From the IMG/VR virus record IMGVR_UViG_3300020175_000016, positions 1 to 40,018 of that record: a DNA stretch of 40,018 nt; one strand, written 5' to 3'. Positions 1 to 40,018 of the stretch are shown one piece after another. The translations under genes were made by a program, and so were the position numbers. Source of the DNA: a virus. The notes below the pieces were generated by a model that did not search any database, was not told the origin of the DNA, and saw only the letters and a program-made list of their open reading frames with translations. Numbering within the stretch: position 1 is the first letter of the stretch; each line of letters begins with the position of its first letter.

Positions 1-576
1 AACGAAACAGTTTTACATTTAATAGAAACAACTGAAGAGGTTAAGTCTATGATTAAAAAAATGGAAGATGAGTTAGTTGAATGTACTGACCCTGTGTTAA
101 CTGTTAAGTTAGAAAAAAGATTAGCTAGGTTATCTGCTAAAGTAGCTATTGTAAAAGTAGGTGCTAACTCTGAAGTTGAGTTGCAAGAAAAACAAGCTAG
201 AGTTGAAGATGCTATATGTGCAACTAAAGCCGCTATCAAACAAGGTATAGTTCCTGGTGGTGGTATCGCTTTATTAAATGCAGCAAATGATATAGAAACT
301 AGTAACAAGTCTGAAGAAGCGTTGCTAGAGGCCATTAAGGCACCTTTTAAGACCATCTTACACAATGCAGGTATAGAAGAATACGAAATGCCAAGTATAA
401 CAGGAGATGGAATAAATGTAGTTACAGGAAATATGGTAAATATGATTGAGTCAGGGATTATTGATCCTTTACTCGTAACGAAAAGCGCATTAAACAATGC
501 TGCTTCAGTTGCTACTACTATTTTGTCAACTGATTGTGTAATCAATAATTTAAGAATTGATGAAAGCAATAGGTAG
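1..576 (+). CDS. groEL: Phage chaperonin GroEL, C-terminal part (5' end outside window)
   Basis: This is the C-terminal part of a 60-kDa chaperonin. The frame is open from base 1, so the gene starts upstream; the ATG at 49 is internal. Visible GroEL landmarks are the KVAIVKVGA strand, RVEDAICATK (the Asp codon at 208-210 matches the ATP-hydrolysis Asp398 of E. coli), the PGGGIAL loop of the equatorial domain, and SGIIDPLLVTKSAL, whose Asp matches the nucleotide-binding Asp495. The piece starts at about E. coli residue 330. It ends soon after the TDCVI strand, so the usual Gly-Gly-Met tail is missing, and the loop before VNMIESGIIDP is shorter than in E. coli. The ATP-site residues visible here are intact, which suggests an active folding ring, perhaps for capsid or tail proteins. 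groES follows and overlaps it, the reverse of the usual bacterial order. Confidence 0.93.
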   Translation, partial: NETVLHLIETTEEVKSMIKKMEDELVECTDPVLTVKLEKRLARLSAKVAIVKVGANSEVELQEKQARVEDAICATKAAIKQGIVPGGGIALLNAANDIETSNKSEEALLEAIKAPFKTILHNAGIEEYEMPSITGDGINVVTGNMVNMIESGIIDPLLVTKSALNNAASVATTILSTDCVINNLRIDESNR

Positions 577-820
577 AAACTTAGTGGTTAAAATATCGAA
601 AGCCGGTATATCTAAAACTCAAGGTGGTTTACTTTTGGGTGAAAAACAAAGAGAAGATATAAGATATGCTGAAGGAACCGTGGTAACAGCAGGAGCTGAG
701 GCTGGTGGTTTAAAAGAAAACGATGTGATTTATTTTGATAAAAATAATTCGCATCAAATAGAAGTTAAAGATGAAATTTACAACGTAGTTAAAGTTGACA
801 ACGTTGTTATTGTTTTATGA
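560..820 (+). CDS. groES: Phage co-chaperonin GroES
   Basis: This 86-residue protein has the GroES pattern: an N-terminal strand (GRNLVVKI), a mobile loop (SKTQGGLLLGE, where the hydrophobic LLL takes the place of the IVL tripeptide that docks on GroEL), then EGTVVTAGA, KENDVIYFD and a final VDNVVIVL strand. It should cap the GroEL ring encoded just upstream. A TTG at 557 is in frame, but the ATG at 560 gives the standard GroES N-terminus and is preferred. The start overlaps the groEL end by 17 bases and the stop overlaps the next gene as ATGA, so the three genes are probably translationally coupled. The roof-loop region is shorter than in bacterial GroES. The family call is firm; the pairing with the upstream GroEL is inferred from adjacency. 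Confidence 0.92.
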   Translation: MKAIGRNLVVKISKAGISKTQGGLLLGEKQREDIRYAEGTVVTAGAEAGGLKENDVIYFDKNNSHQIEVKDEIYNVVKVDNVVIVL

Positions 821-1260
821 GACTAGAACCCACAGATATTAGGGAATTAAATCTTTTAAAACATTATAGAATCATCAGAAAGTGGGCTTGCAAGAATTAT
901 GATTTAAATGATGCAGACCTTGAATTACTAATATACTTCGATTGCATGGATCTTTTCACTAGAGAAGATTTTAAAATCGGTACATATTCTTATAGTTGGG
1001 ACAACAGACGCTGGAACAGATTACTTAAAGAAGGTTGGATAACGGTATGGAGAAAACATAACCGCACAACCCAAAAGTATAATATCTATAAAGTTTCCTT
1101 TAAGTGTAAACAACTAATAAGTCGAATGTACCGTATTATGCTTGGTACTGAGGATATACCTACAAGTGCACATCGAAACAAAATAATGAAGGGTAAAACC
1201 TATATGGATAAAGTTATGATTACATCCATTAATAATGTTAACAAAGATAAAAACCGATAA
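817..1260 (+). CDS. Winged-helix-like protein of unknown function
   Basis: This 147-residue basic protein is probably a DNA-binding winged-helix protein of the general MarR shape. Helical segments (about residues 10-60, with KHYRIIRKWACKNYDL and LNDADLELLIYF) are followed by a recognition-helix-like stretch (SWDNRRWNRLLKEGWI) and a beta-hairpin wing (VWRKHNRTTQKYNIYKVSF). That order (helices, 'RLLKEGWI', then a charged hairpin) is typical of winged-helix readers. The fold is inferred from pattern only. It starts inside the groES stop codon (ATGA), so it belongs to the chaperonin transcript. It may be a regulator or a DNA-binding structural protein; no ligand-binding or catalytic feature is evident. 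Confidence 0.6.
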   Translation: MRLEPTDIRELNLLKHYRIIRKWACKNYDLNDADLELLIYFDCMDLFTREDFKIGTYSYSWDNRRWNRLLKEGWITVWRKHNRTTQKYNIYKVSFKCKQLISRMYRIMLGTEDIPTSAHRNKIMKGKTYMDKVMITSINNVNKDKNR

Positions 1261-1262
1261 TC

Positions 1263-1367
1263 ATGGGAAAAAAAGAAAAAAAAGTAGAGGTAAAAGAATT
1301 ATCTCCTATTGACAAAAAGATTGCTAAGCTAAAAGAAGTTATTAAAAAATTAGAAGCTAAAAAATAA
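1263..1367 (+). CDS. Small lysine-rich helical protein
   Basis: This is a 34-codon gene between two recognisable genes, in the same direction, starting 2 bases after the preceding stop and ending 4 bases before the next start. The protein is almost entirely Lys, Glu, Ile, Leu and Val. Its second half (from IDKKIAKL) has hydrophobic residues at heptad-like spacing, so one amphipathic helix or short coiled coil is likely. It fills the gap exactly and fits the packing of its neighbours, which supports it being real. Function is unknown. Confidence 0.5.
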   Translation: MGKKEKKVEVKELSPIDKKIAKLKEVIKKLEAKK

Positions 1368-1371
1368 AGCT

Positions 1372-2055
1372 ATGATCAATCCTAACAAATTTGCTAATCA
1401 AAAAATACAAGAACTAGGTCAAAACCTTTTTCAAGGTGAAGAGTTTGCTCAGCAAATAGCCAACAAACAATTAGACCAGCCAGTTCCACCTCCAGGCCCT
1501 TATGGTGATATAAATCCTATTATGAATAAAGATAGTAGAGAGGCTAGAAGACAAGAGAGAAAAAATATCAGAATGGCCAACAAAGGTTTACGTCAAGCTA
1601 GAAGAGAAAGAGCTAAAGGTGTAAAAGAGCAAGGTCAAGAAAATTATAGCTATGATGGTTATGAAAAAGGTAGATATAATAAAAAAGGTGATGATATAGA
1701 ATATGGTAAAACACCTAGATATTCTAAAAAAAATCCACCAAGTGGAAGTGATGCTAGTTTTGGTATTAGTGGTTATGTAAATGATAAAAAGCAATTTAAA
1801 AGTGCTTTAAATCAAGGTACAGAATCTAAATACAAAATGGTAAACGTACAAGATTTAGAAGACATGGGAGCTGTAAAATCTGATAAAAAAGGCAAATATG
1901 TTGTTAATTCTGATGAAATGAAAACTGGAACACCTAGAGATACATTAAGACTACCAAGAGGCGCTAAGCATTACACAGGTAGAGATTATAAAGTTGGAGA
2001 ATTAATTGATGAAAGTGATTTTGAAGACTTTGCAAAAGACGTAAATAAAAAATAA
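1372..2055 (+). CDS. Basic protein of unknown function with a KSALNQG motif
   Basis: This 227-residue protein is hydrophilic and strongly charged. A proline-rich stretch (about 38-43) is followed by an Arg/Lys-rich helical segment (about 55-85, REARRQERKNIRM), a Tyr/Gly/Lys-rich linker (90-120) and a C-terminal part ending in acidic residues. KSALNQG at residues 143-149 resembles the KSPLNQG motif that occurs twice in the protein encoded at 3885-4793 and as SSPFNQG in the one at 33975-34196. No membrane segment, signal peptide or catalytic motif is visible. A minor virion or DNA-binding protein is possible, but that rests on charge and context only. Confidence 0.7.
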   Translation: MINPNKFANQKIQELGQNLFQGEEFAQQIANKQLDQPVPPPGPYGDINPIMNKDSREARRQERKNIRMANKGLRQARRERAKGVKEQGQENYSYDGYEKGRYNKKGDDIEYGKTPRYSKKNPPSGSDASFGISGYVNDKKQFKSALNQGTESKYKMVNVQDLEDMGAVKSDKKGKYVVNSDEMKTGTPRDTLRLPRGAKHYTGRDYKVGELIDESDFEDFAKDVNKK

Positions 2056-2059
2056 TATT

Positions 2060-2290
2060 ATGGCAAAAAACCCAGGACAAGTTGGTGCTAACGCAACGTG
2101 GGACGGACCCCACCAACCAACTAATTTAAAAGAAGGAAATCCAAGATATGGTATGGATCCAATGCAGGTATTAAAAGATCCACTACCTTATAAAGCAGGA
2201 CCAATATCTTCTATAGCTAAATCTAAGCTTGGAGGTGGTTGGCCTGACAGTATGGTTGCTGACAGATCTATAAATACAACAGCAAAGTAA
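2060..2290 (+). CDS. Small Gly/Pro-rich protein, unknown function
   Basis: This 76-residue protein is rich in Gly, Pro, Asn and Lys and has little predicted regular structure (NPGQVGANATWDGP near the N-terminus). There are no cysteines, no membrane segment and no motif I recognise. The start is preceded by an A/T-only leader ending AATAATATT, the same type seen before the major virion genes, which supports this ATG. It lies 4 bases after the preceding gene and 12 before the endolysin, so it is part of the same plus-strand unit. Function is unknown. Confidence 0.65.
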   Translation: MAKNPGQVGANATWDGPHQPTNLKEGNPRYGMDPMQVLKDPLPYKAGPISSIAKSKLGGGWPDSMVADRSINTTAK

Positions 2291-2302
2291 AAATTCACTA
2301 TA

Positions 2303-2767
2303 ATGAGTGATAGAATAAGTGAACACATATCTCTTAAAGAAGGTATTAAATCTCACACAGCTACTAGGTTAAATATTGACAATATACCTAGAGAATTAGA
2401 TTTAATTAACATGAAAACTATTGCAGAACAAGTGTTTGAACCTCTACGTAAATGGGTGGGTGGTCCAATCGCTATTAATAGTTTCTATCGCTCGCCCAAA
2501 TTAAATTCTGCTATTGGCGGAAGTACAACCTCACAGCATTGTATTGGTTGTGCACTTGACATAGACGATAACTACGGTTATAAGACAAATGCAGAGATGT
2601 ATGATTATATTAAGAATAACTTAGATTATGATCAGATTATTTGGGAGTTTGGAACAGAAGATAACCCAGACTGGGTACATGTAAGTTATGTTTCAGAAGA
2701 TGCTAATAGAAGAAGATGTTTACAAGCTTATAAAGAAAATGGTAAAACTAAATATAAAATAATATGA
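2303..2767 (+). CDS. Peptidase M15-family endolysin (D-Ala-D-Ala peptidase type)
   Basis: This 154-residue protein has the compact zinc site of M15A peptidases, which cleave peptide cross-links in peptidoglycan. The motifs are in order: a substrate-binding Arg region (INSFYRSPKLN, about 58-68), SQHCIGCALDID with His79 and Asp86 as predicted zinc ligands, and PDWVHVSY with His126 as the third ligand. QIIWEFG (111-117) carries the predicted catalytic Glu before the WVHVS strand. There is no signal peptide, so access to the wall would need a holin; a holin-like gene lies at 5573-6034. The length matches stand-alone phage M15 lysins. A role during entry as a virion-bound lysin cannot be excluded. 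The stop overlaps the next small gene as ATGA. Confidence 0.9.
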   Translation: MSDRISEHISLKEGIKSHTATRLNIDNIPRELDLINMKTIAEQVFEPLRKWVGGPIAINSFYRSPKLNSAIGGSTTSQHCIGCALDIDDNYGYKTNAEMYDYIKNNLDYDQIIWEFGTEDNPDWVHVSYVSEDANRRRCLQAYKENGKTKYKII

Positions 2768-2889
2768 ATTCACCTTTTTTTAAAAAAATGATGAAAAACC
2801 CGTGCTGGAAAGGTTATGAAGCTTATGGTATGAAGACTAAAAACGGTAGAAAAGTACCTAATTGTGTTCCTAAGAAAAAGAAAAAGTAA
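2764..2889 (+). CDS. Very small PCW-GY/VPNCVP protein
   Basis: This 41-residue gene is too short for usual gene finders but is joined to its neighbours at both ends: its ATG overlaps the endolysin stop (ATGA) and its stop overlaps the next start (TAATG). It reads MNSPFFKK, then PCWKGYEAYGMKTKNGRK, VPNCVP and a Lys tail. The two-part pattern PCW-x-GY...VPNCVP is, from memory, recurrent in short proteins or protein ends of marine phages. Two cysteines (in PCW and VPNCVP) frame the core and could bind metal or form a disulphide. Function is unknown. The coupling and the ordered motif argue against a chance reading frame. Confidence 0.7.
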   Translation: MNSPFFKKMMKNPCWKGYEAYGMKTKNGRKVPNCVPKKKKK

Positions 2890-3164
2890 TGGCTTTTAAA
2901 TTACCTAACGGACCACTTAACATGCGTAAAACTACACAAGGTAAGGGTAGAACTTTTAGAAAAGCTGAGGAAGGGGCTGGTATGACTGAAACAGGTGTTA
3001 AGCAATATAGAAAAGAAAACCCTGGAAGTAAATTAAAAACTGCAGTTACTGGTAAAGTTAAACCAGGAAGTAAAGCTGCTAAAAGAAGAAAATCATTCTG
3101 CGCTAGATCAAAAGGCTGGACCGGTGAAAGAGGTAGAGCTGCTAGAAGAAGGTGGAAATGTTAA
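2889..3164 (+). CDS. Small very basic protein with FCAR...RRWKC ending
   Basis: This 91-residue protein is strongly basic. It starts MAFKLPNGPLN, similar to the N-terminus of the protein at 33975 (MAFKMKSSPFN). The middle part (TETGVKQYRKENPGSKLKTAV, then GKVKPGSKAAKRRKSFCAR) and the end RRRWKC match a conserved phage family I recall from marine phages, in which Ser-Phe-Cys-Ala-Arg is followed by a terminal Arg-Trp-x-Cys. Two cysteines, in SFCAR and at the last residue, are the family constants. Charge and context suggest a nucleic-acid-binding or capsid-internal protein, but there is no direct evidence. The start uses a TAATG overlap with the preceding small gene. Confidence 0.75.
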   Translation: MAFKLPNGPLNMRKTTQGKGRTFRKAEEGAGMTETGVKQYRKENPGSKLKTAVTGKVKPGSKAAKRRKSFCARSKGWTGERGRAARRRWKC

Positions 3165-3184
3165 ATAAAAAAAAATAAAAAAAA

Positions 3185-3703
3185 ATGATTAGAAATTATT
3201 ACACTGACTCTTATAAGTCTGGATTAGCTGTAACACCAAGTGATACACTATTATTAGATGGCAGAACAAAATCAACAACACCACAAAGCTCGTGGAAACA
3301 ATATAATTTATATGTTGGTAATTCACCATCAATATTACCAGTTACAACAACTAGTGATAACACTGTTGTTTCAAACTCAGCTAATGTAGGTTTAGCTTCA
3401 CCTAACGCAGAAATAAAAGCTGGCATGAGAGTAACAGGTGGTACATTACCTGCGGCTGGTGTTTTAATAGCATCTGTAACAGACGCAAGTAATTACGTTT
3501 TAGCAACTGCTTCAAGTATAGCTGCTGATTCAACTCTCACATATAGTTATGATGAAGTAGCGTCTATAAAAGTTCACACTGTTAATGATGAAGCAATAAC
3601 ATTTGTAAAACCTGCTGAAGGTTTTGTATTACCAGTAAGTGTAGTTATGGTTTATGCTACGGGTACAGGTGGTGGAATTTCAGATCTAATAGCTTTAAGT
3701 TAA
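3185..3703 (+). CDS. Beta-rich putative virion protein
   Basis: This 172-residue protein is rich in Ser, Thr, Val, Ala and Gly, as expected of a beta-sandwich structural protein. Residues 54-122 contain a module that also appears inside the proteins at 16523 and 17969: a strand, 'IKAGMRVTGG', 'VLIASV', and a closing 'STLTYSY'. The last third (AITFVKPAEGFVLPVSVVMVY) looks like a second small beta domain. There is no signal peptide, membrane helix or catalytic motif. A minor capsid or tail decoration protein is the best guess. The A-rich 20-base leader and ATG at 3185 fit the translation style of this genome. Confidence 0.65.
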   Translation: MIRNYYTDSYKSGLAVTPSDTLLLDGRTKSTTPQSSWKQYNLYVGNSPSILPVTTTSDNTVVSNSANVGLASPNAEIKAGMRVTGGTLPAAGVLIASVTDASNYVLATASSIAADSTLTYSYDEVASIKVHTVNDEAITFVKPAEGFVLPVSVVMVYATGTGGGISDLIALS

Positions 3704-3726
3704 AAATAAATATAAAAAACAATATT

Positions 3727-3882
3727 ATGCCGAACATTAGTAAAAAAACAGCTTACGACGTAAAAGAAGCAAGCAATCAGTCACTTTCTAAAAGTGCAAG
3801 AAAACATTATGCAGAAAATGCACAAGCAGGTTCTAAATCAGATTCAAAGCATGGCTCTTGGATTTCTAAACATATGTCTTAG
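3727..3882 (+). CDS. Small hydrophilic helical protein, unknown
   Basis: This 51-residue protein has an A/T leader ending AATATT before its ATG. The protein is rich in Ser, Lys, Ala and Asn, with a predicted helix from about KKTAYDVKEASNQ to ARKHYAENAQAG and a C-terminal KHGSWISKHMS containing two of its three histidines. It fills the gap between two same-strand genes, ending 2 bases before the next ATG. I recognise no family and no catalytic site. Confidence 0.6.
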   Translation: MPNISKKTAYDVKEASNQSLSKSARKHYAENAQAGSKSDSKHGSWISKHMS

Positions 3883-3884
3883 TT

Positions 3885-4793
3885 ATGGGAAAATATAAAC
3901 ACGAAGGAAAAGGCAGGAACATCTCAGTAAGTGGTGGCCAAGAAAGAAAAGATCTATTTAAAGATATGTCTGGAGGTTATAACGCCATGGGTGACTCAAA
4001 TAGCCCTAATTATAAATATGACGGAAGCGCATTTAAACAAAGATATAGTTCACCTATGGAAAAGTATGGACCATTAAAAGGTAATGCTTTTGGTCACGCT
4101 ATGCAAAAAGCTGGAGGTGATTACGATAAAGCAAAATCTATGTTAGAAATGAAAGGATCACATTCACCGACTTACAAAACTGGTTGTGTTAGTGGTAGTG
4201 GTTCTAATGCTCCTTATAAATTAATGGGAGATCCTAATAAAAAAATGGACAGATTATCTGCTAAACATAAATCACTTTATGATCGTTTTGAAATGGGTCA
4301 AACTAGTGAAGCTGAAGAACAAAGAATGTATAGACTAGAAGATCGCATGGATAAAGTAGGGAAAAAAATAAAAAAGTCTAAAAAATCTCCACTTAATCAA
4401 GGTAAAAAAGAGGTTAAAACTTTAGGAGAAAAAGAAACTAGACAAGATCGTAGAGCAGGTAAAGATAATCTAAGACAAGGTTATTTTGGCATTGGTGGTG
4501 ATGATCCTAAAAAAACAAAACTACAAAGAGATGCTAAAGAAAGAACTAGTGATCCTGATTATAAAAAACCTAAAGCAAAAACTTTAAAAAAATCTCCACT
4601 TAACCAAGGTTTTGATGGCGATAAGGCTTTAAAAACCTTACCCGGTGGAAACTATCCAAAACCACCATTTAAGCCTGGTGTAAAAGCTGATGAAGATAGA
4701 ACAAAAAAAGATAAAAGAAAACATAAAAGAACCATGAAAAAACTTGGTCGACTTACAAAAAAAATAGTTTCAAAAAGTACAAGTAAAAAATAA
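3885..4793 (+). CDS. Highly basic protein with two KKSPLNQG repeats
   Basis: This 302-residue protein is Lys-rich and hydrophilic. The N-terminal 110 residues are Gly/Ser/Tyr-rich and probably disordered (SSPMEKYGPLKG, GSHSPTYKTG). A charged helical section follows (about 115-165). KKSPLNQG occurs at 166-173 and again at 235-242, backed by a near-identical 23-base DNA repeat at 4381-4403 and 4588-4610 with one mismatch. The tail (from about 270) is a run of Lys/Arg-rich helix. The same tag occurs in the proteins at 1372 and 33975. Composition suggests binding to DNA or to an acidic capsid surface. This is inference, and no enzyme motif is present. Confidence 0.7.
   Translation: MGKYKHEGKGRNISVSGGQERKDLFKDMSGGYNAMGDSNSPNYKYDGSAFKQRYSSPMEKYGPLKGNAFGHAMQKAGGDYDKAKSMLEMKGSHSPTYKTGCVSGSGSNAPYKLMGDPNKKMDRLSAKHKSLYDRFEMGQTSEAEEQRMYRLEDRMDKVGKKIKKSKKSPLNQGKKEVKTLGEKETRQDRRAGKDNLRQGYFGIGGDDPKKTKLQRDAKERTSDPDYKKPKAKTLKKSPLNQGFDGDKALKTLPGGNYPKPPFKPGVKADEDRTKKDKRKHKRTMKKLGRLTKKIVSKSTSKK
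4381..4610 (+). repeat. Two copies of a 23-base repeat encoding SPLNQG
   Basis: Copies at 4381-4403 and 4588-4610 differ at one base (t/c before caaggt). They encode the two KKSPLNQG motifs of the surrounding gene. The encoded motif is also present, with more DNA divergence, near 33990-34020, so selection seems to act on the peptide. Confidence 0.8.
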
Positions 4794-4838
4794 ATAACAA
4801 CAATCAATAAACATTAACAACAAACAAAAACAATTATT

Positions 4839-5126
4839 ATGGCAAAATTTATTTCAATTCCATCAAGCGGTTCGGGAATCGCAGGTGGTGACATCCTAGT
4901 AGGTGCAGACTTAATAACAGGAGTAGTTCAAGCAAGTTCTACTACTGTAGTTATCTATTTAGCAGGAGGTGCTGGTGGAGATGTGTGTACAATTACTCAC
5001 GGCACAGTTAGCAAACCTTCAGTAAGAGATGCAGTTAACTATGCATTAACAGCTAATCCTGGAGGCGTAAAAGCTAAAGTTAAACTTCCTTCTGGAATAG
5101 AAGTTTCAGGAGTAGTATTCGCTTAA
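4839..5126 (+). CDS. Small beta-rich putative virion protein
   Basis: This 95-residue protein is dominated by Val, Ile, Ala, Gly, Ser and Thr with no cluster of charge, as in phage decoration or head proteins. Strands appear at the start (AKFISIPS), middle (TTVVIYLAG, DVCTITHG) and end (KAKVKLPSGIEVSGVVFA), with one helix (SVRDAVNYALTAN). I recall similar small proteins in marine phages but no assigned function. It has one of the longest spacers in the region (45 bases), made almost only of A, C and T (CAACAA-type), typical of an unstructured leader for a well-translated gene. The stop overlaps the next start as TAATG. Confidence 0.65.
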   Translation: MAKFISIPSSGSGIAGGDILVGADLITGVVQASSTTVVIYLAGGAGGDVCTITHGTVSKPSVRDAVNYALTANPGGVKAKVKLPSGIEVSGVVFA

Positions 5127-5278
5127 TGAAACCAAAAGGCTTAGGTGATAGAATAGAAGATTTCACTAAAGCAACTGGTATTAAAAAAGTTGTTGATTCA
5201 GTGTCACAGGGTTTAAACATACCCTGTGGCTGTCAACAGCGTAAAGAAAAACTTAATAAATTATTTCCTGGAAAGTAA
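5126..5278 (+). CDS. Very small CGC-x2-R protein
   Basis: This 50-residue gene is coupled at both ends through TAATG overlaps, so it is very probably translated. The sequence has a helical first half (GLGDRIEDFTKATGIKKVVD) and a second half with PCGCQQRKEKLNKLFP. The CGC pair followed by Arg-Lys-x-Lys-Leu-Asn-x-Leu-Phe-Pro is a pattern I recall in small marine phage proteins. Two cysteines per chain could hold a metal in a dimer, or be redox active. Function is unknown. It sits directly before the small HExxH protein and the holin-like gene. Confidence 0.72.
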   Translation: MKPKGLGDRIEDFTKATGIKKVVDSVSQGLNIPCGCQQRKEKLNKLFPGK

Positions 5279-5586
5279 TGGCTTTTAAAATTAATCCACC
5301 ATACGTTATAGACAACACCCCGATTTACAATGTAGATTTAGAGGATGGTGTGTTAGGAAAAGCAGACAGAAACGGAAGTATTTTAATAAATAAAAATATT
5401 AAAGATCCAAAACAAATTGAAGATGTCGTTAGGCATGAGAAAGTTCATATTGATCAAATGAAACGAGGAGATTTGGATTATGATGATAGTGCAGTTTACT
5501 GGAGAGGTAAACGTTATTCAAGAAAAACAATGGAGGAAGGTGCTAAAAACCTACCTTGGGAAAAAGAAGCTTATGCCAAATCCTAA
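5278..5586 (+). CDS. Small HExxH metallopeptidase-like protein
   Basis: This 102-residue protein contains a zincin motif, RHEKVHIDQ, with His53, Glu54 and His57. A Glu at 95 or 97 in LPWEKEAY could be the third zinc ligand, as in gluzincins where an acidic residue lies downstream. The first 45 residues are a short beta-rich segment (NGSILINKNI). There is no signal peptide. The size is minimal for a peptidase, so activity is not assured, but motif and helix context (VVRHEKVHIDQMKRGDL) are convincing. It begins with MAFK and overlaps the preceding gene as TAATG; its end overlaps the holin-like gene by 14 bases. It may act in lysis, in virion maturation, or as a structural zinc protein. Confidence 0.7.
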   Translation: MAFKINPPYVIDNTPIYNVDLEDGVLGKADRNGSILINKNIKDPKQIEDVVRHEKVHIDQMKRGDLDYDDSAVYWRGKRYSRKTMEEGAKNLPWEKEAYAKS

Positions 5587-6034
5587 AAAAAAATTTAAAG
5601 ACACAACAGTAGGTAAACTATTATTCGGTGCTGCATCATTAGTTAACCCTGCATTAGGCAGTGTGTTAAGTGGTGTAACTTCACCTGCTGAAGCTATTGC
5701 TGCTATCGGTAAATCTGATGTAAGTGGTGAAGACAAAATAAAATTACAACAGCTTATATTTGAACAACAGAATAAAGAAATGGAAGCTGTTACATCAAGA
5801 TGGCAAGCTGATTCAATATCAGATTCATGGCTTTCTAAAAACGTGCGCCCATTAGTTTTAGTGTGGTGTATTGTTATATTCTCACTAGCTGGAATATTAG
5901 ATAGCGTGGAATCAATACCATTTAACATAGGTGTTACATGGAACGATACATTTGAAAAAGTAATGATGGCTGTTGTTTTAGCATATTTTGGCGGGCGCAC
6001 AACTGAAAAAGCTACAAGTTTATTTAAAAAATAA
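5573..6034 (+). CDS. Holin-like membrane protein (3TM holin family resemblance)
   Basis: Two hydrophobic segments are visible in this 153-residue protein: NVRPLVLVWCIVIFSLAGIL (about 93-112) and VMMAVVLAYFGG (about 131-142). The N-terminal LLFGAASLVNPALGSVLSG is a third, weaker one. The pattern 'WLSKNVRPLV...' followed by '...FGGRTTEK' resembles the phage/GTA 3TM holin family. It would open the inner membrane for the endolysin at 2303. The frame is open from 5480, but the ATG at 5573 is chosen because the extra 31 codons lie inside the HExxH gene and are Lys/Trp-rich without hydrophobic character. From the chosen start the overlap is 14 bases. Confidence 0.75.
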   Translation: MPNPKKKFKDTTVGKLLFGAASLVNPALGSVLSGVTSPAEAIAAIGKSDVSGEDKIKLQQLIFEQQNKEMEAVTSRWQADSISDSWLSKNVRPLVLVWCIVIFSLAGILDSVESIPFNIGVTWNDTFEKVMMAVVLAYFGGRTTEKATSLFKK

Positions 6035-6072
6035 ATAAAACCTGTAACTATATTAATAAATAAATAATTAAG

Positions 6073-6092
6073 TTAAATTAAATTAAATTAAA
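6073..6092. repeat. (TTAAA)4 tandem repeat before a start codon
   Basis: Four perfect TTAAA units end one base before the ATG at 6094. They lie in a 59-base AT-only leader after the holin-like gene. An A/T leader is normal for this genome, but the exact repetition is not seen at other starts. Confidence 0.8.
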
Positions 6093-6093
6093 A

Positions 6094-6336
6094 ATGGAAA
6101 TTAAAAAAGACCAATTAGAAAAAATCCAAGGATTTCAAAAAGAATTAAACAAATTGTTAAATGAAACTGGATTTTTAGAAGCCCAAAAAACCGCGGTATT
6201 ATCTAAGTTTCACGAAGTTAATCAGGAAACTGAAGACTTCAAAAAAGAACTTGAAGAAGAGTACGGATCGATTAACATTAATCTTGAAGACGGTACTTAC
6301 ACTCCTATCGAAAAAGAAGAAGACAAAAAGGAGTAA
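6094..6336 (+). CDS. Small acidic coiled-coil protein
   Basis: This 80-residue, mostly helical, acidic protein has a heptad-like pattern from about 3 to 55 (LEKIQGFQKELNKLL, then VLSKFHEVNQ and FKKELEEEYG). It ends with a short hairpin ININLEDGTYTPI and an acidic tail. I recall similar proteins in many marine phages, always small and without assigned function. A prefoldin-like or assembly-chaperone role is possible given the GroES-like genes nearby, but that is speculation. The stop overlaps the next start as TAATG. Confidence 0.7.
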   Translation: MEIKKDQLEKIQGFQKELNKLLNETGFLEAQKTAVLSKFHEVNQETEDFKKELEEEYGSININLEDGTYTPIEKEEDKKE

Positions 6337-6563
6337 TGTCATCTGTTATTAGAAAGATCAGTATAGGATCTGATTACAAAACAGATGCTATGCATTATTC
6401 TTTGACTCAGTCGGTATATGGAGGTCACACTATATCTCATATACTCTTTGATTCAAAAGATAATTCTTATAACATTTACATTAAAAAGAACAGCGAAGTA
6501 TTGCCGTGGAAGAAGTTTAATTCTAACATGGCAATATCAGTTGAATATGATTTAGAATACTAA
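6336..6563 (+). CDS. Small conserved phage protein, unknown
   Basis: This 75-residue protein begins IRKISIGSDYK, has AMHYSLTQSVYGG, and ends WKKFNSNMAISVEYDLEY. The layout of alternating strands suggests a small all-beta domain. It matches a pattern I remember from marine phages (an IRKIS-G-DYK start and a WK-FN-x-M end), but no function is known to me. It is joined to both neighbours by TAATG overlaps, which ties its expression to the tandem GroES-like protein that follows. Confidence 0.7.
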   Translation: MSSVIRKISIGSDYKTDAMHYSLTQSVYGGHTISHILFDSKDNSYNIYIKKNSEVLPWKKFNSNMAISVEYDLEY

Positions 6564-7168
6564 TGAAAAGTATATTTGATTTTATCGTTGAGCCTTATGG
6601 CCAGCGATATAATAATGAAGTTAAAGTAGGTGACAAAAGCCTTATAATTAACACTCAATCAGAAAGTTTTAAATCAGTAAATAATATAGCTAAAGTTATA
6701 GCGGTACCAAAAGCATTTAAAACACCTATTAAAAAAGGTGATTTAATTATGATACATCATAATGTGTTTAGAAGATTTTATGATATACGAGGTGAAGAAA
6801 AAAATAGTAGATCGTATTTTAAAAATGGTTTATATTTTGTTCAATTAAATCAAGTATATTTATACAAATCTAAAGACAGGTGGAAAGCTTTTGGTGATAG
6901 ATGCTTTATAAGTCCAATTCATAACAATGATGATATAGACGCTAATTTAGAAGAACGCCTTGTTGGTATATTAAAATATGGTAATAGTTCATTAGAAGCG
7001 TTAAAAATCAACGAGGGAGACCTTGTAGGTTATTCACCGTTTGGTGAGTTTGATTTTGTAGTTGATGGCAAGCGTCTTTATTGTATGAAATCAAATGATA
7101 TTGTAATTAAGTATGAACGTCAAGGAAACGAAACAGAATATAATCCTAGCTGGGCACAAAGCAGTTGA
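6563..7168 (+). CDS. Tandem GroES-like protein (putative second co-chaperonin)
   Basis: This 201-residue protein reads as two GroES-type beta-barrels in a row. Repeat 1 (about 1-102) has IFDFIVEPYGQRY, an AKVIAVPKAF strand, PIKKGDLIMIHHNVF and LNQVYLYK. Repeat 2 (about 106-185) has DRCFISPI, LVGILKYG, KINEGDLVGYSP, then VDGKRLYCMKSNDIVIKY. The signatures 'x-GD-x-hhhh' followed by 'DG-x-x-LY-x-M-x-S-x-DI-x-hK' match GroES, where the end is 'EEVLIMSESDILAIVE'. Between strands of repeat 1 a charged loop (about 75-90) could replace the mobile loop. No obvious GGLLL-type docking tripeptide is present. It follows conserved small genes by TAATG and lies just before the packaging genes. The GroES fold is a motif-based inference. 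Confidence 0.65.
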   Translation: MKSIFDFIVEPYGQRYNNEVKVGDKSLIINTQSESFKSVNNIAKVIAVPKAFKTPIKKGDLIMIHHNVFRRFYDIRGEEKNSRSYFKNGLYFVQLNQVYLYKSKDRWKAFGDRCFISPIHNNDDIDANLEERLVGILKYGNSSLEALKINEGDLVGYSPFGEFDFVVDGKRLYCMKSNDIVIKYERQGNETEYNPSWAQSS

Positions 7169-7388
7169 GGAACTTATTAAGGTAGCAAAAGAAGCTATAG
7201 TTGATTCTGATGATGATATATCAGCTGATAGATTAAAAAACGCTGCTGCAACTAAAAAGTTAGCTATATTTGATGCTTTTGAAATACTAAATCGTATTAA
7301 AGAAGAAGAGGATATGTTAAATGATAAACCAAAAGAAGAAAAGAAAACTGAAGCTTTTGGAGGTTTTGCAGAAAGAAGATCTAAGTAA
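7113..7388 (+). CDS. Putative small terminase subunit
   Basis: This 91-residue, helix-rich protein has two runs: ILAGHKAVEELIKVAKEAI (about 11-29) and RLKNAAATKKLAIFDAFEIL (about 40-59), with a Lys/Glu-rich tail. It lies immediately before the large terminase (TAATG overlap), the classic place for TerS. I see no clear helix-turn-helix, so the assignment rests mainly on position and size. The start overlaps the GroES-like gene by 56 bases. No later Met exists before about residue 68, so this long overlap seems real. The alternative is a conserved small phage protein of another role. Confidence 0.5.
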   Translation: MNVKETKQNIILAGHKAVEELIKVAKEAIVDSDDDISADRLKNAAATKKLAIFDAFEILNRIKEEEDMLNDKPKEEKKTEAFGGFAERRSK

Positions 7389-9592
7389 TGTATAAGCAAA
7401 CGTTATATAAAGTAATTGATCACATAAAACCTCATGTAATAAAAAGATTAAATAAATCTAAAAAGTGGGATTATGGTTATAACAAAGAACATGATGTTAT
7501 TGTTATATCTAAAACAGGTCAGATAGGTGAGATATACGAAATACAAAACTTAAAAATAGCATTACCAAAAGAGAAAGATGTTAACAAGGATTATGACAAA
7601 TGGCAAGTACATGAATATCCTAAAACATTAAAAAAAATTAAAACAATATTTGACTGGAAACAATATCCAGATGATTTTAAAGAAAAATGGTATGGGTATA
7701 TTGATAGAGAATTTGCTAGGCGCCACGAAGGTTACTGGTTCATTAATCAGGGTAAAGCTACTTATATTACTGGTACTCATTACATGTACCTGCAGTGGTC
7801 CAAGATTGATGTTGGGCAAGCAGATTTTAGGGAAGCAAACAGATTATTCTTTATATTCTGGGAAGCTTGTAAAGCAGATAAACGTTGCTACGGAATGTGC
7901 TACCTCAAAAACAGACGGTCTGGTTTTTCATTCATGGCATCAGGCGAAACTGTCAACCTTGCCACTATCTCTAGTGATGCTAGATACGGTGTATTATCAA
8001 AGTCTGGGGCTGATGCAAAGAAAATGTTTACCGATAAAATCGTACCAATTTCCGTCAACTATCCGTTTTTCTTCAAACCGATTCAAGACGGTATGGATCG
8101 ACCGAAAACAGAACTTGCATACAGAGTTCCTGCTAGTAGATTTACAAGACGTAAACTAGATAGCAATGAACAGTTAGAAGAATTAGAAGGATTAGATACA
8201 ACTATTGACTGGAAGAATACAGGAGACAACAGTTATGATGGTGAAAAATTAAAATTACTTGTACACGATGAATCTGGTAAGTGGGAAAAACCTGATAATA
8301 TATTAAACAACTGGAGGGTTACAAAAACTTGTTTACGATTAGGTTCTAGAATTATAGGTAAGTGTATGATGGGTTCAACGTCGAATGCTTTAGATAAAGG
8401 AGGTAGAAATTATAAAAAATTGTATGATGACTCAGACGTTACCAGAAGAAACCGCAACGGGCAGACTAGCTCGGGATTATATAGCTTGTTCATTCCTATG
8501 GAGTGGAATTACGAAGGATACATTGATTCTTATGGATTACCTGTCTTTGAGACACCGGAAGAACCTAAAAAAGGGCCAGATGGTTTCCCCATTGAAATCG
8601 GTGTTATCGAACACTGGGAAAACGAAGTAGATGGCCTTAAGAATGATCCTGATGCACTTAATGAATTATATAGACAGTTTCCACGTACAGAGAAACATGC
8701 TTTCAGAGATGAAACAAAACAATCACTGTTTAATCTTACAAAAATCTATGAACAAATAGATTATAATGAAGATTTAAAACACTCAAATGTTGTTACACAG
8801 GGTAATTTTATGTGGGAAGGTGGGATTAAAGATACAAGCGTTCAATTTGTTCCTAGTAAACAAGGTAGGTTTATAGTGTCTTGGGTTCCAGATGTTCAAC
8901 AACAAAATAGATTTATTATTAAAAATGGTATGAAGTATCCTGCTAATGAGCATATGGGTGCTTTTGGTTGTGATAGTTATGATATATCAGGAACTGTAGA
9001 TGGTAGAGGATCTAAAGGTGCGTTGCACGGTTTAACTAAGTTTACTATGGATACTTGTCCACCTAACTTATTTTTTTTAGAATATATAGCTAGACCACAA
9101 ACTGCTGAAACATTTTTTGAAGATGTGCTTATGGCTTTACATTTTTATGGTATGCCCATATTAGCAGAGAATAATAAACCTAGATTATTATATCATTTAA
9201 AAAGAAGAGGTTATAGAGGTTACTCTATGAACAGACCAGACAAAACAGCATATAAATTATCTGTAACGGAAAAAGAAATAGGTGGTATACCTAATTCAAG
9301 TGAAGATGTTAAGCAAGCTCATGCCGCAGCTATTGAATCTTATATTGAAATGTTTATAGGATATAATAATGAGCAGTATGGAACAATGTATTTTCAAAGA
9401 ACATTAGAAGATTGGGCTGCATTTGATATAAATAAAAGAACAAAACATGATGCATCTATAAGCTCTGGTTTAGCTATCATGGCTTGCAATAAAAATAAAT
9501 ATAGACCTATACCGGAACATATAAAAGAAAAAGTAAGTTTAAGTTTTTCTAAGTATGACAACAAAGGTTCAAAATCAAAAATAATTAATTAG
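7388..9592 (+). CDS. Terminase large subunit (DNA packaging ATPase/nuclease)
   Basis: This 734-residue packaging motor protein has the expected two-domain order. The ATPase begins near HYMYLQWSKID (131-141). A diverged Walker A lies at about 173-187 (LKNRRSGFSFMASGE), and Walker B is LKLLVHDESGKW with Asp294 and Glu295. A coupling region follows (GKCMMGSTSN, about 324-332). The nuclease domain starts at GCDSYDISG (Asp529), with FLEYIARP (Glu) and a late KHDASISSG (Asp) supplying the other RNase H-type acids. The Walker A has Arg-Arg-Ser-Gly-Phe-Ser rather than GxGKS/T, as in some phages of Bacteroidota. It cuts and pumps DNA into the prohead through the portal encoded next. Length is on the long side for TerL. 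Confidence 0.88.
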   Translation: MYKQTLYKVIDHIKPHVIKRLNKSKKWDYGYNKEHDVIVISKTGQIGEIYEIQNLKIALPKEKDVNKDYDKWQVHEYPKTLKKIKTIFDWKQYPDDFKEKWYGYIDREFARRHEGYWFINQGKATYITGTHYMYLQWSKIDVGQADFREANRLFFIFWEACKADKRCYGMCYLKNRRSGFSFMASGETVNLATISSDARYGVLSKSGADAKKMFTDKIVPISVNYPFFFKPIQDGMDRPKTELAYRVPASRFTRRKLDSNEQLEELEGLDTTIDWKNTGDNSYDGEKLKLLVHDESGKWEKPDNILNNWRVTKTCLRLGSRIIGKCMMGSTSNALDKGGRNYKKLYDDSDVTRRNRNGQTSSGLYSLFIPMEWNYEGYIDSYGLPVFETPEEPKKGPDGFPIEIGVIEHWENEVDGLKNDPDALNELYRQFPRTEKHAFRDETKQSLFNLTKIYEQIDYNEDLKHSNVVTQGNFMWEGGIKDTSVQFVPSKQGRFIVSWVPDVQQQNRFIIKNGMKYPANEHMGAFGCDSYDISGTVDGRGSKGALHGLTKFTMDTCPPNLFFLEYIARPQTAETFFEDVLMALHFYGMPILAENNKPRLLYHLKRRGYRGYSMNRPDKTAYKLSVTEKEIGGIPNSSEDVKQAHAAAIESYIEMFIGYNNEQYGTMYFQRTLEDWAAFDINKRTKHDASISSGLAIMACNKNKYRPIPEHIKEKVSLSFSKYDNKGSKSKIIN

Positions 9593-11965
9593 ATGATTAA
9601 TACGAGTACTAATAGTTCCTTTCCTAGTCAGGTGGTACCTGTCGCGGAAAAGCTTAGTTTAGAGTATGGTCTGCAAGTAGGGCAAGCCATTGAATATGAA
9701 TGGTTTAGAGGTGGTAGAGTTAATGGAACAAGATGGCAGAAAGGGTTTCAAAACTTTAACAGGTTAAGATTATACGCTAGAGGTGAGCAACCTGTGCAAA
9801 AATATAAAGATGAATTATCAATTAATGGTGATTTATCTTATTTAAACTTAGACTGGAAGCCAGTGCCAATAATTCCAAAGTTTGTTGATATTGTAGTAAA
9901 CGGTATATCTTCTAAAAAATACGATATAAAAGCATATGCTCAAGATCCTTTTTCTTTAAAACAAAGAACAAATTATGCTTCGTCTATATTAAGAGACATG
10001 TTATCTAAGCCTTTACTTAATAGTATACAAGAAAACTTAGGGGTAGATGTTTATAATGTAGTTGATCCAGCTAATTTACCACAATCAAAGGAAGAGTTAG
10101 AAGTGCATATGCAATTAAACTATAAACAATCTATAGAAATTGCTGAAGAAGAAGTTATTAATAATGTATTAGATTTTAATAAATACGAATTAATTAACAA
10201 AAGAGTTATAGAAGATATAGTAACAGTTGGTATTGGAGCTGTTAAAACTAGTTTTAATAAAGCTGAAGGTGTTAAAATAGACTATGTTAATCCTTCTAAT
10301 TTAGTTTATTCATATACTAACGATCCTAATTTTCAAGACCTATATTATGTAGGTGAAATAAAATCTATAACACTACCTGAGTTAAAAAAAGAATTTCCTA
10401 ATTTAACTAACGAAGAGCTTAAAACAATACAAAAGTATCCTGGTAGAGAAGGTTATATGCGTAACCGTAATAACGATGATGATTTAGTACAGGTTATATA
10501 TTTTGAATACAAATCTTATATAGATCAAGTTTTTAAAGTTAAAAACACTGATAATGGTTTAGAAAAAGTATTAGAAAAACCTGATACATTTAATCCGCCA
10601 GAAAGTGATAATTTTGAAAGAGTATCTAGAACAATAGAAGTATTGTTTACAGGTGCTAAAGTTATGGGTGTAGAACAAATGCTTAAATGGGAAATGTCAG
10701 AAAACATGACAAGACCTAAGAGTGATTTAACTAAGGTTAATATGAACTACAATATTGTAGCGCCTCATATGTATCAAGGTCGTATAGATTCACTTGTAGG
10801 ACGTATAACTGGTTTTGCTGATATGATACAACTTACATCACTTAAATTACAACAGGTGATTGCTAGAATGGTTCCAGATGGTGTCTTTGTAGATGTTGAT
10901 GGTTTATCTGAAGTTGATTTAGGTAATGGAACTAATTATAATCCTCAGGAAGCATTAAACATGTATTTCCAAACTGGTAGTATAGTTGGTAGAAGTTTAA
11001 CACAAGATGGTGATCCTAATAGAGGTAAAGTACCTATACAAGAATTACAAACATCTAGTGCTAATGGAAAAATACAATCGTTGATCAACACTTATCAGTA
11101 TTATTTACAAATGATAAGAGACGTAACAGGATTGAACGAAGCAAGAGATGGCAGTTTACCAGACAAAGACGCGTTGGTCGGCTTGCAAAAAATGGCTGCC
11201 AATGCTTCTAACATAGCAACTAAACATATTTTAAATAGTAGTTTATATTTAACGCTTAGAACTTGTGAAAACATATCGCTTAGAATAGCTGATATGTTAG
11301 ATTTTGATTTAACTAATAATGCACTTAAAGCTAGTATAGGTAAATTTAATGTTGCAACACTACATGAAATAGATGATTTACATTTATATGATTTTGGTAT
11401 ATACATGGATTTAGAACCTGAAGAAGAAGAAAAAGCTATGTTAGAACAAAATATACAAATGGCTTTACAGCAAAATCAAATATACCTTGAAGATGCTATT
11501 GACATTAGAGAAATAAGAAACTTAACTTTAGCTAATCAAGTTTTAAAATACAAGAGAGGGGAAAAGCAAGAAGCTGATCAACAAGCTCAAATGGCTAATA
11601 TTGCTGCTCAAGCAGATTCTAATTCAGAAGCTTCAGAAAAAGCTTCAATGCAAGAAGTGCAAAAAGGAGAGGCATTAGCACAGACTGAAATACAAATTGA
11701 GCAAGCTAAGTCTCAAATGGAAATACAGAGAATGCAACAAGAGCTACAAAACAAACAACAGTTAATGGCTAAAGAGTTTGAGTACAACATGAAACTTAAA
11801 CAAATGGAAGTTGATGCGTCAACAAAAAAAGAAGCTCAAATAGAAGATCGTAAAGATAAACGAACTAAAATACAAGCTTCTCAACAATCACAAATGATTA
11901 CACAACGTCAAACAGACGGGTTACCTACTGATTTTGAAAACAACATGGAAGAGTTAAGTATGTAA
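9593..11965 (+). CDS. Portal protein
   Basis: This 790-residue protein directly follows the terminase with no gap. The N-terminal half contains WKPVPIIPKFVDIVVNG (about 83-99), the 'find-and-fix' helix pattern of portals. The central region is mixed alpha/beta, with VIARMVPDGVFVDVDG and a long helix around MIRDVTGLNEARDGS typical of the portal crown. From about 640 it is a long Gln/Glu/Lys-rich coiled coil (QQAQMANIAAQADSNSEA, then repeated MQ/EIQ units) that could form the inner barrel. It is larger than T7 gp8 (536) and close to P22 gp1 (725) in size. It forms the dodecameric DNA channel. Order terminase-portal-scaffold-capsid supports the call. Confidence 0.85.
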   Translation: MINTSTNSSFPSQVVPVAEKLSLEYGLQVGQAIEYEWFRGGRVNGTRWQKGFQNFNRLRLYARGEQPVQKYKDELSINGDLSYLNLDWKPVPIIPKFVDIVVNGISSKKYDIKAYAQDPFSLKQRTNYASSILRDMLSKPLLNSIQENLGVDVYNVVDPANLPQSKEELEVHMQLNYKQSIEIAEEEVINNVLDFNKYELINKRVIEDIVTVGIGAVKTSFNKAEGVKIDYVNPSNLVYSYTNDPNFQDLYYVGEIKSITLPELKKEFPNLTNEELKTIQKYPGREGYMRNRNNDDDLVQVIYFEYKSYIDQVFKVKNTDNGLEKVLEKPDTFNPPESDNFERVSRTIEVLFTGAKVMGVEQMLKWEMSENMTRPKSDLTKVNMNYNIVAPHMYQGRIDSLVGRITGFADMIQLTSLKLQQVIARMVPDGVFVDVDGLSEVDLGNGTNYNPQEALNMYFQTGSIVGRSLTQDGDPNRGKVPIQELQTSSANGKIQSLINTYQYYLQMIRDVTGLNEARDGSLPDKDALVGLQKMAANASNIATKHILNSSLYLTLRTCENISLRIADMLDFDLTNNALKASIGKFNVATLHEIDDLHLYDFGIYMDLEPEEEEKAMLEQNIQMALQQNQIYLEDAIDIREIRNLTLANQVLKYKRGEKQEADQQAQMANIAAQADSNSEASEKASMQEVQKGEALAQTEIQIEQAKSQMEIQRMQQELQNKQQLMAKEFEYNMKLKQMEVDASTKKEAQIEDRKDKRTKIQASQQSQMITQRQTDGLPTDFENNMEELSM

Positions 11966-11993
11966 TTTTTATTAATTTTTATATTATTTTATT

Positions 11994-13175
11994 ATGTCAG
12001 AAACAAAGGAAAAAGCTGGAAAGCTTAAGGTAAAAGCTAAAATTCTTAAGCCTAAAAATTTATCAAATAATGATGAACCTATAAAAGTAGATTTATCAAA
12101 ACCTAAAACAGAAGAACAAGATGCCATTCAAGTCAGAGAAACAAAGGAAATACCTGTGGTTGAAACATCCGGAGATAGCGAGAAAGTGGACGAACAAGTA
12201 CAAGAGTCCAGCCCGATTGCTGAAGTTCAAGAAGAAAAACCTGTAATTGAAGAAGTTAAAGAAGAAGAAGAAGAGGTAATTTCTATAGGTGAAGAAATGG
12301 AACCACAAGCTGAGATTACAGCAGAGGAACCGCAAACTGTTAAACAAGATATTAATCTACCTGAAAACATCGAAAAAGTCGTAGACTTTATGAAAGAAAC
12401 AGGTGGAACATTAGAAGATTACGTTAGATTAAACGCTGATTATACTAATGTAGATAATGATACTTTATTAAAAGAGTATTATAAAAACACAAAATCACAT
12501 CTAGATTCAGAAGAGATTAGTTTTCTATTAGAAGATAATTTTTCATTTGATGAAGAAGTAGATGACGCAAGAGATATTCGGAAGAAGAAACTTGCATATA
12601 AAGAAGAGGTTGCAAAAGCACAGAAGCATTTAAATGGTTTAAAGAGTCAATATTACGACGAAATCAAGTTGAGACCCGGAGTAACTCAAGAACAAAAAAA
12701 AGCTATGGATTTTTTCAATCGCTACAACGAAGAGCAAAATGTAGCAGAGCAACAACATGAAGTGTTTAAAAACACCACTAAAGATTATTTTACCAAAGAA
12801 TTCAAAGGTTTTGATTTTAGCGTAGGAGACAAAAAATTTAGATACGGTGTTAAAAACCCTAGTGAAGTTGCAGATAATCAATCAAACATCAGTAATATAG
12901 TTAAGAAGTTCTTAAACGATAAAGGTGATGTAACCGATGTAAAAGGTTATCACAAAGCTATGTATGCCGCACAACATGCAGATACTATTGCACAACATTT
13001 TTATGAGCAAGGCAAAGCTGATGCAATTAGAAATGTCGCTGCAAAATCAAACAACATTAGTAACGAAGCTAGAGCAAGTGCTCCAAGCGATGTATTTGTT
13101 GGTGGGTTTAAAGTTAAAAGTATAAGTGGTCTTGACTCTTCAAAATTAAAAATCAAAGCAAGAAAATTTAACTAA
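11994..13175 (+). CDS. Putative scaffolding protein
   Basis: This 393-residue protein lies between portal and major capsid genes, the standard scaffold position. The first 120 residues are basic then very acidic, with runs of Glu (VKEEEEEVISIGEEME). The middle is helical with coiled-coil character (about 200-270). The C-terminus is basic and ends KLKIKARKFN. It carries a near-copy of a basic tag at both ends: KLKVKAKI near residue 10 and KLKIKARK at the end. In known scaffolds a basic C-terminal tail contacts the capsid protein. No protease domain is seen. An A/T leader ending TTATT precedes the ATG. Confidence 0.7.
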   Translation: MSETKEKAGKLKVKAKILKPKNLSNNDEPIKVDLSKPKTEEQDAIQVRETKEIPVVETSGDSEKVDEQVQESSPIAEVQEEKPVIEEVKEEEEEVISIGEEMEPQAEITAEEPQTVKQDINLPENIEKVVDFMKETGGTLEDYVRLNADYTNVDNDTLLKEYYKNTKSHLDSEEISFLLEDNFSFDEEVDDARDIRKKKLAYKEEVAKAQKHLNGLKSQYYDEIKLRPGVTQEQKKAMDFFNRYNEEQNVAEQQHEVFKNTTKDYFTKEFKGFDFSVGDKKFRYGVKNPSEVADNQSNISNIVKKFLNDKGDVTDVKGYHKAMYAAQHADTIAQHFYEQGKADAIRNVAAKSNNISNEARASAPSDVFVGGFKVKSISGLDSSKLKIKARKFN

Positions 13176-13193
13176 AACTAAAAATTATTTATT

Positions 13194-14672
13194 ATGGGAC
13201 AAATTGCTCCAGTGTTTGGAAGTATCGTACCTTCTCAAACGCAACTACCGCTAGCTAACAATTACCTAGCGTTTAATACTGCTGCTGCAGGTGCAAATGA
13301 TTTCGCACAACAGTATCTACCAGAGGTTTATGAAGCTGAAGTAGAAAGATATGGAAACAGAACTTTAGGTGGTTTCTTAAAAATGGTTGGCGCTGAAATG
13401 CCAATGACGTCTGATCAAGTTATCTGGTCAGAACAAAATAGATTACACATCTCTTATACAGGATGTACATTAACAGGACCTGGTGCTGGAACTTTCGTTT
13501 TCAGTGTACCTACTAATGCTGCTGTTGGTGCAACTTCTATTAAAAATGCAATTGCTCCTAACGATACTATCGTTGTAATGAACCCAACTACTGGCGTTAC
13601 ATTAAAAGGTATTGTAGGTGCTGTAGCTGCAAATGGTGCTTTAACAAACGTTACTGCTTATCCATTTACAACTGCTAACTGGGATACTTTAGGTATTGCT
13701 GCTGCTGCAGGTGCTGCTGGATTAAAGATATTCGTTTACGGTTCTTTATTTGCTAAAGGAACTGGAAGTGGAAACTTTTCAGTACAGCCACAATTTACTC
13801 AATACTCTAATCAACCAATCATAATCAAAGATAGATTTGAAATTAATGGTTCTGATATGGCACAGATTGGATGGGTAGAAGTTGCTACAGAAGACGGAAC
13901 ATCAGGATACTTATGGTATTTAAAGTCTGAGTCTGAAACAAGATTACGTTTTGACGATTACTTAGAAATGGCAATGGTTGAAGGAGAATTAGCTGCTGCT
14001 GCTAGTGGTTTCACTGCTCAAGCTGCTAACGTACCTGGATTCTCAGCTACTATTAATGCTCATGGTACTGAAGGTCTTTTCCAAGCTATTACTAATAGAG
14101 GTAATATCATGAGTGGATTCCAAGGTGCTACAGGTATTTCTGATTTCGATCAAATACTTAAAAACCTTGACACACAAGGTGCTATTGAAGAAAACATGTT
14201 ATTCTTAAATAGAGATACAGACTTAGAGTTTGATGACATGCTAAGCCAAATTTCTGCAGGACAATCTGGAGGAACTGCTTACGGTTTATTTGAAAATTCT
14301 GAGGATATGGCTTTAAATTTAGGTTTCTCTGGTTTCAGAAGAGGTTCTTATGACTTCTACAAAACAAGCTGGAAATACTTAAATGACGCTTCAACAAGAG
14401 GTGCGGTAGCTGTAAACAATATCGATGGTGTATTAATTCCTGCGGGAACTTCTACAGTTTATGACCAAATTTTAGGTACAAACATTAGAAGACCATTCTT
14501 ACACGTAAGATATAGAGCTTCTCAAGGAGATGACAGAAGATACAAAAACTGGATCACTGGTACTGCTGGTGGTGCTTACACTTCTGAAATTGACTCGATG
14601 ATCGTAAACTGGTTATCAGAGAGATGTTTAGTTACTCAAGCTGCTAATAACTTCGTGTTATTCCAAAGCTAG
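13194..14672 (+). CDS. Major capsid protein
   Basis: This 492-residue protein follows the scaffold and is the best candidate for the shell subunit. The N-terminal 50 residues are flexible, then AEVERYGNRTLGGFLKMVGAE starts a long helix like the spine helix of HK97-fold proteins. A beta-rich Ala/Gly/Thr insertion (about 88-195) may be a surface domain. Later helices (SETRLRFDDYLEMAMVEGELAA) and the last strand region (LHVRYRASQGDDRRYK) match capsid P- and A-domain layout. Codon choice here uses more C-ending codons than its neighbours, and the gene has its own strong terminator, both signs of very high expression. The family is inferred from order, size and fold pattern. Confidence 0.8.
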   Translation: MGQIAPVFGSIVPSQTQLPLANNYLAFNTAAAGANDFAQQYLPEVYEAEVERYGNRTLGGFLKMVGAEMPMTSDQVIWSEQNRLHISYTGCTLTGPGAGTFVFSVPTNAAVGATSIKNAIAPNDTIVVMNPTTGVTLKGIVGAVAANGALTNVTAYPFTTANWDTLGIAAAAGAAGLKIFVYGSLFAKGTGSGNFSVQPQFTQYSNQPIIIKDRFEINGSDMAQIGWVEVATEDGTSGYLWYLKSESETRLRFDDYLEMAMVEGELAAAASGFTAQAANVPGFSATINAHGTEGLFQAITNRGNIMSGFQGATGISDFDQILKNLDTQGAIEENMLFLNRDTDLEFDDMLSQISAGQSGGTAYGLFENSEDMALNLGFSGFRRGSYDFYKTSWKYLNDASTRGAVAVNNIDGVLIPAGTSTVYDQILGTNIRRPFLHVRYRASQGDDRRYKNWITGTAGGAYTSEIDSMIVNWLSERCLVTQAANNFVLFQS

Positions 14673-14687
14673 AATTACTTTAAAGTT

Positions 14688-14726
14688 TATCTCCGTCTTC
14701 GGGCGGAGATACTCTTTATTTTTTTT
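14688..14726 (+). terminator. Strong intrinsic terminator after the capsid gene
   Basis: Bases 14688-14697 pair with 14702-14711 (ten pairs, one G-T) around a TTCG loop closed by C-G, the extra-stable cUUCGg tetraloop. A tract of eight T follows at 14719-14726 after a short spacer. It would end or attenuate transcription after the major capsid gene, and may also shield the capsid mRNA 3' end. Confidence 0.9.
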
Positions 14727-14748
14727 ATTAATTATATTATATTATATC

Positions 14749-15513
14749 ATGTCAAAGACAAAACAAATTTCAACCCCTGAATGGGAGATCAAGGATAGAA
14801 CTTATTTTTTAACAAATCAAGTATCACCTTTAACATATACATTAGGAACAAGACATTCAAGACGTTATCCATTATTACATTTTGATGAAAAAAGTGGAGA
14901 ACAAAGAGAATTAAGATATGCAACTAATATGAACTCACCGTTTGTTGATGAGCAAAAAGGAGAGGTTACATTAGGTCATGTTATTTTTGAAGAAGGAATG
15001 TTATTTGTACCTAAACAAAAACAAAACTTACAAAAATTATTATCATTATACCATCCAAGAAAAGGTCACGTTTATGCAGAGTTTAAACCTGAAGTAATAG
15101 CAACAGATGAAATAGATGAAATAAACTTTGAAATAGATGCTTTACTTGCTGCTAAGCAAATGGAGATTGATGAAGCTGAGTCTGTTTTAAGAGTTGAAAA
15201 AGGATCTGCCGTTAGTACAATGAGCTCTAAAGAAATAAAAAGAGATTTACTTTTAATGGCAAAGAAAAATCCTGCTGGATTCTTAGCTATTGCTAATGAT
15301 GAAAATGTTGGATTAAGAAACGTAGGTATTAAAGCTGTAGAGCAAGGTATCGTTAAGTTATCTCAAGACCAAAGAACGTTCCATTGGGGATCTAATGATA
15401 GAAAATTAATGACTATACCTTTTGATGAACAACCATACTCAGCATTAGCTGCTTGGTTTAAAACTGATGAAGGCGTAGAAGTTTTTAAAACAATCAATAA
15501 AAAGTTACAATAA
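14749..15513 (+). CDS. Conserved phage structural-module protein, unknown role
   Basis: This 254-residue protein lies directly after the capsid terminator. The N-terminal part is beta-rich and polar (WEIKDRTYFLTN, LTYTLGTRHSRRYPLLHFD). A middle segment (GHVYAEFKPEVIATDEI) leads to an acidic helix, then a helical region (SSKEIKRDLLLMAKKNPAGFLAI) with an HeH/SAP-like feel. The tail holds RTFHWGSNDRKLMTIPFDEQPYSAL. It has no membrane or signal sequence. Position suggests a head protein such as a decoration or completion factor. I recall similar proteins after capsid genes in Bacteroidota phages but cannot name a function. Confidence 0.6.
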   Translation: MSKTKQISTPEWEIKDRTYFLTNQVSPLTYTLGTRHSRRYPLLHFDEKSGEQRELRYATNMNSPFVDEQKGEVTLGHVIFEEGMLFVPKQKQNLQKLLSLYHPRKGHVYAEFKPEVIATDEIDEINFEIDALLAAKQMEIDEAESVLRVEKGSAVSTMSSKEIKRDLLLMAKKNPAGFLAIANDENVGLRNVGIKAVEQGIVKLSQDQRTFHWGSNDRKLMTIPFDEQPYSALAAWFKTDEGVEVFKTINKKLQ

Positions 15514-15528
15514 TATGTAACTATAATT

Positions 15529-15564
15529 ATAGTGAAGGGTCACTTTGGTGGCCCTAATCACTAT
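15529..15564 (+). terminator. Hairpin between unknown gene and connector gene
   Basis: A long stem is formed by 15529-15543 and 15548-15564 with loop TTTG, one G-T pair and an unpaired AA (15556-15557) on the 3' side. No T-run follows, so it may be an RNA-processing or mRNA-stabilising stem rather than a classical terminator. It occupies most of the 67-base gap before the next ATG. Confidence 0.6.
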
Positions 15565-15580
15565 TAACTAAAATATTAAA

Positions 15581-16519
15581 ATGGCAATAAACGTAAATAC
15601 TGTATATCAAACCGTTTTATTAATACTAAATAAAGAACAAAGGGGTTATATGACACCTGTTGAGTTTAATAAAATAGGTGGACAAGTTCAATTAGAAATA
15701 TTTGAAAAATATGCTGAAGATATGAATCAGCAATTACGTGTGCCACAAATAGATTTAGATTATTCTGATAGACAAATAAATGTAGATGAAAAATTATCTA
15801 TATTCAAAGAAATAGATACTGCTACATATACAACTAGTGGTCATCAAATACCTTTCCAATACTCTGGAAACTCTTCGACAACACAATCGTGGACGTCAAT
15901 AACTAATCAACTTACATATCCTTTAATAGGAGACTCAATTAGTTTTGCTGCAAAAAATGCTATTAGTAATGTTTTTGTAGACGAAATACAGTATTCTCCA
16001 GATCAATACACTGTAAGTGGTGGTAATTTAATATTAAACGGTACAGCACCTCAAGCGGGTACTACAGTTGTAATAAATCTATATAGTAAACAGTTTTATA
16101 GACTTGGCACCGTTATATATAGTGCTGGAGGAACATTACCAATACAAGAGTTAGAGAGAGTTGGTTCTAGTGAACTCTATCATTTACTCAGTTCTAATCT
16201 AACTAAACCTACAACTAAATATCCTATATACACTTATAAAAATAATTATATAAATGTCTATCCTGAATCTATTGATTTTGGTATTTCAGTAAACTATTTA
16301 AGAAAACCTATACCACCAGTTTGGGGCATGGACACAAGTATAACAACTCAATATACTTTTCAAGCTAGTAGCTCTATGAATTTTGAATTACATAGTTCTG
16401 AACAAACTGAATTAATATTAAAAATATTATTATATGCTGGTGTAGTAATTAGAGATCCAGAAATAATACAGGTTGCAGCTTCTCAAGTTCAACAACAAGA
16501 AATAAATCAAAAAAGCTAG
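15581..16519 (+). CDS. Head-tail connector / structural protein
   Basis: This 312-residue protein has a helical start (VNTVYQTVLLILNKEQRGYMTPVEFNKI...), followed by a beta-rich body and a helical end (SEQTELILKILLYAGVVIRD) with a Gln-rich terminus. Helix-beta-helix order with TKYPIYTYKNNYINVYPE in the middle resembles connector ('ring') proteins that sit below the portal in crAss-like and P22-like phages. The last helix pattern, 'L...LLYAGVVIRDPEI', resembles adaptor proteins that insert between portal subunits. Assignment to a particular ring is not possible from sequence reading. The gene ends 3 bases before the next start. Confidence 0.6.
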   Translation: MAINVNTVYQTVLLILNKEQRGYMTPVEFNKIGGQVQLEIFEKYAEDMNQQLRVPQIDLDYSDRQINVDEKLSIFKEIDTATYTTSGHQIPFQYSGNSSTTQSWTSITNQLTYPLIGDSISFAAKNAISNVFVDEIQYSPDQYTVSGGNLILNGTAPQAGTTVVINLYSKQFYRLGTVIYSAGGTLPIQELERVGSSELYHLLSSNLTKPTTKYPIYTYKNNYINVYPESIDFGISVNYLRKPIPPVWGMDTSITTQYTFQASSSMNFELHSSEQTELILKILLYAGVVIRDPEIIQVAASQVQQQEINQKS

Positions 16520-16522
16520 ACT

Positions 16523-17965
16523 ATGTCAATACCTAATGGAGGTTTAATAACCGAAACAAACAGACAATATTACGCTGGTGCACAGCAGTTTCAAGCGAAA
16601 GCTCAAACAGCTACTAATATACCTAGTGATTATGTTGGTCAAACTTTTACTAGTACTTTTGATACTAATCTAACTTTTAGTAGCTCTGATAATGCTTCTA
16701 ATGGTTTTAACTTAAACAATTTTAAAATATTCACAAGTCCAGATGCTAACACTTGGACAGAGTTACTACCTTCATCTGCTATATCTACAACAACAGGCAC
16801 AAGTAACACAGCATCAGCAATCACACAAAAAAACATAACTATTGCAGTAGCTAACACAAGCGTTCTAGTTGGTATGACAATACTTTCTGCTAGTGGAGCA
16901 TTTATAGGTGTTATTGCTAGCATCGCGGCAGGTAATCAAACATTCACATGTGTAAACAATTTAGCTGTAGCTGTTTCTAACTTAGACGTGTTAACATTTA
17001 GATTAGTTCAACCGTATTCTGAGCTTAACAACGTAGTTACAATAAAAGCTTCGTTACCACCTAGCATATATGTTAAAATACAATTAAATGAAAATACTTT
17101 ATGGGATAACAATGGTAGTTATTCTTATACTAGATTAGATGATGTTATCGATAATTTTTTAATTGCATATGTTGGTGCTGGTAAATTAATACCTAGCATT
17201 AAAAGAACTGATGTTATATTTCATGCTAAACGTGGTTTACAAGAATTTAGTTATGATACTTTAAAAAGTATAAGATCACAAGAATTAACTGTTCCTTTAA
17301 GTTTAACTATAACTATGCCTCAGGATTATGTTAACTACACTAGATTTTCATGGACAGATCAAATGGGTGTGCAACACACGATATATCCGGCTAATGAATT
17401 AACATTAAGACCTTATTCTACACCAACACAAGCTGGAGACGGTAGTATAGTACAAGACAGTAATGATAATAACACAGAGCTAACATCACAAACAACAGAG
17501 GCTTGGAACGCAAATAATCCAAGAAAATTAAGTGGTGCATTTTTAAATGATTATAATGTAGCTGATTTATATTGGCAAAACTATTACAATAACGCTTTAG
17601 GTCAAAGATATGGTTTAAACCCTGTTACTAGTCAAAGAAATGGTTGGTTTATAGTAGACGATAGAAAAGGACAGTTTGGTTTTTCTAGTGATTTAAAAGA
17701 AAAGCTAATTGTTATGGAATATATCTCTGATGGTAATGCGTATGATTTAGATGCTAGAATACCTAAAATGGCAGAAGAAGCTTTGTATGCACATATAATA
17801 TATTCTATATTATCAACAAGTGTAGGTGTTCAGGAATACATAGTACAAAGATTTAAAAAAGAAAAAAGTGCTAAATTAAGAAATGCTAAAATAAGATTAT
17901 CTAATATTAAGCTAAACGAAATAGTTCAAGTGTTTAGAAATCAATCTAAATGGATTAAATATTAA
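16523..17965 (+). CDS. P22 gp4-like head-tail adaptor with N-terminal beta extension
   Basis: This 480-residue protein has a C-terminal two-thirds (from about 197) with the gp4-like pattern: YTRLDDVIDNFLIAYVG, a helix FHAKRGLQEFSYDTL, a strand LTITMPQDYVNYTRF, then RNGWFIVDDRKGQFGF and LIVMEYISDG, and a final helix region LRNAKIRLSNIKLNEIVQVF. P22 gp4 closes the head and joins portal to tail. The first 195 residues are an unrelated-looking Ser/Thr-rich beta region. Within it residues 91-159 form the module also seen in the proteins at 3185 and 17969 (VANTSVLVGMTIL ... LDVLTF). The size is far above P22 gp4 (166), because of this extension and internal loops. Confidence 0.75.
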   Translation: MSIPNGGLITETNRQYYAGAQQFQAKAQTATNIPSDYVGQTFTSTFDTNLTFSSSDNASNGFNLNNFKIFTSPDANTWTELLPSSAISTTTGTSNTASAITQKNITIAVANTSVLVGMTILSASGAFIGVIASIAAGNQTFTCVNNLAVAVSNLDVLTFRLVQPYSELNNVVTIKASLPPSIYVKIQLNENTLWDNNGSYSYTRLDDVIDNFLIAYVGAGKLIPSIKRTDVIFHAKRGLQEFSYDTLKSIRSQELTVPLSLTITMPQDYVNYTRFSWTDQMGVQHTIYPANELTLRPYSTPTQAGDGSIVQDSNDNNTELTSQTTEAWNANNPRKLSGAFLNDYNVADLYWQNYYNNALGQRYGLNPVTSQRNGWFIVDDRKGQFGFSSDLKEKLIVMEYISDGNAYDLDARIPKMAEEALYAHIIYSILSTSVGVQEYIVQRFKKEKSAKLRNAKIRLSNIKLNEIVQVFRNQSKWIKY

Positions 17966-17968
17966 TAC

Positions 17969-20900
17969 ATGGCTGAGATAAAAAATAGTTTTCTTAAGTC
18001 CAAAATGAACAAGGACTTAGATGACAGACTTATTCCTAACGGTGAGTATAGAGATGCAAGAAATATATCTGTAGGTAGATCTGAAGATGATGATATAGGT
18101 GCGTTAGAAAATATAAAAGGTAATACTTTAGTTCCAGGAACTAATATTGGGGCTTTACAAGTTATAGGTTATTTAACAAGTAATAATTCTGAAACTATTT
18201 ATTTGTTTTTAACTAACAATTCTACTGCTTCACCTGGAACTAGCCATTACATATACAAATATTTTAATAATTCATATACTAAAATACTTGAAGGTGCGTT
18301 TTTAAATTTTAGTGCAGATAACTATATAACAGGAGTTAATCTTGTAGAAGATTTATTATTTTGGACAGATAACAGGAATCAACCTAGAAAAATAAACGTT
18401 ACTAAACCTTTTGGTTATTACTTTAAAGAAAATCAAATATCTGTAGCAAAATACAACCCTTATGAACCTATAGAGTTATTAAAAACTATAACAGCAACTG
18501 GTACTTCAACAGGGGTTAATTTAGTTTTAACAGCTGCAAATACTTTAATAAAAAAAGGTATGAGCGTAATTGTTAAAAATAATTCTAACGTTCAAAAAGT
18601 TGATGCTGATAAATATATATACGTAACAAACGTTTCAGGAACTGCTGTAACTTTAAACGTTCAACCAACGGACGAAGCTGGTAATAATTATAATATTGTA
18701 AATACAGATACTATAACTTTCCTTGTTACAACTATGACAGGTAAAGATATCACATATGATTTTAACGATAGTAATGATTGGCCTGGTGATCCAGATTTTT
18801 TACAAGATTTATTTGTAAGGTTTAGTTATAGGTTTAAGTTTGATGATCAAGAGTATTCTGTAATGGCGCCATTCACTCAACCAACTTTTATACCTCAACA
18901 AAAAGGTTATTTTTTAGAGGGTGATGAAGATGCGGCTTATAGAAGTACTATATTAGACTTCATGCAAAATGGTGTACAAAACGTAGAATTAATTATTCCA
19001 CTTCCAGACAGACAGTCTAAAAAAGGTGACGGAACTCTTGATACATATAAAATAGTACAGCTAGATATATTATATAAAGAATCAGACGCTAGAGCTGTAA
19101 AAGTTTTAGACAGTATAAACGTAGATAATTTAAACTCAAGTTCAAACACATACTTGTATAACTATCAATCAAGAAAACCTTATAAAACTTTACCAGAAAG
19201 ACAAACTGTAAGAGTTTATGATAGAGTACCTGTTAGAGCTTTGGCACAAGAGGTTTCGGGTAATAGAATTATGTATGGTAACTTCCAGAGCCAACATACT
19301 CCACCGGCAACAATAGATTACAACGTTGGCGCTAGCGCTAAAAACACAACTGTTTTTACTAATTGGGCTGAATATCCAAATCATACTTTAAAGAAAAATA
19401 GAAATTATCAAGTTGGCTTTATATTATCTGACAAGTTTGGTAGACAATCATCAGTTATATTATCATCTGTTGATGATAGTGCTCCAACAACATTAGGTGG
19501 CACTACATTTGGTGGTTCAACTTTTTATCACCCTTATACTTCGGCAACACAAAATTTAAAACAATGGTTTGGTGACGCTTTAAAAGTTGTTATAAATACT
19601 GAAATTACTTCTTCTGTAAATAGTGATGGCGAAGGTGCTCCAGGTTTATATGCTGATCAGATAGGAAACGGTTTTAATACAACAGCAAACAGCGTAGGGA
19701 TAACTTCTCCTTTTATTTATACATTTACTCTAGGTTCAAATGCGGTTGACGTTCCGGTTTTAAATTCATATTTAAGAGGTGAGTTTACAGATTTTGTAAA
19801 AGTAACCAATGTAGATGATACAGCTGCTCCTATTTACACAATAACTACAGATGGGCAAGTAAATAATTTCTTATATTCTGACAATGCTTTAAATGCTCCA
19901 GACACTAAATATGCTTATACAATAACAAACACTTTAGGTTGGTATTCGTATAAAGTTGTTGTTAAACAACAAGAGCAAGATTACTATAACTGTTATTTAC
20001 CAGGTTTTTTAAATGGTTACCCAAGTACAACAGGTGTAACTGATCCTCCAGTTTTTCCTACAACTGAAGACGATAAAACAGCTCACACAGTATTATTAAA
20101 CGATAATATAAATAAAATACCTAGAGATTTAAATGAAACTTCTGATCAACAAAAACAGTTTAGAAGCTCTGTAAGATTATATGGTAGAGTAAATAACACC
20201 GCCACGGACAACGTACAATATTTTCCAGTTTCCACCGGAACTCAAACACTGCCATTAGCTATGACGGCAGACACTATATCTACAGCTTTTGATTTATCTA
20301 TGTATAGCGATGATATTTCAACAACTAATGTTCCTTTTTATCAATTAGAAACAAATCCTTTTATAGCTAGATTAGCAACGTCCAATGCTGGTACTACTGT
20401 TGTAGGTTTACCTAACTCTTCAATGACAATACAACTTTCTGTTGCTGAAACAGAACCTGTTGAAAGTTTATTACAATTATTTTACGAAACAACAACAGTT
20501 GGTTTAATAGCTGATTTAAATGCTGATATAAACACTGGTTTTGATGGTGTGGCTGGATTGTCAGCATTAGGTTATTCGCATTTTGAAAACATGGCTGCTA
20601 ACACAGATATATCAGCTGTATTTAAACCTCAAAACAATCAAGGTAGTGATTTTTTAAATACTCAGATAGAAAACGTTTCTATGACAGTTACAGATGGTAA
20701 TGGTCTCACTAGAGCAACGGGAAATTTAACTGACGGTTTTACAGGCGATTTTAAACTGATAACATCTGGAACAGGATATAAGCTACAAACAGCAGTTGAT
20801 ACTTTTGTTTTTTCAAATGCTGGTTTTGATTCAAATAAAAACTCAAAAGAAACATATAATTTTAATTTTACTTGGACAACTGTACCGGCTTCAGGTGGTG

Positions 20901-22279
20901 ATACTAGTTCAACACCTTTCACGGGAAACTTAACTAATAATGATCCTATTTTTACAGACTGGATTTCAGGACCAAGCTTACCGGCTGTAACGGTTAGCGT
21001 TGGTGATAACACTGGTGTTACTAGAGGAGCTGATAATGGTTCTGCTACAAATAATACAAGTCAAATAAAGTATAGTATAGTTTCTCAATCACCAGGTTCT
21101 TATTTTTCTATAGCTGATCCTTCTGTTGGCGTTGTTACAAAAAGTACAACAACACCACTAGGTGTTTATACTTTAAACTTAAAAGCTGAAGATGCTGTTG
21201 TGAGTGGTGTAGTACAAAATGGTTCGCTAAGCGTTACTAAACAACAAGTAATTACAGTTGGTGCGTTACAAATGAATACAAGTTCTAAATCAGGTTGCGA
21301 ATCTAGTATTGTTCCTTCTCAAGGTATACCACCTATGTTTGGTGCTGTAGTACCACTTTCTGCAACTCAATCACAACCCCAAAGAGCAATATGGTATATA
21401 GCTAATGGAACTTTTACCAGTTCTAGTCCAGCTTCTGGTTATGCTTTAACTGATTTACCGGTTCAACCATCAACTAGCACAAGTGACTCTAACTTTTTAT
21501 TTAGACTAGGAACACCAAATAATTCAGCTTTATCAGTTGGAACTGTTGTATTTTCTTGTAATATGCAGCAGAAATATTCTAGCGGATCATCTGCTCCTAG
21601 GTCTGGTTCAAAAGTTCAATGGAAAGTTTATCACAGAGATAATGCCTCTGATGCAACATGGAGTCAATTAGCTGATATAAATAATTCTAATATTATTGCT
21701 GATGCGGAATTAATAAACAACAGCTCTAATACTACTAAATACGCTTCAACAGCTTTTGCTTTTGACACAGTTGGTGAATACCTTATTGTTGCTGAAAATG
21801 CTTACCATACTTATGCTGGTACGTTTAATGATTCATTAATTTTATGGGTTAATTCTGATGATTTATACTATGGTTCGTGTGTAGTTGAAAACGGTTCTCA
21901 AGTCTCACCATACTCTACTAATCCAACAGCTTGGAATTATGAAATATCTAGTCATAAAACAGCATACGGTTGTTATGCTACTAGTACACCAAGATTTGCT
22001 CCAATGGCTTATGCAGAATATGTTGATATATTTTACTTAAACAATACATTATCTTCACCAGCCAATGGTTCGACATATAACTATCCTAACTTCTTCGGTT
22101 TTGATGCTGCTTTTGGTAAACCTTTTGATCAGGTAAAAGTTTCAGCAAAATTTGATGCGGGTGGTATTAAAATAAGTGGAGATGCAAATACGTGTAGTGA
22201 TAAACTTGCTAGACCTTGTTCCTCTTCTTCATTACCTGTTTGTTCTAGACCTGTTCCAGGCGCAATAGGTTGGTTGTAA
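17969..22279 (+). CDS. P22 gp10-like tail stabilisation protein with Ig/cadherin-like C-terminus
   Basis: This 1436-residue protein has an N-terminus (MNKDLDDRLIPNGEYRDARN, then ALENIKGN) that is the signature of the gp10-like tail stabilisation or needle-base protein of crAss-like phages. The first 400 residues continue in that beta-propeller style, interrupted at 178-252 by the module shared with the proteins at 3185 and 16523. The C-terminal half is low in charge, rich in Thr, Ser, Asn and Gly, and includes a cadherin-like repeat around 1015-1085 (QIKYSIVSQ ... YTLNLKAEDA ... QQVITVG). Cysteines cluster at the end. The propeller continuation usual in this family is found in the next gene. 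A host-binding role for the Ig-like part is inferred. Confidence 0.75.
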   Translation: MAEIKNSFLKSKMNKDLDDRLIPNGEYRDARNISVGRSEDDDIGALENIKGNTLVPGTNIGALQVIGYLTSNNSETIYLFLTNNSTASPGTSHYIYKYFNNSYTKILEGAFLNFSADNYITGVNLVEDLLFWTDNRNQPRKINVTKPFGYYFKENQISVAKYNPYEPIELLKTITATGTSTGVNLVLTAANTLIKKGMSVIVKNNSNVQKVDADKYIYVTNVSGTAVTLNVQPTDEAGNNYNIVNTDTITFLVTTMTGKDITYDFNDSNDWPGDPDFLQDLFVRFSYRFKFDDQEYSVMAPFTQPTFIPQQKGYFLEGDEDAAYRSTILDFMQNGVQNVELIIPLPDRQSKKGDGTLDTYKIVQLDILYKESDARAVKVLDSINVDNLNSSSNTYLYNYQSRKPYKTLPERQTVRVYDRVPVRALAQEVSGNRIMYGNFQSQHTPPATIDYNVGASAKNTTVFTNWAEYPNHTLKKNRNYQVGFILSDKFGRQSSVILSSVDDSAPTTLGGTTFGGSTFYHPYTSATQNLKQWFGDALKVVINTEITSSVNSDGEGAPGLYADQIGNGFNTTANSVGITSPFIYTFTLGSNAVDVPVLNSYLRGEFTDFVKVTNVDDTAAPIYTITTDGQVNNFLYSDNALNAPDTKYAYTITNTLGWYSYKVVVKQQEQDYYNCYLPGFLNGYPSTTGVTDPPVFPTTEDDKTAHTVLLNDNINKIPRDLNETSDQQKQFRSSVRLYGRVNNTATDNVQYFPVSTGTQTLPLAMTADTISTAFDLSMYSDDISTTNVPFYQLETNPFIARLATSNAGTTVVGLPNSSMTIQLSVAETEPVESLLQLFYETTTVGLIADLNADINTGFDGVAGLSALGYSHFENMAANTDISAVFKPQNNQGSDFLNTQIENVSMTVTDGNGLTRATGNLTDGFTGDFKLITSGTGYKLQTAVDTFVFSNAGFDSNKNSKETYNFNFTWTTVPASGGDTSSTPFTGNLTNNDPIFTDWISGPSLPAVTVSVGDNTGVTRGADNGSATNNTSQIKYSIVSQSPGSYFSIADPSVGVVTKSTTTPLGVYTLNLKAEDAVVSGVVQNGSLSVTKQQVITVGALQMNTSSKSGCESSIVPSQGIPPMFGAVVPLSATQSQPQRAIWYIANGTFTSSSPASGYALTDLPVQPSTSTSDSNFLFRLGTPNNSALSVGTVVFSCNMQQKYSSGSSAPRSGSKVQWKVYHRDNASDATWSQLADINNSNIIADAELINNSSNTTKYASTAFAFDTVGEYLIVAENAYHTYAGTFNDSLILWVNSDDLYYGSCVVENGSQVSPYSTNPTAWNYEISSHKTAYGCYATSTPRFAPMAYAEYVDIFYLNNTLSSPANGSTYNYPNFFGFDAAFGKPFDQVKVSAKFDAGGIKISGDANTCSDKLARPCSSSSLPVCSRPVPGAIGWL

Positions 22280-22311
22280 TAATAACAAAAAATAAGTGAT
22301 AATAAAATAAT

Positions 22312-23676
22312 ATGGCTGCTACTTTAGAATTAAAATATTTTAACTCATACTGGTTGAAGAAAATATCAAGTGTTGTAGATGCTAACCCACAGCCTATAAA
22401 ACCATATGACACTATACCTGGAGGTAATGCTAATGCAACACCAGCTGTTGCGCCTTATGCTAATGACAATGCAACTGACTGGTTTATTGAAGAGTCTAGA
22501 ATTAGAGGAGGTTATAATAACACATCGACAGATATAGGTGTGAAAGCTCACATAGTGGAAGATAACCCTAACAACCAAAATAGATTTAATGCCTTGATAT
22601 ATTCAGGCGTATTTAATTCTAGAACAGGAGTTAATCAAACAAATGAGTTTTCTGTTGGTGAAGACATAACTAGAGGTGTAGATCCAGCACATGGACAAAT
22701 AATGAAACTTTATGCTGAAGATACTAATTTAATTATATTTCAAGAAGATAAAGTAAATAAAGCTTTAATAGATAAAGATGCTATATACACTGCTGAAGGC
22801 CAACCTTTGACAGCTTCTGGTAGAATGATTATAGGACAAATAGTACCTTATAAAGGTAAATACGGAATAGCTCAAGATCCTTTTAGCTTTGCTGTATATG
22901 GTTATAGAAAATACTTTACAGATAGAAGAAGAGGTTGCGTGTTAAGACTAACAACCGGTGGTGAAATTATAGAAATATCAGGTTATGGTATGCAAGACTT
23001 TTTTAGAGACAAGCTAACACAAAATGGTATAACTAATATAGTAGGTGGTTGGGACAATCATACTAAAAACTATATATTATCTATACAAACAGCTTCAGAT
23101 TATGACACTGCTAGTTTTGATGAAACAGTACAGGGTTGGACTAGTTTCTTTGATTTTAAACCAAGCTTTATGTTTAGTTTAACTTCAACTTTCTTTTCTA
23201 CTAATAGTGGCAAGCTTTACAGTCATTATGGAAGTAGTGCACATGGAAGATTCTACGATGCGCCTAACAATGTATTTGCTTCAACAGTTAAAGTTATATT
23301 AAACGGTTCTCCATCAACAGTCAAAGTGTTTAAAACAATTAATTATGAAGGTAATAATGATTGGACTGTATCAAATGTTGTAGCAAGTTCTGGAGATATA
23401 GCTCAAGTACCTATTGCTAAATACGGAAATGTTCCTACTAGTTTAACTGCTTTAGAAAACGAAATGTTTACTAACAAGTTTAAAAGAAAAGAAAATAAAT
23501 ACTTTGCTAATTTAATAAATACTTCACCCGTGACTCCTGGTGAAATACTTTTTGGTGCAAGTATGACAGGTGTAAAAGGATTTTTTACAACTTTTGAATT
23601 TAGCTTAGACAATAGTATAAACCAAAAAAGAGAATTATTTGCAGTATCTTCTGACACTGTAGAATCATCATATTAA
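22312..23676 (+). CDS. Tail protein, likely C-terminal part of a gp10-like propeller
   Basis: This 454-residue protein contains the core run GQIMKLYAEDTNLIIFQEDKV, then VPYKGKYGIAQDPFSFAVYG and YFTDRRRGCVLRLTTGGEIIEIS, with INNIVGGWD-type strands after it. These segments are usually found in the second half of one large gp10-like protein, following the NGEYRDA region that here lies in the preceding gene. The Cys-free body has regular beta repeats (KLIIFQ, YFTD, YILSIQ) as in a beta-propeller. The two products probably assemble into one tail structure. An A/T leader (AAATAAT) precedes the ATG and the previous stop is 32 bases upstream, so this is a genuine split and not a frameshift. Confidence 0.72.
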   Translation: MAATLELKYFNSYWLKKISSVVDANPQPIKPYDTIPGGNANATPAVAPYANDNATDWFIEESRIRGGYNNTSTDIGVKAHIVEDNPNNQNRFNALIYSGVFNSRTGVNQTNEFSVGEDITRGVDPAHGQIMKLYAEDTNLIIFQEDKVNKALIDKDAIYTAEGQPLTASGRMIIGQIVPYKGKYGIAQDPFSFAVYGYRKYFTDRRRGCVLRLTTGGEIIEISGYGMQDFFRDKLTQNGITNIVGGWDNHTKNYILSIQTASDYDTASFDETVQGWTSFFDFKPSFMFSLTSTFFSTNSGKLYSHYGSSAHGRFYDAPNNVFASTVKVILNGSPSTVKVFKTINYEGNNDWTVSNVVASSGDIAQVPIAKYGNVPTSLTALENEMFTNKFKRKENKYFANLINTSPVTPGEILFGASMTGVKGFFTTFEFSLDNSINQKRELFAVSSDTVESSY

Positions 23677-23682
23677 AAGATT

Positions 23683-24540
23683 ATGGAAGAAGTTTTAAAT
23701 ATATTATACGAATTTTTATTTGCCGCACCAGAAGGGGTAAACATAGGTATAGCACCTATGGTAGCTGGCGCTATTCTAAGCGGTGCTGGTAAAATTATAG
23801 GTGGAATATTTGGTTCAGGTAGAGCAAGAAGAGCTAGAAGAAGAGCTGAAGCTGAAAAAAGAAGATTAACAGGAGAGTTAAAAAGCTTGGAAAATGGTAG
23901 ACAGAAAGTAATAAATCCATATTCAAACACTAAAGATTTAAGTTCACTAGCTAAAGATTTAAGTGGTAAGCTAAGTAATCCATATGCTAATTTAAGTGTA
24001 GCAACAGGCGCATCTAAAATGCAAGCTGAAGAAGCGGATATTGCTTTAGCAAATACTTTAGATACATTAAGATCGTCTGGAGCAAGTGCTGGTGGTGCTA
24101 CTGCGTTGGCTCAAGCGGCATTGCAAAGCAAAAAAGGTGTTGCAGCTAATATAGAACAGCAAGAGGCTTCTAATGAAAAAATGAGAGCACAAGGTGAGCA
24201 ATACTTACAGCAAGCTGAAATAGGTGAGCAAAGAAGATTACAACAAATACAAATAAGTGAAGGTCAAAGAACTCAACAAGCAGATGCAGCTGGTAGATCA
24301 TTTAAATTTAATGCACAGGAAAGAAGAAAAGATGCTCAAATAAACTTCACAAGAGGTCAAATAAATCAACAAACACAAAGAGCACAACAAGCATATGACC
24401 AAGGTACACAAGCAATAACTGGAGCGATAACCGGTGGGTTTGGTGCTTTAGGTGATATAGCTAGTGCCGGTGGATTTTTTAAAGGTGGAGCAGAAGGTGC
24501 AAAAGCAGCAGGTTATAATTTGGCAGGTTCAAACAAATAA
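23683..24540 (+). CDS. Internal virion / ejection protein with glycine-rich membrane segment
   Basis: This 285-residue protein has a hydrophobic, Gly-rich N-terminus (PMVAGAILSGAGKIIGGIFGSG, about 25-46, with GxxxG spacing) followed by an Arg-rich helix (ARRARRRAEAEKRR). The rest is a long Ala/Gln-rich helical region (MQAEEADIALANTLDTL, TALAQAALQSKKG) ending in a Gly-rich tail with a second hydrophobic stretch (ITGAITGGFGALGDIASAGGFF). The pattern matches ejected proteins such as T7 gp14 or P22 gp7, which line a channel across the envelope. I recall the NPYANLSVATGA and LDTLRSSGASAGGATAL segments as conserved in marine Bacteroidota phages. It lies just upstream of two other likely internal proteins. 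Confidence 0.72.
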   Translation: MEEVLNILYEFLFAAPEGVNIGIAPMVAGAILSGAGKIIGGIFGSGRARRARRRAEAEKRRLTGELKSLENGRQKVINPYSNTKDLSSLAKDLSGKLSNPYANLSVATGASKMQAEEADIALANTLDTLRSSGASAGGATALAQAALQSKKGVAANIEQQEASNEKMRAQGEQYLQQAEIGEQRRLQQIQISEGQRTQQADAAGRSFKFNAQERRKDAQINFTRGQINQQTQRAQQAYDQGTQAITGAITGGFGALGDIASAGGFFKGGAEGAKAAGYNLAGSNK

Positions 24541-24546
24541 AATAGT

Positions 24547-25632
24547 ATGGCAATAAAAGAAAAATTAATAGAAAACAAAAAGCTTAATGAGCAAATTAAA
24601 TTTGCCATATCAGAGCTTCAATCTAGACTTTCATACGAGCTTGGTTATAGCGATAGCAAAGTAAAACCTATTGATTATGCTGAATTATATGATCCATTTG
24701 TAAAACACTACGCAGATATACAACTTGCTTTAACACAAGGTACAAGTGAAAACCCTGTAGAAGATAGAAAATATATTGATATAATAAGTGGTAGTGTACA
24801 GGTTATTAAAACGGGTTTAGAAAATATCATGAGTAATACAGAAGTTTGGCCTGAAATGGTACAAAAAGCTGGTGTTATGGGTGGTTTAGACATGATGGGA
24901 ACACCTGTAAGCAGGTTTCTTTGTTTAAGCATACTAAACGGTGATTTAGAAGGAGAAGTGCAGATTAAAGCTATTGATAATAACTTAAATAAATTAGCTT
25001 GGGAAATATATGAAAAAGACGGAAGATTTGTAGAGAGAATTTATTTAAACAAATTAAATGAGTTATCTGAGAAACAGGACATGTTTGTAAGTATACCTAG
25101 TACATTAGAAGCAAATGAAAACTTTAAACTATCTAATCCTGATATATTTGAACAAGAGCAGGTTGGTAGCGATGAAAGCAACATATCATTAACAGGTGGT
25201 GTTACAGAAGTTTACAGAAAAAAGAAAGCTGATGGATCTCTAGATATTAAAACAAAAGATCTTGATGCTAACATGGTACAAGAATTTTATATCATAGATA
25301 AAGATTTAATAGGTGAAAGCTTACAGTTTAATCTTCAGATGGATAAAATTACAGCTGGTTTACTTGAAGAGTTTCAAAGCTTTGACCAAGTAATAGCATT
25401 TAACAACAATATTATAGCTGAAGTAACAGATCATTATTTACCAACAGCTAAAGCGCTTAGAGACAATCAACAAAAAAGATTTCAAGAAGATTATAAAAAA
25501 TGGTTTTTAGAAACTCAAATAGGTGAAGAGTATCCTATGGGACCACCTAAATCTAAACAACAAGAAGAACAGCCTATGCAACAACCTCAAGTTGCGCAAG
25601 AAGAAATAGTTGAAGAGCAAGTAGTATCCTAA
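24547..25632 (+). CDS. Putative internal virion protein, unknown role
   Basis: This 361-residue protein is mainly helical and acidic. Segments are FAISELQSRLSYELGY, a helix SVQVIKTGLENIMSN, the hydrophobic PVSRFLCLSILNG, a mixed region to about 260, then helices and a Gln/Glu/Pro-rich tail (KQQEEQPMQQPQV). I recognise no family. There is no membrane or signal segment. Its place between the ejection-type protein and the giant internal protein, and the lack of other features, suggest another virion component or an assembly partner. It starts 6 bases after the previous gene. Confidence 0.55.
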   Translation: MAIKEKLIENKKLNEQIKFAISELQSRLSYELGYSDSKVKPIDYAELYDPFVKHYADIQLALTQGTSENPVEDRKYIDIISGSVQVIKTGLENIMSNTEVWPEMVQKAGVMGGLDMMGTPVSRFLCLSILNGDLEGEVQIKAIDNNLNKLAWEIYEKDGRFVERIYLNKLNELSEKQDMFVSIPSTLEANENFKLSNPDIFEQEQVGSDESNISLTGGVTEVYRKKKADGSLDIKTKDLDANMVQEFYIIDKDLIGESLQFNLQMDKITAGLLEEFQSFDQVIAFNNNIIAEVTDHYLPTAKALRDNQQKRFQEDYKKWFLETQIGEEYPMGPPKSKQQEEQPMQQPQVAQEEIVEEQVVS

Positions 25633-25641
25633 ATTTAATCA

Positions 25642-28600
25642 ATGGCAAACTGTAAAGAGTTACACGTAATAGGATCCCAAGCATACAAAGATTGTTTGGA
25701 GAAAAACAAAGAAAAAGACGAAGAAGTTGTAGAAGTTGTTGAAGATGAAGTTATTGAGGATACTGATCCTAATATTGAAAGAATAGCTTTAAATGAGCAG
25801 GTAATTTTATCTAATGAATCTAATGCTAAAGTTTTTGGAGAAGATGTTTTTACTCATGATTTAAGTTTAATTGATACTAAAAAGCTTTTTGATAAAATTG
25901 ATACGCAAGAGTTTAAACCTGAAATAAATTTATTTGGATTTTTTAACAAACCATTTGACGAAACTGTAGGTTATAATTCATTAGAGAAAATGGATGAAAA
26001 TGACATGAATTTACCTACATTTCCTCTTTCTTTAGATATGACGCCAAGGCAACAGGCTTTTGTAGATCGTGTCGCTTCACAAGATGTTAGAGATATTGTG
26101 TTAAGTAACATGGCCAATGATAAAATATCCAAATCTTTACTTGATTGTAGAGATGGTATTCAAAGATGTTTTGATAAAATATATGATAATATAGATAATC
26201 AAGGTTTAAGATATTTAAAAGGAGATCAAAAAAGAATAGCAGAATTAAATTTAGAATTACAAAAAGCAGTTAAAAGTGGAGATCAAGATCTTGTTAGAGA
26301 AGTAAAAAAAGATTTAATTAAAGTTAGAGGTAAGCAAAATAATAATAAATCTCAAATATTTGACCCTGAAGAAGGTGGAAAATTTAAATCTGTAAAGTAT
26401 GTTGATGGTGAATTAGATCCAGGTGATCTTTCTGATACAGCTATAGAAATAGAAGAAAACGCACTTACTTTAATTCAAAAAAATCGTGTTGAAAACAATG
26501 GAGATGTAGGTGTTTTACAGACTCAACAAACTAAACTTTATTATGAGTTAATATCGTTGAGTGATATTATTGTAAAAAACTACGATAAAGTTTCTAAAGG
26601 AAAAGATAAAGGAGTTACTCAAGAAGCGGTAGAAAAATGGTCTAATTTTTTTAATGGTAAAAATAGTTTAGAAGCTATAAAAAAAATGTCTGAAACTGGT
26701 ATATTACCAAAAGATTTAAGATTAGATTATTTTTCTGAAGGTAATGGAACTATACTAGGTGACGCTTTTAATGAAAAAATAAAAGAATTTTTAGTATCAT
26801 CAAGAGCTTTACTATTAAATGAAAATCCTATAGATGAAGAAGAAAATGTTGTATTAGAAGGTTTTAATAGAAAATTTAAAGATTTTACTGGTTATAATAT
26901 ACTTAATCAAAACGATGATAAGGTTGTTTTTCAAACTTATAACAAGCTTTTAGGTGATGTTGGTGTGGGTTTTGTAGATCAAATAAAGCAAGATCAAAGA
27001 TTATACACTAGTATTGCTGAATTAAGTTATAATACTACTTTAGATTTAGTTCCATTGATAACAGCAATGTATGGTCAAAATAAAATTAAAGGTTTTAAAA
27101 ATATAGTTAATTCAGTTGGAAAAGTAGGTAATTATATAAATAAATCTTTTAATCCAAATAATTCTAAAACAATATCTACAGTAATAAACACCGTATTTGG
27201 TCTTGATGGAAAAGGTTCTTCAGGTATTAAAGAGATGATAAAATTAGGATCTGCTGATACTATATTAGAAACTCTTGTTGGTCAAGAGCCTATGCCTGCC
27301 GAATTTGGTTTTATATTAGGTTCTACTAACTCCTTAATGGAACAAAAAATGGTGCAAGGTAGTTTGCTTAGATTAGCAAATAAAATACCTGCTGTAAAAT
27401 ATATATATGGAAGTCAAAGTGGAAGAAAATTAGTAAATACACTAATTGGAGCAGGAGGTGGTACTGGTGCTATGACTTTTACTGAAGCTGCACAATATGC
27501 TTTAAAAGAAGGTATTTGGGGAGAAAGCGAATATAACTCATTTGCAGAGGTTTTTATGTCACCTAACGCAATGGGTGAAAATCCTACAGAACCTAAGCTA
27601 GGTAAATTACTTTCTTTATATGTTTCTTTTGCTGCTATTGGTTTAGGTCAATCTTCTACAGCTAAAGCTATATATGCTGATTTAAAAAAGATAGATCGTA
27701 ATAGTGGTAATAAACAAAGAATAAAAACTATAAATGATTTATCTAAAGGTTCGGTTATTGAAGTAGATGGTAAAAAAGCTTTTAGTGACATACAGATAAA
27801 AGATTTAAATTCAGAAAAAAATATACAAAGTGCTACAGAAAAAGCTATAGGAAATATTAAAAAAGATAAAAATCTTACTGACGTAGAAAAAATTAAAAAA
27901 ATACAAGAAATAACTGAAGCATCGGAATATTTAATGGTGTCTAGAGAATATGGTCTTGTTATGGATAGTTTTGCAAAAAGTGAAACATATAGTAGAACTA
28001 TAGAAAAAGAAAGTGGAAAAGTAATACAGAAATTAACACAAGGGGGTAATGGTTTGTTTTCTTTAGAAGCAAAAGATATTGATTTTATTTCAGGTACGGA
28101 TCCAATAATGCTTGCTAAAAGCTTAATGAAACAAAATCCAAATCTTTCACCTAGAAAAGCAAAGTATACTGCAATAGACATGCAACAAAAAGCATTGTTT
28201 ATTTCTAATACTGCAACTAATTTTGTAGGTAATCAAAGAACTGGTGAAGGTGGAAAATTAAGAAATGAAATTATTAACGTTTTAAAAGAATCTCAAAAAA
28301 TTGGAGAAGAAATAATAACTTTATCTAAACCTGAGAATAGAAAGAAAAATGGTATAGCAGGAGATCTTAAGATTGAAAAAGCTAAAGCCAAGCTTGAAGA
28401 GTTAAAAATAAAACTTCAAGAGCAAGAAAATAACGCTTCTGATTTAGCTGAAGCAAGAGCAATAGAAAAAGCTGCTTTTTTTGGAGATGCTAATGTTAAA
28501 GTAAATATACTTACTGGGAAAGATTATAAAGATAAAGGCTACGAACCTAGTGAAGGTGTTTTTATACAAAAAAGTGGAGAAATAGATATAAATATCAACA

Positions 28601-31600
28601 AAATAAGAGAAACTAAATCTCAAAATATTGTAGTGCATGAGGTTGGTCATAAAATAGTTTTAAATCAATTAAAAGATTTAAATGGAAATTTAACATCTTC
28701 TGGTGAAAGAATTCTTACACAATTTAAAGAACTAATACCACAACAGCAAAGAAAAATAGTTGAAAGCGCTTTGAAGAGAAATTATAAAAATGATTCTAAA
28801 AGTAAACAATTAGAAGAATTTTTTACAATATTTAGTGAAAAATTTGCTGATGGTGAAATTATTTTACCAGGTGAAACGAGAAAAATAGAAGGAATAAATA
28901 ATGCTTCAGATTTACTTAATCTTGTTAGAAGAGTACAAGGTGAACTTGGTCTTATATATGATGGTAAAACAGATAAGTTTAGTGCTAACTTACTTGAAGC
29001 AATAGAACTTGGTGCTAAAAATGCTAAAGTAGAAGGAGCTCAGTATAAAAAAATAGAATTTGATCCTAAAACAAAATTATCTTTACAGATAAACCCATTG
29101 GTTACAACAGAAACGGTAGTTGATTTTCAAAAAAGAGATTATTTTAATATATCAGAAAATATTAGAAATGGATCATTTGATCTTTTAATGCCAGAAGGTT
29201 TAAATTCAAAACAAAGAGAAATAATAAGAGAAAGACTTAGTGAAAGATTAATTAATTACGATCCATCTAAATCTGCTTTAAACACTTGGCTTATAAACAA
29301 TATTGAATTCTCTAGAAAAGATGCAAATAAAAGATTGTATGAAGAAAGTAAAGGGCCTGATTATTTAGAAGAAAACTATAAAGAAGCCGCTTCTGTTTTA
29401 GATGGTCAAAACACTTTTGAAATATCAGGTGAAGCTCCAGCTTTACAAAGATCTACAATTAAAAAAATATTAAATTTACAACCTACTGAAATAGACAATG
29501 TAAAACGTAGTATAGCTAAAATTGTATTTGGTAAAGAATCAGTTCAAGGTTTAGAAAATTTAACTAGAAAAGATATACAATCTATAAGACAAGAGTTTTT
29601 AAAATCTGAAACAGGTGATGGAACTAAAATTAGAAAAATAGTTTTAAATAAAATAAATGAACTTGGTAAAAATGGTCTGTCAACAACTAGTGGTGTAGAA
29701 TTAGTTCATAGTGGTATTTCTTTATCAAGAATGTCAAACTCTTTAAAAGGTGGTGGTAAAGGTTATGATATATTTTTAGAGCCAGTGTTGAAAGAAAATG
29801 GAGAACAAGCTAGATATAGTGTAGAAGAAGCTAATAAATTAGGTATAGCACTAGATAAAAGTGGTTCAGGACCTTTGAAATATAAGAAAAGACCATTAAG
29901 TGATTTTATAAAAGATGGTGTGCCTACGCAAGAATACTTGAATTGGATACAAGGAAAAGATATAGCTTCAGGTGCAAGAGGTAGAAAAAATTCATTAGTA
30001 AATGAAATAACAGGTGAACTTGGTATGGAAGCAATGCTTTCAACAATGGTAGATCAAAAAATTGTTATACCACCTGTATTAGATGTTAATGGTAAAGTTA
30101 TAGAACCTGCAAGAACAGAAGATTTATTTCCAAACGCTACACCTGAACAAAAAATAAAAATGGCAACAGATGCTATTGTAAATTTTGTAGGTGATAAGGT
30201 TTCTAGAGTTTATAAAAATACTCAAAACTTGTTATATTCTAAAAAAGATTTTACTAAGTTTAATGCAGATATACAAGGTATAACCGGTAAAGATGGTCTT
30301 ATAGACATGACCAAGTTTGCTGAAATATTTAATAAACAAGGTAAAGATTTTCAAAAACTATTTAATGAATCACTACCTGGTAATGATTTTGTAGCTTATA
30401 TAAATAGTTTAAATGTTAAAAAAATAGAGGAAATGTTGCCTCTGTTAGAAACAGAACTAAAAAAAGGTAGTCCAGAGTATTATGCTGAAGTTGCTAACGT
30501 TTTAAAAGAACAAACAAACTTTAAAAGATATTTAAACAAAATAGGTGTAGAATATACTCCAGAAAAAGATTTAGTTAAGCCTGAGTTTAATGCTGATGGA
30601 ACAAAAAATTCTCAAAATATAGTTAGAACCAAAGGTTGGATGAAAAGCTTTATAAAACAATTTGGACCTTGGGGTGAATTAACAAAAACACAGCAAAACT
30701 ATATACTTGGAACTGTTGGGTTTGGAAAAAACTTAAGAAAAGAATTAGGTTTAGTTAAAGGTGATAGAACTAGAGAGCAAATGTTAATTGACGCTTTTGG
30801 AAAAGACGTATTAACAGGTGAAAGAACAGTTGAACTACCTGATGTGTATCAGGTTGCTTATAATCAAACTACTAAAACTAAATTTGAAGAACTAATAAAG
30901 GATAAAGACAAGTATACGCCTAAAGAGTTAAGAGATAAAATGGTAAAGCTTTTAATACCTAAAGGAAAAGGTGTTGAGTATTTTGAAACAATGGTTGCTA
31001 ACAATACTAAAGCTGTTAATTCAACTTTAGAAGGTTTTTTAAATATGTATGAAAAAAGCTCTAATAAAACTAGAACTTTTGAAGATATTACCAACATGTT
31101 AAAATTACAGACAAATCACAATTCTGGTATAAAAGGTTTGTTTCCTATAACTTCTATTCTTTTAGAAGCAAAAGGATCTGTTAATAAAAAAGGTGAAATA
31201 ACTAATAAAAAATTACACTTTGAACATAATAAAGAATTATTTAATTTTAGTAAATCTTTTCTTGAAATACTAAAAAGCGATAGAACTTTAGAAGCTAAAA
31301 AAGAATTAATAGAAAAATTATCTAAAGATGCTACTCAATCTATAATAAGTGAGCAAATGAGGTTTGAAAAAGATGCTGATGGAAGAACTGTGTCTGGTTC
31401 TTTAGATGCAGATATGGCAACTTATGGATATAGAGAAGGTGCAGCTGGAAACGCAATAGATCTTTTAAATCCTTATGGTGGAACTGTAGCTCAAAAAATA
31501 CAAAATAAATTAAAAACAAAAATTGTAAATAATTTAATAAAATTAGATACTAAAGGTAATAAAAATATAATTATGCCAAAACCTGAAAATGGTTTGATTT

Positions 31601-33972
31601 TTGAAAGAAATTCAAAAGGTGAAATTATAGGTTCTTATTCTAAAAAACAACATAACTTAAAACTAAGTAAGGGTTTAAATGATATATTGTTTAGAACAAA
31701 AGGTATAGATGCTAATTTAAAAGTAAGTAGAGTACAAGGTAAAAAAGAAGGTGCAAGTAAAGGACGCTTTATGAATATGTTTTACGGAGCTGAAGATTTT
31801 GGTGGTTTGACATATTCTATATTAGCTGGTAAAGGTAAAAGTGGTGAAGCAGATCAAGCGTTTTTTAAAGACAATTTAGTAACACCTTACAATAGAGGTG
31901 TTGCAAAAACAGAACAATATAAGATAACTTTAAAAAGAGACTATGCTAATACTTTAAAGCAATCTAAAATAAACGACATCGTTGGTAAATTACCTGGCAA
32001 AGGAGATGGTTTAACTAAAAAAATAGAAAACTCTAGTTTTACATATGATCAAGCTGTAAGATCTTATCTTTGGAATAAAAGTGGTTATGAAATACCCGGT
32101 ATAAGTAAAGAGCAAAAAACACAACTAATTGAAACTATAACTAATAATCCAGAGTTACAAGCTTTTGCTGATTCGTTATTAAAAATTACTAAAAACAACA
32201 AATGGACAGAGCCTGGAGCACACTGGGACGTTAGAAATTTAAGTTATGATGTTTTAGTAAATCAGGTTGATAGAGCTCGTAAAGGTTATATAGGTGAGTT
32301 TACAAATAATGTTGATGCTATATTTTCTGAAGCTAATTTAAACAAACTAGAAGCAGCTTACGGGCCAGCATATAGATCTTCTTTAGAAAGTTCTATAAGA
32401 AGAATGAAAAGTGGAAGCAATAGACCTGGTGGAGGTACAGCTACTGAAAATGCTTTCATGAACTGGACAAATAATTCAATTGGTGCTATTATGTTTTTTA
32501 ACAGAAGATCAGCAGTTTTACAAACATTATCGTCAGTTAACTTTATAAACTGGGGTGATAATAACCCTTTAAAAGCTGCTCAAGCGTTTGGTAACATAAA
32601 ACAATGGACTACAGATTTTACTACAATATGGAATTCTGATAAGCTTAAAGCTAGAAGAGCTGGTTTAGGTAGTGATTTAAATTCAGCTGAAATAGCTAAA
32701 GCTATAAAAGGTAGTACAAATAAACCTGCTGCTGCTTTATCTTATTTATTAAAACTTGGTTTTACACCAACACAACTTGCTGATAGTTTTGCTATTGCAT
32801 CAGGTGGCGCTTCTATGTATAGAAATAGAACAAACACTTATTTAAAAGAAGGATTTGAACTAAAAGAAGCTGAGAAAAAAGCTTGGGAAGATTTTTCAAG
32901 AATATCTGAAGAGACGCAACAGTCAGCAGATGCTTCTCTTATTTCACAACAACAATCAAGTACATTAGGTAGATTAGTTTTAGCATTTCAAAATACACCA
33001 ATGCAGTATACTCGTATGATAAGTAAGTCTGCTAGAGATTTAGCTAACAACAGAGGTGATTTTAAAACTAACGTAAGTAAAATAGCTTACTATGGTGTTG
33101 TACAGAATATGGCATTTGCTTCATTACAAAACGCTTTGTTTTCAGAAATAAATGGATTTGACGGTGATGATTCTGATCAACCGTTAACAGAAGAACAACA
33201 AGCTAAAAGAAATAAAAAAATTACTAGAATAGTAAACAATATGTTTGACTCTGTAGCTAGAGGTTATGGTATATATGGCGCGATTGGCTCTAATGCTAAG
33301 AATACTGTAATGAAATACATGGAAGAAGAAGGTAAAGATGCTTTTCAAAAGGATCACGCAAAAACTTTACTTGAAATTATAAATTTATCTCCTCCTATAG
33401 GATCTAAATTAAGAAAAATATATAACTCTATACAAACTAAAGAATTTAATAAAGATATTATAGCTGAAAGAGGTTTTGATGTAACTTATGATGGTAAAGT
33501 AAACCTAAGCCCTGCTTATAGTGTAACTGGATCTTTAGTTGAAGGTGTAACTAACGTTCCACTTGAAAGAACTATAACAGAAATAAATAGTTTAGTTGAA
33601 GCGCTTGATGAGAAAAATTCTGCATTTCAAAGATTAGCTTTACTTATGGGTTGGAGAACTTGGGATGTAGGAGCTTCAAATGAAGAGATGGATGAATTAA
33701 GAGTTGATATTAAAGATAGAAAAAAAGAAGAAAAAAAGAAAGCTAAAGAAGAGGAAAAAGAAAAACTTAGAAAACAAGAAGAAGAAAGAAAATACTTAGG
33801 TAAAACAGAAGAGCAAATAAAAACTATAAAACAAAGAGACTCTTTAGTTGGAACTAATAAAAACTCTCAAATTGAATCTTTGTTAAAATTAGGTTTAACT
33901 AAAAAACAAATTAGAGAGTTAAAACTTGAAAAAGAAAGAGTTGATAAAATAATTGAATTAACAAACAAATAA
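25642..33972 (+). CDS. Giant internal virion protein (large polyvalent protein) with HEVGH zincin motif
   Basis: At 2776 residues this is the largest gene and makes up a fifth of the window. It is almost entirely soluble and helical, rich in Lys, Glu and Asn, as in ejected giant proteins of short-tailed phages. A gluzincin motif, VVHEVGHKIV, lies at His999-Glu1000-His1003, followed by LEEFFTIFSEKFADG (about 1054-1068), which may bring the third Glu ligand. A conserved C-terminal region spans about 2280-2500 (IMFFNRRSAVLQTLSS, LVLAFQNTPMQYTRMI). The N-terminus has an acidic run, and the last 130 residues are charged coiled coil. It is probably packaged in the capsid and injected with DNA. It may degrade peptidoglycan-linked or host proteins on entry, but that is inference. 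Confidence 0.75.
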   Translation: MANCKELHVIGSQAYKDCLEKNKEKDEEVVEVVEDEVIEDTDPNIERIALNEQVILSNESNAKVFGEDVFTHDLSLIDTKKLFDKIDTQEFKPEINLFGFFNKPFDETVGYNSLEKMDENDMNLPTFPLSLDMTPRQQAFVDRVASQDVRDIVLSNMANDKISKSLLDCRDGIQRCFDKIYDNIDNQGLRYLKGDQKRIAELNLELQKAVKSGDQDLVREVKKDLIKVRGKQNNNKSQIFDPEEGGKFKSVKYVDGELDPGDLSDTAIEIEENALTLIQKNRVENNGDVGVLQTQQTKLYYELISLSDIIVKNYDKVSKGKDKGVTQEAVEKWSNFFNGKNSLEAIKKMSETGILPKDLRLDYFSEGNGTILGDAFNEKIKEFLVSSRALLLNENPIDEEENVVLEGFNRKFKDFTGYNILNQNDDKVVFQTYNKLLGDVGVGFVDQIKQDQRLYTSIAELSYNTTLDLVPLITAMYGQNKIKGFKNIVNSVGKVGNYINKSFNPNNSKTISTVINTVFGLDGKGSSGIKEMIKLGSADTILETLVGQEPMPAEFGFILGSTNSLMEQKMVQGSLLRLANKIPAVKYIYGSQSGRKLVNTLIGAGGGTGAMTFTEAAQYALKEGIWGESEYNSFAEVFMSPNAMGENPTEPKLGKLLSLYVSFAAIGLGQSSTAKAIYADLKKIDRNSGNKQRIKTINDLSKGSVIEVDGKKAFSDIQIKDLNSEKNIQSATEKAIGNIKKDKNLTDVEKIKKIQEITEASEYLMVSREYGLVMDSFAKSETYSRTIEKESGKVIQKLTQGGNGLFSLEAKDIDFISGTDPIMLAKSLMKQNPNLSPRKAKYTAIDMQQKALFISNTATNFVGNQRTGEGGKLRNEIINVLKESQKIGEEIITLSKPENRKKNGIAGDLKIEKAKAKLEELKIKLQEQENNASDLAEARAIEKAAFFGDANVKVNILTGKDYKDKGYEPSEGVFIQKSGEIDININKIRETKSQNIVVHEVGHKIVLNQLKDLNGNLTSSGERILTQFKELIPQQQRKIVESALKRNYKNDSKSKQLEEFFTIFSEKFADGEIILPGETRKIEGINNASDLLNLVRRVQGELGLIYDGKTDKFSANLLEAIELGAKNAKVEGAQYKKIEFDPKTKLSLQINPLVTTETVVDFQKRDYFNISENIRNGSFDLLMPEGLNSKQREIIRERLSERLINYDPSKSALNTWLINNIEFSRKDANKRLYEESKGPDYLEENYKEAASVLDGQNTFEISGEAPALQRSTIKKILNLQPTEIDNVKRSIAKIVFGKESVQGLENLTRKDIQSIRQEFLKSETGDGTKIRKIVLNKINELGKNGLSTTSGVELVHSGISLSRMSNSLKGGGKGYDIFLEPVLKENGEQARYSVEEANKLGIALDKSGSGPLKYKKRPLSDFIKDGVPTQEYLNWIQGKDIASGARGRKNSLVNEITGELGMEAMLSTMVDQKIVIPPVLDVNGKVIEPARTEDLFPNATPEQKIKMATDAIVNFVGDKVSRVYKNTQNLLYSKKDFTKFNADIQGITGKDGLIDMTKFAEIFNKQGKDFQKLFNESLPGNDFVAYINSLNVKKIEEMLPLLETELKKGSPEYYAEVANVLKEQTNFKRYLNKIGVEYTPEKDLVKPEFNADGTKNSQNIVRTKGWMKSFIKQFGPWGELTKTQQNYILGTVGFGKNLRKELGLVKGDRTREQMLIDAFGKDVLTGERTVELPDVYQVAYNQTTKTKFEELIKDKDKYTPKELRDKMVKLLIPKGKGVEYFETMVANNTKAVNSTLEGFLNMYEKSSNKTRTFEDITNMLKLQTNHNSGIKGLFPITSILLEAKGSVNKKGEITNKKLHFEHNKELFNFSKSFLEILKSDRTLEAKKELIEKLSKDATQSIISEQMRFEKDADGRTVSGSLDADMATYGYREGAAGNAIDLLNPYGGTVAQKIQNKLKTKIVNNLIKLDTKGNKNIIMPKPENGLIFERNSKGEIIGSYSKKQHNLKLSKGLNDILFRTKGIDANLKVSRVQGKKEGASKGRFMNMFYGAEDFGGLTYSILAGKGKSGEADQAFFKDNLVTPYNRGVAKTEQYKITLKRDYANTLKQSKINDIVGKLPGKGDGLTKKIENSSFTYDQAVRSYLWNKSGYEIPGISKEQKTQLIETITNNPELQAFADSLLKITKNNKWTEPGAHWDVRNLSYDVLVNQVDRARKGYIGEFTNNVDAIFSEANLNKLEAAYGPAYRSSLESSIRRMKSGSNRPGGGTATENAFMNWTNNSIGAIMFFNRRSAVLQTLSSVNFINWGDNNPLKAAQAFGNIKQWTTDFTTIWNSDKLKARRAGLGSDLNSAEIAKAIKGSTNKPAAALSYLLKLGFTPTQLADSFAIASGGASMYRNRTNTYLKEGFELKEAEKKAWEDFSRISEETQQSADASLISQQQSSTLGRLVLAFQNTPMQYTRMISKSARDLANNRGDFKTNVSKIAYYGVVQNMAFASLQNALFSEINGFDGDDSDQPLTEEQQAKRNKKITRIVNNMFDSVARGYGIYGAIGSNAKNTVMKYMEEEGKDAFQKDHAKTLLEIINLSPPIGSKLRKIYNSIQTKEFNKDIIAERGFDVTYDGKVNLSPAYSVTGSLVEGVTNVPLERTITEINSLVEALDEKNSAFQRLALLMGWRTWDVGASNEEMDELRVDIKDRKKEEKKKAKEEEKEKLRKQEEERKYLGKTEEQIKTIKQRDSLVGTNKNSQIESLLKLGLTKKQIRELKLEKERVDKIIELTNK

Positions 33973-33974
33973 TT

Positions 33975-34196
33975 ATGGCATTTAAAATGAAAAGCTCACC
34001 TTTTAATCAAGGTAAAAAATCGAGATTTGGTGGAACACCTGATTCTACAGATGAGCAAAAAAGAAGAGAAGAAGCTACAGATCAGTTATTTAATGAAGGC
34101 AAAATTACAGAAACAAATAATAAAGCTTATAGAAAAATAAATAAAAGAGTTAGAAAAAACAAAAGAAAAGAAATTAGATCAATTAAAAAATCATGA
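33975..34196 (+). CDS. Small basic protein tagged MAFK...SPFNQG
   Basis: This 73-residue protein starts MAFKMKSSPFNQGKKSRFGG, an N-terminal version of the KSPLNQG motif seen in the proteins at 1372 and 3885. The rest is a hydrophilic helical segment with many Lys, Arg and Glu (EEATDQLFNEGKI, YRKINKRVRKNKRK). No other domain is visible. It follows the giant virion protein by 2 bases and overlaps the next lipoprotein gene as ATGA. A small capsid-internal or adaptor protein is a reasonable guess, untested. Confidence 0.65.
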   Translation: MAFKMKSSPFNQGKKSRFGGTPDSTDEQKRREEATDQLFNEGKITETNNKAYRKINKRVRKNKRKEIRSIKKS

Positions 34197-34582
34197 AATT
34201 ATGGAAAATTGTCCTTATTGCGGTAGTTGCTTCTGTCATTAGTTGCGGAACCTACAACACCAAACCTAAAATACAAATTACGCATGTTTTAGCAGTCACA
34301 GAACAAGGTGATACGTTAAGATTACCTATTAATATGATTAAACCAAACGTTTACTACAACGTTATATCATATCCTAATAGATATTATGGTGGTTGGTATA
34401 ATAATTATTATCGACCAAGCTACTATAACAATAGACCTATATATGCCCCTGGAAACGGATCAAGTAGATCATCAAATAATAATAATAATAACAATAATAA
34501 TAACAATAGTAAGGGTAAAGCTGAATCTAAAGATATATCAAGACTGGATGTCAACAACTCTAAACTGAAAATAAAAAATTAA
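34193..34582 (+). CDS. Lipoprotein with Tyr/Asn-rich tail
   Basis: This 129-residue protein has a clear lipoprotein signal: a Lys-flanked hydrophobic segment (LWKIVLIAVVAS) and lipobox VISC with Cys18. The mature chain is short, with QGDTLRLPINMI, a Tyr/Pro/Arg/Asn-rich stretch (SYPNRYYGGWYNNYY), a run of 11 Asn coded by a near-perfect AAT/AAC tract (34475-34507) and a polar end. No acidic surface-export signal follows the Cys, so periplasm-facing anchoring is likely. With the following one-TM coiled-coil gene it could be the outer-membrane half of a two-part spanin. A superinfection-exclusion lipoprotein is an equal alternative. Confidence 0.7.
   Translation: MKLWKIVLIAVVASVISCGTYNTKPKIQITHVLAVTEQGDTLRLPINMIKPNVYYNVISYPNRYYGGWYNNYYRPSYYNNRPIYAPGNGSSRSSNNNNNNNNNNNSKGKAESKDISRLDVNNSKLKIKN
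34475..34507 (+). repeat. AAT/AAC microsatellite coding poly-Asn
   Basis: Eleven codons AAT/AAC (nine AAT, two AAC) lie in frame in the lipoprotein gene. Length changes would alter the Asn run without shifting the frame. Confidence 0.9.
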
Positions 34583-34867
34583 ATGGCTCAAAAAATTTCA
34601 GAAAACACAGAAGTACAATTAGATTTAAAAACAATTGGGATGCTAGTTGCAGGTGCAGTTAGTTTAGCTGCTATGTACTTTACTTTGCAAAAAGATATTG
34701 ATCTTGCAAAAGAACTACCTAAACCAGAGGTAAGTAGAACAGAATATGATCTTAAAGATGAGCTAGTAAGATCCACTATCATGGACATTGATGAAAAAGT
34801 TCAAGACAATAGTGAAAAGCTAGATAAGATAGATGATAAACTGTTCACAATTATAAACAATAAATAA
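34583..34867 (+). CDS. One-TM coiled-coil protein (possible inner-membrane spanin)
   Basis: This 94-residue protein has an N-terminal cytoplasmic part of about 16 residues, one membrane helix (TIGMLVAGAVSLAAMYFTL, about 17-35) and a periplasmic or soluble tail. From about 53 the tail is an acidic/basic helix with heptad repeats (LKDELVRSTIMDIDEKV, EKLDKIDDKL), predicted coiled coil. Type II topology with a coiled-coil tail is what inner-membrane spanins (Rz) have, and the previous gene encodes a lipoprotein. The order is reversed compared with classical Rz/Rz1 and the genes abut rather than nest. I also recall similar proteins in marine phages without an assigned role. Holin or anchor functions are alternatives. 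Confidence 0.6.
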   Translation: MAQKISENTEVQLDLKTIGMLVAGAVSLAAMYFTLQKDIDLAKELPKPEVSRTEYDLKDELVRSTIMDIDEKVQDNSEKLDKIDDKLFTIINNK

Positions 34868-34868
34868 A

Positions 34869-35222
34869 ATGAAAAAGCTTTTAATTATATTTACTTTACT
34901 ATGTGGTTACTTTTCAAACGCACAACTAAAAGTTTTACATATTAATTCTTCTTGGAACACAAGACATAATTTAGATTTGCAAGGGATACAAAATGCTCAA
35001 GTTCAATATACATTTTTAGAAGACTTAGCACCATCTTTAAAGCAACAAATTAAATCAGTTCCTACTATTTTAATAATAGGTGAAGATAATAAAACAAAAA
35101 TGATTTGGAGTGGTGGAATCGCATTAAAATTAAAGATAACAAAAGATGATGTTCAGTCTGTAATTGATAAAATTATAGCCCGTGACTCTGCGATACCCGT
35201 AAGAAGAAGATCAACAAATTAA
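34869..35222 (+). CDS. Secreted thioredoxin-fold protein lacking the CxxC site
   Basis: This 117-residue protein has a typical signal peptide (KKLLIIFTLLCGYFSNA, then Q; cleavage likely near residue 18-19). The mature part follows the thioredoxin order: a first strand LKVLHINSSW, a helix, a strand ending in FLED, a helix KQQIK, cis-Pro segment SVPTILII (Pro65), a hairpin KMIWSGGI and a last helix DVQSVIDKII. Aligning SSWNTRH with the family WCGPC places Asn30 and His33 at the two cysteines. The mature chain has no cysteine at all. It is therefore unlikely to be a disulphide oxidoreductase and more likely a binding protein in the periplasm. The fold assignment is by motif. Confidence 0.62.
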   Translation: MKKLLIIFTLLCGYFSNAQLKVLHINSSWNTRHNLDLQGIQNAQVQYTFLEDLAPSLKQQIKSVPTILIIGEDNKTKMIWSGGIALKLKITKDDVQSVIDKIIARDSAIPVRRRSTN

Positions 35223-35303
35223 GACATTTGTAAAAGTGATTTTAAGGGTGTAAATAACAGGGAATCAAGTGATTATAATAATGTAACACATTAATTATTA
35301 TCA

Positions 35304-35633
35304 ATGAACTTAATTTTATCTTTCTTGTTATTTTTCAATATGTCTAATGATATTGAAACTGAACTCTTAAACGCTATTAATGATGGAAATTACGACAAAG
35401 TAAACACTATATTAGTAGTAAATCAAATTGCTGCATGGGAAAAAATAGATGGTAAGCCACTATTAATACATGCGGTTATAGCAGATCAACCTAATATTGT
35501 TTATTTGCTATGTATAAGAGGCGCTCAAATGTATACAAACTTTTGTGATGAAGGTTTTAATGCTTTTGATTGGGCAAAAAAAAGTGGTAGTATCTACGCT
35601 CACGCAGAGCTAATAGTTATTTCCAAACAGTAA
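35304..35633 (+). CDS. Ankyrin-repeat-like small protein
   Basis: This 109-residue protein appears to hold two or three ankyrin-type helix-turn-helix units: IETELLNAINDGNYDKVNTIL (about 17-37), KPLLIHAVIADQPNIVYLLCIRGA (51-74) and a degenerate one to about 105 (AFDWAKKSGSIYAHAELIV). 'LIHAVIADQPNIVYLLCIRGA' matches the ankyrin LHxAxxxGxxxxVxxLLxxGA pattern. If translation begins at 35304 the first 12 residues are hydrophobic (NLILSFLLFF); a start at ATG 35340 would make a purely cytoplasmic protein. The 81-base upstream gap has a TATAAT box-like sequence at 35274-35279 but no convincing -35. It is the last plus-strand gene. Confidence 0.6.
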   Translation: MNLILSFLLFFNMSNDIETELLNAINDGNYDKVNTILVVNQIAAWEKIDGKPLLIHAVIADQPNIVYLLCIRGAQMYTNFCDEGFNAFDWAKKSGSIYAHAELIVISKQ

Positions 35634-35677
35634 GGAATAATAAAATGGGCACCATACCCAAACATTCCTGTAACAAG

Positions 35678-35709
35678 AAAGGGAGCTATGAAAATAGCCC
35701 CCTTTTTTT
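35678..35709 (+). terminator. Rho-independent terminator of the plus-strand unit
   Basis: Bases 35678-35689 pair with 35694-35705 (11 of 12 pairs, one A-C mismatch) around a GAAA tetraloop, and the T-run is 35703-35709. It lies 44 bases after the last plus-strand gene and faces the end of nrdA. It is best as a plus-strand terminator, because the minus-strand side has a weaker T-rich run. Confidence 0.88.
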
Positions 35710-35711
35710 AT

Positions 35712-35775
35712 ATAATCAACTCCCACCAACCACTCATTTCCTCCGTTGGTGATCAATCCAACGAACGTTGATTAT
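35712..35775. repeat. Nested inverted repeats at the convergent gene junction
   Basis: The arms 35712-35720 and 35767-35775 are perfect 9-base inverted copies. Within them 35724-35730 and 35745-35751 are perfect 7-base inverted copies, leaving a 14-base loop. The right outer arm includes the nrdA stop codon (35772-35774). It may stabilise or end the nrdA mRNA on the minus strand, or act at the DNA level. Confidence 0.7.
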
Positions 35776-37496
35776 CCGTCACAACTAAGACAGCCTTCAT
35801 CCATTGCTTGTTCAGCAATATCTCCACGTAACACTGACTCAGTTCTAGTGTAATATAAGGTTTTAATACCTTTCTTCCAAGCTTCAAAATGTACTTTATT
35901 AATCCACTTAGGTGTAGCAACACTAGGAAAAGCTAAGTTTAAACTTACGCTTTGATCTATATACTGTTGCCTTATACCTGCTTGATTAATTAATTCTAAT
36001 TGATTAATCTCTTTAAATGTTTTAAATACATCTTTAACTGGTATATCATTATATGGTCCAGTCATTACGTCTTTCAACTCTTTTAAACCTTGTACTGATC
36101 CTCCGTCTTTTAAGATTTTAGACCAAGTAGTTTCATTATTGATTTTAAGCTTGCGAAGGAGCTTAACCAATGTGGGGTTTTTACGAATGAAAGTACCTTT
36201 AGCGCTTTGCTCAGTAAATACATTAGCAGCCCAAGGCTCGATGCCAGGAGATACATTACCACTAAGCTTACTGTTACTAACGGTAGGAGCAATAGCCCTA
36301 AGGTGAGTATTGCGCATGCCAGTACCGACACACCACAAAGGTTCCCCAAACTCTTCAGCAAGGGCCATAGAGGCTCGTTCAGACTCAATTTTAATTTGTG
36401 AAAATATTTTTCTAGTTTCATATTGTGCTAATAATCCTTCAAATGGTAGGCCCTTTTCTTGTAAGTACGTGTGCCAACCTAAAACGCCTAATCCTAAAGC
36501 TCTACCTTTTTCAGCAGATCTTACAGAATTATGAAACCCAACTTTACCTTTGGATCTCTGTATAAACTCTTCTAATACACCATCTAAAAACCATATAGAA
36601 TCATGTATTAAATTAGTTCCTTTCCATTCATCGTATCTAGCTAAGTTTAAACTAGATAAACAACAAACAAAACTATGTGACTCATCTGTATGTAATGTTA
36701 TTTCACTACATATATTAGTCATATGTACTTTTAACCCGTGCTTTTTGTAAGCTGTTGGGTTATTCTTGTTTGTATTTCCCTTAAATAAGATATAAGGTTC
36801 TCCAGTTGCTTTACGCTTTTGTAATAGCTTTCCCCATTTCTTTCTAGCTTCAGTATCTCCGCTTTCAACTCTTCGCATGAACTTGTCGCCGACCACAGCA
36901 CACTGGTGGAGGTTGAGCGATTGACGATTAACGTCTCCTTTAGGTTCTCTAATTTCAAGCCATTCTTCAAAGTCGGGATGTTCAATATTAAGGTTAACTG
37001 ATGCAGCTCCTCGTCGGACAGACCCTTGATTAGTGGCCAATATTGTTGAATCGTATATTTTACAAAAAGGCACAACTCCGTCACTTGTTCCATTTCCTTT
37101 AATTTTTGCACTAGCGGGTCTGATTTGATTAATCCCGATTCCTACTCCACCGCCGTGCTTTGCGAGTAGCATCATCTCTAAATTTTTACTTCCAATATCA
37201 TATATACTGTCAGCAACATCTATACCAAAACAACTGATCGGTAAACCTCTGTCTGTACCTGTATTAGATAACACAGGAGAGGCTAAACACAACCAACCAT
37301 TCCATATATATTCAAAAAACTTTTCAGCCATCTCAGGACGTTCTAAACGTCTTGCAACTGTATTACAAACTCTATTGTAAGCATCTCTAGGTGTTTCACC
37401 TTTTAAAAGATAACCGCCACCTATTGTTTTTTTGTAAACATCTGTATCACCCCACGAAGGGTAATCCTCTCCTTTTTTCCAGTCTTTATTCCACAT
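35772..37496 (-). CDS. nrdA: Ribonucleotide reductase class I, large subunit
   Basis: This 574-residue enzyme reduces ribonucleotides to deoxyribonucleotides together with NrdB. Hallmarks are SPVLSNTG and GLPISCFG (Cys89), GGGVGIGI, the active-site NICSEIT with Asn261, Cys263 (thiyl radical) and Glu265, CCLSSLNL (Cys278), the double Tyr in TLYYTRTES that relays the radical, and a Cys-rich C-terminal tail CLSCDG for re-reduction. It begins directly in the catalytic barrel region, so the N-terminal ATP-cone is missing and dATP feedback is not expected. The frame runs 19 codons further to 37553, but those codons overlap the small upstream gene and are Lys-rich. ATG at 37496 overlaps that gene by only 11 bases and is preferred. 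Confidence 0.93.
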   Translation of the reverse strand: MWNKDWKKGEDYPSWGDTDVYKKTIGGGYLLKGETPRDAYNRVCNTVARRLERPEMAEKFFEYIWNGWLCLASPVLSNTGTDRGLPISCFGIDVADSIYDIGSKNLEMMLLAKHGGGVGIGINQIRPASAKIKGNGTSDGVVPFCKIYDSTILATNQGSVRRGAASVNLNIEHPDFEEWLEIREPKGDVNRQSLNLHQCAVVGDKFMRRVESGDTEARKKWGKLLQKRKATGEPYILFKGNTNKNNPTAYKKHGLKVHMTNICSEITLHTDESHSFVCCLSSLNLARYDEWKGTNLIHDSIWFLDGVLEEFIQRSKGKVGFHNSVRSAEKGRALGLGVLGWHTYLQEKGLPFEGLLAQYETRKIFSQIKIESERASMALAEEFGEPLWCVGTGMRNTHLRAIAPTVSNSKLSGNVSPGIEPWAANVFTEQSAKGTFIRKNPTLVKLLRKLKINNETTWSKILKDGGSVQGLKELKDVMTGPYNDIPVKDVFKTFKEINQLELINQAGIRQQYIDQSVSLNLAFPSVATPKWINKVHFEAWKKGIKTLYYTRTESVLRGDIAEQAMDEGCLSCDG

Positions 37497-37713
37497 CTGT
37501 TTCAAATTTCTTTTCTTGTTCTTTAGGTTTTTGTATCTCTTGTAGTTTATCAACTAACTCTTTCCACGTGTCTTCACCAATATGTAATTGAAAAGATGTT
37601 AATGTACCTTTAGCCATTGAATCTACTTGTTGAAGCTTTTGTATTAAACCATTAACTACATTAGTTAACTGCTCAATTTTTTTCTTCATTAATATTAATT
37701 CGTTTTCTTTCAT
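37486..37713 (-). CDS. Small coiled-coil protein between nrdB and nrdA
   Basis: This 75-residue protein (from the ATG at 37713) has a long heptad helix at its N-terminus (KKKIEQLTNVVNGLIQKLQQV), a short middle (AKGTLTSFQLHIG), and a charged C-terminal helix (WKELVDKLQEIQKPKEQEKK). There are no cysteines, so it is not a glutaredoxin or thioredoxin. A longer start at 37737 would overlap the nrdB end by 7 bases; 37713 leaves a 17-base gap. Its place between the two reductase subunits, with an 11-base overlap onto nrdA, suggests co-expression and maybe a role with the reductase. Function is unknown. Confidence 0.6.
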   Translation of the reverse strand: MKENELILMKKKIEQLTNVVNGLIQKLQQVDSMAKGTLTSFQLHIGEDTWKELVDKLQEIQKPKEQEKKFETDVE

Positions 37714-37730
37714 ATCATTTAATTTTATTA

Positions 37731-38720
37731 TTACCAAACATCTTCAAAATCTTCGCCTTCATTTGCTTTACTATAGTCAGTCGGCCTAATAGCGAAAAAA
37801 TCAGTGTGAGTGTGACCCCCAGTAAGATGGTCGAACCAAGCCATTTTGTCAATTGACTTTTGGTCATATTCAAACTTAAATTTTCCTTCTGCTTTATAGC
37901 CCAGTTCTTTAATTTTATCACCTGTACGTTTTTTAATAAAATGTTTAAGGTCATATTCAGTTATACCTTCAATATCACCCATTTCAAATAACTTACTTAT
38001 GTAAGTCATTTCTGCATTATGCATGGTTAACGCTGCATCATATATATGCTCTTTACATTCTTCTTTTAAACCAGGTATTTGAGAACACATATGTCTAAAT
38101 AATTGACAACCCATTTTGCTATGTAATGATTCATCTCTTACAGACCATTTCATTTGTTGGCCAATACCTTTTAATAAGTTACGCATTTGAAAACTATATA
38201 ACACAGCAAAAGCTGAATATAAACTAACACCTTCTGCAAACGCAGAAAACGTAGCTAATGATTTACCTATTCCTACAGGATCACTACCTTCATAAGCAAC
38301 AAGATTATCAAATCTTTCAGCAGTTGCAGGCTCGTGTAAGAAAGCTTCATAGTCTTCAAGACCTAACGTTTCATTTAAATAACTGTATGCTACAGCGTGT
38401 ATAGTTTCTTGACTTCCAAACATCATAGCCATTTGCTGTATTTCATGTTTAGGAAACCAACCAACAACTTTTTGTGTCCAGTAATCTGACACAGCACATT
38501 CTGTTTGAGCAAAACCTAGTAAGATATTACCTACTAAGTTTTTTTCTTTATCATCTAGCTTTTCGTTCCAGTCTTTTAAATCACCTGACATAGGTATTTC
38601 AGTGTGTAACCAAAATGCTTGCGCTTGTTTTAACCAACCTTCTGTATAATACTCAGGGTACTCAAAAGGTTTATACGGTATTCTTTCTGTAAATAGTGGT
38701 ACATTCATATTATTCTTCAT
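37731..38720 (-). CDS. nrdB: Ribonucleotide reductase class I, small subunit
   Basis: This 329-residue subunit houses the metal cofactor. Ligand residues are visible in the expected order: FAQTECAVSDYW (Glu74), SQETIHAVAY (Glu105, His108), FSAFAEGVSLYS (Glu163) and RDESLH (Glu197, His200). Tyr112, four residues after His108, matches the radical-forming Tyr122 of E. coli. The first ligand looks like Glu rather than the Asp84 of E. coli; this places it outside the typical class Ia pattern, but the Tyr is present. The C-terminal tail (NEGEDFEDVW) is the peptide that docks on NrdA. The ATG at 38720 overlaps the small upstream gene by 11 bases; the next Met (38708) would start just after it. Confidence 0.92.
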   Translation of the reverse strand: MKNNMNVPLFTERIPYKPFEYPEYYTEGWLKQAQAFWLHTEIPMSGDLKDWNEKLDDKEKNLVGNILLGFAQTECAVSDYWTQKVVGWFPKHEIQQMAMMFGSQETIHAVAYSYLNETLGLEDYEAFLHEPATAERFDNLVAYEGSDPVGIGKSLATFSAFAEGVSLYSAFAVLYSFQMRNLLKGIGQQMKWSVRDESLHSKMGCQLFRHMCSQIPGLKEECKEHIYDAALTMHNAEMTYISKLFEMGDIEGITEYDLKHFIKKRTGDKIKELGYKAEGKFKFEYDQKSIDKMAWFDHLTGGHTHTDFFAIRPTDYSKANEGEDFEDVW

Positions 38721-38862
38721 AGTATAAGGTTAAACATATATCAAATATTCCTAAATATAAAACGTGATCTACTTGAAAATCACCGTCTTCATAACTTCTC
38801 ATTCCAAAGAGTAATCCTGGAAACATTCCAGCTGATAACTCCCATTGTTTTGATTTACCCAT
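38710..38862 (-). CDS. Very small phage protein upstream of nrdB
   Basis: This 50-residue gene is joined at both ends: its start overlaps the preceding minus-strand gene by 8 bases and its end overlaps nrdB by 11. It reads QWELSAGMFPGLLFGMRSYE, then DHVLYLGIFDICLTLYYEE. The pattern of a Phe-Pro-Gly-x-Leu-x-Gly-x-Arg-x-Tyr-Glu segment followed by a hydrophobic VLYLGIFDICLTLY strand or helix recalls a conserved small marine phage family. The second half is hydrophobic enough for membrane contact but carries two Asp, so a small beta protein is likelier. Function is unknown. Confidence 0.68.
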   Translation of the reverse strand: MGKSKQWELSAGMFPGLLFGMRSYEDGDFQVDHVLYLGIFDICLTLYYEE

Positions 38863-39019
38863 AGCATTTTATATTATATTTATTATGGATCTCTATTAGA
38901 TCCTTCCATTTTAGATAACCTCTTTTATTAACTGTCCATTTAATATAAGTATCGATCTTACGTTCCTTATATTTAGTTCTAGCTATATGTTTAGAGGCTA
39001 GTTTGTTTTTTCTTTGCAT
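38855..39019 (-). CDS. Very small basic protein
   Basis: This 54-residue gene fits between the nuclease gene (overlap 29 bases) and the next small gene (overlap 8 bases). The protein is very basic (QRKNKLASKHIARTKYKERK) with aromatic residues in the second half (YIKWTVNKRGYLKWKDLIEI). It could bind nucleic acid. The fit into the operon is exact, but the fairly long overlap with the nuclease end and the lack of a known family keep confidence moderate. Confidence 0.5.
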   Translation of the reverse strand: MQRKNKLASKHIARTKYKERKIDTYIKWTVNKRGYLKWKDLIEIHNKYNIKCYG

Positions 39020-39479
39020 TTGTTCTAAGGTTTTTCCTCATAGTCTCTATATGTGTAATTGTTTCATCACAGTCTTTTTGATTCTGAGGTTTAAATAACG
39101 CAATGCCAGGTGAATGAAGAGAGATCCATGCTTTAAATAATTTCCATCTAAGTGGAAACGATTCGTTAGCTCTACCTTTACATTCAATTACAAAATCTCT
39201 ACCTACAAAATCTGGTTTGTATTTTATAGGTAAAATCTTTTTGCAACCTCTATCTTTATATTCACCTTTGCCATTAGCTTGTTTTTCAAAGCATACACCT
39301 TCTAAATCAAAACCGTTAAGCAGAGTATAGCTTGTGGGCTCATACTCAGCTACGATTCTAGCTTCTTTCAAAGCTTTATACATGTATACCTCTAATCCAG
39401 ATGCAAATTTAATACCATCATACATGGTTTTCTTTGCTCTAACAGGACCGCGTTTTTTTCGATTATAAGATTTCTTCAT
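38991..39479 (-). CDS. PD-(D/E)XK endonuclease
   Basis: This 162-residue nuclease has the core motif in order: an N-terminal helix with FASGLEVYMYKALKEA (Glu30), then YKPDFVG (Asp90) and FVIECKGR with Glu99 and Lys101 giving D-x8-E-x-K. The spacing matches single-domain phage endonucleases, such as the endonuclease I-type or DUF1064 group, that cut junctions or damaged DNA. The N-terminus is very basic (KKSYNRKKRGPVRAKK) and probably binds DNA. Location with the reductase and MazG genes suggests recombination, repair or host DNA degradation, the last of which would supply nucleotides. Which substrate it prefers cannot be told. Confidence 0.8.
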   Translation of the reverse strand: MKKSYNRKKRGPVRAKKTMYDGIKFASGLEVYMYKALKEARIVAEYEPTSYTLLNGFDLEGVCFEKQANGKGEYKDRGCKKILPIKYKPDFVGRDFVIECKGRANESFPLRWKLFKAWISLHSPGIALFKPQNQKDCDETITHIETMRKNLRTNAKKKQTSL

Positions 39480-39765
39480 TTTTTACGTCTATATTGTAAG
39501 AAGACTCAAAGCTATAATTATCATTTATTTTTTTAAGCATTGATTCTTCTATTTCATCTTGCAAGCAACGTTTAGCTGCTTCAATATACAACAACGCATC
39601 CATTAATTCTTCTTGCACATCAATTAAGAAACGATTAAGATCTTTTTCTTGACCTTCAATCTCTTGCATCATTGTAGCTCCGTATTTTTTCTGGCCTATA
39701 AGGCTTCGTTCGTCCATCTTTCTTAAGACTTGTTGAACTATTTTATCTTGTGTTTTAATCTTCAT
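39463..39765 (-). CDS. MazG-like nucleotide pyrophosphohydrolase
   Basis: This 100-residue all-alpha protein has the metal-binding signature QEELMDALLYIEAAKRC (Glu-Glu-x2-Asp) of the MazG/all-alpha NTP pyrophosphohydrolase group, preceded by ERSLIGQKKYGATMM, a motif I associate with phage dNTP/MazG-like enzymes. Such enzymes hydrolyse unwanted nucleotides. The C-terminus is acidic and Asn-rich. It overlaps the next gene by 17 bases and the upstream MazG by 11, showing one operon. The exact substrate (dATP/dGTP or other) is not readable. Confidence 0.72.
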   Translation of the reverse strand: MKIKTQDKIVQQVLRKMDERSLIGQKKYGATMMQEIEGQEKDLNRFLIDVQEELMDALLYIEAAKRCLQDEIEESMLKKINDNYSFESSYNIDVKNEEIL

Positions 39766-40018
39766 CTTTTACAAATGTTCCGTTAATCATTTTACCTGTT
39801 CTTTTGTTTATAACTTCATAAGCTGTTTGTATACATTCTTCTATATAAACACCTCGTTGATGAGCTAAGTTAGTTAATACTACAACTATATCACCTATAG
39901 CATCTATAACTTCTGGTTGATCATCTTTTAATAAAGCTTTAGCCAACTCACCAGCTTCTTCTTGTAGTTTAACATATTGAACCATAGGATCACCGGCCTT
40001 ATATAAACCTCTAGTTTT
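39755..40018 (-). CDS. mazG: MazG nucleotide pyrophosphohydrolase, 5' end outside window
   Basis: This is the MazG core, with KLQEEAGELAKALL (Glu-Glu-x2-Glu) and VIDAIGDIVVVL (Asp-x3-Asp-Ile), the two metal-binding helices of the family. The frame stays open through the window edge and reads RGLYKAGDP before the first Met, which is a typical MazG upstream segment. The ATG at 39985 is therefore internal and the true start is outside. The C-terminus ends KRTGKMINGTFVKDED, also typical. In phages MazG is thought to alter nucleotide or alarmone pools. It is the first gene in this window of a minus-strand unit running to nrdA. Confidence 0.82.
   Translation of the reverse strand, partial: KTRGLYKAGDPMVQYVKLQEEAGELAKALLKDDQPEVIDAIGDIVVVLTNLAHQRGVYIEECIQTAYEVINKRTGKMINGTFVKDED

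Follow-up and report, generated by a model that had tools for sequence, protein, structure and literature searches.

The window, a stretch of 40,018 bases that makes up IMG/VR virus record IMGVR_UViG_3300020175_000016, has its left edge inside a gene and opens with chaperonin genes on the forward strand. The first frame (1..576, +) encodes the C-terminal 191 aa of a GroEL (Pfam Cpn60_TCP1, 6.4e-23; phrog_5725, 3.8e-45), i.e., the end of the intermediate domain and the second half of the equatorial domain, with the 5' part of the gene lying past the contig edge. It is followed by groES (560..820, +; 86 aa), recognized by Pfam Cpn10 (1.6e-10), by phrog_3188 and by an alignment of 103 family sequences, and the two genes overlap by 17 nt (560..576, +), from the groES ATG at 560 to the groEL stop at 574-576. 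The next frame, a 147-aa ORF with no assigned function (817..1260, +; phrog_17028), begins in an ATGA that creates a 4-nt overlap with the groES stop; judging from this sequence, it is probably carried on the same transcript as groES, and it might be part of the chaperonin operon.

Farther along the forward strand is a second co-chaperonin-like gene (6563..7168, +; 201 aa), a predicted tandem Cpn10 on the basis of its match to phrog_13932 'co-chaperonin GroES' (1.7e-24) and of an AlphaFold2 model. The genes beyond it encode the terminase large subunit (7388..9592, +; phrog_6681, 4e-162), the portal protein (9593..11965, +; phrog_6547, 1.2e-143) and a virion structural protein of 492 aa and 52.8 kDa (13194..14672, +; phrog_13704, 7.5e-94). 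An M15 endolysin and a holin are also present downstream of groES, as is a ribonucleotide reductase on the opposite strand, and an Rfam scan of the window found no RNA family.

The region preceding groEL is available in L003, the closest of the long records in which the gene is complete, where long ORFs resembling tail-fibre genes, one of them with a Peptidase_S74 chaperone domain, lie upstream. In many family members a run of AAATT/AAATC/CAATC pentamers abuts the groEL ATG (4980-5019 in L003, with equivalents in L005, L007, L048 and L052), and there is no obvious Shine-Dalgarno sequence there; the run is possibly an AT-rich translation leader of the flavobacterial type.

Completeness and altered surfaces of the phage GroEL

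With two thirds of the window groEL beyond the contig, statements about the whole protein rest on L003, which is 99% identical to the window groEL across their common part, and on 85 other family members. That the locus holds a phage-borne GroEL-GroES pair, as proposed in an earlier note on this DNA, is borne out by the Cpn60 and Cpn10 matches, by the match of the window frame to positions 338-533 of the 540 in the phage GroEL profile phrog_5725, and by the recovery of about 100 such loci. In L003, groEL (5020-6576) is an uninterrupted frame of 518 aa, and residues 7-512 of its product align to solved GroELs with E-values down to 4e-113, which amounts to the full three-domain length. By its sequence, the family protein is a Group I chaperonin (GroEL/Cpn60).

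The 86 loci with a complete gene encode GroELs of 514-521 aa, and dN/dS among close relatives (0.045-0.11) denotes purifying selection. Because the relatives are intact, confined to this narrow length range and low in dN/dS, the early end of the window frame is the true end of a selected protein, and we can rule out that it represents a fragment or a truncated pseudogene, a reading that the earlier note had named as fatal to its proposal. One family contig (L063, the same as L096) has a groEL broken at about residue 285, which is intact in its relatives; the break is probably a frameshift or an assembly error.

Retention of the ATP-site residues, first noticed in the window, extends to the entire family: D52, D87, D398 and GGG414-416 are invariant in all 86 complete members, and the remaining ATP/Mg residues (TTT89-91 and D495) are kept in L003, in which they were checked. 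P33 is changed to A in all family members. Overall, the protein appears from these residues to be ATP-competent.

The window frame terminates in ...CVINNLRIDESNR with no GGM repeat, and the early end that had been remarked upon there recurs in every complete family member (86 of 86 lack the Gly-Gly-Met tail). In the three members measured, only 1-6 residues extend beyond E. coli position 525, as against 15-38 in bacteria, and 75 of 80 bacterial GroELs possess the tail (5 do not). But the tail is also missing from 10 of the 11 other phage GroEL records sampled, so its loss is ordinary in phage GroELs; we therefore reject it as a special trait, and the earlier suggestion that it signals adaptation to particular clients cannot be sustained. 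The lone phage record with a GGM tail (L267; PQ520251), named Enterococcus phage IME_EF3, is an unverified 6.2-kb sequence containing a groES-groEL pair, and its DNA looks bacterial.

The equatorial domain is shortened in three places. The stretch corresponding to residues 461-478, i.e., the loop before the last helices that was originally described as short, has 12-15 aa in the family (mostly 13-15, and 13 in L003) versus 18-19 in 79 of the 80 bacterial GroELs. The stretch at 424-445 has 14-15 residues rather than the 20-24 of bacteria, and that at 100-115 has 13-15 rather than the 16 found in all 80 bacterial proteins, with the region of A109 changed. In E. coli GroEL, residues near 109, 452, 461, 463 and 464 form the contacts between rings; the family has lost or substituted S463 and V464, and in place of R452 it mostly has K, N or Y. 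With the equatorial loops cut back, these contacts would be weakened or rebuilt, and it is conceivable, although we lean against it, that the family GroEL works as single rings or as a double ring that dissociates; loop shortening by itself is no proof of single rings.

Changes also occur in the apical domain. At positions 199, 203, 234, 263 and 264, which bind both clients and GroES, bacteria have Y, Y, L, V and V almost without variation, and the family mostly has L, H, Q, A and M. Both F204 and L237 are retained.

Order of the two genes

The earlier note had called attention to groEL preceding groES, the reverse of the bacterial operon, and to their 17-base overlap, and both features are real. 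The bacterial controls were the 80 loci with the nearest bacterial GroELs, and of the 75 in which a groES was found, 74 have it upstream of groEL. The single exception is that of the planctomycete Candidatus Brocadia (L213), with groES about 200 nt downstream of groEL. The phage order and arrangement were found again in about 100 loci, nearly all of them on other contigs, and such recurrence shows that the arrangement did not arise by chance: all family loci containing both genes have groEL and then groES, and in the usable loci groES is directly downstream.

The overlap itself is 17, 20, 4 or 1 nt in different family members. In its 17-nt form it encodes (D)ESNR* in the groEL frame and MKAIGR in the groES frame, and the additional GroEL residues DESNR exist because groEL continues, out of frame with groES, into the conserved start ATGAAAGCAATAGG of that gene; where groEL terminates at the groES start, its product ends in NNLRA. 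We considered whether the 17-nt overlap is the functional main point of the locus and rejected this, since its length varies and it dictates only about five tail residues.

The same gene order is common to Elemovirus (the elemo phages of Flavobacterium), Maribacter phage Panino and the isolate ctfjg026. The groES of Panino (L085:5671-5937) is annotated as hypothetical and was recognized downstream of groEL by a PHROG profile. A BLAST search of the window GroES against phages returned no matches because the protein is short and divergent, and the partner GroES genes were recovered by PHROG profiles. In a tree built without the longest jumbo-phage branches, a single branch (SH-aLRT 95.9) separates the window family, Elemovirus, Panino and ctfjg026 from the other sequences, such that the groEL-groES order requires a single change, and this gene-order clade is present in the best quick tree; all of these are quick trees, and the long branches of ctfjg026, Panino and EL call for caution.

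GroES, a putative second co-chaperonin and the probable role of the chaperonin

The window GroES scores 41.3 bits against the Pfam Cpn10 model (cut-off 21.1). Its mobile loop, KTQGGLLLGEKQREDIRY, is kept, and the consensus kTkGGLLLae is conserved across the family alignment of 103, whereas the roof beta-hairpin has undergone a deletion of about nine residues, seen in the displayed members as well as the family consensus. The dN/dS values for groES range from 0.07 to 0.14.

For the product of the gene at 6563-7168, an AlphaFold2 model based on 48 sequences (pLDDT 85.4, pTM 0.80) predicts two Cpn10 folds in tandem, with domain 1 at about residues 1-104 and domain 2 at about residues 105-186. When the whole model was searched against the PDB, only 7ekq_R and 7ekq_Q, which are Cpn20-type chains of about 200 residues, matched below 0.001, and they aligned end to end; single Cpn10 chains cover about half of the model. 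Folded alone, domain 1 reaches a pLDDT of 89.9, and its best 27 PDB matches are all GroES/Cpn10, with weak E-values (0.0085 and up). Profile comparison against bacterial GroES gave 90% for domain 2 (2.7% when reversed) and 12.9% for domain 1 (0.1% when reversed), from which we consider the Cpn10 assignment to be firm for domain 2, for which sequence and model agree, and to derive from predicted structure for domain 1. Domain 1 has a conserved hydrophobic loop, GDKSLIINT, at the position expected of a mobile loop, making it a candidate for one; the corresponding loop of domain 2 is acidic, is modelled with low confidence and has no obvious mobile-loop motif. The dN/dS of the tandem gene is 0.11-0.26, and annotators already label phage genes of this type cpn10 or GroES.

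Taken together, we think it likely that the locus supplies a tailed phage of flavobacteria with a functional Group I chaperonin, which folds phage proteins with the aid of two co-chaperonins. Heptameric GroEL rings would bind phage clients through the altered apical surface, and GroES would cap the ring by means of its mobile loop, in which GGLLL is conserved. Without the roof hairpin and the GroEL tail the cage would be roomier, as in the case of T4 gp31 and the capsid protein gp23, and the tandem protein would serve as a second, specialized lid, or as the component of a lid, for clients in head assembly. Under this scheme, the chaperonin would be kept for virion assembly during infection. 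Judged by size and position only, the 52.8-kDa virion protein (13194-14672) is a candidate client. In the related phage phi38:1, GroEL is produced in infected Cellulophaga and was detected by mass spectrometry in free-virion samples (PMC13288928). The broader idea that this chaperonin is adapted to its clients thus stands as plausible, grounded in the apical substitutions, the roofless GroES and the second co-chaperonin-like gene, which support it better than the features first cited.

The tandem protein may not bind GroEL, given that domain 1 is Cpn10 by predicted structure only and that no mobile-loop motif is obvious in domain 2. It could instead be a head-assembly or packaging factor of co-chaperonin ancestry that has lost chaperonin binding, an explanation compatible with our proposal for groEL and groES and one to which we assign a substantial, if minority, share of the probability. 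The gene lies 3-8 kb downstream in those family contigs that reach that far, and its place beside the terminase is constant in several phage lineages: it is directly before the terminase gene, or separated from it by one small ORF, in the window, ctfjg026, Panino, elemo and phi18:3, and the unrelated myovirus immuto does not have it. Moreover, Cellulophaga phage phi18:3 (NC_021794; L276) has both a GroES gene (31108-31362) and a tandem-Cpn10 gene (41458-42060), and no GroEL anywhere in its whole record, demonstrating that two lids can occur without a phage chaperonin. Its GroES and tandem protein may serve the host GroEL, and pairing with a phage GroEL may not be obligatory. Against loss of chaperonin binding are the hydrophobic loop of domain 1, conserved where a mobile loop is expected, and the fact that the tandem gene accompanies a GroES in the genomes checked.

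A more elaborate version of the two-lid proposal, which we regard as speculative and rather unlikely, is that a naturally single-ring, tail-less GroEL has a choice of two lids, one being the ordinary roofless GroES and the other an asymmetric tandem Cpn10 in which just one mobile loop of each pair works, and that the cage is opened, or docked at the site of head assembly, by this second lid.

It is also possible, albeit improbable, that this GroEL acts in the manner of those of jumbo phages EL, OBP and AR9, preventing aggregation or folding proteins with no co-chaperonin, and that the adjacent groES serves the GroEL of the host. The missing tail and the changed inter-ring region are reminiscent of phage chaperonins that do not need GroES (PMC7185714, PMC9598537), and phi18:3 does have a GroES and no GroEL. 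However, groEL and groES overlap and co-occur across the family; its GroELs are closer to those of bacteria (37-41% identical) than to those of EL or AR9 (about 24%); and the GroES mobile loop is conserved together with GroEL residues F204 and L237.

GroEL is a generalist in bacteria, and the pair might accordingly be an auxiliary stress module that supports the proteome of the infected host and not specific phage proteins. We judge this to be less probable still, in that the genes are situated between tail-fibre and lysis/packaging genes, and the surface that binds clients and GroES is fixed at residues other than those seen in bacterial controls, which points to a changed specificity.

Descent and relation to known systems

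Relatives identified by terminase, GroEL and the tandem protein infect Flavobacterium, Cellulophaga, Maribacter and Tenacibaculum, and the window family, a large group of marine tailed phages, is predicted to have flavobacterial hosts. A recent capture of a flavobacterial groEL, for which these predicted hosts would be suitable donors, has next to no likelihood and is rejected, in that the best bacterial match to the family is 41% identical (range 37-41%) and that a quick tree places the family in a single clade (support 100) separate from that of the bacteria; the near-identical host groEL that would have undercut the earlier note was thus not encountered among bacterial GroELs. Of the jumbo-phage chaperonins, these trees covered EL and AR9, which occupy branches separate from the family.

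Phage GroELs in this group were already known: GroEL was reported in 2017 from the phi38:1 group, in 36 genomes of marine phages (Nishimura 2017, PMC5332604), cpn10 is a core gene of the Pervagoviridae (PMC8776804), and the description of Panino mentions GroEL and GroES (PMC11590407). Apparently new are the reversed gene order as the mark of a lineage, the shortening of certain parts and a double lid. Tandem Cpn10 has been described as chloroplast-specific (PMC5780408), and an open-licence literature search turned up no paper describing it in phages. As such, the locus is not a new system, and the tandem protein is a probable new component; if its predicted structure is correct, it would be a second occurrence of this design, outside of plastids. 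The lineage also bears on why some phages encode an entire chaperonin and others only its lid, with phages that have GroES, the double lid and GroEL forming a natural contrast to phi18:3, which has both lids and no GroEL; for several of these phages there are laboratory hosts. The differences at client grip, roof and ring interface, all of them conserved, yield direct and testable predictions of how the needs of virus assembly may retune a chaperonin.

Of the known systems, phi38:1 and Calle (Pervagoviridae) resemble the family in having a Group I chaperonin in flavobacterial podoviruses, without a GGM tail, with a 12-aa inter-ring stretch and with GroES and a tandem protein in the same genome; they differ in gene order (groES, one gene, groEL), in sequence (36-38% identity) and in occupying a separate branch nearer to bacteria. 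Elemovirus, Panino and ctfjg026 share the missing tail, a roof-poor GroES and a tandem gene at or near the terminase, but their GroELs are 35-40% identical to those of the family, and their two genes have a spacing of a few nt, a 1-nt overlap or a small ORF between them; elemo and ctfjg026 have kept an 18-aa inter-ring stretch. The jumbo phages EL and AR9 likewise encode GroEL-like proteins with no GGM tail (OBP also encodes a GroEL-like protein), and EL, OBP and AR9 are reported to work without a co-chaperonin (PMC7185714, PMC9598537). No groES was found near the groEL of AR9 or EL, whereas the family, which belongs to a different clade and is only about 24% identical to them, has a groES gene.

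The closest counterpart of the family GroES is T4 gp31, which also has a mobile loop and no roof loop, and whose lack of a roof loop and larger chamber are thought to permit folding of the 56-kDa capsid protein (PMC6318259). Unlike gp31, which uses the GroEL of its host, the family groES overlaps a phage groEL, and its product is clearly Cpn10 by sequence. For the tandem protein, the best structural match to the predicted model is chloroplast Cpn20, in which two GroES folds are likewise arranged head to tail; the protein considered here differs in being encoded by phages, in having only about 15% identity to Cpn20 and in a domain 2 that apparently lacks a mobile loop.
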